Of a DNA stretch of 64,000 nt, positions 1-64,000 are shown piece by piece. The stretch lies in NCBI GenBank assembly GCA_025964775.1, contig JAOPYE010000037.1, positions 62,001-126,000 on the forward strand, given 5' to 3'. Position 1 is the stretch's first letter, and each line of letters opens with the position of its first letter. The position numbers and the translations under genes are program-made. The DNA is from Marmoricola sp. Lineage in GTDB: Bacteria > Actinomycetota > Actinomycetes > Propionibacteriales > Nocardioidaceae. Below the pieces are notes generated by a model. That model did no database searches. It saw nothing but the letters and a program-made list of their open reading frames with translations, and was not told where the DNA came from.

Positions 1-527
1 CGATGTCGGTGCTCGCGGTGGCCAGCACGCTGCGCCAGGTCTGCGTGAGCGCCGAGTTCACCAAGCTGGCCACCGGGGTCACGGCCCCGATCGCCACCTG
101 GTTGCGAAGCCTGGCGCGCGAGCTCCATGCCGAGCTGGGCGGGCCCGGCGTCGGGGCTCTGGGGATGTGCTTCACCGGTGGGTTCGCGCTCGCGATGATG
201 GTGGACGACTCGATGGTGGCTCCGGTCCTGGCCCAGCCGTCGGTGCCCTTCGCCGCGGGCCGCAAGCGCGCCGCTGACCTGAACCTCTCGCCCGAGGACC
301 TCGCCGTCGTCAAGCGCCGTGCAGCAGCGGGCTGCCAGGTGCTCGGCCTCCAGTACCCCAGCGATCCGATGACCGGCACCCGCTTCGACACCCTGACCCG
401 CGAGCTCGGGGACGCGTTCATCCGGGTCGAGTTCCCTGGTAAGGGTCACGGCACGGTCACCGAGGAACGCCAGCAGGAAGGCGTCGACCAGGTGCTGGCC
501 TTCTTCACCGACAAACTGGTCCGGTGA
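1..527 (+). CDS. Dienelactone hydrolase family protein (5' end cut by window)
   Basis: C-terminal part of an alpha/beta hydrolase of the dienelactone hydrolase family; the start lies left of the window, although an internal ATG occurs at position 3. The visible nucleophile elbow GALGMCFTGG places a cysteine as nucleophile, as in dienelactone hydrolases, and the C-terminal FPGKGHGTV supplies the catalytic histidine. The family hydrolyses lactones and related esters; the substrate here is unknown. It converges on the gene at 532-1422, only 4 nt from its stop. Confidence 0.8.
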   Translation, partial: MSVLAVASTLRQVCVSAEFTKLATGVTAPIATWLRSLARELHAELGGPGVGALGMCFTGGFALAMMVDDSMVAPVLAQPSVPFAAGRKRAADLNLSPEDLAVVKRRAAAGCQVLGLQYPSDPMTGTRFDTLTRELGDAFIRVEFPGKGHGTVTEERQQEGVDQVLAFFTDKLVR

Positions 528-531
528 CGTC

Positions 532-1422
532 CTAACTGGCTGCCCGGGCGTCGAGGAGCTGGGTCGCCTCGTCGCTCTTCCGGTGCTTGGCCGGCACCTT
601 GTCGACCGTTGCCCACGAGCTCCGGATCCGCACGTTGGCGATCTGGTAGCCGAGCCGCTGGTGCAGGTAGCGGATGCCCGCGGAGATGCTGATGCCGGAG
701 TCGGCGAGCAGGAGACGAACCTCGTCGTGGATCAGCGCCTCGACCATGCTGGTGTGCAGGACGTACCGGGCGATCGCTCCGTCCTCGGTCGCGACGCACT
801 TGATGCCCTCCAGGCGCGCGTACTCGCCGGACTGGAGGTAGCACAGCACGCCGAGGACCTCCCCGGTCGCGGAGTACACCGCCAGGCTCTTCAACCCGGG
901 GGTGGGCTCGGGCGCCGCGGGGCCTGCCGTGGCGAGAAACTCCTCGACCGCTTCCGGGCCACCGAGCATGATCTCGCCGATCATGCGCGCGCCGACCCCT
1001 TCGCCATCGACGGGGCGGACCTCCATGCCGAGCGTGCGGCCCCGGGTACAGGCGGTCCGGACCGTCTGGCGCGACCGGCCCTTCAGGTAGTCCTCGACGC
1101 AGTCAGGGAGCGCGAGCACGGCGCGGCCGATCCGGACCTGCGGCACGCGCAGCGAGAAGGTCAGGCGCGCGCCGATGCGGCGGAGTCGACTGGTCGCCTC
1201 GAACGGCGAGTAGAACATCGGCGGCCGGAACTCTCGCGAGGCGCTCACCACGTCCACGGCGGGCAGCGACGCGAGCACGCGGGCGGCCGACCAGGTCTGG
1301 CCGGGCGACCGGAACACGCACGCAACCCGGACTCGCGGACTGGCCGTGAGCAGCGAGTCGTAGACGAACCCCGCTGCCTGCTCGACCTCGCAGGCCGACG
1401 GCGACGAGCGCACACCACGCAT
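532..1422 (-). CDS. GNAT-like hypothetical protein
   Basis: About 296 residues. The C-terminal half (ARYVLHTSMVEALIHD, then a glycine-rich stretch and YLHQRLGYQ) resembles the acetyl-CoA-binding end of GNAT/FemAB-like acyltransferases; the N-terminal half is not recognised. The start is taken at the ATG at 1422 because GGGGGATC lies just upstream; longer upstream forms lack support. No substrate can be assigned. It stands alone, convergent with the hydrolase at the left edge, with about 200 nt of upstream intergenic DNA. Confidence 0.55.
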   Translation of the reverse strand: MRGVRSSPSACEVEQAAGFVYDSLLTASPRVRVACVFRSPGQTWSAARVLASLPAVDVVSASREFRPPMFYSPFEATSRLRRIGARLTFSLRVPQVRIGRAVLALPDCVEDYLKGRSRQTVRTACTRGRTLGMEVRPVDGEGVGARMIGEIMLGGPEAVEEFLATAGPAAPEPTPGLKSLAVYSATGEVLGVLCYLQSGEYARLEGIKCVATEDGAIARYVLHTSMVEALIHDEVRLLLADSGISISAGIRYLHQRLGYQIANVRIRSSWATVDKVPAKHRKSDEATQLLDARAAS

Positions 1423-1565
1423 TACTGATCCCCCTGCAACAGTCCCGAGGCGTTTCGACAATCGGCACCACACCACGACACCCGGGACCGGTCGCTACCT
1501 GCTCAACGACCGCCGCACGGCGCGCGTGACACGCGTCGGGGACAGGTCCAGACCACCGGGCCGGG

Positions 1566-1582
1566 ACCTGTTCGACACAGGT
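1566..1582. promoter_or_regulatory. Inverted repeat ACCTGT-5-ACAGGT
   Basis: Perfect 6-bp arms at 1566-1571 and 1577-1582 around TCGAC, between the end of ltp2 and the start of the GNAT-like gene. It could be an operator for the latter. The half-site GAACCTGT resembles half of a KstR box, but the two halves do not combine into the KstR consensus. Confidence 0.25.
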
Positions 1583-1635
1583 TCAATCGGTGTATTCCAG
1601 GTCTGGTTGAGGTAAAAGGCCGGTGAATTGCCCGG

Positions 1636-2808
1636 TCAGGCCGACAGGATCAGCCCGCTCGTGGGGACGCCGGTCCCGGCGGTGACCAGCACGTGCTCGA
1701 CGTCCGGGACCGGGTTCACCGAGGTGCCCCGGACCTGTCGGACCGCCTCGGCGATGCCGTTCATGCCGTGGATGTACGCCTCGCCGAGCTGGCCACCGTG
1801 GGTGTTGAGCGGCAGCCGGCCGCCGATCTCGATCGCGCCGTTGGCGATGAAGTCCTTGGCCTCGCCACGACCGCAGAAACCGAGTTCCTCGAGCTGCATC
1901 AGCACGTACGGCGTGAAGTGGTCGTAGAGCACGGCCATGGCCATGTCCTCCGGCGCGAGCCCGGACTGGCGCCAGAGCTCGCGACCGACGACGCCCATCT
2001 CGGGAATGCCGATGTCGTCGCGGTAGTACGACGTCATCACGAACTGGTCGCGGCCGCTGCCCTGGGCCGCCGCGGTGATCATCGCCGGCCTCTGCTTCAG
2101 GTCACGGGCGCGCTCGGCCGAGACCACCACCAGGGCGACGGCTCCGTCGCTCTCCTGGCAGCAGTCGAGGAGGTGCAGCGGGTCGACGATCATCCGCGAG
2201 GCCTGGTGGTCCTCGATCGTGATCGGCTTGCCGTGGAAGAACGCGTTCGGGTTGTTCGCTGCGTGCTTGCGGTCGGCCACGGCCACCGCGCCGAAGTCGG
2301 CCGAGGTCGCGCCGTACTCGTGCAGGTAACGGGTCGCCTGCATCGCAACCGTCGCGGCCGGGGTGCCGAGGCCCATCGGGTAGGACCAGGCGTTGTCCAG
2401 GCCGTTGGTATTCACCTGGGTCGCAGCGGACAGGCTGAATTGCCCGAAGCGGCTCTCGGAGCGCTCGTTGAAGCCGCGGTAGCAGACCACGACGTCAGCG
2501 ACACCGGTCGCCACCGCCATCGCCGCTTGCTGCACCGTGCCGCACGCCGCGCCACCGCCGTAATTGATCCGGCTGAAGAAGCGCAGGCTCGGGACGCCGA
2601 GCTCGCGGGCGACCGCGATCTCCGAGGACGTGTCCATCGTGAACGTGGTCAGCCCGTCGATGTCGGACGCGGCCAGGCCGCAGTCGGCCAGTGCCGCACG
2701 CACCGCCTCCACCGACAGCTGGAGTTCGGATCGACCGGACTCCTTGGAGAACTCGGTCGCACCGATCCCGACGATCGCTGCCCGGCCGCTCAGGGTCCCG
2801 GTGCTCAC
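1636..2808 (-). CDS. ltp2: Ltp2-type thiolase-fold aldolase for steroid side-chain cleavage
   Basis: 390 residues, the length expected for SCP-x/thiolase-like lipid transfer proteins. Thiolase-fold signatures are visible: YGGGAACGTVQQA near residue 105, and a C-terminal LPLNTHGGQLGEAYIHG. In mycobacteria Ltp2, paired with the DUF35 domain of ChsH2, performs the retro-aldol release of propionyl-CoA from the 17-hydroxy C22 steroid CoA ester. Its place as last gene after chsE, chsH2 and chsH1 supports this. GTG start overlapping the chsH1 stop by 4 nt (GTGA), so translation is coupled. Other acetyl-CoA acetyltransferase-like thiolases look similar, so the call leans on context. Confidence 0.88.
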   Translation of the reverse strand: MSTGTLSGRAAIVGIGATEFSKESGRSELQLSVEAVRAALADCGLAASDIDGLTTFTMDTSSEIAVARELGVPSLRFFSRINYGGGAACGTVQQAAMAVATGVADVVVCYRGFNERSESRFGQFSLSAATQVNTNGLDNAWSYPMGLGTPAATVAMQATRYLHEYGATSADFGAVAVADRKHAANNPNAFFHGKPITIEDHQASRMIVDPLHLLDCCQESDGAVALVVVSAERARDLKQRPAMITAAAQGSGRDQFVMTSYYRDDIGIPEMGVVGRELWRQSGLAPEDMAMAVLYDHFTPYVLMQLEELGFCGRGEAKDFIANGAIEIGGRLPLNTHGGQLGEAYIHGMNGIAEAVRQVRGTSVNPVPDVEHVLVTAGTGVPTSGLILSA

Positions 2809-3191
2809 AGGGCCACCTTCACGGTGCCGGTGACGTGGTCGCCCAGCGAGACCCGCCCGACGACGGAGATCGTGGCGATCCCGTCGGCGATCTCGGTGAC
2901 GGTGCCGCTGAACGTGAGGGTGTCGTAGGGATGGGCCGGCGCTCCGAGCCGGATCGAGATGCCCTTGAGCTCGGTGTCCTCCCCGGCCCAGTCGACGACG
3001 AACCGCTCGACGAGGCCGTTGGAGGTCAGGATGTTCATGAAGATGTCCTTCGACCCGGCGGCCTGCGCGACGTCGCGGTCGTGGTGCACGTCCTGCCAGT
3101 CACGGGTCGCGATGGCGGTGCTGACGATCGTCGTCGGTGTCAGCGGCAGGCTCCACTCGGGCAGCTGCTGCCCGGTCTCCAGCGTCCTCAT
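2805..3191 (-). CDS. chsH1: MaoC-like enoyl-CoA hydratase small subunit (ChsH1)
   Basis: 128 residues, one hot-dog fold. The segment DWQDVHHDRDVA (residues 31-42) is in the position of the hydratase-2 motif and contains the expected Asp and His. In mycobacteria ChsH1 pairs with the MaoC domain of ChsH2 to hydrate the steroid 17(20)-enoyl-CoA made by ChsE1-ChsE2. ATG overlaps the DUF35 stop by 4 nt. The order MaoC, DUF35, MaoC, Ltp2 is that of the igr operon. Confidence 0.88.
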   Translation of the reverse strand: MRTLETGQQLPEWSLPLTPTTIVSTAIATRDWQDVHHDRDVAQAAGSKDIFMNILTSNGLVERFVVDWAGEDTELKGISIRLGAPAHPYDTLTFSGTVTEIADGIATISVVGRVSLGDHVTGTVKVAL

Positions 3192-3583
3192 GAGTCCGTC
3201 CTCCAGACGGGAAGGGTCAGGTCGTCGTCGATGCGGTGGTAGTCGATGCGCAACCGGGTGCCGATCTCGATCTCTTCCGCAGCCGGACCGACGACCTCGC
3301 CGACCATCCGGACGCCCTCGTCCAGGTCGATGATCGCGATCACGATGGGCAGTTCCTTACCGGGGACCGGCGGGTGCCGGTGCACGACGTAGGAGTAGAC
3401 GGTGCCGGTGCCTGCGGCGACCTGGTAGCCACGGTCGTAGGCCTCGCACGACTGGCAGGCGGGCCCGGGCGGGAAGCGCAGCGCTCCGCAGGCGTTGCAC
3501 TTCGGGATGCGCAGCTCGCCGACGGCGGTGCCGTCCCAGAAGAACTGCGAGTCCCGGTTCATCATCGGCCGTACGACGCTCAT
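3188..3583 (-). CDS. chsH2: DUF35 protein, Ltp2 partner (C-terminal part of ChsH2 as a separate gene)
   Basis: 131 residues. A zinc ribbon with Cys29, Cys32, Cys43 and Cys46 (CNAC...CQSC) is followed by an OB-fold of the DUF35/ACP_OB type. In Mycobacterium tuberculosis this is the C-terminal domain of ChsH2 and is needed for Ltp2 aldolase activity; here it is a free-standing gene. The start is the ATG at 3583, which overlaps the MaoC gene stop by 4 nt; the longer upstream frame overlaps the MaoC gene and is not used. Confidence 0.88.
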   Translation of the reverse strand: MSVVRPMMNRDSQFFWDGTAVGELRIPKCNACGALRFPPGPACQSCEAYDRGYQVAAGTGTVYSYVVHRHPPVPGKELPIVIAIIDLDEGVRMVGEVVGPAAEEIEIGTRLRIDYHRIDDDLTLPVWRTDS

Positions 3584-4101
3584 GACTCCTCCACCTCGCG
3601 CGGGATGAACTTGAGGACCCGGAAGAGCATCGTGGCCACCTTCTCGCTGCGACCGTCGGGGTGGTCGACGTACCAGGTGTTGCGCGAGGTGACGAAGTAG
3701 CCCTCGCCCATCGCGGTCGCCTTCGGACCGGCGACCGAGTCCAGTGCGCTGGTGACACGCAGCTGCTCGCCCACACGGGCGTAGCGCTCGTAGCTCTGCT
3801 CGCAGTTGGTGCCCAGCACGGCCGGGTAGCCCTGGTCGGTGAGGAACTCGGTCATCCGGGACAGCGGGTCCTCGGGCGGCCGGCGCCGGCCGAGGCCCGG
3901 CATCGTCCACACCTGGGCCATCGACGGCGGGGCCTCACCGCCGACGAACCGCGCATTGACGTAGCCCATCGCGTCCATCCACGCACCGATCGTCGGCTGG
4001 TTGACCGGGTACGGCGCCAGCGACTCCGAGGCCTCGCCGAGGGCCTTGATCCGGTCGGCCTCGGCCATGATGTCGTCGTGCCTGCTCATCTGCGCAGTCA
4101 T
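3580..4101 (-). CDS. chsH2: MaoC-like hydratase subunit (N-terminal part of ChsH2 as a separate gene)
   Basis: 173 residues matching the N-terminal MaoC (hot-dog) half of ChsH2: an N-terminal helix-rich segment, a conserved GTNCEQSYERYARVGEQL stretch, and a C-terminal KVATMLFRVLKFIP strand. In mycobacteria the domain is the non-catalytic, substrate-accommodating partner of ChsH1. It is separated from its DUF35 half by a stop with a 4-nt overlap, and its own ATG overlaps the fused dehydrogenase stop by 4 nt. The small overlaps suggest near-equal expression of all five proteins. Confidence 0.87.
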   Translation of the reverse strand: MTAQMSRHDDIMAEADRIKALGEASESLAPYPVNQPTIGAWMDAMGYVNARFVGGEAPPSMAQVWTMPGLGRRRPPEDPLSRMTEFLTDQGYPAVLGTNCEQSYERYARVGEQLRVTSALDSVAGPKATAMGEGYFVTSRNTWYVDHPDGRSEKVATMLFRVLKFIPREVEES

Positions 4102-6302
4102 CGGGGCACCTTCGGCAGGCCGAGGCCGAACATCGCGATCAGCTCCCGCTGGACCTCGTTGACCCCGCCACCGAAGGTGAGCACCAGGTTGCGCTTGGTG
4201 GTCGCGTCCAGGAAGTGCAGCAGCGTCGCCGTCCCGGGGTCGGCCGGGTCGCCGTACGCCGTGACGATCTCCTCGAGGTCGAGACCGAGCCGCTGCACCT
4301 CGTCGGAGGCGAAGACCTTGCTCGCCGAGGCGTCGGCCACCGCCTCGACGCCGGTGGCACCGCCGCCGGCGATCTGCCAGTTCAGCAGCTCGTTGACGCG
4401 GAACGAGACCGTGACCCGGGCCAGGATGTCGCGCACTGCGGGAACCTCCAACAGCCCGGTGCCGTCGGGAGCCGTGCGACCGCGTGCCCAGTCGATGACC
4501 AGGTCGCGCAGGCCTTCGAGACGCCCGGCCGGGCCCAGCATTATCCGCTCGTGGTTGAGCTGGGTGGTGATCAGCCGCCAGCCCTGGTTCACCTCGCCGA
4601 CGAGCATGTCGGCCGGAACGCGGACGTCGTTGTAGTACGTCGCGTTGACGTGGTGCGAGCCGTCACAGGTGATGATCGGGGTCCAGGAGTACCCGGGGTC
4701 CCTGGTGTCGACGATCAGCACCGAGATGCCCTTGTGCTTCGGGGCGTCCGGGTCGGTCCGGACGGCGAGCCAGATGTAGTCGGCTGCGTGGCCACCGGTG
4801 GTCCACATCTTCTGTCCGTTGACGATCCAGTCGCCGTTGGCGTCCTTCTTCGCCGAGCACCGCAGCGACGCGAGGTCGGTGCCCGCATCCGCCTCGGAGT
4901 AGCCGATCGCGAAGTGCACGTCACCGGCGAGGATGTCGGAGAGGAACATCTCCTTCTGCTTCGGCGTGCCGTAGGCCTGCAGCGTCGGACCGACCGTCTG
5001 GAGCGTCACGGACGGCAGGTGGATGTCACCGCGGGCCGCCTCGTTGGCAAAGATCTGCTGCTCCATCTCGCCCAGGCCCTTGCCGCCGTACTCGACCGGC
5101 CAGCCGACGCCCATCCAGCCGTCGGTGCCCATCTGCTTGATGTTGCGGTGGTACGCCGGACCGTGCCGGTTGCCCATCATCTCCAGGACGTCCTCGGGGC
5201 TGACCAGGGTCGAGAAGTACTCGCGCACCTCGTCCTTGAAGGCGCGCTGGGCCTCGGTGAGCTCGAGGTTCTTGCCGGGACCCTCCTCGATCGCCACCTG
5301 GGCCAGCGTCGCCGAGCGACCGCCGAGGAGCCGGGCGATGTCCTTGACCCGGGAGAAGTACTGGTGCAGCGGGTAGGTCTCGTCCACGCCCATCCCGCCG
5401 TGCAGGTGGTGGCAGGTCTGCAGCGCGGCCGGGACACGGTCGGTGAACCAGGCAGCGCCGACGGCCAGGTCCTCGCCGGCCGGGAGGCCTTCGGCGACGC
5501 GCCAGGCGCCGGCCTCGGCGGCGAGGGCCACCATCCGGGCGACCACGAACACATCGGCGATCTGGACCGCGACCGCCTGGAACTCGGCGAGCTTGCGCCC
5601 GAACTGCACGCGTTCCTTGATGTAGCCCGCGGTCAGGGCAAGCGCGCCGGCCACCAGGCCGTCGCCGAGCAGAAGCAGGCCCGCGATCGCGTGCTCGCGC
5701 AGGACCTCCCCGGCCTGCGGCGCGAGGATCTCGACGGCCGGAGCGTCCTCGAAGACGTAGCCGGTCTGCAGCCCCTGGACCGTGGCCGTCGGGATGCTGC
5801 GCGAGGAGTAGTTCGCCGTGGGCGTCACGCCGGGCCCGTTCGGGTCGACCAGCGCCACACCCGCATCGGTCGAGACCAGCAGCAGGGTGCGGCCGTCGAG
5901 GACGGAGACATTGGTCTTGTGCCCGGTGACCTTGCCATCGCACAGGGTCGTGCGCGGCGCGGCCGGGATCGCGTTGCCGGGCTCGTTCAGCGCAGGCGCG
6001 AGCAGAAGGGTGCCGGCGACGACCTCAGGGATCAGCCTGGCGGCCTGGTCAGGCGTTGCGGCCGCCCCGAGGGTCAGGAGTCCACAGGCGAGCGTCTCCC
6101 AGACCGGTAGGTCGAGGGCTCGGGCACCGACCTCGTGAAGCAGGACGCCGACCTCGCCGAGACCGAGTCCTTCACCGCCGTACGCCTCCGGGGCCGCGAG
6201 GCCCAGGAGCCCGGCGTCGGCGAAAGCAGCCCAGGTGGCGCCACCCTTGTCGAGGACGTCGCTGACGACGGATCGGATCTCTGCACGCACTTCGGAGTCC
6301 AC
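4098..6302 (-). CDS. chsE1-chsE2: Fused acyl-CoA dehydrogenase ChsE1-ChsE2
   Basis: 734 residues in two dehydrogenase halves. Residues 1-340 match FadE28/ChsE1 (ALNEPG, RVQFGRKLAEFQAV, CHHLHGGMGVDETYPLH). Residues 347-734 match FadE29/ChsE2 (VTLQTVGPTLQA, HFAIGYSEADAGTDLASLR, NATYYNDVRVPADMLVG, a C-terminal GGGVNEVQRE). In mycobacteria these are two proteins forming an alpha2-beta2 enzyme that desaturates the three-carbon (C22) steroid side chain CoA ester. Here a linker of about 8 residues joins them in the same order as the separate genes. First gene of the operon, with an exact KstR box 23 nt upstream of its start. Confidence 0.92.
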   Translation of the reverse strand: MDSEVRAEIRSVVSDVLDKGGATWAAFADAGLLGLAAPEAYGGEGLGLGEVGVLLHEVGARALDLPVWETLACGLLTLGAAATPDQAARLIPEVVAGTLLLAPALNEPGNAIPAAPRTTLCDGKVTGHKTNVSVLDGRTLLLVSTDAGVALVDPNGPGVTPTANYSSRSIPTATVQGLQTGYVFEDAPAVEILAPQAGEVLREHAIAGLLLLGDGLVAGALALTAGYIKERVQFGRKLAEFQAVAVQIADVFVVARMVALAAEAGAWRVAEGLPAGEDLAVGAAWFTDRVPAALQTCHHLHGGMGVDETYPLHQYFSRVKDIARLLGGRSATLAQVAIEEGPGKNLELTEAQRAFKDEVREYFSTLVSPEDVLEMMGNRHGPAYHRNIKQMGTDGWMGVGWPVEYGGKGLGEMEQQIFANEAARGDIHLPSVTLQTVGPTLQAYGTPKQKEMFLSDILAGDVHFAIGYSEADAGTDLASLRCSAKKDANGDWIVNGQKMWTTGGHAADYIWLAVRTDPDAPKHKGISVLIVDTRDPGYSWTPIITCDGSHHVNATYYNDVRVPADMLVGEVNQGWRLITTQLNHERIMLGPAGRLEGLRDLVIDWARGRTAPDGTGLLEVPAVRDILARVTVSFRVNELLNWQIAGGGATGVEAVADASASKVFASDEVQRLGLDLEEIVTAYGDPADPGTATLLHFLDATTKRNLVLTFGGGVNEVQRELIAMFGLGLPKVPR

Positions 6303-6324
6303 TGCGCTCCCTAAATCCAGAAAA

Positions 6325-6338
6325 TGGAACCTGTTCTA
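6325..6338. promoter_or_regulatory. KstR operator, exact match
   Basis: TGGAACCTGTTCTA fits the published KstR consensus TNNAACNNGTTNNA at every fixed position. It lies between the divergent starts of the chsE1-chsE2 operon (6302) and the hydrolase gene (6391), so it can control both. Confidence 0.88.
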
Positions 6339-6390
6339 GTCTAGCGTGAAGCCAACGGATCCGTCAGACCCGTCGAGATAGAGGTACCCC

Positions 6391-7305
6391 TTGTCCCTCC
6401 CCACGTTGCCGACACTGCTGCGCGAGATGGTGGACGTGCCTGAGGTCGTCGTACCGAAGGGTCGCTGGCTCGACGTGCCCGGTCGGGGACGGACCTGGCT
6501 CACCGACGTCCCCGGACCCACTCCCGACGCTCCGGCCGTGATCCTGCTGCACGCCGTGGGGTGCACCGGGATGCTGACCTGGTTCCCGGTGGTCGAGCAG
6601 CTCAGCGCCCGGTACCGGGTGGTGATCTTCGACCAGCGCTGGCACGGGCGCGGCATCATGTCCGAGCACTTCTCGATCCGCGAGTGTGCCGACGACGTCG
6701 CCGCGATCGCCAACCTGCTCGACCTGGACTGGCCGATCGTGGCCGGCTACTCGATGGGCTCGATCATCGCGCAGCGCTGCTGGCGCCAGCACCCGAAGCG
6801 CTTCGGCGGCATCGTGCTCGCAGCAACCACCGACCACTTCCGTACGACGGGGAGCGAGCGGTTCTTCCACCAGACCATGGAACTCGGGATGGGCGCGCTG
6901 CGGACGCTGTCGCGATCCAAGGCGGTCAGCACCGCGGCCCGGGCGACCACCGGGGTGCTCCTCGACCCGACCGACACCCACCAGTGGGCCCTGGCGGAGT
7001 GGCGGAGCACCAGTTCCTGGGCAGTCGCGCAGGCCGTCGCCTCTCTCGGACGGCACCACTCGACGCCGTGGCTGGCCCAGATCGACATCCCGACCGCGGT
7101 CGTGGTCACGACCAAGGACAAGGTCCTCTCCCCCGAGCGCCAGCGCCTGATCGCGGCGACCATCCCCGGCGCGACGGTGCACGAGGCCGCGTGCGGGCAT
7201 GCCGGCTGCGTGCTGGACTCGAAGGCCTTCGTTCCCGCGTTCCTGGAAGCCGTTGACACCACGGCCGGGCGCCGTGCAAGCCGACTGGCGACTAGCAAGC
7301 TCTGA
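6391..7305 (+). CDS. Alpha/beta hydrolase
   Basis: 304 residues. Classical alpha/beta hydrolase layout: oxyanion segment LLHAVGC, nucleophile elbow AGYSMGS with Ser121, late acid strand VVTTKDKVLSP and a catalytic His near EAACGHAG. TTG start chosen because GAGG lies 6 nt upstream. It is divergent from the igr-like operon and shares the KstR box at 6325-6338, so a role in ester or ring-product hydrolysis during steroid catabolism is plausible but unproven. Confidence 0.8.
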   Translation: MSLPTLPTLLREMVDVPEVVVPKGRWLDVPGRGRTWLTDVPGPTPDAPAVILLHAVGCTGMLTWFPVVEQLSARYRVVIFDQRWHGRGIMSEHFSIRECADDVAAIANLLDLDWPIVAGYSMGSIIAQRCWRQHPKRFGGIVLAATTDHFRTTGSERFFHQTMELGMGALRTLSRSKAVSTAARATTGVLLDPTDTHQWALAEWRSTSSWAVAQAVASLGRHHSTPWLAQIDIPTAVVVTTKDKVLSPERQRLIAATIPGATVHEAACGHAGCVLDSKAFVPAFLEAVDTTAGRRASRLATSKL

Positions 7306-7311
7306 AGTTCG

Positions 7312-8289
7312 CTACTGCTCGGCTCCGCGGAGCGTCCAGAAGTTGGTGGCGCCGGCGCTCGCGGCAGCAGCGAACGGCACTACTGCTACCGGGCCAACGA
7401 CGACCAGTCCGACAACACTCCCGAACATCGCCCCGGCGCCCGCTGACATCAGGCCGCCACGCCACCACGCATGAACTGAAGCGACCGTCGGCACGACGGG
7501 CACGATGAACGTGTCCGCGAGACTGATCCTTGTTGCGTGGACCGCAGTCAGAGCGACTCGTTTGGGAACCTTCTTGCGCAGTCGTCCGATCGGAACCAGG
7601 CAGATGTGGTCGTCGGTCTCGAAAACGACCGGTCGACGGGACTCGAGGTCACCGTGGACGGTTCCCGCCACACGAGGGCCTGCGTCATCGAACATGGGGT
7701 GCCACATCACCCGCTGCCATCGAGGCTCACTACCAGCCTCGTACGCGGCTTGGATCTCCAGCCATGCCGAGCGTCCGAATGAGATCACTCCGGGAGATCG
7801 GGCCTCGCCTCCGTGAATCTTCGCGGAGGCCATGGATGACGGTCGACGTCGTGCGAGCCGGAACCGTATGCCCCGCACGGCCCAGGCCGTCAGGACACCT
7901 AGAGCGCCCAGGCCGGCGAACATGATCGGGACCCAATAGTCATCGAAGGCCGACGTTTCATCGGGGTCACCGGGGTAGACGGCGCCACCCGGATTCGACG
8001 CGTTGTAACGGACTGCGAAACTCGCGCCCTTGACGTAGCGGCCGGTGTCGTAAATCGCGAACCGTTGCACATGGGGGCGCCCGGTCTGATCTTGCCAACG
8101 AACGCGGATGTCGCCAGCGTCACCGATGTTGTCCTGGATCACGGTGCCATACGCGAATTCTTTCGCGAGCGATTCCTCGTGGTGATAGCGCAGTGCTGGC
8201 ACCCCGAGGTAGGCACCAATCACCAAGAAGCCTGCGATCGCAGCGATGACGCCGAGCGCAGCTACACGCAGGATCGGCCGCCGCGCCAT
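7312..8289 (-). CDS. DUF3592-like membrane protein
   Basis: 325 residues. An N-terminal membrane segment (about residues 7-28), an extracellular portion containing GDIRVRWQDQTGRPHVQRF, a second membrane segment (about 115-135), a soluble stretch, and two hydrophobic segments near the C-terminus. The outer portion resembles DUF3592. ATG overlaps the upstream protease stop by 4 nt, so the two are probably one transcription unit. No specific function can be assigned. Confidence 0.6.
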   Translation of the reverse strand: MARRPILRVAALGVIAAIAGFLVIGAYLGVPALRYHHEESLAKEFAYGTVIQDNIGDAGDIRVRWQDQTGRPHVQRFAIYDTGRYVKGASFAVRYNASNPGGAVYPGDPDETSAFDDYWVPIMFAGLGALGVLTAWAVRGIRFRLARRRPSSMASAKIHGGEARSPGVISFGRSAWLEIQAAYEAGSEPRWQRVMWHPMFDDAGPRVAGTVHGDLESRRPVVFETDDHICLVPIGRLRKKVPKRVALTAVHATRISLADTFIVPVVPTVASVHAWWRGGLMSAGAGAMFGSVVGLVVVGPVAVVPFAAAASAGATNFWTLRGAEQ

Positions 8290-9713
8290 CAAGCTCTGCT
8301 CCCGACGGCGTCGTCGACCAATTCCTGCAGACGCTCGGCGTTCCGGGTCTCCACCAGTGCGTGCACGGTCTTGACCACATCGACTTCGCTGCCCGCCGGA
8401 TCCTCGAGCACAGTCGCCGTCCATGGACTCACCCGCTGCCAGCCTTGATCGAGCAACCCTGCTGCAATGACCGCCCCGACACACCCGGCGGCGCGGCGCT
8501 GCGCAACATCGGCGCGCAGAGGCTGAGGCAGTCTGCGAACATCTGGGTCCAGCAGCACGCCGAGGGCACCCGGATCCAACGTCAGCGCGCTGACAGCTCT
8601 CGGTAGCGCCTCCTGCCACGTGGGGGCCCCAAGGGCCGCAGTCAGGGTGCCACGCGCCTCGGTCAGGCCATTCTCGTAACGGGACAGGTCGCCGTCCAGA
8701 GCCCGGGTCGGACTCAACTCGGGGCCGCGTGCTCCGACACCGAAGACAGTCCTGACGCACCAGTCTTCTGTCGCTTCTGAACCCGAGAACAGCACGGGCC
8801 GATCCATCCACCGGGTCGCGCCGGATTGCTGGGGCAACATCGCGATCCGCATGGTGAGCGGCGGATGAGTCGACGCGGCAAATGGGTCCGACTCGCCCTC
8901 GCGACCCGCTGTGGCACGCACCCGCCGGTCAAGCACCGGGTCGTTGATGGCCGCCTCGATGACCTCGTAGAGGTCAATCGGATAGGCGCCTTCGTCGGCC
9001 AATACCTCGGCGACCGCGCCACCGATCAATTCCCACACAGAATCGATCAGTCGGATGCGCTCCAATGTGGTCTGCACCGTCGCCGAACCAACCACGGCGG
9101 CTGCCACCGCATCGGCTGCTTGCTCCTCGTGCCATGAATCGACCTGGGTCGACCGCAACAACCCAGCCTTGAAAGCCGCCGGGAAGGCGATCCGATCATC
9201 CAGGCTTCCGACCAAACTGGCGCGAGCGCGGATCGCGAGCTCGCTCAACCGTCCTCGCACACTCTCGGCATGGGCCAACTCGTGCGCGACCACGGCGGCA
9301 AGTTGGGCCTCGGTCAGAAATCGGATCAACGGCCATCCGAGCAGCAGGACCGAGACGTCGACCCCCCGGACCTTCGCTCTCGTCATGGCCGCATCTCCAG
9401 TCGGCACGACGCGCACAAGCAGTGGTGTACGAAAATCCACGAGGTCGGCAACTCTTCGGACCAGGGTCACCAACTCCGGCTGGTCGGACGGTCGAACCGC
9501 CCGGCCGGGAAGTGCTCTGCGCCCGCTGAAGATCGAAGCGAGGCCACCGATCACCCACACGACGCCCACGATCAGGAATTCCTGCTGACCGATCAGAGGC
9601 GCGACGACCAGGCCCACAAGAACAAGCACCACTACCGGGCGGGCGAGCAGGTACATGGCGACGATCAGGGCAACGGCTCTTGCTCGGTGCGGAGGAGTGC
9701 CCGAATCAGTCAT
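8289..9713 (-). CDS. M48-family membrane metalloprotease
   Basis: 474 residues. Two or three N-terminal membrane segments (residues 13-62), then the zinc motif HELAH at 144-148 and a downstream HEEQAADAVA segment that probably supplies the third zinc ligand, as in M48/HtpX peptidases. The long C-terminal region (from about residue 290) is not recognised. Likely a membrane protease with its active site on the cytoplasmic side. Overlaps the following membrane protein gene by 4 nt, suggesting a functional pair. Confidence 0.78.
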   Translation of the reverse strand: MTDSGTPPHRARAVALIVAMYLLARPVVVLVLVGLVVAPLIGQQEFLIVGVVWVIGGLASIFSGRRALPGRAVRPSDQPELVTLVRRVADLVDFRTPLLVRVVPTGDAAMTRAKVRGVDVSVLLLGWPLIRFLTEAQLAAVVAHELAHAESVRGRLSELAIRARASLVGSLDDRIAFPAAFKAGLLRSTQVDSWHEEQAADAVAAAVVGSATVQTTLERIRLIDSVWELIGGAVAEVLADEGAYPIDLYEVIEAAINDPVLDRRVRATAGREGESDPFAASTHPPLTMRIAMLPQQSGATRWMDRPVLFSGSEATEDWCVRTVFGVGARGPELSPTRALDGDLSRYENGLTEARGTLTAALGAPTWQEALPRAVSALTLDPGALGVLLDPDVRRLPQPLRADVAQRRAAGCVGAVIAAGLLDQGWQRVSPWTATVLEDPAGSEVDVVKTVHALVETRNAERLQELVDDAVGSRA

Positions 9714-9882
9714 CGCAGCACACTATCGACCGGTTTGCGTGCCGTTGGCGCGGCCCTGGTTCGGTGTCGGTGGTTGGGCGAGCGCGTTCGCCCGCCCGTT
9801 CCAACACGGACGGCAAGTCGCCGAGGCCGGCCCGGGACCGCGTACTGTGGCCGCGGAGCACAACTCTTTCGATAGGTTTCAC

Positions 9883-10716
9883 ATGAGCGCCACTTCAGAC
9901 AGCGGGACGCGTGACGAGGCTGTGTCAGCCTTGACGATCGCACCCCCGGCGACACGTCGCCCGACCCGGATCCCGACCTTCATGCAGGTCAACCGGGTGC
10001 CGGTGCTGTGGTTCGAGCTGCTGCTGATCGTTGCCTTCGACCTTGCCTACGAGCGGGTGCGCAACCTGGTCCGGCAGGAACCTGTCATCGCGATCAACCA
10101 CGGCCTCCAGGTGCACCGCGTCAGCCAGTGGTTCCACGTGGACCTCGAGCTGGCGTTCAACAAGATCCTGATGGACCACCACTGGCTGGCGACCGTGGCG
10201 GACTACGACTACTCGATGCTGCACCTGCCGCTGACCGCCGGTGTGCTGATCTGGGTCTTCTGGAAGCACCGCGACCGCTACCTGCCGATCCGCAACGTGC
10301 TGCTGGGCACGACCCTGCTCGGCCTGGTCGGGTTCTGGATCTACCCGATGGCGCCCCCGCGGCTGCTGCCCGGGCAGGGCTTCGTGGACACCGTCGTCTA
10401 CTTCAAGACCTGGGGGTCGTGGGGCGATCCCAAGGTCGCCCACGCGACGAACCAGTTCGCCGCGATGCCGAGCCTGCACTGTGCCTGGGCGCTGTGGTGC
10501 GGCCTGTGCCTGTTCTTCCTCGCCCGCAACCGTGCGGTACGAACCTTCGGCGCCCTCTACCCGGTGTGGACCGTCTTCGTGGTCATCGGTACGGCGAACC
10601 ACTTCCTCCTGGACTCGCTCGCCGGTCTGGCTTGCGTCGCGATCTCGTCGGGTCTCGTGTGGAAGATCTACGGGCGCCATCCCTGGGTGCTCCACGAACC
10701 ACCCGCGACGTCCTGA
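9883..10716 (+). CDS. PAP2/AUR1-type phosphatase or inositol-phosphotransferase-like membrane protein
   Basis: 277 residues with about six membrane segments. The motif PSLHCAW followed by NHFLLDSLAG matches the PAP2 phosphatase signature (SxxxH...H-D), and the layout resembles AUR1-type lipid phosphotransferases found in actinobacteria. Probable role in phospholipid or lipid-linked phosphate turnover at the outer face of the membrane. ATG at 9883 chosen over longer upstream frames that run into the divergent protease promoter. Confidence 0.75.
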   Translation: MSATSDSGTRDEAVSALTIAPPATRRPTRIPTFMQVNRVPVLWFELLLIVAFDLAYERVRNLVRQEPVIAINHGLQVHRVSQWFHVDLELAFNKILMDHHWLATVADYDYSMLHLPLTAGVLIWVFWKHRDRYLPIRNVLLGTTLLGLVGFWIYPMAPPRLLPGQGFVDTVVYFKTWGSWGDPKVAHATNQFAAMPSLHCAWALWCGLCLFFLARNRAVRTFGALYPVWTVFVVIGTANHFLLDSLAGLACVAISSGLVWKIYGRHPWVLHEPPATS

Positions 10717-10871
10717 CAGAGCAGGATCGGGTCGCTTCGCAGCGGCGTTCACGCTCGACCTCTTCCGCCTGAGCCCGAGGGCTATTACGTTGTCAGGGTC
10801 GTTCGGTTCAGCGCGGGTGACGAATGCCCACGTCCGTTCTGCCACATCGCGGGTCACTTAGTGGAGGGCAC

Positions 10872-13421
10872 ATGCAACGTCGTCGGTCAAAGGCAGCCTC
10901 AGCAGGCTTCATGGCAGCCATCGCAGTCGGCCTCGTGGTGCCTGCCGGCCTCGCGAGCGCGTCAAATGGCAACGGCGGCTCGGTCCACGGGGCAGCCAAG
11001 CAGCAGGTGGCCTACAGGCACTACGCCAAGACACACGGCGCGACAGGCAGCCGCAATCAAGGCGGTGACGACGGAGACCTCGCCGATCAGCAGGATGCGT
11101 ACTCGTTCGAGCGCACCGCGCCCGGCACCACCCTCTCGGGCGGCGCACTCGACGCGGCGGTGAACCAGGCACAGTCGCTGACCAAGTCAGGCGGCACGTG
11201 GCAGGAACTCACGACGCTGCCCTACAACGGTCAGCCGGCCGCCTACACCGACCCGTTCTGGAGCAACATCGGTGCCGGCTTCTCGATCGTCGGCGGGCGG
11301 ACCACGGCACTGACGGTTGCTCCCGATGGAACGTGGTTCGCGGGCACGGCGGACGGCGGTGTCTGGACGTCCAAGGACCAGGGACAGCACTGGACTCCGA
11401 CCTTCGATGCGATGTCGACGCTCTCGATCGGCGCGCTCGCCGTGAACCCGGTCGACGGATCCGTGTGGGTCGGCACCGGCGAGGCCAACACCAGCCAGGA
11501 CAGCTACGCCGGAACCGGTGTGTATCGCACCAGTAACGACGGGGCCAGCTACCAGCGCGTCGGTGACGGTTCGTCGGCCAGCAACCCGCTGCTGTCGCAC
11601 ACCGTGTTCCAGATGGCGTTCGACCAGAGCGGCGACGCCTACGCAGCCACCAACGACGGCCTCTGGCGCATGGCCGCCGGTTCGACCAGCTGGGTCGAGG
11701 TACTCGCACCCGCAGGCGAGCCGCAATTCCCGCCCTACGCGAACCAGACCACCTCGGTCTCGATCGTGCCTGGCACCAGCGGCTCGACGGTGATTGCGGC
11801 GGTGGGGTGGCGCTCGACCGCCTTCCCGACGAACGGCTTCTACCAATCGACCGATGGCGGGCTGCACTTCTCGGCCGTCACACTCAGCGGTGACATCAAT
11901 GCCTCCGACATCGGGCGCACGACGTTCGCCTACTCGGCCGACGGCACGAAGTTGTACGCGACGGTCGAGGCACCCTCGACGGTGGCTCTGCAGGGCATCT
12001 TCGTGTCGACCGGCTCGCCGGCAAGCGTCTCGGGGCCGTGGACCAAGGTCGCTGACGGGCCCAAGCTCGCGAATTCAGGTGCCGCGGGATTCTTCGGAAC
12101 GCCTGGTGAGCAGTCCTGGTACAACCAGGACCTCGCCGTCGACCCGAACGACCCGAACCACGTGTACGCCGGACTCGAAGAGGTCTACCAGTCCAATGAC
12201 GGTGGCAACACCTGGGTGACGGCAAGCCCGTACTGGAACTACAGCTACCCGTGCGAAGCCACGAGTTGCCCGAACACCACGCACCCGGATCAGCACGCGA
12301 TGATGATCGTGGGCAACAAGATCGTGATCGGCAACGACGGCGGCGTCTACAGCCGGCCGCTCAGCGACGCCAACCAGAACGACGGCACCTGGCAGGACCT
12401 CAATGCCACGCTGCACAGCCTGCAGTACTACGACGCACGCGCCGGAAAGCTCGGCGGTCACGGCCTCGCGGTCTGGGGCGGTCTGCAGGACAACGGCACC
12501 TCGGTCCTCACCAGCGGAGCTTCGCAGATGGCGGAGCCGGCTGGTGGTGATGGCTTCGACGTGATCGTCGACCCGCAGAACGGCAACAACATGGTCGGCG
12601 AGTACACGAACGGAACCCTGTACTCCTCGACCGATGGCGGGCATCACTTCGCTGACTTCGTCAGCCCGACGTGTGCCGCGCAGGACGTCACCGGGCTGCC
12701 CGGCGGAGAGCGCAGCGACTGCGACCCCGGCGCTCGGTTCGTCACGCCCATCGCCCCTGACGCGCAGAACAAGAGCGTCTGGATTCTGGGCGGCGAGGAC
12801 GTGTGGGTGACGAAGGCGGGGTGGCACACCGCCTGCGTCCAGAGCTCGTGCTCGTGGCAGAACGTGTACGACACCGGCGCGGGTAACGCAGTGACGGCAG
12901 TAGCCTCGACTGGCGGTGGCAATGTCATCTACGCCAGTTGGGTCGGCGGGGGTGGCAACCCCGGTCCCGCATTCGCGACCGGTATCGCCACCAACTACGG
13001 CGGCACGTGGCACCAGATCAACATGTCGGGGCTGCCGAACCGCTACATCGCCGGCATGACCGTCGATCCCACGAACCCGGCGCACGCCTACGCCGTGTTC
13101 AACGGATACTCGCGGCGGTGGATCCCGGGTGGCGGCGTCGGCCACGTCTTCGAGACGCGGAACGGTGGCAGTTCGTGGACTGACATCTCGGGCAACCTGC
13201 CGGATATCGCGTCCGATGCGCTGCTGTTGCGGCAAGGCAAGTTGGCGCTGGCCTCCGACGCGGGCGTGTTCACCGCTGCCGAGAACAAGGGCGCGAACAC
13301 GACCTGGTCGGTGCTCGGGAGCGGCCTGCCGAACGTGTCGGTCAACGACCTCACCCCTGGACCGGATGGCTACATCTACGCCGGTACCCACGGTCGAGGC
13401 ATCTGGAGGATCGCCTACTGA
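10872..13421 (+). CDS. Large secreted BNR/Asp-box repeat protein (sialidase/sortilin-like propeller)
   Basis: 849 residues with an N-terminal signal peptide (two Arg-rich residues groups, a hydrophobic stretch, ending near residue 31). Repeated Asp-box motifs such as SKDQGQHWT, SNDGGNTWV, STDGGHHF and RNGGSSWT recur along the chain, as in BNR/VPS10 beta-propellers found in glycosidases and sortilins. The start is set by GGAGG 5 nt before ATG. No catalytic residues can be identified, so glycosidase activity is uncertain; a secreted binding or hydrolytic propeller is the safest reading. It stands as a single gene. Confidence 0.7.
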   Translation: MQRRRSKAASAGFMAAIAVGLVVPAGLASASNGNGGSVHGAAKQQVAYRHYAKTHGATGSRNQGGDDGDLADQQDAYSFERTAPGTTLSGGALDAAVNQAQSLTKSGGTWQELTTLPYNGQPAAYTDPFWSNIGAGFSIVGGRTTALTVAPDGTWFAGTADGGVWTSKDQGQHWTPTFDAMSTLSIGALAVNPVDGSVWVGTGEANTSQDSYAGTGVYRTSNDGASYQRVGDGSSASNPLLSHTVFQMAFDQSGDAYAATNDGLWRMAAGSTSWVEVLAPAGEPQFPPYANQTTSVSIVPGTSGSTVIAAVGWRSTAFPTNGFYQSTDGGLHFSAVTLSGDINASDIGRTTFAYSADGTKLYATVEAPSTVALQGIFVSTGSPASVSGPWTKVADGPKLANSGAAGFFGTPGEQSWYNQDLAVDPNDPNHVYAGLEEVYQSNDGGNTWVTASPYWNYSYPCEATSCPNTTHPDQHAMMIVGNKIVIGNDGGVYSRPLSDANQNDGTWQDLNATLHSLQYYDARAGKLGGHGLAVWGGLQDNGTSVLTSGASQMAEPAGGDGFDVIVDPQNGNNMVGEYTNGTLYSSTDGGHHFADFVSPTCAAQDVTGLPGGERSDCDPGARFVTPIAPDAQNKSVWILGGEDVWVTKAGWHTACVQSSCSWQNVYDTGAGNAVTAVASTGGGNVIYASWVGGGGNPGPAFATGIATNYGGTWHQINMSGLPNRYIAGMTVDPTNPAHAYAVFNGYSRRWIPGGGVGHVFETRNGGSSWTDISGNLPDIASDALLLRQGKLALASDAGVFTAAENKGANTTWSVLGSGLPNVSVNDLTPGPDGYIYAGTHGRGIWRIAY

Positions 13422-13447
13422 CCCTCCTCGCCCGGTGGCGCGAGCTG

Positions 13448-14845
13448 CTACCCCAGGACGGCGGCGTACAGCGCGTCGAGCTCGGCCGGGAAGTCGTCGG
13501 CCAGGTCCTGGATGTCAGCCATCGCGTCGCGACAGCCGATCAGGCCGACGTGCATCCGGCCGTTGGTGCTCATCACCGTCACGTTGAGACCGGCGCCGTG
13601 GAAGATCGGGCCGAGCGGGTAGAAGCCGTCGATCCGGGCACCCACGAAGTACAGCGGGACCGGTGGGCCGGGCACGTTGGAGATCACCAGGTTGTGGATC
13701 ACCGGACCCTTGTCGGCCAGCCGCAGCTTGGCCACGGCACGGACCGCGAGGCCGAAGGTGCGTGGTGCGGCGAACTCAGCCCAGTCCTGCAGGGTGTCGG
13801 CCGGGATCGCCTTGTGGTGCTCCTTGGCGTTCGCGTTGTCCGCAGCGAGCTGGCGCAGCCGTTCGACCGGGTCGGCGATGTCGGTTCCGAGCTTGGCGAA
13901 CAGCGTGGAGACCTTGTTGGTGCCCTCCGACCTCGTCGAGGTCTGGTGCACCGAGACCGGGACGCTGGCCAGCAACGAGGACTCGGGCAGCTCGCCGCGT
14001 TGCTCGAGGTAGCGGCGCAGGGCGCCACCGCTGATCGCCAGCACGACGTCATTGACGGTCGCACCCTCGACCGCGTGCCGGATCTCCTTGATCTTGTCCA
14101 GCGAGATGTCGGCGTACCCGATGGTGCGCCGGCCGCCGATGTTGCTGTTGAACGACGTGCGCGGAGCCGTCAGCGGGGCCGCCATCGCGGTCCCGCTGCG
14201 GGCACGGCCGATGGTCTTGGTGACCAGCGAGGCCGTCGGACCGACCAGCCGGAAGGCCTTCATCGGCTTGGCGAGGTTGTTCAGCATGCCGCGCCCGAAC
14301 AGCTCCCAGTCGCCGGGCGCCGTACCGGCGGACTCGCCCTTCTCGGCGAGGTCGAGCAGCGGAGCGTTCGGTTCCAGGCTGCACAGGAACGAGACCAGGT
14401 TCGAGCCGGAGACGCCGTCGACACTGGCGTGGTGCATCTTGGTGAAGACGGCGATCTTGCCCGAGGCCAGACCCTCGATCACCCACATCTCCCACAACGG
14501 GCGCGACCGGTCCAGCGGGATGCCCGCCAGGTGGCCGCACACCTCACGCAGCTCGTCAGGTCCGCCGGGTGCCGGTACGGCGAGCCGGTGCACGTGCCGG
14601 TCGATGTCGAAGTCCGCGTCGTCGATCCACACCGGGTGGTCGATCTCGAGCGGGACCTCCTTCAGCTTGCGCCGGAAGTCCGGGATCGTCGCGACGCGTG
14701 CCTCGAGCACCGACTTCATCTCCGGGAACGCGTACTCCCCCGGCACGGTCGACGGGTCCAGGACGAGGATCCCGCAGACGTGCATCAGCTGCGCCGAGCT
14801 TTCCAGGTAGAGGAAGCTGGCATCGAGCCCGCTGAGTCGCTTCAT
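13448..14845 (-). CDS. WS/DGAT-family O-acyltransferase
   Basis: 465 residues, the usual length for wax ester synthase/diacylglycerol acyltransferase proteins. N-terminal MKRLSGLDASFLYLE is typical, and the catalytic HHASVDG occupies residues 138-144. The family transfers fatty acyl groups from acyl-CoA to diacylglycerol or alcohols to make storage lipids. Divergent from an esterase gene 54 nt away, with a near-KstR site between them. The C-terminal DUF1298 part (SNVPGPPVPLYFVGARI) is complete. Confidence 0.9.
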   Translation of the reverse strand: MKRLSGLDASFLYLESSAQLMHVCGILVLDPSTVPGEYAFPEMKSVLEARVATIPDFRRKLKEVPLEIDHPVWIDDADFDIDRHVHRLAVPAPGGPDELREVCGHLAGIPLDRSRPLWEMWVIEGLASGKIAVFTKMHHASVDGVSGSNLVSFLCSLEPNAPLLDLAEKGESAGTAPGDWELFGRGMLNNLAKPMKAFRLVGPTASLVTKTIGRARSGTAMAAPLTAPRTSFNSNIGGRRTIGYADISLDKIKEIRHAVEGATVNDVVLAISGGALRRYLEQRGELPESSLLASVPVSVHQTSTRSEGTNKVSTLFAKLGTDIADPVERLRQLAADNANAKEHHKAIPADTLQDWAEFAAPRTFGLAVRAVAKLRLADKGPVIHNLVISNVPGPPVPLYFVGARIDGFYPLGPIFHGAGLNVTVMSTNGRMHVGLIGCRDAMADIQDLADDFPAELDALYAAVLG

Positions 14846-14865
14846 GGGGGCATCCTAAGCGCGAT

Positions 14866-14879
14866 TGAAACATGTTCTC
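14866..14879. promoter_or_regulatory. KstR-like site, one mismatch
   Basis: TGAAACATGTTCTC fits TNNAACNNGTTNNA except for C at the last fixed A. It lies between the divergent WS/DGAT (start 14845) and esterase (start 14899) genes. Confidence 0.5.
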
Positions 14880-14898
14880 GTTCGGATAGGCTCGGTGC

Positions 14899-16131
14899 AT
14901 GGGTTTCACGCGACGGCGGGCTGTCACCGCACTCCTCACTGCCAACGCCTTGCGGCCGCTCGGTGGCTACGGCGCCCCGCTCGGGTTCGCGATGGGCTGG
15001 CCCACCAGTGAGCTCGCTCCGCAGCTGCTCGCGCTGACCGCCCTCGACTCCGCCCAGGCACTCGTCCGCGGCAAGGCCACCAAGCGCGGGATCGTCCTTG
15101 CGGGTGCCGCAGCCGCGGGCCTCGGCTATCTGATCAACCGATCACGGGGCTCAGGCACCCTGGCCGAGCTCCAGCTGACCGACTCGCTCGGCGCCGACTA
15201 CCTGAGCAGGATCCCGAACCGGTCGGCCGACGACGATCTCAGGACACCACTGCGTGACCTCGCGCGGCCGTTCTCGATGATGAAGCCGGGCGTCGAGGTG
15301 ATCCGCAACATCAACTACCGCGACGGTGGCAGCAGGGCGCGCCTGGACATCTACCGCCCGGCGGGCGTCGACCTGGCCAACGCCCCGGTGCTGGTGCAGG
15401 TCCACGGTGGCGGCTGGACGATCGGCGACAAAGGACAGCAGGGCCTGCTGCTGATGAATCGGATGGCAGCCCGCGGCTGGGTCTGCGTCGCGATGAACTA
15501 CCGGCTGGCACCGAAGAACCCGTTCCCGGCACAGATCATCGACGTGAAGAAGGCGCTGGCCTGGACGCGCGAGAACATCGAGTCCTACGGGGGTGACCCG
15601 TCGTACCTGGTCATCACCGGCGGCTCCGCCGGTGGCCACCTCGCAGCACTGGCGGCGCTGACCCCCGAGGTCACGGAGTACCAGCCCGGCTTCGAGGACG
15701 CCGACACCAGGGTCTCGGCCTGCGTGCCGTTCTATGGCGTGTACGACCTCGCCGGCCTGACCGGGGACAAAGCCGCCGTGGAGATGCGCGACATGTTCCT
15801 CGGGCCCCGGATCTTCAAGCTGAACCCGAAGGCACATCCGGAAGCCTTCGAGCTGGCCTCACCGATCGCACACGTCACTGCCGACGCCCCGGACTTCTTC
15901 GTGCTGCACGGGGAGTTCGACAGCCTGGTCTCGGTACGGCAGGCGCGCGCGTTCGTGGCCAAGCTGCGCGAGATCTCCTCCGGCGTGACCACCTATCTCG
16001 AGCTGCCGGGCACCCAGCACGCCTTCGAGGTGTTCTCCTCGATCCGCTCTCAGCAGGTCATCCGGTCGGTCGAGCGCTGGCTGGAGTGGCACCGCGCCAA
16101 CCGGCGCGCGGCGACGAGCGACGAGCTCGTC

Positions 16132-16146
<15 letters not shown>
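14899..16146 (+). CDS. HSL-type esterase/lipase (alpha/beta hydrolase)
   Basis: 415 residues. Hormone-sensitive-lipase family signatures: oxyanion HGGGW at 169-173, nucleophile GGSAGG at 241-246 with Ser243, and a late VLHGEFDSLV and TQHAFEVF for Asp and His. The first 85 residues contain a hydrophobic segment (about 62-80) that may anchor it to the membrane. Probably an esterase acting on lipid or steryl esters; pairing with a WS/DGAT gene suggests storage-lipid turnover. Overlaps the convergent fadE34-like gene by 15 nt. Confidence 0.85.
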
Positions 16147-20013
<3,867 letters not shown>

Positions 20014-20020
20014 CCGGGCC

Positions 20021-20743
20021 TTACTCCGGCTTGCGGAAGTAGAGCACCATGCTCTTGCCGAGGACGGGGTTGAGTGCCTTCTCGGCAAGCCGGGTGACGG
20101 TCGAGTACCGCGGCGTCTTCATGATGTCCCACACCAGGACCTGGTGGTACGCCTTGACGAGCGGGTGCTCGGTGTTGTCGATGCCGACCGCGCACTTGAG
20201 CCACCAGTACGGCGAGTGCAGCGCGTGGGCGTGCGCCTTGCCGGTGAACTCCATGCCGGCGTTGACGAACTTCCACTTCAGTTCCTGGTCGGTGTAGATC
20301 CGGATGTGTCCGCCGGGGGTGTTGTGGTACTCGTCGGCCAGGCGCCAGGAGATCACCTCGGGTCCCCAGCGCGGGACGGTGATCGCCATCGTGCCGCCGG
20401 GACGCAGGACCCGGATCAGCTCGAGGATGGCGGTGTGGTCGTCGTGGATGTGCTCGAGGATCTCGGAGGCAACCACCCGGTCGAACTCGCCGTCCGCGAA
20501 GGGCAGCTGGAGGGCATCGCCCTCCTTGATGTCGGCGCAGGCACCCTCGGGGACCTCGCCGGCCTCCTTCATCGCACCGAAGAGCTCGAGCACTGCGGCG
20601 AGCTCGTCGGCGTCCTGGTCGAACGCGACAACGTCGGCGCCGAGGCGGTACATCTCGAAGGCGTGGCGGCCGGCGCCGCAGCCCATGTCGATGACGCGAT
20701 CTCCGGGCTTCAGGCCCAGGCGGTCGAAGTCAACAGTCAGCAT
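20021..20743 (-). CDS. Class I SAM-dependent methyltransferase
   Basis: 240 residues. Motif I VIDMGCGAGRHAFEM (about residues 17-31), acidic motif VVAFDQDADEL, and ASEILEHIHDD plus LRPGGTMAITVPRWGP are those of the methyltransferase type 11 fold acting on small molecules or lipids. The ATG overlaps the glycosyltransferase stop by 4 nt and the stop lies 7 nt before the prenyltransferase-like gene. Probably modifies the same glycosylated or isoprenoid product; the substrate cannot be read from the sequence. Confidence 0.8.
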   Translation of the reverse strand: MLTVDFDRLGLKPGDRVIDMGCGAGRHAFEMYRLGADVVAFDQDADELAAVLELFGAMKEAGEVPEGACADIKEGDALQLPFADGEFDRVVASEILEHIHDDHTAILELIRVLRPGGTMAITVPRWGPEVISWRLADEYHNTPGGHIRIYTDQELKWKFVNAGMEFTGKAHAHALHSPYWWLKCAVGIDNTEHPLVKAYHQVLVWDIMKTPRYSTVTRLAEKALNPVLGKSMVLYFRKPE

Positions 20744-22035
20744 CAGACGGTTCCCTTGTTCTTGTGCTTGTTCCTTGCGACGCGGTGGTGCGTGCTGGTC
20801 GGATTGGTCTCGTAGTCGGCGATCACGTGCTCGTACGCCGCCGCGGTCGCCTTGGCGACGGCGCGCCAGCTGAACAGCTCCTGGGCGCGGACGCGTCCGG
20901 CCTTGCCCAGGCGGTCGCGCCGCTCCGGGTCGTCGAGCAGCGAGGCCAGGGTGGTCGCGAGCTCGCCCACGTCGCCCGGGGTGACGAGCTCGGCGCACAG
21001 CCCGTCAGGGCCGACGACCTCGGGGATCGCGCCGGTGCGGCTGACCACCAGCGGGGTCTCGCACGCCATCAGCTCGGCGGTCGGCAGGGAGAAGCCCTCG
21101 TAGAGCGACGGGACGACGGCGATCTCGGCCGAGCCCATCACGGCCACCAGCTCGGTGTCGCTGATCCCGTTGACGAACGTGACGCGCTCGCCGATGCCGA
21201 GGTCCTCGATGAGCTTCTCGGTCCGACCACCGGGCGTCGGCTTGGTGACCAGCAGCAGCTCGAGGTCGCGCTCGGTGAGCAGCTTGGCGAACGCCTCGAG
21301 CAGGGTGGCGATGCCCTTCATCGGGGCGTCGGCGCTGGCCATCGCGACGAGGCGGCCGGGAACGCGCGGTTCGGTGGGCGGCACGAAGCAGTCGTCGACG
21401 CCGAGCGGGATGACCTGCATCGTGGACAGGTCGGCACCGAAGTCGGCGGCCGCGTCGACCTTGGAGGACTCCGACGGCAGCAGGATCCAGCGCGCGCGGC
21501 GGACGACTGCGCCCTGCATCCGCAGGAAGCCGTACCAGCGGCGCAGGCTGAGCTTCTTGCGCAGTGGCGCAGCGGCGATGTCGACGCGGCGGTCGAACGT
21601 GATCGGGTGGTGGACGGTGGTCAGGACCGGGATCCCGACCTCCTTCTCGATGTCCATCACACCGTGGGCGAGCACCTGGTTGTCGTGCACGATGTCGAAG
21701 TCGTCGGCCCGGCCGCGCAGCACCCGCAGGACCCGCTTGCCGAAGGTGCGCGGCTCGGGGAACCCGGCCGTGCACATGATCGCGAACTCCTGGACGTCGA
21801 TGAGGTCGCGGAACTCCCAGGGCCACACCATCCGGAACGGATCGGGCTCGCGGTAGAGGTCCAGGCTCGGCACCTTGGTCAGCGCGACGCCCTCGTCGAG
21901 CTCGGGGTACGGCTGGCCCGAGAAGACCTCGACGCTGTGGCCGAGCTCGGTGAGCTCGCGGGAAAGGTGGCGGACGTAGACGCCCTGTCCCCCGCAATGT
22001 GGCTTGCTGCGGTAGGAGACGAGTGCGATGCGCAA
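20743..22035 (-). CDS. GT4 glycosyltransferase
   Basis: 430 residues, full length for a GT-B glycosyltransferase. The N-terminal domain begins RIALVSYRSKPHCGGQGVYVRHLSRELTELGH as in GT4 enzymes; the C-terminal donor domain has VPSLYEGFSLPTAELMACETPLV with the conserved E-x7-E. TTG start at 22035 is chosen because AGAAGGGCGG lies upstream and the conserved domain starts at once; a much longer upstream frame runs through the kstR promoter. First gene of a three-gene unit, with a KstR-like site 60 nt upstream. Confidence 0.85.
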   Translation of the reverse strand: MRIALVSYRSKPHCGGQGVYVRHLSRELTELGHSVEVFSGQPYPELDEGVALTKVPSLDLYREPDPFRMVWPWEFRDLIDVQEFAIMCTAGFPEPRTFGKRVLRVLRGRADDFDIVHDNQVLAHGVMDIEKEVGIPVLTTVHHPITFDRRVDIAAAPLRKKLSLRRWYGFLRMQGAVVRRARWILLPSESSKVDAAADFGADLSTMQVIPLGVDDCFVPPTEPRVPGRLVAMASADAPMKGIATLLEAFAKLLTERDLELLLVTKPTPGGRTEKLIEDLGIGERVTFVNGISDTELVAVMGSAEIAVVPSLYEGFSLPTAELMACETPLVVSRTGAIPEVVGPDGLCAELVTPGDVGELATTLASLLDDPERRDRLGKAGRVRAQELFSWRAVAKATAAAYEHVIADYETNPTSTHHRVARNKHKNKGTV

Positions 22036-22094
22036 AGGCCCGCCCTTCTGAGTTCCCGGGCGGACCCGGGTGAGTTTCTTCCGTGTTTCGGAAC

Positions 22095-22108
22095 TGCAAC
22101 GTGTTTCT
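22095..22108. promoter_or_regulatory. KstR-like site in the kstR promoter, one mismatch
   Basis: TGCAACGTGTTTCT fits TNNAACNNGTTNNA except for T at the last position. It lies between the glycosyltransferase (22035, minus) and kstR (22217, plus), consistent with the autoregulation known for KstR. Confidence 0.65.
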
Positions 22109-22216
22109 ATTATGACTGATCGCGCTGCTAGCCTTGCTTTCACCGTCGATCCGCGCCAATTCTGCCCGGTCGGCAGGCGATTCTTCACATCGAGGACGAG
22201 GGGAAGGTTGAGGATC

Positions 22217-22828
22217 TTGACCACGACCAACTCACTGACCACCGACGACCTCGGGTCCGCCGCGCAGCGCGACCGTCGCCGCCGGATCCTCGATGCCACC
22301 ATCGCGCTCGCCTCGGCGGGCGGTTTCGACGCGGTCCAGATGCGCGCCGTCGCCGAGCAGGCCGACGTCGCCCTCGGCACGCTGTACCGCTACTTCCCCT
22401 CCAAGATCCACCTGCTCGTCTCGGCGTTGGCACGCACGTTCGAGGACACCCAGACGATCGTCGGGCGCAGGCCGGTCCCCGGCGACACCCCGTCCGAACG
22501 CGTCATCTACGTCTTGCGCCGGGCCACCCGGGGCATGCAGGGTGACGCGAACCTGACCGAGGCGCTGACCCGCGCGTTCATGTTCGCCGACGCGTCGGTG
22601 GCCACCGAGATCCATGTGGTCGGGATGCAGCTCACCACGATGCTGACCCGCTCGATCAAGGGCGAGGCCTACGTCGAGGGTGAGCAGCCCTCCGACGAGG
22701 ACGTCGCGATCGCCCGCGTGATCAGCGACGTCTGGCTCTCGGCACTGGTCAGCTGGGTGACCGGTCGTGCGAGTGCCGAAGAGGTCGCCGACCACATCGA
22801 GACCGCCGTGAGGCTCGTGCTCCGCTAG
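22217..22828 (+). CDS. kstR: KstR, TetR-family repressor of steroid catabolism
   Basis: 203 residues. The segment RRRRILDATIALASAGGFDAVQM, continuing through RAVAEQADVALGTLYRYFPSK and IHLLVSAL, follows Mycobacterium tuberculosis KstR almost residue for residue, and the ligand domain keeps LTEALTRAFMFADAS and IARVISDVWLS. KstR represses sterol uptake and side-chain genes and is released by 3-oxo-cholestenoyl-CoA-type ligands. TTG start at 22217 is chosen because the protein then aligns with the mycobacterial N-terminus and GGGGAAGG lies 10 nt upstream. It converges on the dehydrogenase at 22825. Confidence 0.93.
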   Translation: MTTTNSLTTDDLGSAAQRDRRRRILDATIALASAGGFDAVQMRAVAEQADVALGTLYRYFPSKIHLLVSALARTFEDTQTIVGRRPVPGDTPSERVIYVLRRATRGMQGDANLTEALTRAFMFADASVATEIHVVGMQLTTMLTRSIKGEAYVEGEQPSDEDVAIARVISDVWLSALVSWVTGRASAEEVADHIETAVRLVLR

Positions 22829-23583
22829 CCGCCGAACGCGTGCGTCGCCGTGACGCCCCCGTCGATCGCGATCTCGGCTCCGTTGATGTAGCTCGACTCG
22901 TCGCCGGCCAGGAACACGTAGAGCGGCGCGATGTCGTCGGGGTAGCCGACCCGGCGCAGCGGCACCCGGGAGGCACCGAACTCCATCGCGGCGTCGCCGC
23001 CGTGCGGCCTGGTCATCGGGGTGTCGATCATGCCGGGGTGGACCGAGTTGACCCGGATCTGCTTCGGCCCGAGCTCCATGGCCGCTGCCTTGGTCATCCC
23101 GCGGATCGCGAACTTCGTCGCCGTGTACGCCGTGAGCGACGCCATCCCGGCCAGACCCTCGACCGAGGACGCGTTGATGATCGAGCCGCCGCCGTTCTTG
23201 CGCATCGTGCGGGCGACCGCCTTCATGCCGAGGAAGGTGCCGAGCTGGTTGACGCTGACCAGGAGCAGGTACTCCTCCTTCGTCATCTTCTCGATCTCGC
23301 CGAAGCGCAGGATGCCGGCGTTGTTGGCCAGCACGCTGACCGGGCCGTACAGCTCGTTGGTCTTCTCCACCAGCGCGGTCCAGGAGTCCTCGTCGCTCAC
23401 GTCGTGGTGCTCGAAGTGGGCGGCGTCCCCGAGGTCGTCAGCGAGTGTCTGACCGAGCTCGTCGGCAACGTCGGCGATGACCACCTTCGCGCCCTCGGTG
23501 ACGAAGTGGCGCGCGATCGCAGCGCCCTGGCCCTGGGCGCCACCGGTGACGATGGCGACCTTTCCGTTGAGTCTGTTAGTCAT
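22825..23583 (-). CDS. fabG3: FabG3-like hydroxysteroid dehydrogenase (SDR)
   Basis: 252 residues, classical SDR. Cofactor motif TGGAQGQG at 13-20, NNAG at 87-90, and catalytic Ser140, Tyr153, Lys157. The stretches SIINASSVEGLAG and YTATKFAIRGMTK closely follow mycobacterial FabG3 (Rv2002), a 3-alpha/20-beta-hydroxysteroid dehydrogenase, so a steroid or sterol-derived alcohol is the likely substrate. It lies 11 nt downstream of the hsd4A-like gene and is the last gene of the KstR-fronted operon. Its stop overlaps the 3' end of convergent kstR by 4 nt. Confidence 0.8.
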   Translation of the reverse strand: MTNRLNGKVAIVTGGAQGQGAAIARHFVTEGAKVVIADVADELGQTLADDLGDAAHFEHHDVSDEDSWTALVEKTNELYGPVSVLANNAGILRFGEIEKMTKEEYLLLVSVNQLGTFLGMKAVARTMRKNGGGSIINASSVEGLAGMASLTAYTATKFAIRGMTKAAAMELGPKQIRVNSVHPGMIDTPMTRPHGGDAAMEFGASRVPLRRVGYPDDIAPLYVFLAGDESSYINGAEIAIDGGVTATHAFGG

Positions 23584-23594
23584 GATGTCGTTCC

Positions 23595-24503
23595 TCAGAT
23601 CTTGAGCTGCATGATCGAGTCGGCCGCGAAGCCGATCGAGGGGTCACGGTCGGCGAAGTAGGAGCCGAGAGTCTTGTCCAACTCGGCCAGGTCGAAGGCG
23701 TCGCCGGTGGTGTCGAACCGCCGCTCCACGACCGGAGCAGCAACCAGCGCCACCATCCCGCCGTACACGACGAAGACCTGGCCGGTGATGTTCGACGCAG
23801 CCGGTGATGCCAGGTAGGCAACCAGAGGGGCGACGTGCTCGGCTGAGTACGGGTCCACTGCCTTGCCGGAGGTGTCCGCACCGAAGACCGCTGCCGTCAT
23901 CGCCGTACGGGCGCGGGGAGCGATCGCGTTGGCGCGTACTCCCATCCGGCCGAGGCTGCGAGCACTCGACAGGGTCAGGGCGGTGATCCCGGCCTTGGCG
24001 GCCGCGTAGTTCGGCTGGCCCGGTGAACCGCTCAACGAGGCCTCGGAGGCGGTGTTGATGATACTGCCGTAGACCTGCTCGCCGGTCTCCTTGTGCTTCT
24101 CGCGCCAGTACGACGCCGCGTTCCGGGACAGCAAGAAGTGTCCGCGCAGGTGGATCCTGACGACCAGGTCGAACTCCTCGTCGGTCATGTTGAAGAGCAT
24201 CTTGTCGCGGGTCACGCCGGCGTTGTTGACCACGATGTCCAGGCTTCCCAGCCCGAGCGCAGCCTCGATCATCGCGTCGGCGGTGGCCCGCTCCCCCACG
24301 TCACCGGCGACCACGACAGCGGTGCCGCCGAGCGCCTTGATCTCGTCCACGGCGTCGTCGCCGGCTCCGGGCAGGTCGTTGATCACCACGGCCGCGCCGG
24401 CGCGCGCCAGAGCGACCGCTTCGGCGCGACCCAGGCCGGCACCGGCACCGGTCACGATCGCGACCCGGCCGTCGAGCGACAGGCCGTCAGGGTTTTCAGG
24501 CAT
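23595..24503 (-). CDS. hsd4A: Hsd4A-like 17-beta-hydroxysteroid/3-hydroxyacyl-CoA dehydrogenase
   Basis: 302 residues, SDR fold with TGAGAGLGRAEA (18-29), NNAGVTRDKMLFNM (93-106) and catalytic Ser153, Tyr166, Lys170. The whole chain, including the C-terminal ERRFDTTGDAFDLAELDKTLGSY extension, resembles mycobacterial Rv3502c (Hsd4A), which acts on the hydroxyacyl-CoA of the steroid side chain. In M. tuberculosis fdxD-hsd4A precede yrbE4A; here fdxD-hsd4A are kept together but the mce operon is elsewhere. Lies 54 nt downstream of the ferredoxin gene. Confidence 0.85.
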   Translation of the reverse strand: MPENPDGLSLDGRVAIVTGAGAGLGRAEAVALARAGAAVVINDLPGAGDDAVDEIKALGGTAVVVAGDVGERATADAMIEAALGLGSLDIVVNNAGVTRDKMLFNMTDEEFDLVVRIHLRGHFLLSRNAASYWREKHKETGEQVYGSIINTASEASLSGSPGQPNYAAAKAGITALTLSSARSLGRMGVRANAIAPRARTAMTAAVFGADTSGKAVDPYSAEHVAPLVAYLASPAASNITGQVFVVYGGMVALVAAPVVERRFDTTGDAFDLAELDKTLGSYFADRDPSIGFAADSIMQLKI

Positions 24504-24557
24504 GGAGGTACTACTTCCTTGTCGTGATGGTGGTGTGGTGCCGAGCAGCGGGTGCGG

Positions 24558-24752
24558 TCAGCCCTCGATCAGGCTGATCGCGGACTTCGGGCACGCGGCG
24601 ACGGCCTGTGCTACGGCGTCCCGGTTCTCATCGGTGACGTTCTCCTCGGTGATCTGGAGGAAGTCGTCGTCATCGATCATGAAATTCTGGGGAGCGAGCG
24701 CTTCGCAGAGAGCGTTGGACTCGCAGAGGTCGAAGTCGACCTTGATCTTCAT
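24558..24752 (-). CDS. fdxD: 3Fe-4S ferredoxin, FdxD-like
   Basis: 64 residues. Cysteines at 10, 16 and 54 (C-x5-C ... CP) with Ala replacing the middle cysteine are the pattern of 3Fe-4S ferredoxins that feed cytochrome P450s. Start at ATG 24752, overlapping the PPOX stop; a longer frame would lie within that gene. Located between a ferredoxin reductase gene and hsd4A, it is the natural electron carrier for a steroid P450 or ring-opening oxygenase encoded elsewhere. Confidence 0.88.
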   Translation of the reverse strand: MKIKVDFDLCESNALCEALAPQNFMIDDDDFLQITEENVTDENRDAVAQAVAACPKSAISLIEG

Positions 24753-25228
24753 CAGTTTCCTCCTGGTGGGGCGGTCATCTTGCGGTGGTCCCAACTGGCG
24801 ACCTTCGTGGGTTCGATGATCACACCGACCCGCTTGAGCGCCTGTTTGGAGACGATCTCCTCGCCGAACTCGCCGAGGTCGACGCCGGCCGCCATCACGG
24901 TGGCGACCTTCGAGCCGAGCGCCTTGATCTCGTCGTAGTCCTCGATCAGGCGCGCTGTTCCGGTGATCGTCGCGCCGCGCAGCTCGAAGTAGTCCTCACC
25001 GTCCTCGACCAGGCAGCTGACGCGCGGGTCGCGCCGGATGTTGACGATCTTCTGCGAGCGGCCGTAGGTCCAGAACGCGATCTTGCCGTCCTCGACGACG
25101 TAGAACAGCGTGGTGAGCTGCGGCACCCCGTCAGGTCCGATGGTCGCGACCTGGACCTTGATGTTCGAGGCGAGGAAGTCGGTGAACTCCTCGTCGGTCA
25201 TCGCAACGGCGTTGCGTCCGCTGGCCAT
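24752..25228 (-). CDS. PPOX-class flavin/F420-binding protein
   Basis: 158 residues with the split-barrel fold of pyridoxamine 5'-phosphate oxidase-like proteins: VQVATIGPDGVPQLTTLFYVVEDGKIAFWT, then QKIVNIRRDPRVSCLVEDG. In actinobacteria this class often uses F420 or FMN to reduce small molecules. Overlaps the reductase gene and the ferredoxin gene by 4 nt or less on each side, so it belongs to the KstR-fronted operon. Substrate unknown. Confidence 0.8.
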   Translation of the reverse strand: MASGRNAVAMTDEEFTDFLASNIKVQVATIGPDGVPQLTTLFYVVEDGKIAFWTYGRSQKIVNIRRDPRVSCLVEDGEDYFELRGATITGTARLIEDYDEIKALGSKVATVMAAGVDLGEFGEEIVSKQALKRVGVIIEPTKVASWDHRKMTAPPGGN

Positions 25229-26211
25229 CAGGAACCCTCGCTCGAGTGTCCGGGGAAGACGCCCTGGTCCGGGAAGACCAGCGGCGCTGCATTGTTGATC
25301 GACGTGGCGACCTCGCCGAACCCGACCGCGATGAGGCGGACCTTGCCGTCGTACTCGGTGATGTCACCGGCGGCGAAGACCCGGGGCAGGTTGGTGCGCG
25401 TGGTGGTGTCGACGCGGATGTGGCGCTTGTCGAACTCCAGGCCCCAGTCCTTCATGGCGGTGAGGTCGGCGACGAAGCCGAGCGCGGCGACGACGGCCTG
25501 GGCCGGACGGGTCACGACCTCGCCGCTCTCGAGCGTGATCTCGACTGCCTCGACGTGTCCGTCACCGGTCAGAGCGGTGACCTGCGCCTTGGTGATGACC
25601 TCGGTCTTCCCGGCGAGCACCGCATCGATGGTGGCTTGGTGGGCCCGGAACTGGTCGCGCCGGTGGACCAGCGTGATCGAGTTGGCGATGCCCTCGAGCT
25701 GGTGAGCCCAGTCGAAGGCGCTGTCGCCGCCGCCGACGATGACGACGTCCTTGCCGACGTAGTCGTCGAACGAGGGCACGAAGAAGACGAGACCCCTGCC
25801 CTCCCAGCCGTCCCCGGCGGGAAGCGGGCGCGGGGTGAACTTGCCGATGCCGGCAGTGACCACGACGACCTTGGCGCGCACCTCGGTGCCGTCGTCGAGG
25901 CCCATCGTGACGCCCTCGTCGTCGACGGTCAGCACGTTGGCCGTCCGGTCGAGAAGATAGGTCGGCCTGGCACTGGCGGCTTGCTCGACCAGGGCGTTGA
26001 CCAGTTCCCGACCCTTGATGGTCGGGAAGCCCGCGACGTCGAGGATCGCCTTCTCCGGGTAGAGCGCAGAGACCTGTCCGCCGATCTCGGGGAGCGAGTC
26101 GACCAGCGTCACCGACATCCCGCGGAAGCCGGCGTAGTAGGCGCCGAAGAGGCCGGCAGGACCGGCCCCGACGATGAGTACGTCCGTCTCGTGAGTCTGC
26201 GGCACAACCAC
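25228..26211 (-). CDS. Ferredoxin-NAD(P)+ reductase (thioredoxin-reductase-like)
   Basis: 327 residues from the chosen GTG start. FAD motif VGAGPAGLFGAYYAGFRG near the N-terminus, NAD(P) motif VVIVGGGDSAFDWA mid-chain, and a C-terminal RVFAAGDITEY. No CxxC redox pair is present, so it is a ferredoxin reductase rather than thioredoxin reductase. GTG at 26211 is preferred because GGAAGG lies 5 nt upstream; a GTG at 26241 would add 10 residues. Leads an operon with PPOX, ferredoxin and two steroid dehydrogenases; an exact KstR box lies 36 nt upstream. Confidence 0.85.
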   Translation of the reverse strand: MVVPQTHETDVLIVGAGPAGLFGAYYAGFRGMSVTLVDSLPEIGGQVSALYPEKAILDVAGFPTIKGRELVNALVEQAASARPTYLLDRTANVLTVDDEGVTMGLDDGTEVRAKVVVVTAGIGKFTPRPLPAGDGWEGRGLVFFVPSFDDYVGKDVVIVGGGDSAFDWAHQLEGIANSITLVHRRDQFRAHQATIDAVLAGKTEVITKAQVTALTGDGHVEAVEITLESGEVVTRPAQAVVAALGFVADLTAMKDWGLEFDKRHIRVDTTTRTNLPRVFAAGDITEYDGKVRLIAVGFGEVATSINNAAPLVFPDQGVFPGHSSEGS

Positions 26212-26246
26212 ATCGTCCTTCCGGGGCAGCGTCGATTCCACAGAAC

Positions 26247-26260
26247 TGGAACCTGTTCTA
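26247..26260. promoter_or_regulatory. KstR operator, exact match
   Basis: TGGAACCTGTTCTA, identical to the site at 6325-6338 and matching TNNAACNNGTTNNA fully. It sits just upstream of the ferredoxin reductase gene and only 6 nt beyond the stop of the zinc-ribbon Mce-associated gene. Confidence 0.9.
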
Positions 26261-26265
26261 ATTTA

Positions 26266-27027
26266 TCAGAACCTATCGATCTTGGACACGATCCACCGGT
26301 CATCCTTGCGTGTCATCGTCATCACCACACGGTTCTGATCGACGTGTTGCGTGGGAGATCCGGCAGAGGTCGTCAGCGCATCGACGAACAGCAGCACGAC
26401 CGCCCGGTCCTTCGTCAACGACACCAGTGAGCTCGCGCGCACGGTGGCAACCAGGGTCAGCTTCGAGCTCGTGGCCTTCGGACCAGCGTCGGTCATCACC
26501 CGGGCGTACACGTGTGCAAAGTCAGGGGTGATCACGGCTCGCGCTGCGGCCTCGTCGGCGGCGAGGGTCTTGTAGCTGTAAGAGAAGACCGCCGCCGCAT
26601 CGGTGGCCGCGTCCCGCAGGGCGCCCTGCTGGTACGACGTCAGCGTCACCTGGCCATCGCTGGAGGTGTGCAGGCTGTCCGGCGGGGCGGTCAGGTACAG
26701 CGCCACTGCGCCACCGGCCAGGGCGAGGCACAGGACGACCAGCCCGGCCACCACGGGGTCGCGCCAACGACTCGGCCGAGCTGGTGGTGCGTACCCGACT
26801 GGCTGCGTCACCGACTCGTTGACAGTCACGGGCTCAGGCTCGGGCGTCCCGGCGGTCTCGCGGATGTCGTGCGCGCTTCGGGCCGGCGGTCGGGTCGGTA
26901 CGACGGGCTCTTCGGACACCGGCAGATCGGACTGGCAGAACGGGCACTTGACCGCCGCCGCCTTGATCACCTGCGAACAGAACGGGCAGAGCTTCTCGTC
27001 CGGGCCCAGCGGCTCAGTCGTGCTCAT
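26266..27027 (-). CDS. Mce-associated membrane protein with N-terminal zinc ribbon
   Basis: 253 residues. Residues 14-31 form a zinc ribbon (Cys14, Cys17, Cys28, Cys31), followed by a Pro-rich linker, one membrane segment (about 90-112) and a C-terminal NTF2-like domain of the kind seen in Mce-associated (Mas) proteins, ending RKDDRWIVSKIDRF. Mas proteins support Mce lipid importers. ATG overlaps the upstream gene by 4 nt. The zinc ribbon is not a usual part of Mas proteins. Confidence 0.75.
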   Translation of the reverse strand: MSTTEPLGPDEKLCPFCSQVIKAAAVKCPFCQSDLPVSEEPVVPTRPPARSAHDIRETAGTPEPEPVTVNESVTQPVGYAPPARPSRWRDPVVAGLVVLCLALAGGAVALYLTAPPDSLHTSSDGQVTLTSYQQGALRDAATDAAAVFSYSYKTLAADEAAARAVITPDFAHVYARVMTDAGPKATSSKLTLVATVRASSLVSLTKDRAVVLLFVDALTTSAGSPTQHVDQNRVVMTMTRKDDRWIVSKIDRF

Positions 27028-27587
27028 GAGACGAACTGCAGTTCGCTCAGCAGCCAGCTGGAGCCGACGCGGGTGAAGGTGAGCCTCAAGCGATAGGCGC
27101 GCTGGTTCTGGGCCGCCTTGCCGGCCTGCTCGGCCTGCTGGATCGCCACGTTGGAGACGCTGCCGTCCGCCGCAACGTGCACCACTGCCGAGGTCGGGCC
27201 GATCCGGTCGATGCCGATCACCCGCACGATTCCGGCGGAGATCGCCTTGCCCTTGACTGCCGCTGCCGTCAGGTTCGCCGCCGATCCGCTGTACTGCGAG
27301 CGGAACGGTCCGGTCGAGAGCGCCAGCATTCGTTGCACCCGCGGCGCCATGTCGCGGTAGTCGACGTCGAGGAAGGCCATGGTGGCCTCGCGCGCCGCCG
27401 TGGTGACTGCATCGGCGCTGTGTTCCGCGCGCCAGGCCCCCGCGCGCGCCGAGGGCAGGGTGCCGGGCGCGAACACCCGGAAGCCAAGGACGACCAGCAG
27501 GAGCGCGGCGAGCAGGCTCGCGATGACGACCAGCATCGTCCGCAGTCCACTCGGTCTGGTGACCTGCCTCGACCCGTTGTCCGACAC
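27024..27587 (-). CDS. Mce-associated membrane protein
   Basis: 187 residues: short cytoplasmic start, one membrane segment (about 19-40), then an outer NTF2-like domain with FLDVDYRDMAPRVQRMLALSTGPFR and a C-terminal TRVGSSWLLSELQFV, the signature of Mas proteins encoded at the end of mce operons. GTG start preceded by GGGGAGGGG. Paired with the zinc-ribbon gene, 22 kb from the mce operon in this window, so it may serve that importer or another one. Confidence 0.78.
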   Translation of the reverse strand: MSDNGSRQVTRPSGLRTMLVVIASLLAALLLVVLGFRVFAPGTLPSARAGAWRAEHSADAVTTAAREATMAFLDVDYRDMAPRVQRMLALSTGPFRSQYSGSAANLTAAAVKGKAISAGIVRVIGIDRIGPTSAVVHVAADGSVSNVAIQQAEQAGKAAQNQRAYRLRLTFTRVGSSWLLSELQFVS

Positions 27588-27952
27588 GCTGCCCCTCCCC
27601 CGGCCAGGTATCTACATCGCCTGCCCTGTGCGCATCGTACGGCTGCGGAATCAGCCCGTCTCCCATCCCGGCGGTCGGTGGTTCAGCGCGGCGCTCCGGC
27701 GATACGTAGCCGGGCACGGTCTGTGTGCGGCTCGTTGGCCCGTGCGTGGCAGAGCGTCGTCTCACAACCCGTCGCGGGCGTGCCATCTGCGAATCTTGTT
27801 TCGGACACGGATTTTGAGACACGCCATCGTCGGGATGGACTGTCTTGGGCGTGAATGTGTTCGAAACCGGCGGTTTGTGGACGCCTGGGATCGTCGAAGA
27901 TCCGGACACGCAAGCCTGATGACGCATGGCTCTTTGATCGCGTCGATAACGG
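27588..27952. other. Gene-free stretch of 365 nt
   Basis: No supported gene between the Mce-associated pair and the TetR gene. It holds one palindromic repeat copy (27859-27882) and the promoter of the gene starting at 27587. Confidence 0.6.
27859..27882. repeat. Palindromic boundary repeat, copy 1
   Basis: Core AAACCG-G-CGGTTT, a perfect 6-bp inverted repeat, within a divergent copy of the family whose consensus is GTCGCACAACC then GTCCGGTTSTGNGAC. Lies 3' of the TetR gene. Confidence 0.5.
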
Positions 27953-28561
27953 TCAGCAGGTGTTGTCGAGTGCTTGCACGGCGTTGAGGACCGTGCGCAC
28001 GAACCATGCCTCCCAGTCCTCGGGGGTCCAGCCGCGCTCAGCGAGTTTGAACCACATTGCTCGCGAGCCGAGGGCCCAGACTTCATCGACGAGTGCGGCC
28101 GGGGGGTCGGCGCCCAGAACCAGTCGGCAAGCGTTGACGAACTCACCGTGCCGACGGTGCTCCATGTGGGTCCGGGCCTGGGCTGCCTCGGGGGTAGAGA
28201 CTCCGGCGTCGTCAAGGACCTGCTGGATGGCGGCCGATCGCTGATACGCGCTTCGCAGCCAACGTCCAGCGGTGGCAACTCGTTGAGCTAGCGCGCCTGT
28301 GCCCATCGCCTGGTAGTCGGGACGGTCCCGGACTGGTATCTCGGACAATGATGAGTCGATGCAGGCGATCAACAGGTCAAGCTTGGTGTCGAAATGGAGA
28401 TACACGGTGGGGCGAGCCAGACCCGCCGCTGCCGCGACCTGCGACATCGTCGTCATGGTCCAGCCTTGCCTGATGAACAGTCCCTGGGCCGCGCTGATGA
28501 GCCGATCACGATTCTGCTTGGCTGCTTCGGCACGCACAGACGAGTCATACCTACGAGCCAT
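27953..28561 (-). CDS. TetR-family regulator
   Basis: 202 residues. N-terminal helix-turn-helix DRLISAAQGLFIRQGWTMTTMSQVAAAAGLARPTVYLHFDTKLDLL; the ligand domain is not recognised. ATG at 28561 gives MARRYDSS; an ATG at 28573 adds four residues. Divergent from a hydrolase gene with a perfect palindrome between them, the usual layout for a repressor that controls itself and its neighbour. Confidence 0.85.
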   Translation of the reverse strand: MARRYDSSVRAEAAKQNRDRLISAAQGLFIRQGWTMTTMSQVAAAAGLARPTVYLHFDTKLDLLIACIDSSLSEIPVRDRPDYQAMGTGALAQRVATAGRWLRSAYQRSAAIQQVLDDAGVSTPEAAQARTHMEHRRHGEFVNACRLVLGADPPAALVDEVWALGSRAMWFKLAERGWTPEDWEAWFVRTVLNAVQALDNTC

Positions 28562-28584
28562 GTGATCCAGCATAGCCTTTTCAC

Positions 28585-28599
28585 TGTACTACGAGTACA
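28585..28599. promoter_or_regulatory. Probable TetR operator, perfect palindrome
   Basis: TGTACT-ACG-AGTACA, perfect 6-bp arms, centred between the TetR gene start and the hydrolase ATG at 28605. Its end is 5 nt from the hydrolase start, so binding would block transcription of a short or absent leader. Confidence 0.7.
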
Positions 28600-28604
28600 T
28601 TGAA

Positions 28605-29435
28605 ATGATGCGAATCAGAACTGAGCTCGGCGAGCTAGCCGCACGGGTGGTCCCGGGGCCGCCGCAGGTTGCTGTCCTGTGGCACAGCATGTTCACCGAT
28701 TCACACAGCTGGGATCGGCTGCTGGACCAGCTTCGCGAGCAACGCACTCTGGTGCTGGTCGACGGGTGGTCCTTCGGTGCCAGCGAAGATCTCGACCACG
28801 TTGTGCCTGACTTCAATGACGCCTGCGTGCGAGCGGCCGCCGCTGTCATCGCACAGGTCCAAGACGAGCTCGCGGCCGGCGCCGTCGACTGGTTGGGCAG
28901 CGCCTGGGGCGGCCATGTGGGACTCCAGCTGGCCGCGACTCGGCCAGAGCTGGTCCGCAGCCTGATAACGATCAGCACGCCGGTCCAGGCACCGAGTGCC
29001 TCCATGCGGCGCCAGGTCAGGCTGCTGCTTCCGGTGTACCGGATCATCGGGATGCGTGGCCCCGTACGTCACGGCCTGCTTGACGGAATGCTCACCGATC
29101 TCACCAGGCGCACCGACCCAGAGGCCGTCGACGCGTTAGTTGCTCCCATGTCCAGAGCCAATCGGCCGGCGATCACGCGGACCGTCCACTCCGGCATCCT
29201 GACCAGGAAGGACCTGGCATGGGCCGCCGCGCGAGTCACCTGCCCAACCCTGATGATTGCCACCGACGATCGGGGTGAATGGAGCCCCGCCGAATGCGCA
29301 CAGACCACGGCTTCGATGAAGGATGCAAGCTCAGCCGTTCTCACCAGATCACGAGCCCTGCCGTCCCTTGAATGTCCCTTCGAGGCAGCTACCTTGATCA
29401 CTGATTTCTGGACCAAGACCGCAGCCGCTACCTAG
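28605..29435 (+). CDS. Alpha/beta hydrolase, TetR-linked
   Basis: 276 residues. Oxyanion region VLWHSMFTDSHSWDRLLDQL, an elbow-like segment WLGSAWGGHVGLQLAATRPELV in which GSAWGG occupies the nucleophile position, and late TLMIATDDRGEWSP. The Ser to Ala-Trp context at the elbow is unusual (G-S-A-W-G-G), so the nucleophile is not certain. No ribosome site before the ATG; it may be leaderless. Ends in a hairpin at 29503-29523. Confidence 0.75.
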   Translation: MMRIRTELGELAARVVPGPPQVAVLWHSMFTDSHSWDRLLDQLREQRTLVLVDGWSFGASEDLDHVVPDFNDACVRAAAAVIAQVQDELAAGAVDWLGSAWGGHVGLQLAATRPELVRSLITISTPVQAPSASMRRQVRLLLPVYRIIGMRGPVRHGLLDGMLTDLTRRTDPEAVDALVAPMSRANRPAITRTVHSGILTRKDLAWAAARVTCPTLMIATDDRGEWSPAECAQTTASMKDASSAVLTRSRALPSLECPFEAATLITDFWTKTAAAT

Positions 29436-29477
29436 GGGCTTCTGCCTGAGAGCCTCATCACGGCGCTGCACCCGAGC

Positions 29478-29504
29478 GTCTCTCAAACCTCCGGTTGTGA
29501 CGTC
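29478..29504. repeat. Palindromic boundary repeat, copy 2
   Basis: GTCTCTCAAACCTCC followed by GGTTGTGACGTC. Lies 42 nt after the hydrolase stop and just before the terminator hairpin. Confidence 0.6.
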
Positions 29505-29523
29505 TGGCAGCTCTGCTGCCAGA
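29503..29523 (+). terminator. Hairpin after the hydrolase gene
   Basis: TCTGGCAG-CTCTG-CTGCCAGA, perfect 8-bp stem with a 5-nt loop. No U-tract, as is common in actinobacteria. Confidence 0.5.
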
Positions 29524-29578
29524 TCCCGCCGCTTGTGAAACGTCGCCCGGTTCTGGCTGTGAGGACTACGGTTCCGCA

Positions 29579-30091
29579 ATGGACACGACGGAGCGCACCT
29601 TGTACCCATCTAGGAAGAAATGGGCCCTCATGTTCTCGGGGTCGGTGACCTTCGTAATTGGTGGTGTGCTCATGGCGGTCACCTCCACGTCCGCCGCCGA
29701 CGTGCGAAACGGCTGGCTTTGCGTTGCGTTCTTTGGCCTTTGCGCCTTCGCGTTCGGCGTCTTTCTCATCCCCGGGTCTGCCTACTTGCACCTCTCCAGC
29801 GATGGCTATGACGTGCGATCGTTTTTCTGGACGCGCACTGAGACGTGGGATCACATCGTTGGCTTTGTTGCCGTGAACTTGACTGGCACAACGCGCCTTG
29901 TCGGTGTGATGTATGCGGAGAACTACTCGCCGCGCGGGGCTTTCAAGTTGGGCATGCGGCTGGGACGCCGATTCGCAGGCGTTGAAAGCTATCTGCCAGA
30001 CACATACGGAATGCCGGCCCCTGACCTCGCCGAGCTGATGAACGAATATCGCGAGCGACATGAGCGCGCCAGGTCCAACCGAGAGGATTGA
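29579..30091 (+). CDS. Small membrane protein with PH-like domain (hypothetical)
   Basis: 170 residues. Two membrane segments (about 16-36 and 46-66), then a soluble domain YLHLSSDGYDVRSFFWTRTETWDHIVGF resembling bacterial PH-like (bPH) domains. Function unknown. Single-gene unit bounded on both sides by palindromic repeat copies. Confidence 0.6.
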   Translation: MDTTERTLYPSRKKWALMFSGSVTFVIGGVLMAVTSTSAADVRNGWLCVAFFGLCAFAFGVFLIPGSAYLHLSSDGYDVRSFFWTRTETWDHIVGFVAVNLTGTTRLVGVMYAENYSPRGAFKLGMRLGRRFAGVESYLPDTYGMPAPDLAELMNEYRERHERARSNRED

Positions 30092-30097
30092 GGCACC

Positions 30098-30122
30098 GTC
30101 TCAGAACCCTCGGTTTCAGAAC
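30098..30122. repeat. Palindromic boundary repeat, copy 3
   Basis: GTCTCAGAACCCTC then GGTTTCAGAAC, between the 3' ends of the convergent genes ending at 30091 and 30128. Confidence 0.6.
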
Positions 30123-30127
30123 ACGAT

Positions 30128-30370
30128 TCAACTAGCGCTGCGGCGTTGGATTCGTACCCGTTGTCGGATCAGTTCGAGAGCGACGCCCAAGTTCAATCCT
30201 CCGGCGACGCCTGCGCCTACAAGCCACAGAGCATCACCGCGTCCGTCCCACTCGCTCCGGTACCTGGTTGCCATAAGCACGCCCAACGTTAGACAGACCA
30301 AAGCGCTAAACAGCACAGACCCGATTGACACCCAGGACAAGCGGGACGGAATCTGCTCTGAGACGTCCAT
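30128..30370 (-). CDS. Small two-segment membrane protein (hypothetical)
   Basis: 80 residues from the ATG at 30370. Two hydrophobic segments (about 13-33 and 45-65) and a basic C-terminus RQRVRIQRRSAS. Not recognised. Convergent with the gene ending at 30091; a repeat copy lies on each side. Confidence 0.5.
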   Translation of the reverse strand: MDVSEQIPSRLSWVSIGSVLFSALVCLTLGVLMATRYRSEWDGRGDALWLVGAGVAGGLNLGVALELIRQRVRIQRRSAS

Positions 30371-30405
30371 GCCCGAAAGGTACACGTCTCCGAGGCTGCG
30401 GCGGG

Positions 30406-30430
30406 GTCGCACAACCGTCCGGTTTCGGAG
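30406..30430. repeat. Palindromic boundary repeat, copy 4
   Basis: GTCGCACAACCGTCCGG then TTTCGGAG, close to consensus. Lies in the divergent gap between the gene starting at 30370 and the one starting at 30520. The preceding CGAGGCTGCGGCGGG resembles the flank of copy 6. Confidence 0.7.
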
Positions 30431-30519
30431 GCACCGATCAGCAGCACGAGCGAGCGTCGCGCCGCCGAATGCTTGGCCGCCGTGATGGCTCTCGTCCCGA
30501 GGAACGGCATGCTGACCCT

Positions 30520-31071
30520 GTGGACCTATTGGCAGCTGCTGCACTCACGTTTGAGAGGGTGGTCGTCGCCGTGCCCGCAGACGCGTGGGACAACGACACG
30601 CCCTGCGGCATTTCGGTGCGTGAGGTCATCGATCACGTGGTCGCAGGCAATCTCTTCGGTGCGATGTTGCTGACCGGAGTGCCGCTGGCAATTGCGCGGC
30701 CCGTACTTGAGGGAGATCACCTTGGTGCGGAGCCAGTTCAAGCCGTAGTGGCCTCCTGCGCGCGCCAGAACGCGGCGTTTGCAGCTACTGGCCCGGCGTT
30801 CCTGGTGCCTCACCCGAGCGGCGACCTCTCGGTCCAGACGTTCCTGCGCTTTCGAGTCGGCGACCTTGCTGTCCATGCTTGGGACGTGGCCCGTGGTGCT
30901 GGTCTCGACGAGACGCTTCCGCCGCCCTTGGTCAGCGGTCTGTGGGAAATGGTGGCGCCTCACCTCGACGACATGCGCGCGATGGGCACGTTCGGAGAAG
31001 GCGCGAGCCAAGACCTTCCTAGGGACACTCCACTTCAGGCACGGCTGCTCGATGCCTTCGGACGATCGTGA
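30520..31071 (+). CDS. TIGR03086/DinB-like metal-binding protein
   Basis: 183 residues from the GTG at 30520. Features of the mycothiol-dependent DinB/TIGR03086 family: helix PADAWDNDTPCG, the metal-ligand helix VREVIDHVVAGNLF, and FRVGDLAVHAWDVARG. Family members are putative mycothiol- or metal-dependent hydrolases or transferases. The start is uncertain, because GAGGAA lies rather far upstream and longer frames lack similarity. Single gene in the repeat-bounded region. Confidence 0.7.
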   Translation: MDLLAAAALTFERVVVAVPADAWDNDTPCGISVREVIDHVVAGNLFGAMLLTGVPLAIARPVLEGDHLGAEPVQAVVASCARQNAAFAATGPAFLVPHPSGDLSVQTFLRFRVGDLAVHAWDVARGAGLDETLPPPLVSGLWEMVAPHLDDMRAMGTFGEGASQDLPRDTPLQARLLDAFGRS

Positions 31072-31204
31072 CCGCGATGTGACCGCGGGCATCAGGGTGA
31101 CGGGCCATCAGGACGGATTGCGCACTCATCGGCTCGAAAGAGCGTCCGTATTCCTCGATTTCCGAACTCGACGATCGAGGTCGACCGCGTGTCAGGATCG
31201 ACCC

Positions 31205-31417
31205 ATGAGCCGGCTCAACGGATACCCGTTCTGGTACTACCTCGTTGGCGTCTTCATCGTCTCCGCAACTGTCGGCCTCGGCTCCGCCTTCGCCCGCTCA
31301 ACAGGAGTCGATGGCTGGCTCGGCACGCTCATCTGGTGTGTGTCACTCGTAGTCGGGTTCGGCATTGCACGCCGGGTCAACGCCCGCCTCTTCAAGGCCG
31401 CCGCCGACCCTGACTGA
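31205..31417 (+). CDS. Small two-segment membrane protein (hypothetical)
   Basis: 70 residues: MSRLNGYPFWYYLVGVFIVS opens the first membrane segment, and GTLIWCVSLVVGFGIARRV forms the second, with a short charged tail. Function unknown. A repeat copy begins 7 nt after its stop. Confidence 0.5.
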   Translation: MSRLNGYPFWYYLVGVFIVSATVGLGSAFARSTGVDGWLGTLIWCVSLVVGFGIARRVNARLFKAAADPD

Positions 31418-31423
31418 AAATCA

Positions 31424-31448
31424 GTCGCACAATCGTCCGGTTGTTGGG
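31424..31448. repeat. Palindromic boundary repeat, copy 5
   Basis: GTCGCACAATCGTCCGG then TTGTTGGG, near consensus, between convergent genes ending at 31417 and 31512. Confidence 0.7.
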
Positions 31449-31511
31449 TGCGCTCGCGTGTTCGGCGGAGTGAAGCGCTCCCGAGGTGTGTCGGCCGAGA
31501 TGGGGGGCCGG

Positions 31512-31991
31512 TCAGGTTCGTGCCGCGATGGCGAGTCGTTGGAGGCCGGCCGGCCAACCGGTGGGGCTGCCGACTGCCTGAGCCATGCCCTGCCAGCCCT
31601 CGCCATGACGCTCGAGGTGACGGTGGACGAGGTCGACCCGGGTCTGGGTTTCGGAAACAGGCGTGAACGTGACGTCGACCTCGGAGCACTTGGAGAGATC
31701 GGTCTCGACCTCCCACTGGAGGCTGATGTCCCATGTGAAGGTGAACCGGACGGGCGGTGCATAGGCGAGGACACGTCCCCAGGTGCAGGTGGAGCCGTCT
31801 TTGGCGATGTCGGTGATGGTGCCGCCGACGTGCGGCTCGACCCGCATCGCGACGGTGTCGGGCAGGAGGTGATGGGTGGGGTCCCACCAGGTCTCCATGC
31901 GCTGGGTGAAGGTCTCGAAGGTGTGGGCGGCCGGAGCGGCGACTTCGATGCTCACGGCGAGGCTGTCAGTTTGGTTGGTTGTCTCGGTCAT
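31512..31991 (-). CDS. SRPBCC (AHSA1-like) domain protein
   Basis: 159 residues, a START/AHSA1-type ligand-binding fold: SIEVAAPAAHTFETFTQRMETWWDP, WGRVLAYAPPVRFTFTW and a C-terminal helix GWQGMAQAVGSPTGW. Such proteins are often paired with an ArsR regulator, as here: its ATG lies 26 nt inside the end of the ArsR gene. Ligand unknown. Confidence 0.82.
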   Translation of the reverse strand: MTETTNQTDSLAVSIEVAAPAAHTFETFTQRMETWWDPTHHLLPDTVAMRVEPHVGGTITDIAKDGSTCTWGRVLAYAPPVRFTFTWDISLQWEVETDLSKCSEVDVTFTPVSETQTRVDLVHRHLERHGEGWQGMAQAVGSPTGWPAGLQRLAIAART

Positions 31992-32295
31992 GGAACGTCT
32001 CCTCAGCTGCGGTTTTGAAGTTGGCGAGTGAGCGGCGCCAGAAAAGGTCGAGGTAGTCGCGCAGCATCGCTACGCCCTCAGGGTTGATGCTGTACACGCG
32101 GCGGGTGCCACGGGCCGTGTCATTGACCAACCCGGCTTGCTTGAGCACCTTGAGGTGCTGAGAGACGGCCGGCCTGCTCACGGGGAGTTCTGCGGCGAGT
32201 TCCCCGACGGATGTGGGGTGCGCAGCGATCCGTTCGAACACCTTGCGCCGTGTCGGATCGGCGAGTGCCGCGAACCCCGTTTGGTAAGTGATCAC
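31966..32295 (-). CDS. ArsR-family regulator
   Basis: 109 residues. ALADPTRRKVFERIAAHPTSVGELAAELPVSRPAVSQHLKVLKQAGLV is a standard ArsR winged helix; no metal-site cysteines are present. GTG start. Overlaps the SRPBCC gene. A palindromic operator-like sequence lies just upstream. Confidence 0.9.
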   Translation of the reverse strand: MITYQTGFAALADPTRRKVFERIAAHPTSVGELAAELPVSRPAVSQHLKVLKQAGLVNDTARGTRRVYSINPEGVAMLRDYLDLFWRRSLANFKTAAEETFHDRDNQPN

Positions 32296-32300
32296 GAACG

Positions 32301-32316
32301 GTAAGTTACTGCTTAC
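32301..32316. promoter_or_regulatory. Probable ArsR operator
   Basis: GTAAG-TTACTG-CTTAC, perfect 5-bp arms, immediately upstream of the ArsR start at 32295, in an AT-rich patch. Confidence 0.6.
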
Positions 32317-32360
32317 TTAAACGTGGGTCAAGGCTTGCTTTGCTCCCGAGGCGGCGGGGC

Positions 32361-32385
32361 GTCGCGCAACCGTCCGCTTGTGTGA
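32361..32385. repeat. Palindromic boundary repeat, copy 6
   Basis: GTCGCGCAACCGTCCGC then TTGTGTGA. Its left flank CGAGGCGGCGGGGC resembles the flank of copy 4. Confidence 0.7.
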
Positions 32386-32416
32386 ATCGCGCTCTGCGCT
32401 TGGGCCGGCCTCCGAT

Positions 32417-32793
32417 TCAGTCGGCCGTGTAGCTGGTCCAGGTCTGGCCGTCCCAATAACGCGATCGCGCGATTTCGTACGGATCTGGGTACCAGTTCGC
32501 GGCGGCACGTCCCACCCGGGCGCTCGCGCCCTGGGCGTCGCATTCGATCGTGAAGCGACCGTCGGCGGGCGTCGTAAAGACATGGTCGAGTGTCTCGGTA
32601 TCGGACGAAGTCACGTTCATTCCGGGGTCACGGATCGCGATGGCGCGACCCTTGGAGTCAGTCGCCGTGCAAGACTCGCTGTATCCGCTGTTGTCGGGGT
32701 CGTTGAAGTAGATGCCCCAGGTGAGATCCCCGGGGGCGTGTACCTCGTACGCGCTGCAAGACGGGATGCGAGAAGGGCGCGCTGCTGGTCGTC
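32417..32793 (-). pseudogene. 5'-truncated DUF2510 protein gene
   Basis: The open frame runs from a stop at 32792-32794 to a stop at 32417 and has no usable start until an ATG at 32620. The upstream part still reads like protein (SCSAYEVHAPGDLTWGIYFND, then ESCTATDSKGRAIAIRDPG). The C-terminus carries a DUF2510 motif (NWYPDP...RYWDGQTWTSY). The N-terminal part, probably with a membrane segment, appears lost. If the ATG at 32620 is used, a 67-residue protein results. Confidence 0.5.
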
Positions 32794-33116
32794 ATGAACG
32801 GCATCGTCCTACAACGAAGGAGCGCTTGGGCGTCGTTGCAAGACACACGCATCTCGGCAGGGGATTGCGCATCCGGGTCTGTCAGATCGCGTGCTGTCCG
32901 AAACCGTCCCGCTCTGAACCGGACGATTGCGATGCAGCGTGGAGACTTGCCGACGAGTAGTCGGGGACGTGCGAATCAACATGGGTTTGCTGTCAGCATG
33001 GGCGCGTGGACAAGGAGCGTTTCCAGCGGGAGAAGGCTGTGGACGCCTGCGCTTGGGCCGTGGTTGTTCCTGGCAGAGTTGGGAGCGTGCGAGTGCAATG
33101 CCGGTCCTCGGTTGCA
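32794..33116. other. Gene-free stretch of 323 nt
   Basis: No supported gene. Contains two overlapping palindromic repeat copies in opposite orientation at 32896-32935. Confidence 0.55.
32896..32935. repeat. Palindromic boundary repeats, copies 7 and 8 (head to head)
   Basis: Copy 7 is GTCCGAAACCGTCCCGCTCTG; copy 8 is the reverse orientation GCTCTGAACCGGACGATTGC, sharing GCTCTG with copy 7. Confidence 0.55.
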
Positions 33117-33497
33117 CTAGGCGGTTTCCGTGATGGAGAAGTTGTTGCCGTCCGGGTCGCGGAAGGCGAACATGGCGGGGGTCCCGGGCCAGCGGAGAAT
33201 CTCGTCAGTCTCGACTCCGGCGGCTAACAGTGCCACGTGGGCACCTTCAGCGTCATCGGTGGTGAATCGGATGCCGATAGCTCCGCGCGTGACCTCGGGT
33301 GTAGCGGGTTCGAGCGTGACGATGGCGTTGTCCCCGCCGGGTGCGAGTTCGATCCAGCGACCGCCTTGGGGGGTCGGATGGTCGCGAAGCAGCGTGAATC
33401 CGAGTACGTCGGTGTAGAAGTCCAGGGCGGCAGTCTGGTCGTTGACCGGAATGCTGACTGTGCGGACACCGGTGATGTGAGTCGCTGTGGGCTTCAT
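33117..33497 (-). CDS. VOC-family (glyoxalase-like) protein
   Basis: 126 residues, two beta-alpha-beta-beta-beta units: VRTVSIPVNDQTAALDFYTDVLGF, then GIRFTTDDAEGAHVALLAAGVE, ending AFRDPDGNNFSITE with the metal-ligand Glu position. GAAGGAGCGCCC precedes the ATG. Members include glyoxalases and antibiotic-binding proteins; substrate unknown. Single gene in the accessory region. Confidence 0.88.
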   Translation of the reverse strand: MKPTATHITGVRTVSIPVNDQTAALDFYTDVLGFTLLRDHPTPQGGRWIELAPGGDNAIVTLEPATPEVTRGAIGIRFTTDDAEGAHVALLAAGVETDEILRWPGTPAMFAFRDPDGNNFSITETA

Positions 33498-33597
33498 CGG
33501 GCGCTCCTTCGGTGTGTGGGTGCGCGCATCCTGTCGATCCGGCTGAGCTTGCTGAGGATGGTTTGTAACCTCCGGGAGGTGGTCGCGCCAAGGGAGG

Positions 33598-34359
33598 TCA
33601 TGGCGTGCTTCGGTACATCCGCGAGCCGGGAGTGGTCAGTTCTTGTCCCGTCTCGAGCCAGGTCTTCAGACCGGAGAGAATCATCGGCCAGCCGCCGTAC
33701 AGATGCGGGTCGGCGTCCTCGCGCAGCTGGTCGTGGGTGACAGTGAGTCGACACGAGTCGCCGACCGGCTCGATCTCCCAGGTCACCCGGCTCGTTTCCT
33801 GCGCGGCAATGTCGTCGTCCCACGCCGCTCGGTAGGACTGCACCAGCCGGTGAGGCGGGTCAACCTCGAGGTTCTCGCCCTCGATCAGGGATCGGTCCGC
33901 CCCGGGGTGCCCCACCTGATAGCTGGACCCCGCAGCCCAGGTCGAATCGACCTGCGCGCCAAACTGGTAGCGCGCCCTGACCTGCCGATCGGTGATCGCC
34001 TGCCAGAGGCGCTCGGGAGTCGTGCGGATGTAGATTTCGAATACCTTCTCCATGGTGGCCTCCAGGTCACGTTTGAGGTCGGCGAGGCCGGCGGCCCACG
34101 CTTCGGTGTACTTGCTGACCCAACGGTCGTGGACCAGTCGGATTGGGATCGGGTTGAGGAAGTGCAATTTCTCTCGACCACGACGGCGGGTGGACACCAG
34201 GCCGGCATCCTCCAACAGGCGCAGGTGCTTGGCCACGGCCACTCGGGTCATGTCGAATTGGACTGCTAGCGCGTTGAGCGTCTGACCGTCGCGGCTGAAC
34301 AGCTCATCGAGCAGCTCGCGGCGCGTCTTGTCGGACAACGCTTTGAAGACCAGGTCCAC
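33598..34359 (-). CDS. ArsR regulator fused to SRPBCC domain
   Basis: 253 residues. Residues 1-90 are an ArsR winged helix (DLVFKALSDKTRRELLDELFSRDGQTLNALAVQFDMTRVAVAKHLRLLE); residues 100-253 are an SRPBCC/AHSA1 domain (EIYIRTTPERLWQAITD, VTWEIEPVGDSCRLTVTHDQL). The GTG at 34359 matches the normal family start; the ATG at 34380 lies inside the operator palindrome. Regulator and ligand domain, separate genes at 31.5-32.3 kb, are one chain here. Confidence 0.88.
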   Translation of the reverse strand: MDLVFKALSDKTRRELLDELFSRDGQTLNALAVQFDMTRVAVAKHLRLLEDAGLVSTRRRGREKLHFLNPIPIRLVHDRWVSKYTEAWAAGLADLKRDLEATMEKVFEIYIRTTPERLWQAITDRQVRARYQFGAQVDSTWAAGSSYQVGHPGADRSLIEGENLEVDPPHRLVQSYRAAWDDDIAAQETSRVTWEIEPVGDSCRLTVTHDQLREDADPHLYGGWPMILSGLKTWLETGQELTTPGSRMYRSTP

Positions 34360-34370
34360 GGCACCACAAT

Positions 34371-34390
34371 AGGAAACCATTTGGTTTCCT
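34371..34390. promoter_or_regulatory. Operator of the ArsR-SRPBCC gene
   Basis: AGGAAACCA-TT-TGGTTTCCT, perfect 9-bp arms, 11 nt upstream of the GTG start. Typical size and position for autoregulation by an ArsR dimer. Confidence 0.75.
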
Positions 34391-34521
34391 GTCAAGGTGG
34401 GGGTGCGCACGCTGGACCTCAGGCCGTACCCGAGCTAGTCATCGAGGCCGGCGACCCCGTGCCCCGGGACGAACGCACCGACTTGCAGAGGCCCGACCAG
34501 TCTGGAAGTCGAATCGGGTGC

Positions 34522-34544
34522 GTCACACAACCCGGTTGCGATCC
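34522..34544. repeat. Palindromic boundary repeat, copy 9
   Basis: GTCACACAACCCGGTTGCGATC, with a 3-nt shorter centre than consensus. Lies 58 nt upstream of the CYTH gene. Confidence 0.6.
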
Positions 34545-34602
34545 GACGGCTCGCGGCACCCGTACGCACTCCTCGGGCATTCGAAAGGCCTAACCTCGGT
34601 TC

Positions 34603-35067
34603 GTGTCCATCTCGCTCAAGTACGCGGTCGTCGAGCGCGAGCGCCGATACCGGTTGGCTCGGCTCCCCGAAGGCATCGGAGCCACACACGAGATCAACGA
34701 TCGCTATCTCGTCGGGACCCGTCTGCGGCTGCGTGAAGTGACACAGAATGACGGCAGTGTTGTCCGCAAGCTCGGGCACAAGGTTCGCCTCACGCCGGGC
34801 CCAGCGGAAGTCGCTTGCACCAACCTCTACCTCAGTGATGATGAGTGGGGACTTCTCATCTCGCTTCCCGCCAAGTTGCTACACAAGAGGCGCCACATTG
34901 TGGAGCGCGATGGCCTACTCGTCGCCGTCGATGAACACGACGATGGCACTCTCATTGCGGAGATTGACGACCGTGATGAGCCATCCAGCTTCATTCCTGA
35001 TTGGCTTGAAGTCGTGGAGGACGTCAGCAGCGACGAACGCTGGACCGGGAGTCAGCTCGCGCGCTAG
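34603..35067 (+). CDS. CYTH-domain protein (triphosphate tunnel fold)
   Basis: 154 residues. VVERERRYRLARL, DRYLVGTRLRLREVTQNDGSVVRKLGHKVRL, NLYLSDDEWGLLISLPAKLLHKRRHIVERDG and VDEHDDGTLIAEIDD follow the CYTH pattern of alternating acidic and basic residues in the tunnel. Members hydrolyse tripolyphosphate or make cAMP from ATP. GTG start. Standalone gene between two repeat copies. Confidence 0.8.
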   Translation: MSISLKYAVVERERRYRLARLPEGIGATHEINDRYLVGTRLRLREVTQNDGSVVRKLGHKVRLTPGPAEVACTNLYLSDDEWGLLISLPAKLLHKRRHIVERDGLLVAVDEHDDGTLIAEIDDRDEPSSFIPDWLEVVEDVSSDERWTGSQLAR

Positions 35068-35098
35068 AGATGCGCGTACAGCGCCACCTGCGAGCCCT

Positions 35099-35122
35099 GT
35101 CCAGAACCGTCCGCCTGTGGGC
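35099..35122. repeat. Palindromic boundary repeat, copy 10
   Basis: GTCCAGAACCGTCCGCC then TGTGGGC. Lies between the CYTH gene and the cold-shock-like gene, 20 nt before the latter's ATG. Confidence 0.6.
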
Positions 35123-35141
35123 GGCCGACTACCCTCGTGCG

Positions 35142-35393
35142 ATGGTCAGCGCGAAAGTTCGACAGTGGCATGAGGATCTCGGCTGGGGTGTTCTCGACAG
35201 TCTGGAGACCGATGGAGGCTGCTGGGTGCATTTCTCCGTCATCGAGTCGCCAGTTCTGTCGTCGATCGATGGCGTCACAGTGTCCGAGTACAAGCCGCTA
35301 GAAGTTGGCGAGACTGTCGAGCTGGAGTTCGAAGCCGTTGGCCAGGACGGTTACGACTACCGCGCAACAACTGTCCGTCGGGCCGTGAAGTAG
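35142..35393 (+). CDS. Cold-shock-domain-like small protein
   Basis: 83 residues from the ATG at 35142. KVRQWHEDLGWGVLDSLETDGGCWVHFSVIES, then GETVELEFEAVGQDGYDYRATTVRR, has the spacing of a cold-shock domain, but the RNP1 aromatics are poorly kept. Possible single-strand nucleic acid binder. Single gene bounded by repeat copies. Confidence 0.6.
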   Translation: MVSAKVRQWHEDLGWGVLDSLETDGGCWVHFSVIESPVLSSIDGVTVSEYKPLEVGETVELEFEAVGQDGYDYRATTVRRAVK

Positions 35394-35424
35394 GCGGAAG
35401 AACCTTCTTTAGATCCCCGGAGGT

Positions 35425-35447
35425 GTCTCAGAACCCGGTTGTGGGAC
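35425..35447. repeat. Palindromic boundary repeat, copy 11
   Basis: GTCTCAGAACCCGG then TTGTGGGAC, 31 nt after the cold-shock-like gene. Ends GTC and GAC are themselves complementary. Confidence 0.65.
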
Positions 35448-35512
35448 CTGAGTCATTTTCGCCGCCCTACAAGGCGAGCGAATACGGAACGCCGATCGAG
35501 AGGACTGCGCAC

Positions 35513-35563
35513 ATGAAGATTGCCTTTGGTGCACTCGTGCTCGCGGTGCTCGCCGCCGGGTAG
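35513..35563 (+). pseudogene. Orphan signal-peptide fragment
   Basis: ATG followed by AFGALVLAVLAAG-type hydrophobic codons (16 residues, MKIAFGALVLAVLAAG) and a TAG stop. It reads like the start of a secreted or lipoprotein gene whose body is missing. It could be a chance frame. Confidence 0.35.
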
Positions 35564-35900
35564 GACAATCGGAAAGACGGTATGTGTGCGCGAGCACGTG
35601 CACGCTCTCGCCGGGGCCCCGTGTAGCCGACGCGGGGCGCGTGTCACTGCGGGAAGATCACGGCACTGTGTGCAAATCGTCGCGATCCACTGACGGTCGC
35701 GATCGACAACATTGACAATTTGGTGATTGCGAGCGTAGAACGACAACTGTCCGGACTGGCGACTCGCTTCAGCGTCTCGACCCGTTGGATGGGTTGCTTG
35801 GTGCTCGTCCGTCGAACGCTGGAGCAGGCCCCGCGCTGGAGAGAATCTCGGGTGCTGCAGGTTCACCATCGTCTAAGTCTCGGGACCAAGGAGACACACG
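35564..35900. other. Gene-free stretch of 337 nt
   Basis: No supported gene. It holds a weak repeat copy at 35741-35763 and the promoter region of the secreted protein gene at 35901. Confidence 0.55.
35741..35763. repeat. Palindromic boundary repeat, copy 12
   Basis: CGACAACTGTCCGGACTGGCGAC, a diverged copy. Confidence 0.45.
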
Positions 35901-36452
35901 ATGAGAAAGTCATCGACCCGGCTGGCCAGTCTGGCCGCCATAGTTGTTGCATTCTGCGGACCGGCCGCCCTCGCGCCAACTGCGTTCGCATCGTCATCGA
36001 GCGGGGCAACCCACGTCCAGGGCCATTGTGACCCGAGCAGCAACGTCTGCGGTTCCAACCCCGTGCTCCAGGGTCCGCCACCGCCCTTCGTGAACATCCC
36101 CGCCAACTGCCCCGGATTCATCTCCACCGACACCTGGACCCTCGCGTTCACGGGCGGGCACTCCGTGTTCCACGACACCAACAACAGCAACGGTGACTGG
36201 GGCGGATTCACCGCCGACGGGCAAGCTACCTTGACCACGTCCGACAACACGGTGCAGTACGCCGGTCACCTCACCGAATGGGGAGGCGGAGGCAACAACT
36301 CCGCATCTCAGAACGAATTCGGGTTCACGCTCACCTATCACGGCAGCGGAATCGCCGGCAACATCTCGATCCACGTGACCGGGCACTCGACCACCAACAA
36401 CGGCGGAACTCAGACGAACAACTTCCAGACCGCCACAGTGACCTGCTCCTAG
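35901..36452 (+). CDS. Secreted hypothetical protein
   Basis: 183 residues with a clear signal peptide (MRKSSTRLASLAAIVVAFCG, cleavage near residue 30 after AFA). The mature part is rich in Gly, Asn, Ser and Thr, with beta-strand patterns (GQATLTTSDNTVQYAGHLTEW, ISIHVTGHSTTNN) and four cysteines that could pair. GGAGACAC precedes the ATG. No family recognised. Followed by a strong hairpin. Confidence 0.65.
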   Translation: MRKSSTRLASLAAIVVAFCGPAALAPTAFASSSSGATHVQGHCDPSSNVCGSNPVLQGPPPPFVNIPANCPGFISTDTWTLAFTGGHSVFHDTNNSNGDWGGFTADGQATLTTSDNTVQYAGHLTEWGGGGNNSASQNEFGFTLTYHGSGIAGNISIHVTGHSTTNNGGTQTNNFQTATVTCS

Positions 36453-36496
36453 CCAAGTTGAGGACCACGAGCAAACCTCAAGTCGATTCTTGAGCT

Positions 36497-36523
36497 CCGG
36501 GATCGGACCTGATCCGATCCCGG
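36497..36523 (+). terminator. Hairpin after the secreted protein gene
   Basis: CCGGGATCGGA-CCTGA-TCCGATCCCGG: perfect 11-bp stem with a 5-nt loop, 45 nt after the stop at 36452. Confidence 0.7.
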
Positions 36524-36720
36524 GGTCGGCCAGACACAGGCCCGCCCGGATAGTCCGCTATCACCTTGCGCGTGCGACGATCAGGTCCCGGAGCGCACTC
36601 TCCTCGGCAGATCCGATTGTCCGAAACCCGTTTGCCAACGCGACCAGCTCAACAGACATGACTCAGCCTGTTGTCCGGCAACTTCTAGTGCGCGCGATTT
36701 TGGAGGTGCACACTGGGTTC

Positions 36721-36969
36721 ATGGCCGAAATCCACGCCCTCCCCGCGAGCGGAGACGTGTTCGTGGACGCCCGGGATCAGGGTCGGGCGATGCGGCTCTC
36801 GTGGCATCGTGGCGGTCAACTTGCAGTGCTGTCGATCTGGCGTGCCGGCACCTGCGTAGCCAGCTTCCAGCTCGCGCGGAACGATGTGCCTGGGTTCGTT
36901 GAGTCCCTCGTTCGCGCTCTCTCCGATGATCAGCCGGAGTGGACTACCCACCCGAGCCAAGCGTCCTGA
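36721..36969 (+). CDS. Small hypothetical protein
   Basis: 82 residues: MAEIHALPASGDVFVDARDQ, then RAMRLSWHRGGQLAVLSIWRAGTCVASFQLARNDVPGFVESLVRAL. A short alpha/beta protein; similar small proteins are common in actinobacteria but have no known role. GGAGGTG lies upstream of the ATG; an in-frame ATG at 36658 is an alternative. Its stop lies inside an inverted copy of the boundary repeat. Confidence 0.6.
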   Translation: MAEIHALPASGDVFVDARDQGRAMRLSWHRGGQLAVLSIWRAGTCVASFQLARNDVPGFVESLVRALSDDQPEWTTHPSQAS

Positions 36970-36987
36970 ACTGGCCAATTGTGCGAC
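36963..36987. repeat. Palindromic boundary repeat, copy 13 (inverted)
   Basis: On the minus strand GTCGCACAATTGG then CCAGTTCAGGAC. It overlaps the last codons of the gene ending at 36969. A still weaker half-copy (GTCCGAAACCCGTTTGCC) is at 36619-36636. Confidence 0.55.
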
Positions 36988-37145
36988 GGTCTCACTTGTC
37001 AGGCGCGGTGAGGCTCCGCCGTCGAATCGTCTCGGCATATTGGCTGGCCGCCCCGAACTAACGCAGCATCAGCCTCAGGTTTTCGGGTGTGCGCCTGCTG
37101 CCCTGAGACCGTGAAGTAATACCTACGGCAACGGGGAGTCTAGGG

Positions 37146-37394
37146 CTAAGACTTCTTCTGGCCGCTGGTGAGCCAGGCGCCGCCGAGGGCTACCAGGGCA
37201 ACAAGGACGGCTGCGATCCCGTGCTTGATGTGATGCTTCGTGTCACCGGCCGCGTGGCCCGGGAAGAACGAGGGCAGGTCCGCCGCCGACGTCGTGAAGT
37301 AGACGACTGCGACCACACCAATCAAGACCGCTACGACGACCATGGTCACGGTCACCCACACGGGAGCATTGCGCGTCGATCCTGCTTCGCTCAC
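37146..37394 (-). CDS. Small two-segment membrane protein (hypothetical)
   Basis: 82 residues from the GTG at 37394, chosen because GAGGAG lies 6 nt upstream. Two membrane segments (about 13-34 and 57-76) flank a short outer loop, DLPSFFPGHAAGDTKHHIKHG, rich in His. Function unknown. Confidence 0.6.
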   Translation of the reverse strand: MSEAGSTRNAPVWVTVTMVVVAVLIGVVAVVYFTTSAADLPSFFPGHAAGDTKHHIKHGIAAVLVALVALGGAWLTSGQKKS

Positions 37395-37509
37395 GAACAA
37401 CTCCTCGTCTAGAAACTTGCGGCAGCCGAGCATAACCGACACCAACGGCAGTCCCCCGCCGCGACGACCTCAAACGTCGCAAAGAATGCACGCTCTCTGC
37501 TGATCCGAT

Positions 37510-37535
37510 CGCTCCGAACCGTCCTGTTGCGAGCG
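37510..37535. repeat. Palindromic boundary repeat, copy 14
   Basis: CGCTCCGAACCGTCC then TGTTGCGAGCG; the ends CGCTC and GAGCG are complementary, so the whole 26 bp can fold. Lies 51 nt before the MFS start. Confidence 0.6.
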
Positions 37536-37586
37536 CTCAGGATTTATCGGTCGAGTTGATCCTTGCGACGAGGTAGCGTCCGCGCA

Positions 37587-38843
37587 GTGAGCCTCCGCGA
37601 CCATCTCTCGCCTTTGGAGGACACGAACTTCCGGAGGTTCTTCCTCGGCGAAGTCATCAACAACGCGGGCTCCTCCATGGCGGGTATCGCACTGTCGTTC
37701 GCGGTGCTCGCGATCAGCGACTCGGTCACGGCTCTCGGCTGGGTCGCTGCTGCCTGGACGGTGCCGATGGTCGCGTTCATGCTCATCGGTGGCGCCATCT
37801 CCGACAGGTTGCCCCGCACCCTTGTTCTGCGCGGCTGCAACCTCGTGCAAGGCATCGTCCAAGCGATCGCTGCAACGCTGGTCCTCACCCACCAGGCGCA
37901 GGTGTGGGAGCTCGTGGCGTTGCAGTTCGTCGGTGGGACCGTCTTCGCGGTCAGCTATCCGGCCTTCCATGGCATGGTGCCGATCCTCCTGCCGCAAGAC
38001 CAGCGGAAGTCCGCCTACCTTCTCCTGGGTCAATCACAAGGCATGCTCGCCATTGCTGGCCCAGCGATCGCCGGCGTGCTGGTCGCGACTGCCGGGGCTG
38101 GCTGGGGGTTGGGTGTCGATGCACTCACCTACCTCGTTGCGGCCGGATTCCTCAGCGCGGTCCGGCTGCCCGCCGGCGAGCGACCCGACCGGAGGCCGAG
38201 CGTGATCGGAGACTTCGCCGCAGGGTGGTCCTTCGTACGGGCGCTCGGTTGGGTGCTTCCGATCGCATCGTGCTCGTTGGTGTTCAACGCACTCAACAGC
38301 GGCTCGATCGGCGTCCTGGGCCCGGCGATCGCTCGAGGCACGATCGGCAGCGACGGCTGGGGCTTTGCTCGATCCGGCCAAGCGATCGGTCTCTTGGTGG
38401 CCGCGATCTTCCTCGCCAAGCTGGTGATCCGGCGCCCGCTGCGTGCCTGCGTCTTCGGTTTCACCCTCGGCGCCTTACCGATGCTGCTGCTCGGAACGTG
38501 GGTCAACACCGGCGCGCTCGCCGTGGCGTTCTTCGTCGCAGGCGTTGGCAGCGCGATCATCAACCTTGCCTGGAACCTGGTCGTCCAGGAGAAGGTCCGC
38601 GAGGACATGCTCTCCCGCGTGATGGCGATCGACGGCTTCTTCTCCTTCGTCGCGATGCCGATCGGTCAGGTCGCGGTCGGGCCGCTGTCCCACGCCTTCA
38701 GCGCGCGCGACGTCGAACTCGGCAGTGTCGCGGTCTGCGTCCTAGTCGGGCTCATCGGGGCCACACGACCGATCATCAGCAACCTTCGCCTTGACCCACC
38801 GCGTGAAACCGGAGATGACGAGGCAGGCGTAGCCCGGGCGTGA
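37587..38843 (+). CDS. MFS transporter
   Basis: 418 residues with about 12 membrane segments. N-terminal LEDTNFRRFFLGEVINNAGSSMAGIALSFAVLAI is typical of the enterobactin exporter-like MFS group (MFS_3), and GGAISDRLPRTLVLRG is the loop 2-3 motif. Probable drug or siderophore exporter. GTG at 37587 gives the family-like start. Standalone gene. Confidence 0.85.
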   Translation: MSLRDHLSPLEDTNFRRFFLGEVINNAGSSMAGIALSFAVLAISDSVTALGWVAAAWTVPMVAFMLIGGAISDRLPRTLVLRGCNLVQGIVQAIAATLVLTHQAQVWELVALQFVGGTVFAVSYPAFHGMVPILLPQDQRKSAYLLLGQSQGMLAIAGPAIAGVLVATAGAGWGLGVDALTYLVAAGFLSAVRLPAGERPDRRPSVIGDFAAGWSFVRALGWVLPIASCSLVFNALNSGSIGVLGPAIARGTIGSDGWGFARSGQAIGLLVAAIFLAKLVIRRPLRACVFGFTLGALPMLLLGTWVNTGALAVAFFVAGVGSAIINLAWNLVVQEKVREDMLSRVMAIDGFFSFVAMPIGQVAVGPLSHAFSARDVELGSVAVCVLVGLIGATRPIISNLRLDPPRETGDDEAGVARA

Positions 38844-39024
38844 CCTGCCAGAGGGCAATGCGCTGCAGTCAGTCGATCCTTCCGAAATGCCATTTCTGGA
38901 AGGAACCTGACAAGCCCGGCAGCTCCGGTACTCTCGCCGCAAGGACGCGCCGAACGAGCCCCCCACAGCCCTGCAGCCCGCGTTCCCGCAGCGGAGCATC
39001 AAGGTCCGCCCGTACAACGCGTGC

Positions 39025-39468
39025 ATGGCAAAGCGCATGGCAAAGCGAGCGAAGGTCCCTGAGGACGCGGTCGCGGTCGCGTTCACCTTCAACAACCTCT
39101 TCACGATGGTCGTGTTCGGGATTGTCGAGGACATCGCCAAGCTCATCCCCTCGGTCGGGGACCTCATCGAGATGGCGATCTCGTTGGTGAGCTTCTACTG
39201 GCATCGGGTCGTGCTCGTCACCGACAGACACGTCTACATCTATCGCGACCTGCCCTTCCACCGCCCCGGCGAGCAGCTCCACGTCTTCGAGCGAGGCCCG
39301 GGTCTGGTGACGATCGGCAGCCCGAAGACCGGGTGGTGGTCGAAGTTCATCCGCCGCGGTCAGCTCACGTTCAGCGACGGGACCGTCGTGTACCACGGCA
39401 TCCTGTGGATCAAGCGCGCCCGATACGTCGCTCAGGAGGGCAACATCCCCCCGAACTCGGCGGTCTAG
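39025..39468 (+). CDS. Hypothetical protein with PH-like features
   Basis: 147 residues. An N-terminal hydrophobic stretch (about 16-55), then HRVVLVTDRHVYIYRDLPFH and GPGLVTIGSPKTGWWSKFIRRGQLTFSDGTVVYHGI, a pattern like a small PH-type barrel. The frame stays open and protein-like upstream to 38911 without a normal start codon, so the true start is uncertain. Not recognised beyond that. Confidence 0.55.
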   Translation: MAKRMAKRAKVPEDAVAVAFTFNNLFTMVVFGIVEDIAKLIPSVGDLIEMAISLVSFYWHRVVLVTDRHVYIYRDLPFHRPGEQLHVFERGPGLVTIGSPKTGWWSKFIRRGQLTFSDGTVVYHGILWIKRARYVAQEGNIPPNSAV

Positions 39469-39497
39469 CCGACCGCTCATCGACAGATCCGGGCGTG

Positions 39498-39522
39498 ATC
39501 TCACAACCCCCCGGTTGTCGAC
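39498..39522. repeat. Palindromic boundary repeat, copy 15
   Basis: ATCTCACAACCCCCC then GGTTGTCGAC, 29 nt after the preceding stop. Confidence 0.65.
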
Positions 39523-39674
39523 AGGTCCCTTAGCACCTCTCGGGTACTCTTCCTAAGAACCCGAACGTTGGTGTCGATTGGCGGGTCAAGCCGCGGCGTC
39601 TTGGTCCGAGACGTCGTGGGGGCGGCTGTCGTCCTGTCAACAGAGTCGGTTGGAACTGGGAGTACTCGATCCGC

Positions 39675-40190
39675 ATGACCGGTCATCGCACACCGACCAG
39701 GATGAGGTCGAGCGACTTGGACCAACTGCGCCCCCGATTCGGGTACGGCGCCCTGCTCTGGGTTGCTCGGCGCATGAAAGTCCACACGCCGCAGCTCCAA
39801 CGCGTGCCCAGGTGGATCACCTGGTTCGCCCTGTCCGTTGCCTTCGGTTTCCTCGGATGGGTCATCTACCTGTCCATCGGCATCACGTCGATCGTGACGA
39901 CCCACCACTACGACATCGCTTGGTTGGGGTTCGACGGCCTCGAATTGTCGATGGTTGGCGTCGTTGCGGTCGCTGCGTGGAAACACCATCCGTCGACCAC
40001 CATCTTCACCGGAATCTGTGCGGTCATGTTCGCCGTCGATGCTTGGTTCGACGTGTGGACCAGCCCACGCGGAAGTGTTGTGAGCGCAGCCGTTCTCGCG
40101 GTCTGCCTGGAGCTTCCCTTGGTCGCGGTCTTTACATTCGCGACGATCCATGGAGAGCGAGTCAAGAACAAGGCGATGGTTGTCGCTTAG
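39675..40190 (+). CDS. Membrane protein (hypothetical)
   Basis: 171 residues with four membrane segments from about residue 45 onward (RVPRWITWFALSVAFGFLGW, LELSMVGVVAVAAW, TIFTGICAVMFAVDAWF, VSAAVLAVCLELPLVAVFTF). ATG at 39675 has GGGAG upstream; an ATG at 39774 would give 138 residues and is an equally plausible start. No family recognised. Confidence 0.6.
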   Translation: MTGHRTPTRMRSSDLDQLRPRFGYGALLWVARRMKVHTPQLQRVPRWITWFALSVAFGFLGWVIYLSIGITSIVTTHHYDIAWLGFDGLELSMVGVVAVAAWKHHPSTTIFTGICAVMFAVDAWFDVWTSPRGSVVSAAVLAVCLELPLVAVFTFATIHGERVKNKAMVVA

Positions 40191-40274
40191 GCATCGGCGA
40201 TGCCGGACACGCTGTTCTCGGCAGATAACGACGCCCGCCGCCGCTCACCTACAGATTAGGCAGGCTCGCGCGTT

Positions 40275-40299
40275 GTCGCACAACTGTCCAGTTCTGCGC
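40275..40299. repeat. Palindromic boundary repeat, copy 16
   Basis: GTCGCACAACTGTCCAG then TTCTGCGC. It directly abuts a 5'-truncated reading frame. Confidence 0.65.
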
Positions 40300-40300
40300 A

Positions 40301-40495
40301 CGCCTCGCTGTCCGGGCTCATGTCCTTTTTCACTACGCCGACACGGACGGCGGGCTCGTGTCGGGCGAGACGGTCATGCGAAGCGACGGCTACGTGGACT
40401 ACCTCTGCTTCGAGAGGGTCAGCTGTGCGACACCGCTGGTCCTGCTGCCTCCGGATGCGCTGGAGCGGATGAACCTCGTCGGACCGTTCTCCTAA
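40301..40495 (+). pseudogene. 5'-truncated gene remnant
   Basis: An open frame without a start codon, ending in TAA at 40493-40495, reads AHVLFHYADTDGGLVSGETV, then MRSDGYVDYLCFERVSCATP and LVLLPPDALERMNLVGPFS. It looks like a genuine C-terminal end whose front is replaced by repeat copy 16. Family not recognised. It could also be a short gene using an in-frame GTG or ATG (ATG near 40376). Confidence 0.4.
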
Positions 40496-40550
40496 ACCCT
40501 CGCCAACGAGGCCTGGGCGGCGCCGGACAGACCCAGCAGCGTGGTCGGTA

Positions 40551-41090
40551 TCAGGCGCGGATCTCGTGGATGGCCCTCAAAGCCTCGACTGCGTGCTTGC
40601 CCCAATGGACGTCCAGCCCGAACCGCCACTCCCACGCCACGTCGTCCCAGCGGGCATTCGTCGTCAGGGCATCAAGCCCTTCACGAAGGTCGCGCCAGAC
40701 GTCCGCGAGATCATCGGCCAGCGAACCCGTGCCAAGGTCCCTTGCCTCTTCGCCGTAGACCTGAAGGTTCGTCACGTAATAGTCCCTGTCCCCCAGGCCG
40801 GCCTGAAGCGCTCCGAACACTCTCCGCCACCGGTCAGAGCTCACCGACTCTGGCTCGTACGCCACGTTGTTGGCGTCGACATCGGGCAGCCGAAGCCCGG
40901 CAGGCAGGAGGTCAGCCAGCTCTCGACGGACGTGGCCAACCAACCAATCGCGAGCCGGAGGCTCGGCACAAGCGGCTTCGATCGTGTCGCAATACGCCTG
41001 GGCCACCGCGACGATCGCTGCGAACTCCGGCGGTTCAGGGATGGAGGCGTCGCGGTCATCTGCCCTGCGAGCATCATCGCGGGTTGTCAT
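40551..41090 (-). CDS. DUF5063 domain protein
   Basis: 179 residues from the ATG at 41090. All-helical: EFAAIVAVAQAYCDTIEAACAEPPARDWLVGHVRRELADLLPAGLRLPD, then DDLADVWRDLREGLDAL and a Trp-rich WDDVAWEWRFGLDVHWGKHAVEALRAIHE, which fits DUF5063. Function unknown. Divergent from the GrpB-like gene. Confidence 0.75.
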   Translation of the reverse strand: MTTRDDARRADDRDASIPEPPEFAAIVAVAQAYCDTIEAACAEPPARDWLVGHVRRELADLLPAGLRLPDVDANNVAYEPESVSSDRWRRVFGALQAGLGDRDYYVTNLQVYGEEARDLGTGSLADDLADVWRDLREGLDALTTNARWDDVAWEWRFGLDVHWGKHAVEALRAIHEIRA

Positions 41091-41172
41091 GCGAGCGGCC
41101 GTCGAACATGCAACGGAACGACACCCTCGGATCCGCACGAGTCGCCGACGAAGGTCGGGCACAATCGCCGAG

Positions 41173-41790
41173 ATGACTTCTGACAACCCGGCCGCCTTGA
41201 CCGAGCACGACCCGCATTGGGCTCAGACTGCCGCTCAGTGCCTCCATGACCTTTCTGTGGCCCTGATCGGTCTTCGAGGAGCAGACTCCGCGTTCCTGGA
41301 CCACATCGGGTCCACCTCGGTCCCGGAGCTGGCTGCCAAGCCGATCATCGACGTGCAGCTCCGGATCCTTCCCCTCCCGAGCTACGCAGACCTCGGCGTG
41401 CGGCTCTCACCGCTCGGGTACGAGCAAGCGCTCGGCTCTCGGCCGGACTCGCCGGGCGTCCGCAGCGACATTCCGTTCGGAGATGAGAGCGCACCCACCG
41501 AGGTCCGGGAAAAGCGGCTCTACGTCGCGCACAACCCTTCGGTCGTCCTCCACGTCCGCCGCGCCGACTCTCCGTGGGGTAGGTACACGGTCTGGTTTCG
41601 CGACTGGCTCATCGCGCACCCCGGAGAGCGTGAGCGCTACGAGAACACCAAGCGCAGACTTTCATCGGACAACGCAGGCAAGACCGACTACGACGACTAC
41701 ACGCGGGCGAAGAGCGTGTACTTCCGCGAAGTCCATCCCGCGTTCTGCGCCTGGGCCGACCGAAGAGCGGCTACCGAAATCGGAATGTGA
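41173..41790 (+). CDS. GrpB/UPF0157 family protein
   Basis: 205 residues. The nucleotidyltransferase-like core [20 protein letters not shown] is the GrpB hallmark, followed by [35 protein letters not shown] and a C-terminal helix [18 protein letters not shown]. The family may transfer nucleotides; its role is not established. ATG at 41173. Confidence 0.88.
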
Positions 41791-41917
41791 TTGCCCGGAT
41801 CTCAGGAACGAGGGCATCGGACTCGGTTGCGATGCGTCTGCCCGGATTGGAGATCTACCTCCGCGTCGGATCCGGCGAGTAATGTCGTTCTCGGTCAACC
41901 GCGAAGGGATTCACGCC

Positions 41918-43033
41918 ATGGGCGGCACACGTGTTCTGGTCGGGACTCGCAAGGGCGCGTTCATCCTCACCTCGGACGAGGAGCGCGCGACGTGGGAAGT
42001 CGACGGCCCGCTCTTCCCCGGCTGGGAGATCTACCATCTCAAGGCCTCACCCATCGACCCTGACCGGATCTACCTCTCCCAAACCAGCGGCTGGTTCGGA
42101 CAGGTCATCCAGCGCTCCGACGACGGCGGCAAGTCCTGGGAGGCCGTCGGCAACGACTTCAGCTACGACGGCGTCCCAGGAGAGCACCAGTGGTACGACG
42201 GGACCTTGCGACCGTGGGCCTTCACCAGGGTCTGGCACCTCGAGCCGTCGCTGCACGACGCCGAGACTGTCTACGCCGGCGTCGAGGACGCCGCGTTGTT
42301 CAAATCGACCGACGGCGGGCTGCACTGGGCTGAGCTCTCGGGTCTGCGCCAGCACGAGACCGGACCGCAGTGGCAGCCGGGCGCAGGAGGCATGTGCCTG
42401 CACACGATCCTCGAGCACCCGACCGACCCCGGTCTGCTCTACGTCGCCATCTCAGCCGCAGGCGCGTTCCGTACCTCTGATGGTGGCCTCACCTGGCAGC
42501 CGATCAACAAGGGCCTGCGCTCGGGAGAGATTCCGGACCAGGATTCCGAGGTCGGACACTGCGTCCACAACCTCGACCTGCACCCGAGTCGTCCCGACGT
42601 CCTCTACATGCAGAAGCACTGGGACGTGATGCGCAGCAAGGACGCCGGCGAGACCTGGCAGGAAGTCAGTGGGAACCTGCCGACAGACTTCGGCTTCGCG
42701 ATCACTGTGCACGCCCACGAGCCGGAGACGGTGTATGTCGTGCCCATCACCAGCGATTCGCTCCACTTCCCGCCCGACGGCAAGCTCCGCGTCTACCGGA
42801 GCCGTACCGGTGGGGACGACTGGGAGGCACTGACGCAGGGACTTCCCCAGGAGAACTGCTACGTCAACGTGCTGCGGGACGCGATGGCCATCGACCAGCA
42901 CCCGTCGTGCGGTGTGTACTTCGGCACCAGCGGCGGCCAGGTCTACGCATCGAGGGACTCCGGCGACTCCTGGGCGGCCATCGTCCGGGACCTCCCGGCG
43001 GTGTTGTCCGTCGAGGTACAGACGCTTCGGTGA
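41918..43033 (+). CDS. BNR/Asp-box beta-propeller protein (cytoplasmic)
   Basis: 371 residues without a signal peptide. It begins [18 protein letters not shown] and carries five Asp boxes ([45 protein letters not shown]), a sialidase/YCF48-like propeller. ATG at 41918 chosen because AAGGG lies 9 nt upstream; the ATG at 41882 is an alternative. Eight nt before a MoaD/ThiS-like gene, so the two are probably co-translated and work together; function unknown. Confidence 0.8.
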
Positions 43034-43040
43034 TGAACTG

Positions 43041-43346
43041 ATGTCGTACACGGTCCGCGTCGTACTGCCGGCGCACCTCCGCGCTCTTGCGAAGGTTCAC
43101 GGAGACGTGTCCGTCGAGGTGGCAGGCGTCGTCACCCAGCGAACCGTTCTCGACGCCCTCGAGACCGATTTCCCGGTGTTGGTGGGCACGATCCGCGACC
43201 GGACAACTGCTCAGCGACGCGCGTTCGTCAGGTTCTTCGCCTGCGCCGAGGACCTGTCCCACGAAGGACCGGACACCCCGCTGCCGGAGCAAGTCGCCTC
43301 GGGCCACGAGCCCTTCCTCGTCGTCGGTGCAATGGCCGGAGGCTGA
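43041..43346 (+). CDS. MoaD/ThiS-family ubiquitin-like sulfur carrier
   Basis: 101 residues with a beta-grasp pattern (TVRVVLPAHLRALAKVHGDVSVEVAG, VLDALETDFPVL) and ending VGAMAGG. The C-terminal Gly-Gly is the site adenylated and thiocarboxylated in MoaD, ThiS and related carriers. No activating enzyme or molybdopterin gene is nearby, so it may serve the adjacent propeller protein. ATG 8 nt after the propeller stop. Confidence 0.8.
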   Translation: MSYTVRVVLPAHLRALAKVHGDVSVEVAGVVTQRTVLDALETDFPVLVGTIRDRTTAQRRAFVRFFACAEDLSHEGPDTPLPEQVASGHEPFLVVGAMAGG

Positions 43347-43486
43347 GCGCAGTACGTGCCAGACCGACACGGACGACGCTATGCCGGGCGTCGCGGCTTG
43401 CGTCCCAACGGTGCTCTCGTGTTGTGACGCGCGTAACGGTGGGTCCGGCTCGGGAGTCAGGTTGCGTTCAATGTTGACCCGGAACG

Positions 43487-44434
43487 ATGTCCGATATGAG
43501 CACTCAAGCAATTCCGCCCATGTCGAAGACCCGGCAGCTGTTGAACAAGGTGCCCGAGGTCACGATCTACTTCTGGATCATCAAGTGTCTGTGCACGACC
43601 ATCGGCGAAACGATGTCGGACAACCTGATGGGACGGTTCGCTGTCGGCGGCGACAACGCCACGCCTGACCAGCTTCAGACCGCCCTGTACAAGGTGGCCG
43701 CCGTCACCGTCGTCGTACTGATCGTGACGCTCGGCATCCAGTTCAAGCTCAAGCGGTACATCCCCGTTGTCTACTGGGCCAACATCGTGGTGATCAGCGT
43801 GCTGGGCACGCAGATCACCGACATGTTTGAGGGCCAGGGCGACGTGCCCAACCACATGTGGACCATCACCATCGTCTCGGTGACCATGCTGGCAGCGGTC
43901 TTCCTCGCCTGGTGGTTGGTCGAGCGCACCCTGTCGATGCACTCGATCCGTACGGCGCGCCGCGAGATGTTCTACTGGCTCGCCATCCTGACGACGTTCG
44001 CGACCGGCACCGCAGTAGGCGACCTCGTCGCTGAGAAGTTCAGCCTCGGTTACCTGACGACACTGAGCCTGTTCGTCGCGATCATCGCCGTCATCGCCGT
44101 CGTGTGGAAGTTCACCGCGGTCAACGGCGTCCTCGCGTTCTGGCTCGCCTACATCATGACCCGGCCGCTCGGTGCCTCGACCGGGGACTGGCTCTCCCAG
44201 CAGGGCAACCAGGGGCTCAATCTCGGCACGACGACCACGAGCTACCTGTTCCTGGGGATCATCGTCGCGCTGGTCGTCTTCTTGCAGATCAAGAAGCCGG
44301 ACGTCACCCCGCCGGAGCTGGTCATCGCCGACGAGGTGCACCACCCCCATCCGCACCTGCCGCACCCGCACCTGCCTCATCCCCACCTGCCGCATGGAGA
44401 TGGCGGCGGAAACCTCGCACCGTCGGAGTCCTGA
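43487..44434 (+). CDS. COG4705-type membrane protein with His-rich tail
   Basis: 315 residues with eight or so membrane segments in two repeats, each opening with an acidic motif: KVPEVTIYFWIIKCLCTTIGETMSDN and, in the second, MFYWLAILTTFATGTAVGDLVAE. This matches the COG4705 family of uncharacterised transporters. The tail after residue 280 contains ten or more histidines in HPH/LPH repeats and probably binds metal ions. ATG at 43487; ATGs at 43496 and 43520 are alternatives. Confidence 0.78.
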   Translation: MSDMSTQAIPPMSKTRQLLNKVPEVTIYFWIIKCLCTTIGETMSDNLMGRFAVGGDNATPDQLQTALYKVAAVTVVVLIVTLGIQFKLKRYIPVVYWANIVVISVLGTQITDMFEGQGDVPNHMWTITIVSVTMLAAVFLAWWLVERTLSMHSIRTARREMFYWLAILTTFATGTAVGDLVAEKFSLGYLTTLSLFVAIIAVIAVVWKFTAVNGVLAFWLAYIMTRPLGASTGDWLSQQGNQGLNLGTTTTSYLFLGIIVALVVFLQIKKPDVTPPELVIADEVHHPHPHLPHPHLPHPHLPHGDGGGNLAPSES

Positions 44435-44440
44435 TCCGAT

Positions 44441-44472
44441 GAAGGCGGTGCCCCGATCGGGGCACCGCCTTC
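44441..44472. terminator. Bidirectional terminator
   Basis: GAAGGCGGTGCCCCGA followed by its exact reverse complement, a 32-nt perfect palindrome between the convergent stops at 44434 and 44476. Confidence 0.85.
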
Positions 44473-44475
44473 AGA

Positions 44476-46584
44476 TCAGCGCGTGGCCTCCATCATCTGG
44501 CGCAGTTCCTTCTTCAAGTCGGAGATCTCGTCGCGCAGCCTGGCTGCGACTTCGAACTGGAGCTCGGCAGCCGCCGCGTGCATCTGCTCGGTCAGCTGCT
44601 GGACCAGCTCGGCGAGATCGCTCGAGGGCAAGCCGGCCAGGTCACGGTTGACCTCCCGCATCTTCGAGAGACCCGGGACGGGCGCCTTCTTGGACTTCGC
44701 ATCCATCCCGCCCCAGGTCGCGAGCAGCTCCTCGGTGTTCTCGTCCTCACGGGCGAGCATCTCGGTGATGTCGGCGATCTTCTTGCGCAGCGGCTGCGGG
44801 TCGACGCCGTGGGCCGTGTTGTAGGCGACCTGCTTCGCGCGACGCCGGTTGGTCTCGTCGATCGCCTTCTCCATCGACGGCGTGATCTTGTCGGCGTACA
44901 TGAAGACCTGGCCGGACACGTTGCGGGCGGCACGGCCGATCGTCTGGATCAGCGACTTGTCCGAGCGCAGGAAGCCCTCCTTGTCGGCATCGAGGATCGC
45001 CACGAGGGACACCTCGGGCAGGTCGAGGCCCTCGCGCAGCAGGTTGATGCCGACCAGGACGTCGTACAGGCCCAGCCGCAGGTCGCGGAGAAGCTCGATC
45101 CGTTTGAGGGTGTCGACCTCGGAGTGCAGGTACCGGGTCCGGATGCCGTTCTCCAGCAGGTAGTCGGTCAGGTCCTCGGACATCTTCTTGGTCAGCGTGG
45201 TGACCAGGACCCGCTCCTTGCGCTCGGTGCGCAGGTTGATCTCGCCGATCAGGTCGTCGATCTGGCCCTTGGTCGGCTTGATGATCACCTCGGGGTCGAT
45301 CAGGCCGGTCGGACGGATGATCTGCTCGACCGCGTTCTCGACACCACCACCCTTGGCCAGCTCGTAGTCGCCCGGCGTCGCCGAGAGGTAGATGGTCTGG
45401 CCGATCCGGTCGAGGAACTCCTCCCAGCGCAGCGGCCGGTTGTCCATCGCGCTCGGCAGCCGGAAACCGTGGTCGACGAGGTTGCGCTTGCGGGACATGT
45501 CCCCCTCGTACATGCCGCCGATCTGCGGGACCGCGACGTGCGACTCGTCCACGACCAGGACGAAGTCCTCGGGGAAGTAGTCGAGCAGGCAGTTCGGAGC
45601 ACTGCCCCGTTGACGACCGTCGATGTGCATGGAGTAGTTCTCGATGCCCGAGCAGGATCCGACCTGGCGCATCATCTCGACGTCGTACGACGTCCGCATC
45701 CGCAGCCGCTGCGCCTCCAGCAGCTTGCCCTGGCGCTCGAACAGGCCGATCTGCTCCTCCAGCTCGGTCTCGATCCCCCGGATCGCCCGCTCCATCCGCT
45801 CCGGACCGGCGACGTAGTGGGTCGCCGGGAAGACGTGGAGCTCGGCATCCTCGGTGATCACCTCGCCGGTGATCGGGTGCAGTGTCATCAGCCGTTCGAT
45901 CTCGTCGCCGAAGAACTCGACGCGGACCGCGTGCTCCTCGTAGACCGGGAAGATCTCCAGCGTGTCCCCGCGGACCCGGAAGGTGCCGCGGGTGAAGGCC
46001 AGGTCGTTGCGGGTGTACTGGATCTCGACCAGCCGCCGCAGGACGCCGTCGCGATCGAGCTCCTGACCCACACGCAGCCGCAGCATCCGGTCGACGTACT
46101 CCTGCGGCGTGCCGAGGCCGTAGATGCAGGAGACCGTCGAGACCACGATCACATCGCGCCGGGTCAGCAGCGAGTTGGTCGCCGAGTGCCGCAGCCGCTC
46201 GACCTCCTCGTTGATCGAGGAGTCCTTCTCGATGTAGGTGTCCGTCTGCGGGACGTAGGCCTCGGGCTGGTAGTAGTCGTAGTACGAGACGAAGTACTCG
46301 ATGGCGTTCTCGGGCAGGAGCTGTCGCAGCTCGGTGGCGAACTGGGCCGCGAGGGTCTTGTTGGGCTGCATCACCAGGATCGGGCGCTGCAGCTTCTCCG
46401 CCACCCAGGCGACCGTCGCGGTCTTGCCGGTGCCGGTCGCGCCGAGCAGGACGACGTCCTGGACGCCGCCGGTGATGCGGTGGTCGATCTCCTCGATCGC
46501 GGCCGGCTGATCGCCCGCGGGCTGGTAGTCCGAGATGACCTGGAACGGCGCCACCCGGCGCTCGAGGTCGGTGACAGGACGCAT
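44476..46584 (-). CDS. uvrB: UvrB, excinuclease ABC subunit B
   Basis: 702 residues, full length. Walker A GATGTGKT at 48-55, the beta-hairpin region [26 protein letters not shown], motif [11 protein letters not shown], helicase motifs [26 protein letters not shown] and QTIGRAARN, and the C-terminal UVR domain ([32 protein letters not shown]). Loads onto damaged DNA with UvrA and recruits UvrC. Single gene, ending at a bidirectional terminator. Confidence 0.98.
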
Positions 46585-46646
46585 GCGATGAGCGTACGGG
46601 GAGGCACCGACAGGGTTCTTGGGGCCCGATGCCCTAGTTTCTACTC

Positions 46647-47906
46647 GTGAGCAGACCCAGGAACGCCGTCGTTGCCGTCGGGCGCGGCATCTGGCCCGTG
46701 GTGCGACGCACCTTGCTCGCCATTTTCGGCGTCCAGCTCGTCCTGGCGATCAGCCTCACCCTGGTCGACTCCTGGCGGCGGCGCGGCAAGAAGCCGCAGC
46801 CGTTCACCACCCTCAGCCCGCAGGACGTCCAGATCGGCAGCGGAACCGTGACGACGTACACCAACGGCGTCGACCTGTACGACGACATGCTCGCCGCGAT
46901 CGAGTCGGCCCAGCAGATGGTGCTCTTCGAGACCTACATCTGGAAGGGCGACGAGACCGGCGAGCGCTTCAAGCAGGCGCTGACCGCTGCGGCCGAGCGT
47001 GGCGTGGAGGTCTATGCGATCTACGACGCGTTCGCCAACATCGTCGTCGACCCCCGGTTCAAGACGTTCTCCCGGGTGCTCCGCGTGCTGAAGTACCCGG
47101 TCTACAACGCCGGCTGGCGCTTCTTCGACATCCGCCGTTACGGCCGCGACCACCGCAAGGTGCTGATCGTCGACGACGACGCTGCCTTCGTCGGCGGGTT
47201 CAACATCGGCGCCGCCTACGCCACGGAGTGGCGCGACACGCACTGCCGCATCACCGGTCCGGCGGTCTGGGACCTGAAACGCTCGTTCGCGGACTTCTGG
47301 AACGATCACCGCAGCGGGCGGCGTCTCCTGCTCCTGGAGACCACCGACTCCGAGTGGGAGCCGAGGATCCGCCTGCACCGCAACCTGCCGCGACAGTGGA
47401 TGTTCCCGATCCGGGCGATGTACCTCGAGGCCATCAACCGGGCCCGGCGCAACATCTGGATGACGCACGCCTACTTCATCCCCGATCCCGACTTCGTCGA
47501 CGCGCTCGTCACGGCTGCGCGGCGTGGCGTGGACGTCAAGATCCTGCTCCCCCGCACCTCCAACCACGTCGTGGCGGACTGGATCTCGCGCGGCTACTTC
47601 GGCCAGCTGCTCGAAGCCGGCGTGGAGATCCACCGGTTCGAGGGCGCGATGGTGCACGCCAAGACAGCCACGATCGACGGCAAGTGGTCCACGGTCGGGA
47701 CGGCGAACATCGACCGACTGAGCATGTCGGGCAACTACGAGATCAACGTCGAGTTCATCGACCCGGGGATGGCGAAGGTGATGGAGGCGATCTTCGCCTC
47801 CGACCTGGAGCAGTGCTCGCACCTGTCGAGTCGCGACTGGAACGCCCGCGGGGTGCACCGCCGGTTCACCGAAGCAGTCCTGAACCCGCTGCGCCACCTG
47901 CTCTGA
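46647..47906 (+). CDS. Phospholipase D-type cardiolipin synthase-like protein
   Basis: 419 residues. One N-terminal membrane segment (about 20-41) and two HKD motifs: His169-Lys171-Asp176 ([10 protein letters not shown]) and His337-Lys339-Asp344 (HAKTATIDG). Two HKDs plus a membrane anchor fit a bacterial cardiolipin synthase. Starts 60 nt from the divergent uvrB gene and is followed 18 nt later by an SDR gene. Confidence 0.85.
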
Positions 47907-47924
47907 TCTGACTAGGGTCGGGAC

Positions 47925-48806
47925 ATGCTCAGAGCCCCCGTGCGCGACCTCCGCGGCAAGAACGTCTTCCTCACCGGTGCGGCGAGCGGGATCGGGCGCG
48001 CCACGGCGCTGATGGCCGCCGATCAGGGCGCCTCGTTGTTCCTCACCGACGTGAACCAGCAGGGCCTGATCGACGTGGTCGCGGAGATCACCGAGGCCGG
48101 CGGCGACGTCGCCTACGCGTCCCCCGTCGACATCTCCGACCACGAGGGCGTCCGCGCGATGGCGGCCGAGATCACCGCCGACCACGGGTCGATGGACGTG
48201 GTGATGAACATCGCCGGGATCGCGTCGTGGGGCACGATCACGGCCCTCCCGCACAGCACCTGGCAGCGGGTCGTCGACATCAACCTGATGGGGCCGATCT
48301 CGGTGCTCGAGTACCTCGTCCCGCCGATGATCGAAGCCGGTCGGGGCGGCCACGTCGTCAACGTCTCCTCGGCGGCCGGGATCATCGGGATGCCGTGGCA
48401 CGCTGCGTACTCGGCCAGCAAGTTCGGCCTCCGCGGCGTATCCGAGGTGCTCCGCTTCGACCTGGCCCGACACCGCATCGGGGTCAGCCTGGTCTGCCCG
48501 GGCGGTGTCGACACCGGCCTGACCGAGACCGTGAGCATCGCCGGCGTCGACAACACCAGTCCGGCGTTCCGCAGGCTCCAGGCACGCTTCAAGAAGCGTG
48601 CGGTGTCGCCCGAGTCTGCAGCGCGTTCGATCCTGGACGGCGTACGGCGCAACAGGTACTGGGTCTACACCTCACCCGACATCCGGATCGCTCACCTCGC
48701 GCAGCGGTACTTCCCGCCCGGCTACGTCCTCGCGATGAAGGTGATGAACACGGTCGCCAACAAGGCACTCCCCCAGGTCGGCCGGGCCGTGCGGGAAGAC
48801 ACGTGA
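47925..48806 (+). CDS. Short-chain dehydrogenase/reductase
   Basis: 293 residues. TGAASGIGRA at 17-26, NIAG in place of NNAG, and Ser149, Tyr162, Lys166 (AYSASK). The C-terminal extension (YWVYTSPDIRIAHLAQRYFPPGYVLAMKVMN) is typical of SDRs acting on lipophilic substrates. The stop overlaps the start of the next gene (GTGA). Substrate unknown; a sterol or lipid alcohol is possible given the nearby mce operon. Confidence 0.88.
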   Translation: MLRAPVRDLRGKNVFLTGAASGIGRATALMAADQGASLFLTDVNQQGLIDVVAEITEAGGDVAYASPVDISDHEGVRAMAAEITADHGSMDVVMNIAGIASWGTITALPHSTWQRVVDINLMGPISVLEYLVPPMIEAGRGGHVVNVSSAAGIIGMPWHAAYSASKFGLRGVSEVLRFDLARHRIGVSLVCPGGVDTGLTETVSIAGVDNTSPAFRRLQARFKKRAVSPESAARSILDGVRRNRYWVYTSPDIRIAHLAQRYFPPGYVLAMKVMNTVANKALPQVGRAVREDT

Positions 48807-49336
48807 GCGGCCCGCGGATCGCCCCGGGCGGTCTCCGGGAGCTGGGGGTGCCGATCTGGTTGCTGACCCGGATCGCAGCCCGGGTGACCAAGACGGCCCC
48901 GCCGGCGATCTTCACCACGCTCGGGCGCGGCCGCGGGCTGTTCTGGGGCTGGCTCTTCTTCGCCAGCCAGCTGATGCCCGGTGGCACACTGCCCCGCCGC
49001 GAGACCGAGCTGGTGATCCTCCGGGTGGCGACCTTGCGAGGCTGCGCCTACGAGTTCGAGCACCACGTCCGGATCGGTCGACGTGCCGGCGTCACGGCGG
49101 CGGATGTCGAGCGCATCGGGATCGGTGCGGCCGCCGAGGGCTGGCAGCGCAACGAACAGCTGCTCATGGAGGTCACCGAGGAGCTGCTCGCGACCAAGGA
49201 CCTCGGCGACGGCACCTGGGCCCGGCTGCTGGCGGCGTACGACGACCGCACGGCGATCGAGCTGCTGCTCCTCGTCGGCCACTACGACATGCTGGCCACG
49301 ACCCTGATGACCCTGCGCCTCGAGCCCGACGCCTGA
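48803..49336 (+). CDS. Carboxymuconolactone decarboxylase-family protein
   Basis: 177 residues. ETELVILRVATLRGCAYEFEHHVRIGRRAGVT is the CMD/AhpD core with the E-x-x-HH proton relay; only one cysteine is present, so AhpD-like peroxidase activity is unlikely. GTG start overlaps the SDR stop by 4 nt, so the two form a coupled pair. Converges on the mas gene, 3 nt apart. Confidence 0.85.
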   Translation: MSGPRIAPGGLRELGVPIWLLTRIAARVTKTAPPAIFTTLGRGRGLFWGWLFFASQLMPGGTLPRRETELVILRVATLRGCAYEFEHHVRIGRRAGVTAADVERIGIGAAAEGWQRNEQLLMEVTEELLATKDLGDGTWARLLAAYDDRTAIELLLLVGHYDMLATTLMTLRLEPDA

Positions 49337-49339
49337 GGG

Positions 49340-49843
49340 CTACTGGGTGGTGAGGTTGTTGAGCTTGACCTCGTCGACCAGCCAGCGACCGCCCTGGCGG
49401 ACCATCGACATCGTCACCCGCGGCTGATCCAGGCCGGGCTGGGCCTGGCCCGGGTTGCTCAAGGTCTGGTCCACGAACACCAGGACCAGGACGTGGTCGA
49501 CGTCCTTCACCTCGGCCGCCGAGGCGACCACGCTGCCCACGGCATGAGCCTTCAGCTGGAGGACGAGCTTCTTGATCGGTGCGCTGACCTCGGCGTACTG
49601 CTTGCGGAACTTGGCCGTGCCTGCGTCGTCGACCCAGGCGAAGTCGTGCGGCAGCGTCCGGTAGTCGTAGGTCGTCATCGACACGACGGCTTTGCGAGCT
49701 GCTGCCTGGGCCTGCGTGCCGGCATCGGTGAGGTCGTGCTCGTGGCTCAGCGATCGCAGGGTGAGCACGAGGACCACCAGCGCGGCGACCAGGGCCACGG
49801 CCAGGACGCCGGTCGCGACCTGCCAGCGCTTCGAGGCCGTCAC
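49340..49843 (-). CDS. Mce-associated membrane protein, last gene of the mce operon
   Basis: 167 residues. One N-terminal membrane segment (about 8-28), then an outer NTF2-like domain (VSMTTYDYRTLPHDFAWVDD, VLVFVDQTLSN) ending VRQGGRWLVDEVKLNNL, typical of Mas proteins. GTG overlaps the mceF stop by 4 nt; a longer upstream frame is a shadow of mceF. Confidence 0.87.
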   Translation of the reverse strand: MTASKRWQVATGVLAVALVAALVVLVLTLRSLSHEHDLTDAGTQAQAAARKAVVSMTTYDYRTLPHDFAWVDDAGTAKFRKQYAEVSAPIKKLVLQLKAHAVGSVVASAAEVKDVDHVLVLVFVDQTLSNPGQAQPGLDQPRVTMSMVRQGGRWLVDEVKLNNLTTQ

Positions 49844-50934
49844 TGGACGGGTCCCGGAGCGTGGGCTGCCCCGCGCTGCAGGTTCGCGTGGCCTGACGCA
49901 CAGTGACCGGTGGTGACCAGCGGCCGTCGTACGGCGTTCGTCGGATCGCGTCGCGTCGTGGGGTAGGGGCACTCGGTGGATCGCTGTGGGATGCCCTCGA
50001 TCTGCAGCACGCCGTCCTTGACCGCCCTGCCCAGCACGCCGAGACCCGGTGCGTACCAGGCCAGCAGCGCCCCGAGCTGCGGTGAGTAGGACCGGAACAG
50101 GTCGGAGAAGGTGACCGCCTCACCCACGAAGCCCGGGAAGATCGTGGCGGCATCGGTGATCAGCCCGTGCAGCTGGGCGATCTGGGCGGGCGCCTGGGCG
50201 AGCGTGCTTCGCAGCTGGGGGTCGTAGCTGCGCAGGAACTGGGCGAACAGGCGTGAGGACGTCGCGAGCTGCCGGATGTCGTTGGCCTTCGACGGACCGA
50301 TGCTCAGCACGGCGCCACCGTTGGTGATCAGTCGATCGGTCTGGGGCCAGAGCCTGTCCAGGTCGACGAGCAGGACGTGGCCCTGGTCGACGAGCTTGCC
50401 GAGGTCGTCGCCGGTGCCGGCCAGCCCGGTGCTGAGCTCGGTGAGCAGCGAGTGGAGCTGGTCGGTGTTGATCTGGGCAAGGACCTTGTTCACCGCGATG
50501 ACCGTCGAGGCCAGCGTCTTGGGCAGATCCGTCGACGTCGCAGGGACCACCGAGCCGTCGTGGAGGAAGGGACCCTTGTCGGTGCGCGGCTGGAAGTCGA
50601 GGTACTGCTCACCGACGGGCGAGAGGCTGCGGACCTTCACCAGCGAATCGGTCGGGATGTTGTCCGAGGAGGTGATCGCGATGGTCGCGACCACGCCCGT
50701 CGAGGTCAGGTCGATCGTGCGGACCTTGCCGATCTTGACGCCCCGGTAGGTCACCGCCGACCCCTCGAAGAGGCCGCCGGTCGCGGCCATCTCGACCTTC
50801 ACGACCTTGGTGCCGCCGAGCAGCGGAGTGCCCAGGACCGAGCTGAAGAGGTAGGCCAGGGTGATGATCAGGACGAGTACGACGCCGAAGAAGCTCTGCC
50901 ACAGCCGGTCCTTGAAGATCGCGAACACCTTCAT
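49840..50934 (-). CDS. mceF: Mce family protein MceF
   Basis: 364 residues. N-terminal membrane segment (about 12-33), MlaD/MCE domain (about 40-118: VKVEMAATGGLFEGSAVTYRGVKIGKVRTI), then a long helical region. The MCE subunits assemble into a hexameric tube that carries lipid from the outer envelope to the YrbE permease. ATG overlaps the mceE stop by 4 nt. The C-terminus is Pro- and His-containing and ends without a Cys-rich tail. Confidence 0.93.
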   Translation of the reverse strand: MKVFAIFKDRLWQSFFGVVLVLIITLAYLFSSVLGTPLLGGTKVVKVEMAATGGLFEGSAVTYRGVKIGKVRTIDLTSTGVVATIAITSSDNIPTDSLVKVRSLSPVGEQYLDFQPRTDKGPFLHDGSVVPATSTDLPKTLASTVIAVNKVLAQINTDQLHSLLTELSTGLAGTGDDLGKLVDQGHVLLVDLDRLWPQTDRLITNGGAVLSIGPSKANDIRQLATSSRLFAQFLRSYDPQLRSTLAQAPAQIAQLHGLITDAATIFPGFVGEAVTFSDLFRSYSPQLGALLAWYAPGLGVLGRAVKDGVLQIEGIPQRSTECPYPTTRRDPTNAVRRPLVTTGHCASGHANLQRGAAHAPGPVQ

Positions 50935-52106
50935 CGGGCACCCCCGGAGGTTCCGGCCAGCATCCCGGAGAGGCTCAGCGGCGAGCTCGAGGTCGCCGGT
51001 TCGATGACGCGGGGCGACGTGCCGCCGCCAAGAAGACCGCCCAGCAGGCCGCCGAGCCCGCCGAGACCGCCGAGCAGGCCGCCGGTACCGTTGCCGTTGG
51101 CACCCGTGCTCCCGCCGCCGCCGGCACCGAGCAGGTTCGGCAGGCCCAGCTGGTCGAACTCGAGGACGAGGCGCATGTTGGCGTAGTCGCCGGGCACTGC
51201 GGTGTTGAGCAGCTTGCTCACGTTGACGAGGTCACTGAACGACGGCCCCAGATCGGCTCGCAGACCGAGGAACTCCTGGAGGACGGGGGTGACCTGGTTG
51301 ACCATCGACTCGATCTGGGCCCGGGTGTGGCCGACCACGTTGTTCGCGGTCGCCGAGAACTTCACGAGCTGGGCCAGCAACCGGGTCAGTCCCGGGGTGT
51401 TCTCGCGCAGCACCTGGGCAGCCGGGCGGATCTCGGTCATCGCCGCGTTGATGGTGCTCTTGTTCTCGTTGAGCACCTGCGAGAGACCGGCCAGCGAGCG
51501 CAGCGCCGCGTCGATGTCGCCGGTGGTCGCATCGGCCTGACCCAGGAAGGTGTTGGACCGGTCGAGCAGCTCGCGGACGTTGTCCTCGCGACCGCCGATC
51601 GCCTTGTTGAGCTCGTCGGTCACGGTCTGCAGCTGGTTGAGGCCGCCGCCGTTGACCAGCAATGAGGCGGACGACAGCGCGTCCTCGACGGTCGGCGCGG
51701 TCGTCGCGTTCACGGCCGCAAGCTCGTCGCCGTTGCGCATCAACGGCCCGGTCGCCGGGTTGCTCACGTCGACGAACAGCTCGCCGAGCGGGGTCGTGTA
51801 GCGCAACCGCGCGGTGGCGTCGCGGCGCATCTGGGCGTCAGTGCGGATCTTGATCGTCGCAATGGCCTTGAAGTCCTTGGTCGCCACCGACTGCACCTTG
51901 CCGGAGTCCACCCCGTTGACCTTGATCGCAGCGCCCTGGGCGAGGTTCAGCGCCTCGTCGAACGGGATCTTGATCGTGATCGTGTTGCCGCTCACCCCTG
52001 AGCCGGGCAACGGCAGGTCGCGCATCGTCGGTCCGCAGCCGGCGACGAGCGCCAGCCCGAGGACCGCGACGACCGCGGTGGCGAGGCTCTTCATCCGGCG
52101 GTTCAC
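50931..52106 (-). CDS. mceE: Mce family lipoprotein MceE
   Basis: 391 residues. Lipobox LVAG-Cys at residues 21-24, MCE domain next (TITIKIPFDEALNLAQGAAIKVNGVDSGKV), then a coiled helical region and a glycine-rich low-complexity tail (GGLLGGLGGLGGLLGGLLGGG). MceE is the lipoprotein subunit in known mce operons. GTG start overlaps the mceD stop by 4 nt (GTGA). Confidence 0.92.
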   Translation of the reverse strand: MNRRMKSLATAVVAVLGLALVAGCGPTMRDLPLPGSGVSGNTITIKIPFDEALNLAQGAAIKVNGVDSGKVQSVATKDFKAIATIKIRTDAQMRRDATARLRYTTPLGELFVDVSNPATGPLMRNGDELAAVNATTAPTVEDALSSASLLVNGGGLNQLQTVTDELNKAIGGREDNVRELLDRSNTFLGQADATTGDIDAALRSLAGLSQVLNENKSTINAAMTEIRPAAQVLRENTPGLTRLLAQLVKFSATANNVVGHTRAQIESMVNQVTPVLQEFLGLRADLGPSFSDLVNVSKLLNTAVPGDYANMRLVLEFDQLGLPNLLGAGGGGSTGANGNGTGGLLGGLGGLGGLLGGLLGGGTSPRVIEPATSSSPLSLSGMLAGTSGGAR

Positions 52107-53158
52107 CTGCCGATCCCCAGGAGCGCGAGGATGTTGTTGAGGTTCAGCAGCGACGGGCCGAACGCGGAGCAGAAGTCCGTCGGCGCCTGGTTGCACGACG
52201 AGTCGATCAAGCCGCCCAGCGGGGTCAGCACGGTCGGGTCGACCCGGACGCGGAGGCGGCCCTTGTCGTAGATCGCCCCCAAGTTCTGCAGCGTCAGCGG
52301 CATCACCCGGAGGATCTCGACCAGATCGGTGCGCTTGACCAGGAGCTTCTTCATCAGGTCGGTGGTCTGCGTGAGGGCCGAGACGAACTGCTGCCGGTTC
52401 TGGTGGGCGAAGTCGGCGACGACCTGGACCACGCTGCTCAGCGACTGCAGGGTGGACTGGAAATTGGTGCGTTCGTCGGCCAGCAGCTTGGTGGCGTTGC
52501 TGATCTGGGTGATGAAGTCACGCACCAGCTGCTGGTTGTCCGCGATCGTCCCGGTCAGGCTGTCCAGCGACTGCACGGTCGAGGTGATGTTGCCGCGCTG
52601 CTGGGAGATCGAGTTCACGGCGCCGCCGAGGGAGGTGATCGCGGTGTTGAACTCCGCCCCCTTGCCGGCCAGCGCGGTCGATCCGGACTGGAGGATGTTC
52701 TTGATCGCGTCCCGGGTCGACTTCGAGCCTGCGATCCCCGTGGCGAAGGTGTTCAGGGCTGCGAGGACGTCGTCGAAGTCGACGGGGGTCCGGGTCAGCG
52801 GCTGGGCGATCACGGCGCCGTTCTGCATCCGCGGTCCCGAGTGGTAGACCGGGGTCAGCTCGACGTACCGGTCGGTGGCGACCGAGCGCGCCACGACGAC
52901 CGCGCCGGCGCCGGCAGGGATCGGCTGGTCGGCGTTGACCTGCATGGTCACGCGGACGGTCGTGCCCTCCGGCGTGATCGAGGTGACCTTGCCGACCGGG
53001 ACGCCGAGGATGCCGACGTCGTTGCCGACGAACAGGCCGGCGGAGTCCGACATCATCGCGGTGATGGTGATGGTGTTCTTCCCGATGACGGGAATCGTGC
53101 AGCTGGTCAGACCCAGGACGAGGGCGATCAGCAGCGAGAATCCGAGCAGGCGTCTCAC
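52103..53158 (-). CDS. mceD: Mce family protein MceD, with possible lipobox
   Basis: 351 residues. Hydrophobic N-terminus ending LGLTSC (Cys20), which satisfies a lipobox, then an MCE domain (TITITAMMSDSAGLFVGNDVGILGVPVGKV) and a helical region. GTG start overlaps the mceC stop by 4 nt. MceD is not usually the lipoprotein subunit, so the Cys here is unexpected. Confidence 0.9.
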   Translation of the reverse strand: MRRLLGFSLLIALVLGLTSCTIPVIGKNTITITAMMSDSAGLFVGNDVGILGVPVGKVTSITPEGTTVRVTMQVNADQPIPAGAGAVVVARSVATDRYVELTPVYHSGPRMQNGAVIAQPLTRTPVDFDDVLAALNTFATGIAGSKSTRDAIKNILQSGSTALAGKGAEFNTAITSLGGAVNSISQQRGNITSTVQSLDSLTGTIADNQQLVRDFITQISNATKLLADERTNFQSTLQSLSSVVQVVADFAHQNRQQFVSALTQTTDLMKKLLVKRTDLVEILRVMPLTLQNLGAIYDKGRLRVRVDPTVLTPLGGLIDSSCNQAPTDFCSAFGPSLLNLNNILALLGIGR

Positions 53159-54126
53159 GGGCAGCCTCCTGCCCGGCAGGCGAGGTCGTCCGGCGGGATC
53201 GCCGGGGACTTGAGCCACAGGTCGCCCCACGGACCGTTGCCGGTCGCGTTGGCGAGATAGCGCACGGTCGGCGCCATCTGGTCCAGGACGCTCTTCAGGG
53301 TCGCGTCCTGGGAGCGGAGCGTGGTCAGGACGACGTTGAGCTGGCGCAGTGCCGGCGCCATGTCGGACTTGGTCGAGGAGACGATCGAGGCCAGGTTGCT
53401 GGCCAGCGTGGTCGTCTCGGTCAGCAGCGTGTGGATGGCCGCGCGACGCGAGTTGATCTCGGCCAGGACCAGGTTGCCGTCGCGCATCAGGACGACGATG
53501 TCGCCACTGCTCGCCGACAACTGGTTGGTCACGCTCCGGGCAGCCGCGATCAGGTCACCGGTCTGCCCACTGCGCTTCTGGACCGCCTCGGCGAGCCGGG
53601 CGACGCCGTCGAGCGCCGGACCGATGTTCTGGCTGGTGGCGGTCAGGGTCTTGCTGGTCTCGGTGAGCGCCTTCGCGAGCAGGACCGGGTCCAGCTTCTG
53701 CAGGTTGCCGGTGCCCTTCTCGAGCACGTCCTGCAGGTTGTACGGCACGGAGGTGTGCGCGAGCGGGATCGTGTCGAGCGAGCCGCTGCCCGACGGATCG
53801 ACCGCGAGGTAGTGCGTGCCCAGGAGGGTGGCGACCTTGACCGCGGCGGTCGTCGACGTACCGAGGTGCAGGTTGCTGCTCACCGTGAAGCCGACACGCA
53901 CCGTGTCGCCGTCGAGCACGATCGACTTGACCTTGCCCGTCGGTACGCCGTGGATCTCCACGTCCTCGCCGACGCGCAGCCCGGCCGTCTGCGCGAGGAT
54001 CGCGTGGTACTCGGTCTTGCCGAAGGACACGAAGGTCACGACCAGGACCAGGCCGGCGACCAGTACTCCGACGGCCATCGCGACGAGTCCCACCCGGAAC
54101 GGGTCGCGGTCTGCGAGCGGCTTCAT
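53155..54126 (-). CDS. mceC: Mce family protein MceC
   Basis: 323 residues from the ATG at 54126. Membrane segment about 13-35, MCE domain (YHAILAQTAGLRVGEDVEIHGVPTGKVKSI), then a helical region with repeated LxxxL spacing; ends with AGGCP. Overlaps mceB by 4 nt. Confidence 0.92.
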   Translation of the reverse strand: MKPLADRDPFRVGLVAMAVGVLVAGLVLVVTFVSFGKTEYHAILAQTAGLRVGEDVEIHGVPTGKVKSIVLDGDTVRVGFTVSSNLHLGTSTTAAVKVATLLGTHYLAVDPSGSGSLDTIPLAHTSVPYNLQDVLEKGTGNLQKLDPVLLAKALTETSKTLTATSQNIGPALDGVARLAEAVQKRSGQTGDLIAAARSVTNQLSASSGDIVVLMRDGNLVLAEINSRRAAIHTLLTETTTLASNLASIVSSTKSDMAPALRQLNVVLTTLRSQDATLKSVLDQMAPTVRYLANATGNGPWGDLWLKSPAIPPDDLACRAGGCP

Positions 54127-55139
54127 CGGCACACCTTCGACCAGGGACCGTTGTCGCTGCCGTTGAGGTTGAGCTTGGCCGGCCCGACCTGGACGATCAC
54201 CGAGCACAGGTAGATGTTGACCGCGTTCTGGTACGAGCTCGCGCGGCCGAGCGCCGCCAGGGTCGTGCCGAACGACCGGATCGCATCCACGAAGCCCTGC
54301 TTGTTGGCCACGAAGAGGTCCATCACCTGGCGGAAGTTCTTCACGGCCTGGATGGTCGGGACCTTGATGTCGGTCAGCAGCGAGGACGTGGAGCCGATCA
54401 GCTGGCTGACGCCGTCGATGGACGCGCCGATCGAGGCCCGGTCGGTGGCCAGACCGGTCATGAGGTTCCTCAGCTCGACCACGGTGGAGCGAAGTTCGCT
54501 GCCCTGCCCGGCGATGTCGACGACGACCGGTGTCAGGTTCGTCAGCACCTGGCCGACGAGCTGGTCGCGGTCGGCCAGGAAGTTGGTGATGTGGGCGGTC
54601 TGCTGGAGCAGCTGCTCGACGGTTCCGCCTTCACCCTGCAGGACCTTGATCAGCGACGTCGCGAGTGCGTTGACGTCGTCGGGCCGCAGCGCTTCGAACA
54701 GGGGCCGGAAGCCGTTGAGCAGCTCGGTGAGGTCGAAGCCCGGGCTGGTCATCGCCAGCGGGATCGTGGATCCGGACCGGAGCGCAGCCCCCCGCCTGCC
54801 GGTCTGGACGAGCGCGAGGTAACGCTGGCCGAGCAGGTTCTGGTAGCGCATCACGATCTTGGTGGTGTCCAGGATCGGTTGCGACGTGAGGAGGTCGAAG
54901 GAGACCTCGGCACCCTGCTGGGTGATCTTGATGCCGGAGACCCGGCCCACCCGAACACCGGCCACCCGCATGTCGTCGCCGGCACGCAGGCCGGCGACGT
55001 CGGTGAACTCGGCCTTGAAGTTCTCGGTGCTGCCGTTCAACCCGTTGAGCATCGTGTTGACCAGCAGCAGGCCCAGCAGCCCGGACGCCAGGGCGAAGAT
55101 CGTGAACTTGACGACGATGGAACGGAAGCCCTTGATCAT
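54123..55139 (-). CDS. mceB: Mce family protein MceB
   Basis: 338 residues. Membrane segment about 9-29, MCE domain (FKAEFTDVAGLRAGDDMRVAGVRVGRVSGI), helical region, and a C-terminal Cys pair region (IYLCSVIVQVGPAKLNL). ATG overlaps the mceA stop by 4 nt. Confidence 0.92.
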   Translation of the reverse strand: MIKGFRSIVVKFTIFALASGLLGLLLVNTMLNGLNGSTENFKAEFTDVAGLRAGDDMRVAGVRVGRVSGIKITQQGAEVSFDLLTSQPILDTTKIVMRYQNLLGQRYLALVQTGRRGAALRSGSTIPLAMTSPGFDLTELLNGFRPLFEALRPDDVNALATSLIKVLQGEGGTVEQLLQQTAHITNFLADRDQLVGQVLTNLTPVVVDIAGQGSELRSTVVELRNLMTGLATDRASIGASIDGVSQLIGSTSSLLTDIKVPTIQAVKNFRQVMDLFVANKQGFVDAIRSFGTTLAALGRASSYQNAVNIYLCSVIVQVGPAKLNLNGSDNGPWSKVCR

Positions 55140-56239
55140 CGGGCACCTCCGCTCGAACCATCGAGCATCGCGCTGACGCCGACCCGGTTCGCGCCGGTGC
55201 AGTTGTCGCCGCGGGCCACCCCGAACCGGGGGCAGTTGGCCGAGGTGTAGTACGGCGGAATGTCCAGGATGAACGAGGTCGCTGCCTCGAGGAAGCCGTG
55301 GTGCACGATCGTGCTGAGCTTCGCGTTCAGCATCCTGTTGGTCATGATCGAACCGGTGATACCCATGTGCCTGTTCGTGTAGACGACGTCGAGCAACGTC
55401 GCGGAGTTGTCGATGAATCGGATCAGGTCCGCCGAGTTCGCCGACACGAACGCATTGGCCTGGGCGGTCAGCGCGGTGCCGCCACTGATGATCGTCGCGA
55501 TCGAGGCCTTCTCGTCCACGATCGTGCGGGCCGCCACGAGCGCGTCGTTGGTGGCCTGGAGCAGATCGGGAGCGACCTCCTGAGCGAGCTGGAGGTTCGT
55601 GACCAGCGAGTGCAGGTCCGCGCGCACGGCGGGCAACCGCGGGTTGAGCCGCGCCAGGTAGGAGTTCGCCAGGTCGATCGTGTCGCCGAGCTGCTGGCCT
55701 CGGCCGTCGAGGGCCTGCGCCGCCGAGCCGATCGCCGAGGCGAGCTCGGCCGGCCCGACGGCCTTGACCAGGTTGTCGATGTCGTCGAGGGCCTGCTGGA
55801 GCTCCAGGGTGCCCTGCCTGCTGTCCGCCGGTACGACGGCACCGGCACGGAGCGAGGCGGTCGACGAGGGCCCCGACGTGGTCAGGTCGACGAACGACGT
55901 ACCGAACACCGTGGCGGGCAGGATCCGTGCGACGACGTTCGCCGGGATCATCTTCAGCTTGTCGCCCGGGATCGACATCTGCACCCGGACGCCGCCGTCG
56001 GGTCCGCGTCCGATGCTGGTGACCGTGCCGACGATGACGCCGCGGACCTTGACGTCGGCACTCTTGCCGAGCGACCCGCCGGCATCGGCGAGCTGCGCCG
56101 AGACGTGCTCCGGGCCGCCGAAGGTGCCGGAGGAGCGCATGAACAGCAGGCCGAGCGCGACGCCGATCACGACGACCATCCCGACTCCGCGCAGGGCGTA
56201 GTCGGAGCGCTTGAGGTCCTTGCGCACTGCTGCTGCCAA
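55136..56239 (-). CDS. mceA: Mce family protein MceA
   Basis: 367 residues. Membrane segment about 17-35, MCE domain (HVSAQLADAGGSLGKSADVKVRGVIVGTVTSI), then a long helical region; the C-terminus has two Cys (NCPRFGVARGDNC) that may pair. TTG start at 56239; a GTG four codons later is an alternative. Starts 8 nt after yrbEB. Confidence 0.92.
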   Translation of the reverse strand: MAAAVRKDLKRSDYALRGVGMVVVIGVALGLLFMRSSGTFGGPEHVSAQLADAGGSLGKSADVKVRGVIVGTVTSIGRGPDGGVRVQMSIPGDKLKMIPANVVARILPATVFGTSFVDLTTSGPSSTASLRAGAVVPADSRQGTLELQQALDDIDNLVKAVGPAELASAIGSAAQALDGRGQQLGDTIDLANSYLARLNPRLPAVRADLHSLVTNLQLAQEVAPDLLQATNDALVAARTIVDEKASIATIISGGTALTAQANAFVSANSADLIRFIDNSATLLDVVYTNRHMGITGSIMTNRMLNAKLSTIVHHGFLEAATSFILDIPPYYTSANCPRFGVARGDNCTGANRVGVSAMLDGSSGGAR

Positions 56240-56247
56240 CTAGCCCG

Positions 56248-57114
56248 TCACCCCGAGACCCGGAAGCCGGAGTTGCCGCCCCAGAACAGCAGCGTCATGA
56301 CCATGTCCAGGAGGACCACGAGCACGATGCTGGCCCGGATCGCGCGCCCGGTGGCCTCGCCGACCGACTGCGGACCACCCGAGGCACGCATGCCGTACCA
56401 GCAGTGCACCAGGGTCACGGCGGTGGCGAAGACCAGGATCTTGATGACGGAGAAGAACACGTCGCGGCCCTGGATGAAGGTGGAGAAGTAGTGGTCGTAC
56501 TGGCCGGGCGACTGGTGGAAGATCACCACGACCGAGAACGCCGAGGCCATGTAGGACCCGATCAGGCCGATCAGGTACAGCGGCAGGATCGCGATGCTGG
56601 TGGCGATCACGCGGGTGGTGACCAGGTAGCGCATCGGCTCGACCGCCATCACCTCGAGCGCGTCGACCTCCTCGGAGATCTTCATCGAGCCGAGCTGGGC
56701 GGTGAAGCGGCAGCCGACCTGCGAGGCCAGCGCCAGCGCGGCGATCAACGGAGCGAGCTCGCGGGTGTTGGCGCTGGCCGAAATGAAGCCGGTGAGCGGA
56801 GCGAGACCGACGATCTCCAGGCCGCTGAAGCCCTCGATGCCCAGGGACGTCCCGGCCGAGAGCGCGAGCAGGACCATCACGCCGATGGTGCCGCCGCCGA
56901 CGATGATGGCGCCGCTGCCCCAGGCGATGTCCTTGAGCTGGCGCAGGACTTCGCGGTGATAGAGCCGGATCGTCGCGAAGACCGAGAGGATCGTCCGGGC
57001 CACGAAGGTCGCGAAGTCACCCAGCTGGGCCAGGGTTTCCACCACTCGGTCCACCGCGTCGACCACGTGGTCGGCGATGGTCGGTCGCGGGGTCGGATCC
57101 TCGAGGGCCGTCAT
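56248..57114 (-). CDS. yrbEB: YrbE-type permease B (MlaE family)
   Basis: 288 residues with five or six membrane segments and the MlaE core (SQVGCRFTAQLGSMKISEEVDALEVMAVEPMRYLVTTRVIA). Second of the two integral permease subunits of the Mce importer; energised by an MceG ATPase not encoded in this window. ATG overlaps yrbEA by 4 nt. Confidence 0.94.
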   Translation of the reverse strand: MTALEDPTPRPTIADHVVDAVDRVVETLAQLGDFATFVARTILSVFATIRLYHREVLRQLKDIAWGSGAIIVGGGTIGVMVLLALSAGTSLGIEGFSGLEIVGLAPLTGFISASANTRELAPLIAALALASQVGCRFTAQLGSMKISEEVDALEVMAVEPMRYLVTTRVIATSIAILPLYLIGLIGSYMASAFSVVVIFHQSPGQYDHYFSTFIQGRDVFFSVIKILVFATAVTLVHCWYGMRASGGPQSVGEATGRAIRASIVLVVLLDMVMTLLFWGGNSGFRVSG

Positions 57115-57974
57115 GCCAGCCCCTGCGGGAAGACCATCACGTAGGCCTGGGTGATGGCGACGTTGGCGACGGCCAGCAGGATCACGCTCAGCACCACCGC
57201 CTGGTTCACCGCGTCGGCGACACCCTTGGGTCCGCCGGAGGCGCCGAGACCCTTGTGCGAGGCGACGATCGTCGCGATGAAGCCGAAGACCAGCGCCTTG
57301 AACTCGGCGAGGATGAAGTCCTCCGGGCGCGAGAAGCTGACGAAGGAATCCAGATAGGCACCCGAGGAGATGCTGCCGCCGCCGACGTTCATGATGAACG
57401 CCGTGATCATCGCGGTCATCGCGACGATCACGGTCAGCAGCAGAGCCACGACCAGTGCGGCCAGGATCCGCGGCGCGACCAGTCGCTGGATCGGCGAGAT
57501 GCCCATGACCTTGAGCGCGTCGATCTCCTCACGGACCGTGCGTGCTCCGAGGTCGGAACAGATCGCCGACCCGACTGCCCCGGCGATCATCAGTGAGGTC
57601 ACGAGCGGCGCACCCTGGCGCAGGACGCCGATGCCGTTGACGGCACCGCTGAACGAGGTCGCACCGATCTGGTTGGCGACCGCACCGATCTGGACGGAGG
57701 TGATCACGCCGAACGGGATCGCGACCAGGATCGTCGGGAGCAGGCTGACCCGCGTCATGAACCAGGCCTGGAGCATGAACTCGGTCCACGAGAACCGTCG
57801 GCCGAGGATGTCCTTGACGATGAACAGCACGGCTTCGGTGGCGAGCAGGACGATGTTCCCGCTGGTGACGATGCCGGCCCGGAACCGGTCGATCAGCGAT
57901 TCGAACCCGGCACGACCCGCAACGGCCAAGGAGCTCAACGGTGCCTCCCGGTCTGCAGTCGTGGTCGCGTGCAC
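57111..57974 (-). CDS. yrbEA: YrbE-type permease A (MlaE family)
   Basis: 287 residues. MlaE core GSAICSDLGARTVREEIDALKVMGISPIQRLVAPRILA and conserved GASGGPKGVADAVN near the end. First gene of the mce operon. The GTG at 57974 gives an N-terminal extension of about 20 residues compared with mycobacterial YrbE4A, so the true start may be further in. The left arm of an inverted repeat lies just upstream of this GTG. Confidence 0.93.
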   Translation of the reverse strand: MHATTTADREAPLSSLAVAGRAGFESLIDRFRAGIVTSGNIVLLATEAVLFIVKDILGRRFSWTEFMLQAWFMTRVSLLPTILVAIPFGVITSVQIGAVANQIGATSFSGAVNGIGVLRQGAPLVTSLMIAGAVGSAICSDLGARTVREEIDALKVMGISPIQRLVAPRILAALVVALLLTVIVAMTAMITAFIMNVGGGSISSGAYLDSFVSFSRPEDFILAEFKALVFGFIATIVASHKGLGASGGPKGVADAVNQAVVLSVILLAVANVAITQAYVMVFPQGLA

Positions 57975-57975
57975 C

Positions 57976-58010
57976 CTGCGTAACGCCCACTCTCAGCAGG
58001 AGTTACGCAG
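57976..58010. promoter_or_regulatory. Inverted repeat at the mce promoter
   Basis: CTGCGTAAC (57976-57984) and GTTACGCAG (58002-58010): perfect 9-bp arms 17 nt apart, immediately before yrbEA. Probably an operator; it does not fit the KstR consensus. Confidence 0.6.
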
Positions 58011-58066
58011 GTCACATCTTCGTTGCAGCGGAACTGTGCCAGTGAAACTGTCATAAAGGCAAGGCC

Positions 58067-58924
58067 TCAGCTTCCCGGAATCCGCATGACGGCGTTGAAG
58101 CCGAGAGCCTTGATGACCGGGCCATGGACCCGGATCTGGCCCGAGAGCACTCCGCGCACGGGATTGAGGTGTCCGAGCACCAGACGCAGGAACTCGTGGC
58201 CCTCCAGGAGCAGCGTCGCGTCGACCGGCTCGTCGACGGACGCATCCGCGATCACGGCGCACTCCCCCGCATCGATCCGTACGACGTACCGGTCGATGCC
58301 GCCGTCGGACCGGCCGCCGATCGAGAACCCGATCGCCACCCGGGTCCGCAGGGCCTTCTCCGGGATCAGGAACTCCGGGAACCGGCCGAACACCTCGGTG
58401 AGCACGAGCCGACGGAAGCCGCCGGCCATCACCCCGGCAAGGTGTTCGATCCGTACGCCGGAGATCGCAGCCGAGACAGCTTCGGGGTCCAGGGCAGCCG
58501 GGTCGATCAGCGGGCGGGTCGAACCCGGAGCCCGCAAGGCACGGCCGAGGTCCAGCACCCAGGCCTCGTCGCCGATCACGTCCAGGGCCCCGGCCAGGTA
58601 CAGCAACGCCCCATCGGCCTGACCGGTCACGAGCCGGACCACGTCGACCAGCCCGAGGCCCACCACCGCTCGCGGTTCGGCCGCCTCGTCGAGCAGGATC
58701 GCGGTCGCGTCGAACCTGATCGTCCACGACTCCACGTCGCCCGCTGCCAGCTCCACGTCGAGCCGGACTACACCAGTCGGACCGCTCCATGGACAGGTGC
58801 GTGCCAGGGCGTCGACCATCGCGCCGATCGCCGCACGACGCTCGACGCGGTCCGCGAAAAGGGCGCAGATCCGGGCGTCGTCAGTGGCAGCGAGCCGCTC
58901 GAGGTCCCAGGCAAGCTGCACCAC
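58067..58924 (-). CDS. Tandem SCP2-like sterol-carrier domain protein
   Basis: 285 residues that appear to hold two SCP2-type modules: WTIRFDATAILLDEAAEPRAVVGLGLVDVVRLVTGQADGALLYLAGALDVIGD, and DRYVVRIDAGECAVIADASVDEPVDATLLLEGHEFLRLVLGHLNPVRGVLSGQIRVHG. SCP2 domains bind sterols and acyl-CoAs. It lies 93 nt upstream of the mce operon on the same strand, consistent with handling the imported sterol inside the cell. Could be transcribed with mce. Confidence 0.72.
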   Translation of the reverse strand: MVQLAWDLERLAATDDARICALFADRVERRAAIGAMVDALARTCPWSGPTGVVRLDVELAAGDVESWTIRFDATAILLDEAAEPRAVVGLGLVDVVRLVTGQADGALLYLAGALDVIGDEAWVLDLGRALRAPGSTRPLIDPAALDPEAVSAAISGVRIEHLAGVMAGGFRRLVLTEVFGRFPEFLIPEKALRTRVAIGFSIGGRSDGGIDRYVVRIDAGECAVIADASVDEPVDATLLLEGHEFLRLVLGHLNPVRGVLSGQIRVHGPVIKALGFNAVMRIPGS

Positions 58925-58967
58925 GCACGACTCCTCTCGACCTGACGGGACCAGACAGGGTCCAAGA

Positions 58968-58996
58968 TGTAACGGAGACTGTCACAGCGGTTTACA
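58968..58996. promoter_or_regulatory. Imperfect inverted repeat upstream of the SCP2 gene
   Basis: TGTAAC (58968-58973) and GTTTACA (58990-58996), 16 nt apart. Spacing and half-sites are similar to the mce promoter repeat, so the same regulator may bind both. Confidence 0.3.
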
Positions 58997-59128
58997 GAAC
59001 GGAAGACATCGCTCTGAATTTTTACCGGCGCGTCTCTTTGACCCTGGTTCTGCCGTGACATACTCGTGTCTCCCCTCCCCTACGGGTCGTCTCGGCGAGC
59101 CCGTCTCCTATTTCTCTGGAGGTGCCTC

Positions 59129-60418
59129 GTGCGCCGACTTCTCTCTTCCGCGTGCGCCATAGCCATGATGGCGACGGCCACCCTCGTCGCCGGGATCGGC
59201 CCGGTAGCCGCAGACACCCAGGTCTGGACCTACTCCGGCACGTCCGGTGGCACCCAGATCAACGCCTTGGGCACCACGATCAGCTCCGGCCTGACCGCCG
59301 CGTCGAACCTGAGTGACACGGTGATCCCGAACTCGGCGTCGTCCGGTGTCGCGGGCGTCCACGTCGCGGGCCTCCTCGACGTCGGCGCCGTTACAACGGG
59401 CGAGCAGGCCACCGCGTTCGGTACCGGCGTGAAGATCACCGCCGGCTCCAAGATCGCAGGGATCAGCCTGCTCGGCGGAGCGATCAAGGTCGACGCGATC
59501 CAGAGCACCTCCTACGCCACCGCGACCGGTACCACGACCAGCGTCGCCCTCGACGGCGGTACGACGACGACATTCCTCAACCTGTCCATCGGCGGCAAGG
59601 CCTACCCGGTGAACATCCCGGCGAACACGAAGATCACGATCCCCGGCCTGGCCGACATCGTGATCAACGAGTCGCAGGTCGACAAGTCCCTCCCCGGCAA
59701 GACCATCCGGACCATGGGCACCGCACTGCACATCACGTTGCTCAAGGGCCAGGGCAGCGCCCCGGCCGGTGCCGAGATCAGGCTCAACCCGACCCAGGCA
59801 CTCATCGTCCCGACCGGCAAGAGCGATGCCCTTCCCGTCGGCGGCTTCAGCTACGGCACCTTCGCCGGTGTCTGGGCGGGCGACTCGGTCTCGGTGCTCG
59901 CGCAGCCGACCGGCATGCTCAGCCTTCCGTCGACCGGTACCGGCGGCGTCGCGTACAGCAACACCATCGCGGGCGTGAACATCCCGCAGGTCGCAGTCGT
60001 CAACGCCGTCACGACCACGGTCTCCGCTGACACGGTTCCCGGCCTGGCCGATGTGTCCACGGGTGCCCAGTTGGCGAAGATCAACCTGCTCGGCGGCCTG
60101 ATCACGGCCGACGCGGTCGGTGTCACGGCCGCGGTCCACCACGACAACGGCGGCTTGCCCTCGAGCGATACCGCCACGGCCAAGATGACCTTCGTCAACC
60201 TGGTGGTCGCCGGCAGACAGATCCCGATCAATGTCGCTCCGAACACCCAGATCTACCTGTTCGGCATCGGCCAGGTCTACATCAACCAGCAGCTCACCCA
60301 GCACGGCTACTCAGCGATCGTGGGCATTCGGATCACCCTGTCGACCGCCGAGTTCGGTCTGCCTGCGGGCGCCGACATCCAGGTCGCCGTCGCGAGCTCC
60401 TACATCTTCGGGAGCTGA
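59129..60418 (+). CDS. Secreted choice-of-anchor-P-like protein with internal duplication
   Basis: 429 residues. Signal peptide about 1-29 (RRLLSSACAIAMMATATLVAG). Two similar halves: GVHVAGLLDVGAVTTGEQATAFGTG with INLLGGAIKVDAIQ-like strands, and VNAVTTTVSADTVPGLADVSTGAQLAKINLLGGLITADAVGVTA; both contain TFLNL/TFVNL and VNIPANTKI/INVAPNTQI. This pattern matches secreted actinobacterial proteins annotated choice-of-anchor P. GTG start with CTGGAGG upstream. Role unknown, probably a cell-surface protein. Confidence 0.75.
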   Translation: MRRLLSSACAIAMMATATLVAGIGPVAADTQVWTYSGTSGGTQINALGTTISSGLTAASNLSDTVIPNSASSGVAGVHVAGLLDVGAVTTGEQATAFGTGVKITAGSKIAGISLLGGAIKVDAIQSTSYATATGTTTSVALDGGTTTTFLNLSIGGKAYPVNIPANTKITIPGLADIVINESQVDKSLPGKTIRTMGTALHITLLKGQGSAPAGAEIRLNPTQALIVPTGKSDALPVGGFSYGTFAGVWAGDSVSVLAQPTGMLSLPSTGTGGVAYSNTIAGVNIPQVAVVNAVTTTVSADTVPGLADVSTGAQLAKINLLGGLITADAVGVTAAVHHDNGGLPSSDTATAKMTFVNLVVAGRQIPINVAPNTQIYLFGIGQVYINQQLTQHGYSAIVGIRITLSTAEFGLPAGADIQVAVASSYIFGS

Positions 60419-60425
60419 GCACCAG

Positions 60426-61358
60426 CTAACGGGCCGACCCCGGCAGGTGCGTCCGCGGAGCCATCCGCGGCCCCCGCCGGGGTCGTCCCAATTGGGCCAG
60501 CTCCACGAGCCGCTGCACGCGCTGTCGATGGCCGGCGTACGGGGCCAGTAGCTCGGCCAGCGCCGCATCGTCGACCGGCTCGCCGGTGAGCGCCCAGCCG
60601 ATGTTCTTGGCGACGTGGTAGTCGCCGAAGCTCACCGCGTCGGCGTCTCCCAGCGCGGTCGAGCGGACCTCGGCACTGGTCCAGACGCCCAGGCCGGGGA
60701 TGCTGCGCAGCCGGCGGTCGAACTCGGCGAGCGGCTCGGTGCCCGCGCGCTCGCCCGCGCGCTCGAGTGAGTCGGCAACCCGGACCGCCGCGAGCAACGG
60801 CCGCGACCGACCACCGTCGACGGGGAGCCTGAGCCACTCCCACGACGGGATCGAGCGAAGGACGGCGGGAACCGGTTGCAGCATCAGGCCCCAGGGGCCC
60901 GGTGCCGGTTCGCCGAAGCGCTTCACCAGGCGCCGGTACGCCGTGAACGCCTCCTGGCCGGTGACCTTCTGCTCGAGGATGGTGGGGACCAGCGACTCCA
61001 TCACCAGACCGGTGGCACCGACCCGCCAGTGCGGGTGCCGTCGCCAGGCTGCGGCGATGACCTCGTGGTGCGGTTCGAAGCCCGAAGGGTCGTCCTCGGC
61101 CCCGAGCATCCGCGGCAGCGCGTCCAGCGCCCAGCCCGCGCCACTGCCCCAGGCACGCGCACGGATCTCGCCCGACCGGTCGAGCGGGTGCACCTCGAGT
61201 GTGACCGGGCCGTCGGGCGTCGTGAACGCACGTGCGTGTGACCCGTCCGCACCCACCCGGTACGTCGGATCACCGCCACCCCGACGGTGCACGCCCATGC
61301 CGGCGCCGACCGGGCACGGCCAGTCCGGGCGCCAGGAACGTTGACTCGGGCTGCTCAC
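60426..61358 (-). CDS. HhH-GPD DNA glycosylase (AlkA-like)
   Basis: 310 residues from the GTG at 61358. The helix-hairpin-helix and catalytic region FDRRLRSIPGLGVWTSAEVRSTALGDADAVSFGDYHV has the HhH followed by the expected Asp. LVPTILEQKVTGQEAFTAYRRLVKRFG is typical of 3-methyladenine glycosylases. Likely removes alkylated bases. Converges on the surface protein, 7 nt apart. Confidence 0.85.
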   Translation of the reverse strand: MSSPSQRSWRPDWPCPVGAGMGVHRRGGGDPTYRVGADGSHARAFTTPDGPVTLEVHPLDRSGEIRARAWGSGAGWALDALPRMLGAEDDPSGFEPHHEVIAAAWRRHPHWRVGATGLVMESLVPTILEQKVTGQEAFTAYRRLVKRFGEPAPGPWGLMLQPVPAVLRSIPSWEWLRLPVDGGRSRPLLAAVRVADSLERAGERAGTEPLAEFDRRLRSIPGLGVWTSAEVRSTALGDADAVSFGDYHVAKNIGWALTGEPVDDAALAELLAPYAGHRQRVQRLVELAQLGRPRRGPRMAPRTHLPGSAR

Positions 61359-61407
61359 CCCGCCAAACCTAGACGTTCGCCCCGACACGGCAGGGCAGGA
61401 TGGGTCC

Positions 61408-62949
61408 ATGCTCCTGGCCCGGCTCGCCACGACCTCGACGGCCGTTGCCGGCACGCGCTCGCGGCTCGAGAAGAGAGCCCTGCTGGCCGAGGTGCTGGCC
61501 GAGGCGTCGGGCGACGAGATCGACCTGGCCGCCACCTACCTGTCCGGAACGTTGCGGCAGCGTCGTACCGGTGTGGGCTGGCGGGGCCTGGCCGACCTGC
61601 CGCCGCCGGCGTCGTCGGCCTCGCTGACGCTCACCGACGTCGACCAGGCGCTCGCACAGATCGCCGCCCTGTCGGGCCCCGGCTCCGCCGGCGACCGCAG
61701 GGCCCAGGTGCAGTCCTTGTTCGTGTTGTTGACCGCCGAGGAGCAGGAGTACCTGCGGGCGTTGATGACCGGCGGCGTACGCCAGGGCGCGCTGGACTCG
61801 GTGATGCTCGATGCCATCGCCGCCGCAGCCGGCGTCCCGATCGCAGCAGTCCGGCGCGCGGCCATGTTCAGCGCACCCACCGGGCCGATCGCGTTTGCCG
61901 CACTCACGGGCGGCGAGCCCGCGCTGGCCTCGTTCGACCTGGTGGTGGGTCGGCCGATCAGGCCGATGCTGGCCTCGTCCGCGCCGACCGTGGCCGAGGG
62001 GGTTTACGGTCTCGGTGACACCGTCGTGGTCGACACCAAGCTCGACGGGATCCGGATCCAGGTACACAGGTCCGGGGACGAGGTCCTCGTCTTCACGCGG
62101 AGCCTGGAGGAGATCAGCGATCGGCTCCCCGGCGTGGTCGAGGCGGTGCGCGGGTTGGCAGGCGATCAGCTCATCCTGGACGGCGAGGCCCTGGTCGTCG
62201 ACGAGGCCGGAACGCCGCGGCCCTTCCAGGAGACCGCCTCGGAGACCGCCTCGTTCGGCGGTCGCAGCGCCCAGCCGTTCTTCTTCGACCTGCTCGCCGC
62301 CGAGGGCACCTCACTGATCGAGCAGCCCGGATCGGCGCGCTGGGAACGACTGGACTCGATCGTGCCGCCGTCGTTGCGCACCGAACGCCTGGTGACCTCC
62401 GATGTCGGTGCCGCGACCGCGTTCTTCGACCGGATCGTCGCCGCCGGTCAGGAGGGCGTCATCCTCAAGGACCCGACTGCGGCCTACGAGGCCGGCCGGC
62501 GCGGTGCTGCCTGGGTGAAGGTGAAGCCGCGTCACACCCTCGACCTGGTCGTCCTCGCCGTCGAGTGGGGCAGCGGCCGGCGTCGCGGAACCCTGTCGAA
62601 CATCCACCTCGGGGCGCGCGACGGCGACGAGTTCGTGATGCTGGGGAAGACCTTCAAGGGCATGACGGACGAGATGCTCGCCTGGCAGACCGAGCGCTTC
62701 ACCGAGCTGAAGACCTCCGACGACGGCTGGGTGGTGCACGTCCGCCCCGAGCAGGTCGTCGAGATCGCGTTCGACGGCGTCCAGCGATCGAGCCGCTATC
62801 CCGGTGGCGTGGCGCTGCGGTTCGCCCGGGTCCTGCGCTACCGCGACGACAAGTCGGCCGCCGAGGCCGACACCCTCGCGACGGTTCGCAGCTTTGCTGC
62901 GCCTGCCTACGCGTCCGGGAGAGGGTCTTCGGGGGCTACCGGGACGTAG
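61408..62949 (+). CDS. ligB: ATP-dependent DNA ligase LigB
   Basis: 513 residues, the length of mycobacterial LigB. N-terminal DNA-binding domain (1-180), adenylation domain with catalytic Lys211 in DTKLDGIRIQ, motif IV EGVILKDP and motif V WVKVKP, then OB-fold. Seals nicks using ATP in repair. Divergent from the glycosylase by 49 nt, which suggests a shared repair promoter. Its 3' end overlaps the convergent methyltransferase by 43 nt. Confidence 0.93.
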   Translation: MLLARLATTSTAVAGTRSRLEKRALLAEVLAEASGDEIDLAATYLSGTLRQRRTGVGWRGLADLPPPASSASLTLTDVDQALAQIAALSGPGSAGDRRAQVQSLFVLLTAEEQEYLRALMTGGVRQGALDSVMLDAIAAAAGVPIAAVRRAAMFSAPTGPIAFAALTGGEPALASFDLVVGRPIRPMLASSAPTVAEGVYGLGDTVVVDTKLDGIRIQVHRSGDEVLVFTRSLEEISDRLPGVVEAVRGLAGDQLILDGEALVVDEAGTPRPFQETASETASFGGRSAQPFFFDLLAAEGTSLIEQPGSARWERLDSIVPPSLRTERLVTSDVGAATAFFDRIVAAGQEGVILKDPTAAYEAGRRGAAWVKVKPRHTLDLVVLAVEWGSGRRRGTLSNIHLGARDGDEFVMLGKTFKGMTDEMLAWQTERFTELKTSDDGWVVHVRPEQVVEIAFDGVQRSSRYPGGVALRFARVLRYRDDKSAAEADTLATVRSFAAPAYASGRGSSGATGT

Positions 62950-63665
62950 GACACCGTCGGGTACTGCGCCTTCGACTCACCTGCTCGTCGCCAGTGCAGT
63001 GAGTCCTCGAAGACCTCCGGGTGCGCGGCGCAGTGGTAGATCACCCACACGTCGCGGGGATGGGCCAGCCAGGAGTCGTAGATGTTCTGCACCACCGCGG
63101 CCAGGACGTCGGCTGGGAACGGGTTGAAGAAGAAGAAGGTCGTGTCGTCCTCGGTCGGCAGGTACGTCGCGGCATCGAGATTCAGCACCTGCGCTTCGCT
63201 CGTGCTGCCGGTGCGCTTCTTGAACGCGGCGAAGTTCTCCTCGGCTGCCTCGCAGAACTCGGCGATGAAGTCGACGCCCACCACGGACCGGTGACCCTCG
63301 AGGGCTGCGATCACCAGCGCCCGCCCCTTGCCGCACCCGAGGTCGACGAACGTGCCTTGTCCCCCGTTGCCGAGCTGGCGCAGAGCGCGCCGCAGGTCGC
63401 GAGGGTTGCTTCCGAGATAGGGGTAGCCCTCGCTGTCACCGACCCGCGGCAGGTCGTTGACGCCCTGGTGCCCGATGGTGCGTACGCCGTACCGGAGGTC
63501 GAACATCCAGGCAGGCACATGACGGACGACGAGCTGCGCCGTCGTACGCAGCCCCTTGCGGCGCATCGCGGTCCAGGTCACGGCGATCGCCCGCAGGACG
63601 GTGACGCGACCGGAGCCCTGCGTGAGCTCGTCGGTCGTCCAGTCCAGGCCGTCGTCAACACCCAT
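62907..63665 (-). CDS. Class I SAM-dependent methyltransferase
   Basis: 252 residues from the ATG at 63665, which has GAGGAG 7 nt upstream. Motif I TFVDLGCGKGRALVIAALEGH, then VVGVDFIAEFCEAAEENF, and TFFFFNPFPADVLAAVVQNIYDS in place of the usual motif IV. Similar to methyltransferases of unknown substrate in actinobacteria. Divergent from a TetR gene 94 nt away. Confidence 0.82.
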   Translation of the reverse strand: MGVDDGLDWTTDELTQGSGRVTVLRAIAVTWTAMRRKGLRTTAQLVVRHVPAWMFDLRYGVRTIGHQGVNDLPRVGDSEGYPYLGSNPRDLRRALRQLGNGGQGTFVDLGCGKGRALVIAALEGHRSVVGVDFIAEFCEAAEENFAAFKKRTGSTSEAQVLNLDAATYLPTEDDTTFFFFNPFPADVLAAVVQNIYDSWLAHPRDVWVIYHCAAHPEVFEDSLHWRRAGESKAQYPTVSYVPVAPEDPLPDA

Positions 63666-63759
63666 CACGGTCTCCTCGGGGTCAGGTCGGGATGCTATCG
63701 GGCCGGCGGATTCTCGTTGCGACAACTGTGTAAACAGGAGTTGCACTACGCTTCGGCCC

Positions 63760-64000
63760 ATGAGTACCCCGAGCCGTCAGTCCGCTGCGGCGACCCGACG
63801 GCGCGCGCGCGAACAGCAGATCCTCGCCGCAACGCGCCAGCTGTTCGACGAGAGCGGGGTCCGCGACGCGCAGATCGACGACATCGCGAAGGCAGTCGGT
63901 ATCAACCGGGCGATCATCTACCGGCACTTCAGCGGCAAGGAAGAACTGTTCGCCCTCGCCGTCGAGAGCTACCTCGAAGAGCTCAAGGGACGACTCGAGG
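63760..64000 (+). CDS. TetR-family regulator (3' end cut by window)
   Basis: First 80 residues only. REQQILAATRQLFDESGVRDAQIDDIAKAVGINRAIIYRHFSGKEELFALAVESYLEELKG is a complete TetR helix-turn-helix. ATG at 63760. The divergent gap holds CAACT (63723-63727) and AGTTG (63739-63743), a weak inverted repeat that could be its operator. Confidence 0.88.
   Translation, partial: MSTPSRQSAAATRRRAREQQILAATRQLFDESGVRDAQIDDIAKAVGINRAIIYRHFSGKEELFALAVESYLEELKGRLE

Follow-up and report, generated by a model that had tools for sequence, protein, structure and literature searches.

The imperfect palindromes repeated between 27.8 and 40.3 kb of the window (the whole 64-kb stretch of DNA analysed here) probably belong to an integron-like cassette platform in which a serine resolvase and its res site replace the tyrosine integrase and attC. 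A small serine resolvase would then use the 26-bp repeats for crossover (res subsite I), and the region would be a row of gene cassettes, each ended by one site, behind a complete res (the head element in Table 1). A resolvase supplied in trans would cut two sites at their 2-bp centres and swap them, which between direct repeats would excise a cassette as a circle and in the reverse reaction would insert a cassette or exchange cassettes between arrays, with the serine resolvase in the role of IntI, res in that of attI and bare copies of subsite I in that of attC.

In each site, two inverted 12-bp half-sites flank a centre of 2 bp that is mostly TC. Scanning the window with a half-site matrix derived from these same arrays (2-bp gap, centre ignored) matched 14 places, all within 27858-40275, compared with no match in any of 10 shuffles of the window. 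The repeat of the original prediction, with its roughly 16 copies, is real: 13 copies were recovered (marked in Table 1), and the three missed are two shortened copies (34522 and 35425) and one at 35741 that is without a good right arm. The fourteenth match, at 29516, is a weak extra copy. As had been claimed, the flanks are free of copies and the copies lie mostly between open reading frames (ORFs), for instance 7, 11, 30 and 31 nt after the stops at 30091, 31413, 39468 and 35067, respectively. Across 16 array stretches from three genomes, a gap of 2 bp yielded 71 half-site pairs versus 0-2 for each gap of 0, 1, 3, 4, 5, 6 or 8 bp, and the centre, which this search ignored, was TC/GA in 57 of the 71. 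Direction agreed with the array majority in 55 of the 57 sites with an asymmetric centre; a further strong site, on contig C12 (7364), is opposed to its own array. Conservation is limited to the 26 bp, the flanks holding less than 0.25 bits per column and no accessory half-sites being found around array sites, and Rfam at gathering thresholds gave no match in the window.

An element of about 125 bp opens every array whose left end was readable, and the window's first repeat, at 27858, differs from ordinary copies in forming the end of this longer head. The heads of eight arrays align with one another and, in three further genomes of the genus (G101, G016 and G012), with the DNA that immediately precedes a resolvase gene; judged by sequence, each of these genes has next to it, on the upstream side, a res of about 120 bp made up of three subsites. 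The available part of one published account (PMC12217951) describes res as about 120 bp long and located upstream of the gene; its three subsites are made up of inverted 12-bp binding sites, and cleavage falls on the middle 2 bp of subsite I. For Tn3, the same account reports that two lone subsites I did not recombine. Because the same element precedes resolvase genes and a plasmid site matches (see below), we read the head as a putative complete res and the repeats as candidate copies, standing alone, of its crossover subsite I. The centre is GC in nine clear heads without a resolvase versus TC in cassette sites, so that an exchange between head and cassette site would leave a mismatch; the res sites with a resolvase gene have the centres AA, TC and AA. 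No recognisable array was present in the approximately 20 kb read at each of these three resolvase-bearing res sites, where the only weak site matches were at L114:12542 and L112:10674.

The relatives' resolvase combines a catalytic domain (PF00239, 3e-44) with a helix-turn-helix (PF02796, HTH_7, 6e-13), its motifs YARVST and LDRLGRS align with a solved invertase, and among solved chains it comes closest to a DNA invertase and the gamma-delta/Tn3 resolvases. Such enzymes normally resolve cointegrates or dimers, one res per element being the usual state. Neither the window's own genome (G000) nor another of its family (G004) holds a relative of this resolvase at E<=1e-8, and the sole PF00239 match in G000 is a 466-aa large serine recombinase. 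The linked recombinase that had been suggested for a search exists in relatives but not in the window genome; it is a small serine resolvase with catalytic domain, helix-turn-helix and catalytic-region motifs. Since this genome is without a small resolvase, recombination in its arrays has probably ceased for as long as no mobile element brings one in. On the Kineococcus plasmid pKRAD02, a resolvase that is 58% identical has a near-identical site I upstream (GTCTCAGAACCG-CT-CGGTTGCGAGAC); the same site stands upstream of only one of the five plasmid resolvases checked, and when plasmids were searched by BLAST with the short site, pKRAD02 itself was the only convincing match.

Between the copies lie mostly single, foreign-looking ORFs in both directions, as the original prediction of small single genes had it (Table 1). 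Their codon score was 0.01 (n=17) versus 0.36 for flank genes (n=12; p=2e-5), the flank score being somewhat favoured because long ORFs from the window and from four other host stretches, flank genes included, served to train the codon model. Cassette 1 is common to contig C50 at 86%, and the C50 copy likewise encodes an Abhydrolase_1 protein.

Table 1. Features of the array in the window, named according to the proposed reading
Feature	Position	Strand	Basis or remark
Head element	27759..27883	+	Aligned with 8 heads and with DNA upstream of three resolvase genes
Putative head subsite III	about 27759-27798	+	Limits are our own reading
Putative head subsite II	about 27799-27820	+	Limits are our own reading
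Putative head crossover subsite I, centre GC	27858-27883	+	Final part of head; half-site scan
Cassette 1 gene a, TetR_N protein	27953..28573	-	Pfam PF00440
Cassette 1 gene b, alpha/beta hydrolase	28605..29435	+	Pfam PF00561
Cassette site, subsite I type, centre TC	29478..29503	+	Half-site scan; right side common to C12:15491
Cassette gene, no Pfam family	29579..30091	+	Pfam scan
Cassette site, centre TC	30098..30123	+	Half-site scan
Cassette site, centre TC	30406..30431	+	Half-site scan
Cassette gene, MDMPI_N domain, start codon uncertain	30472..31071	+	Pfam PF11716 in ORF 30325-31071
Cassette site, centre TC	31424..31449	+	Half-site scan
Cassette gene, no Pfam family	31512..31991	-	Pfam scan
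Cassette gene, ArsR-type regulator	31966..32295	-	Pfam PF12840/PF01022
Cassette site, centre TC	32361..32386	+	Half-site scan
Cassette site, centre TC, overlaps next site	32895..32920	+	Half-site scan
Reverse-direction site (GA on + strand), overlaps 32895..32920	32910..32935	-	Half-site scan
Cassette gene, glyoxalase-fold protein	33117..33497	-	Pfam PF00903
Cassette gene, HTH and AHSA1 domains	33598..34410	-	Pfam PF08327/PF12840
Shortened copy, centre 3 nt shorter	34522..34544	+	Missed by 26-bp model
Cassette gene, no Pfam family	34603..35067	+	Pfam scan
Cassette site, centre TC	35098..35123	+	Half-site scan
Shortened copy, centre 3 nt shorter	35425..35447	+	Missed by 26-bp model
Cassette gene, no Pfam family	35901..36452	+	Pfam scan
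Site with palindromic centre GC	36962..36987	.	Half-site scan; G004:C34 homology ends inside site
Cassette site, centre TC	37510..37535	+	Half-site scan
Cassette gene, MFS transporter	37563..38843	+	Pfam PF07690
Cassette gene, no Pfam family	39025..39468	+	Pfam scan
Cassette site, centre CC	39498..39523	+	Half-site scan
Cassette gene, no Pfam family	39675..40190	+	Pfam scan
Cassette site ending the array, centre TC	40275..40300	+	Half-site scan

In the stretches of G000 that were read, 47 strong copies spread over nine contigs make up at least five arrays; genome-wide, copies are concentrated on a small number of contigs and towards the ends of contigs, with isolated weak matches elsewhere. 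Among 341 genomes of the family, a 22-base pattern matched 16 times in G000, nine times in G004, five times in G101 and 0-3 times in all others, the reversed-pattern control giving up to three matches. A model of the site (R2) run on 293 genomes of the order gave at least 25 matches in G000 and 1-3 in 49 others, G004 and G101 not being among the matches listed, and a perfect-palindrome pattern, too strict in that it detects just one place in G000 itself, matched one place in each of two others among 396 genomes of the phylum. The head motif had eight exact matches over GTDB contigs, five of them in the Marmoricola MAGs RYN_197 and RYN_191 and one in a Glaciihabitans MAG; the two in Paracoccus and Halobacillus, with no site nearby, were judged to be chance.

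Behind a shared flank and head, the genes differ from species to species, which, together with the single direction within each array and the foreign-looking single ORFs, supports the suggestion that the repeats are insertion points of a gene-capture process. Different arrays have cassettes in common, and several breakpoints fall within a site with unrelated flanks. Of 18 listed ends of shared blocks, six coincide with a site to within ±3 nt, compared with an expectation of about 4%; the associated probability of 7e-5 is indicative only, since the ends were hand-listed from array comparisons with exclusions (head-to-head matches, the C12/C35 contig overlap, the G004:C159 self-match, ends past the final site, very small fragments of the gapped alignment, and four blocks, namely C12/G004:C34, C6/G101:C143, C21/G101:C143 and G004:C34/G101:C52). 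The other 12 ends lie away from sites, including those of a deletion in G004 of window positions 37629-39533. Detailed alignment of this large difference led us to reject the notion that all differences between the window and G004:C34 are bounded by sites, and it counts against site-based exchange. These 12 ends, the lack of a small resolvase in G000 and G004 and the unlike centres of head and cassette sites would fit an alternative in which the sites are relics of res subsite I marking old junctions, in arrays built by ordinary means such as homologous recombination between short repeats, integrated plasmids and deletions. We consider this unlikely, in view of the near-uniform direction and the asymmetric centre that dozens of copies have kept despite their divergence, of conservation over exactly 26 bp and of the breaks inside sites. 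On the resolvase-based reading, we infer that the resolvase carries out the exchanges, with circles as intermediates, and that capture may still be possible.

A REP- or MITE-like element spread by a transposase, one of the two origins first suggested, would also give short imperfect palindromes between genes, but is very improbable for copies that are clustered, head-to-tail and co-directed, absent from the flanks and tied to a res head; Pfam scans of 20 ORFs in the window gave no Y1 (RAYT) transposase.

What defines an integron is a tyrosine integrase that acts on folded, single-stranded attC, a site with R and L boxes that is longer than about 55 bp. The arrays resemble integrons and integrase-less cassette arrays in their mostly single-gene cassettes that end in a co-directed site, their distinct head site, their cargo mostly without a Pfam family and the lack of a recombinase gene in the array. 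They differ in the recombinase, which in relatives is a small serine resolvase, in 26-bp sites with a 2-bp centre, in genes that point both ways and in the presence of several arrays per genome. A classical integron with a tyrosine IntI and unusually short attC, which the layout of single-ORF cassettes might suggest, is hardly credible: the best match to the integron-type integrase (TIGR02249) in G000 scored 41.9 bits against a cut-off of 265 (in a genome that is 94% complete, so that a missing IntI is not proof), the site, at 26 bp and with unconserved flanks, is shorter than attC, and the head belongs with serine resolvase genes. The TIGR02249 and PF00589 matches are Xer- and phage-type integrases; one partial copy lies at C6:92.3k, 0.25 kb from a head-end-like sequence. 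A dif/Xer reading was likewise rejected, and XerC beside dprA on C42 had no array site nearby in the first 12 kb. Acinetobacter pdif modules, in the part of the literature available, are also gene modules between short sites with the recombinase encoded elsewhere, but theirs are the XerC/XerD tyrosine recombinases acting on dif-like sites with no res head.

Resolvase-mediated exchange at res is reportedly the subject of Kholodii's 'The shuffling function of resolvases' (2001), which PMC9501444 cites. For Tn3 elements, the accessible part of another study describes exchange of toxin-antitoxin (TA) modules through resolvase at res (PMC7157771). The arrays share with such exchanges the breakpoints at res site I and the swapping of adjoining DNA, whereas those are single swaps between whole elements and form no ordered cassette arrays. 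With Tn3-type and plasmid resolvase systems they share the res layout of the head upstream of a resolvase gene, and the site I of pKRAD02 nearly equals the repeat; unlike them, they have one res followed by numerous lone subsites I that lack II and III, and most heads have no adjoining resolvase gene. We give slightly less than an even chance to the tentative proposal that this is a second kind of integron, which evolved independently. Its parts would be a serine resolvase, a res at the head of the platform and, at the ends of cassettes, bare copies of subsite I; it would take up, cut out and reshuffle single foreign genes in several arrays on the chromosome, and would pass from one species to another. 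If true, integron architecture can arise with unrelated chemistry, a resolvase can become a gene collector, and ordered DNA assembly could make use of a 26-bp site whose specificity centre spans 2 bp.

Transcription terminators or regulator binding sites would account for the copies 7-31 nt past stop codons, and resolvases can regulate from res according to the accessible part of the same study (PMC7157771), but copies confined to arrays that keep an asymmetric centre and a direction regardless of gene direction make this explanation most doubtful, as does a small covariation excess. With a hairpin imposed on 46 copies, 66.8% of cells pair versus 64.0% in column shuffles (reached by 7 of 500), both-side changes number 45 cells versus 34.5 (reached by 2 of 500), and pairs 4/23, 6/21 and 7/20 are broken in at least half of the copies. 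The idea that structure matters more than sequence is not supported by these values, and the palindrome is explained by two inverted recombinase half-sites.

Copies of a 26-bp site with the consensus KKYTCASAACCSTCCGGTTGYGRGCR occur in the window, this consensus having been derived from 46 copies in stretches of the window's genome (G000; 3.9 Mb in 53 contigs), three of the 46 being sites of the head element. Searching for inverted 12-bp half-sites separated by a 2-bp gap recovered 14 sites in the window, all of them within the array interval (Table), and none in 10 shuffles. Across 16 array stretches from three genomes, the 2-bp gap was found in 71 half-site pairs versus 0-2 for each of gaps 0, 1, 3, 4, 5, 6 and 8, and the centre of the 71 pairs, to which the search was blind, was TC or its complement GA in 57 cases, GC in 12 and CC in 2. 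The DNA flanking the sites is unconserved (no column exceeds 0.24 bits), and accessory half-sites showed no excess near 40 array sites, with 0.17 and 0.25 per flank versus 0.28 and 0.30 in 700 controls. The array repeats correspond to res subsite I alone.

The ~125-bp head element lies at the left array end on contigs C40 (which holds the window at 62001-126000), C35, C6, C9 and C23 of G000 and on C141, C159 and C67 of G004, another genome of the genus; for the fragments C50, C21, C34 and G004:C34 the left ends are missing from the sequence read or cut off. A GTDB scan with the head core motif revealed the element in the Marmoricola MAGs RYN_197 (G004) and RYN_191 (G101). The scan also returned the head element along with sites in RYN_104, a MAG bearing the name Glaciihabitans (L097, JAODMY010000117.1); as Glaciihabitans belongs to another family, this occurrence would reflect either cross-family transfer or misbinning.

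In G101 (stretches L102 and L114), a small serine resolvase gene begins ~10 nt from the head element, counting from the ATG as its start codon, and its transcription is directed away from the element. Its product matches the Pfam families Resolvase (3e-44) and HTH_7, and among solved structures its nearest chains are those of a DNA invertase and of gamma-delta/Tn3 resolvases. Across 24 genomes of the genus this protein has nine matches, spread over eight of them: the closest two besides the G101 protein itself, in G016 (77%) and G012 (70%), have the head element directly upstream, and no head element precedes those in G009, G103 and G002 (39-47%), upstream DNA having been inspected for six matches. 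Five resolvase genes from four plasmids of actinobacteria were compared, and one has a head-like pattern upstream, namely that of pKRAD02 from Kineococcus radiotolerans (58% identical), with GTCTCAGAACCG-CT-CGGTTGCGAGAC at -133 and GTCGCACAACCC at -72; single half-sites lie upstream of the R. antarcticus resolvase, and little upstream of the other plasmid resolvases checked. Res sites described in the literature are ~120 bp long and lie upstream of the gene; each of their three subsites consists of 12-bp binding sites in inverted orientation, and cleavage takes place at the middle 2 bp of subsite I (PMC12217951). Site III adjoins tnpR (PMC7157771). Judged by its sequence, the head element is a res site. 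Large serine recombinases are located 5-8 kb from the G012 and G101 res sites. Two close plasmid relatives of the resolvase (L119, L120) adjoin Mu-transposase-C and AAA ATPase genes, which we take to be a Tn402/Tn5053-like set.

A first model, with 150 of 1401 candidates scored, placed site clusters at contig ends and on C40, C12, C50, C6 and C9. In the stretches read, with the matrix-score threshold set at 19, G000 has 46 sites spread over nine contigs, G004 has 14 and G101 has 5, and one further G000 site at this score faces the opposite way (Table). Arrays are rare, as only these three genomes stand out among those sampled in searches of limited sensitivity. Site direction is largely uniform, with 55 of 57 TC/GA centres agreeing with the majority of their own stretch (four stretches give one such site each): on C12, 19 of 20 sites carry an identical asymmetric centre and point one way (the remaining centre is GC), all six on C50 share a direction, and the window has nine TC and one GA. 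The contig ends of C12 and C35 overlap, and the two are probably one array. The assembly seems to be broken at arrays, as these identical ends indicate.

The genes carried by the arrays have a foreign, cassette-like look. A host codon model gives 17 array genes a score of 0.01 per codon and 12 flank genes one of 0.36 (p=2e-5), and GC is 0.634 in the array versus 0.68 in both flanks. Among inter-site intervals >100 bp, 13 of 18 on C12 and 5 of 7 on C50 contain a single ORF, by our count of ORFs of at least 55 aa that is soft because long chance ORFs are frequent at such GC. No Pfam family was found at 1e-4 in 17 of the 20 C12/C50 proteins scanned, and the window cargo includes TetR, alpha/beta hydrolase, MDMPI_N, ArsR, glyoxalase, AHSA1 and MFS proteins along with several without a family. 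Cassette genes occur in both orientations relative to the sites.

Homology blocks shared between arrays end within a site ±3 nt in 6 of the 18 cases listed, versus ~4% expected, and elsewhere in the other 12 (examples in Table). Agreement between C50 and C21 extends as far as position 16 of their sites, beyond which the two diverge. C50 matches C6 rightward from a site (75% over 720 bp), and the window matches G004:C141 across the chromosomal flank and the head (85% over 380 bp) as far as the site, with different DNA beyond. A left-flank gene was found in 24 of 24 genus genomes searched, and no window array genes were found beside it in 15 loci (7.9-19.9 kb); the right-flank gene has a close relative (95%) only in G004, 17 other genomes having 41-46% relatives.

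Coordinates of array features and of shared or neighbouring DNA (L, stretch read)
Feature	Location	Observation
Site array	window 27,858-40,300	copies of the 26-bp site
Block shared with C50	window 27857-29464	86% identical over 1614 bp; both begin at a site, unrelated DNA leftward; right end short of a site by 14 nt (window) and 104 nt (C50)
Site pair	window 29478; C12 15491	right side only in common
Related stretch in two arrays	window 32509-32745; L012:1791-2027	87% over 237 bp; opposite directions relative to sites, as if inverted
Site	window 36962	homology with G004:C34 ends inside it
Further site	C12:7364	faces opposite way
Contig-end overlap, C12/C35	L013:18434-18560; L031:9059-9185	127 identical bp
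Head-end-like DNA	L032:6020-6120 (G000:C6:92.0 kb)	29 nt
C9 recombinase/REP_ORF2-G2P pair	L026:6179-8568 (G000:C9:69178-71567)	adjoins C9 head

We propose that a resolvase acting in trans would recombine the 26-bp sites at their 2-bp centre; direct repeats would allow a cassette to be excised as a circle, the reverse reaction would bring about insertion, and exchange between arrays would also be possible. In such reactions the res at the head may act either as a partner site or as a topological accessory. The chief mechanical problem lies in mismatched centres: the nine clear heads without a resolvase have GC and cassettes have TC, so that exchange between head and cassette should be inefficient, yet various cassettes do adjoin heads. 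Several observations, the rarity of the arrays among them, count against this scheme. A small resolvase of the G101-type family was not found in G000 or G004 at E<=1e-8, the sole PF00239 match in G000 being a large serine recombinase located next to the C9 array, and, weak matches aside, no recognisable array lies in the ~20 kb read at each of the three resolvase-bearing res sites. In Tn3, two lone subsites I failed to recombine (PMC12217951).

As we read it, the array works like an integron, from which it differs in that G000 has no IntI above the cut-off and the sites are not of the attC type. The arrays use the res/resolvase pattern, though without the single res per element that is usual for such systems. 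Searches of the open-licence PMC literature turned up no case of gene cassettes arrayed on resolvase sites; the nearest ideas are exchange at res between transposons (PMC7157771) and Xer pdif modules.

A large serine recombinase (466 aa) and a REP_ORF2-G2P protein (PF23343) at the C9 head form an integrated plasmid-like element beside the array. On C6, the DNA resembling a head end has a partial gene for a tyrosine integrase 0.25 kb away.
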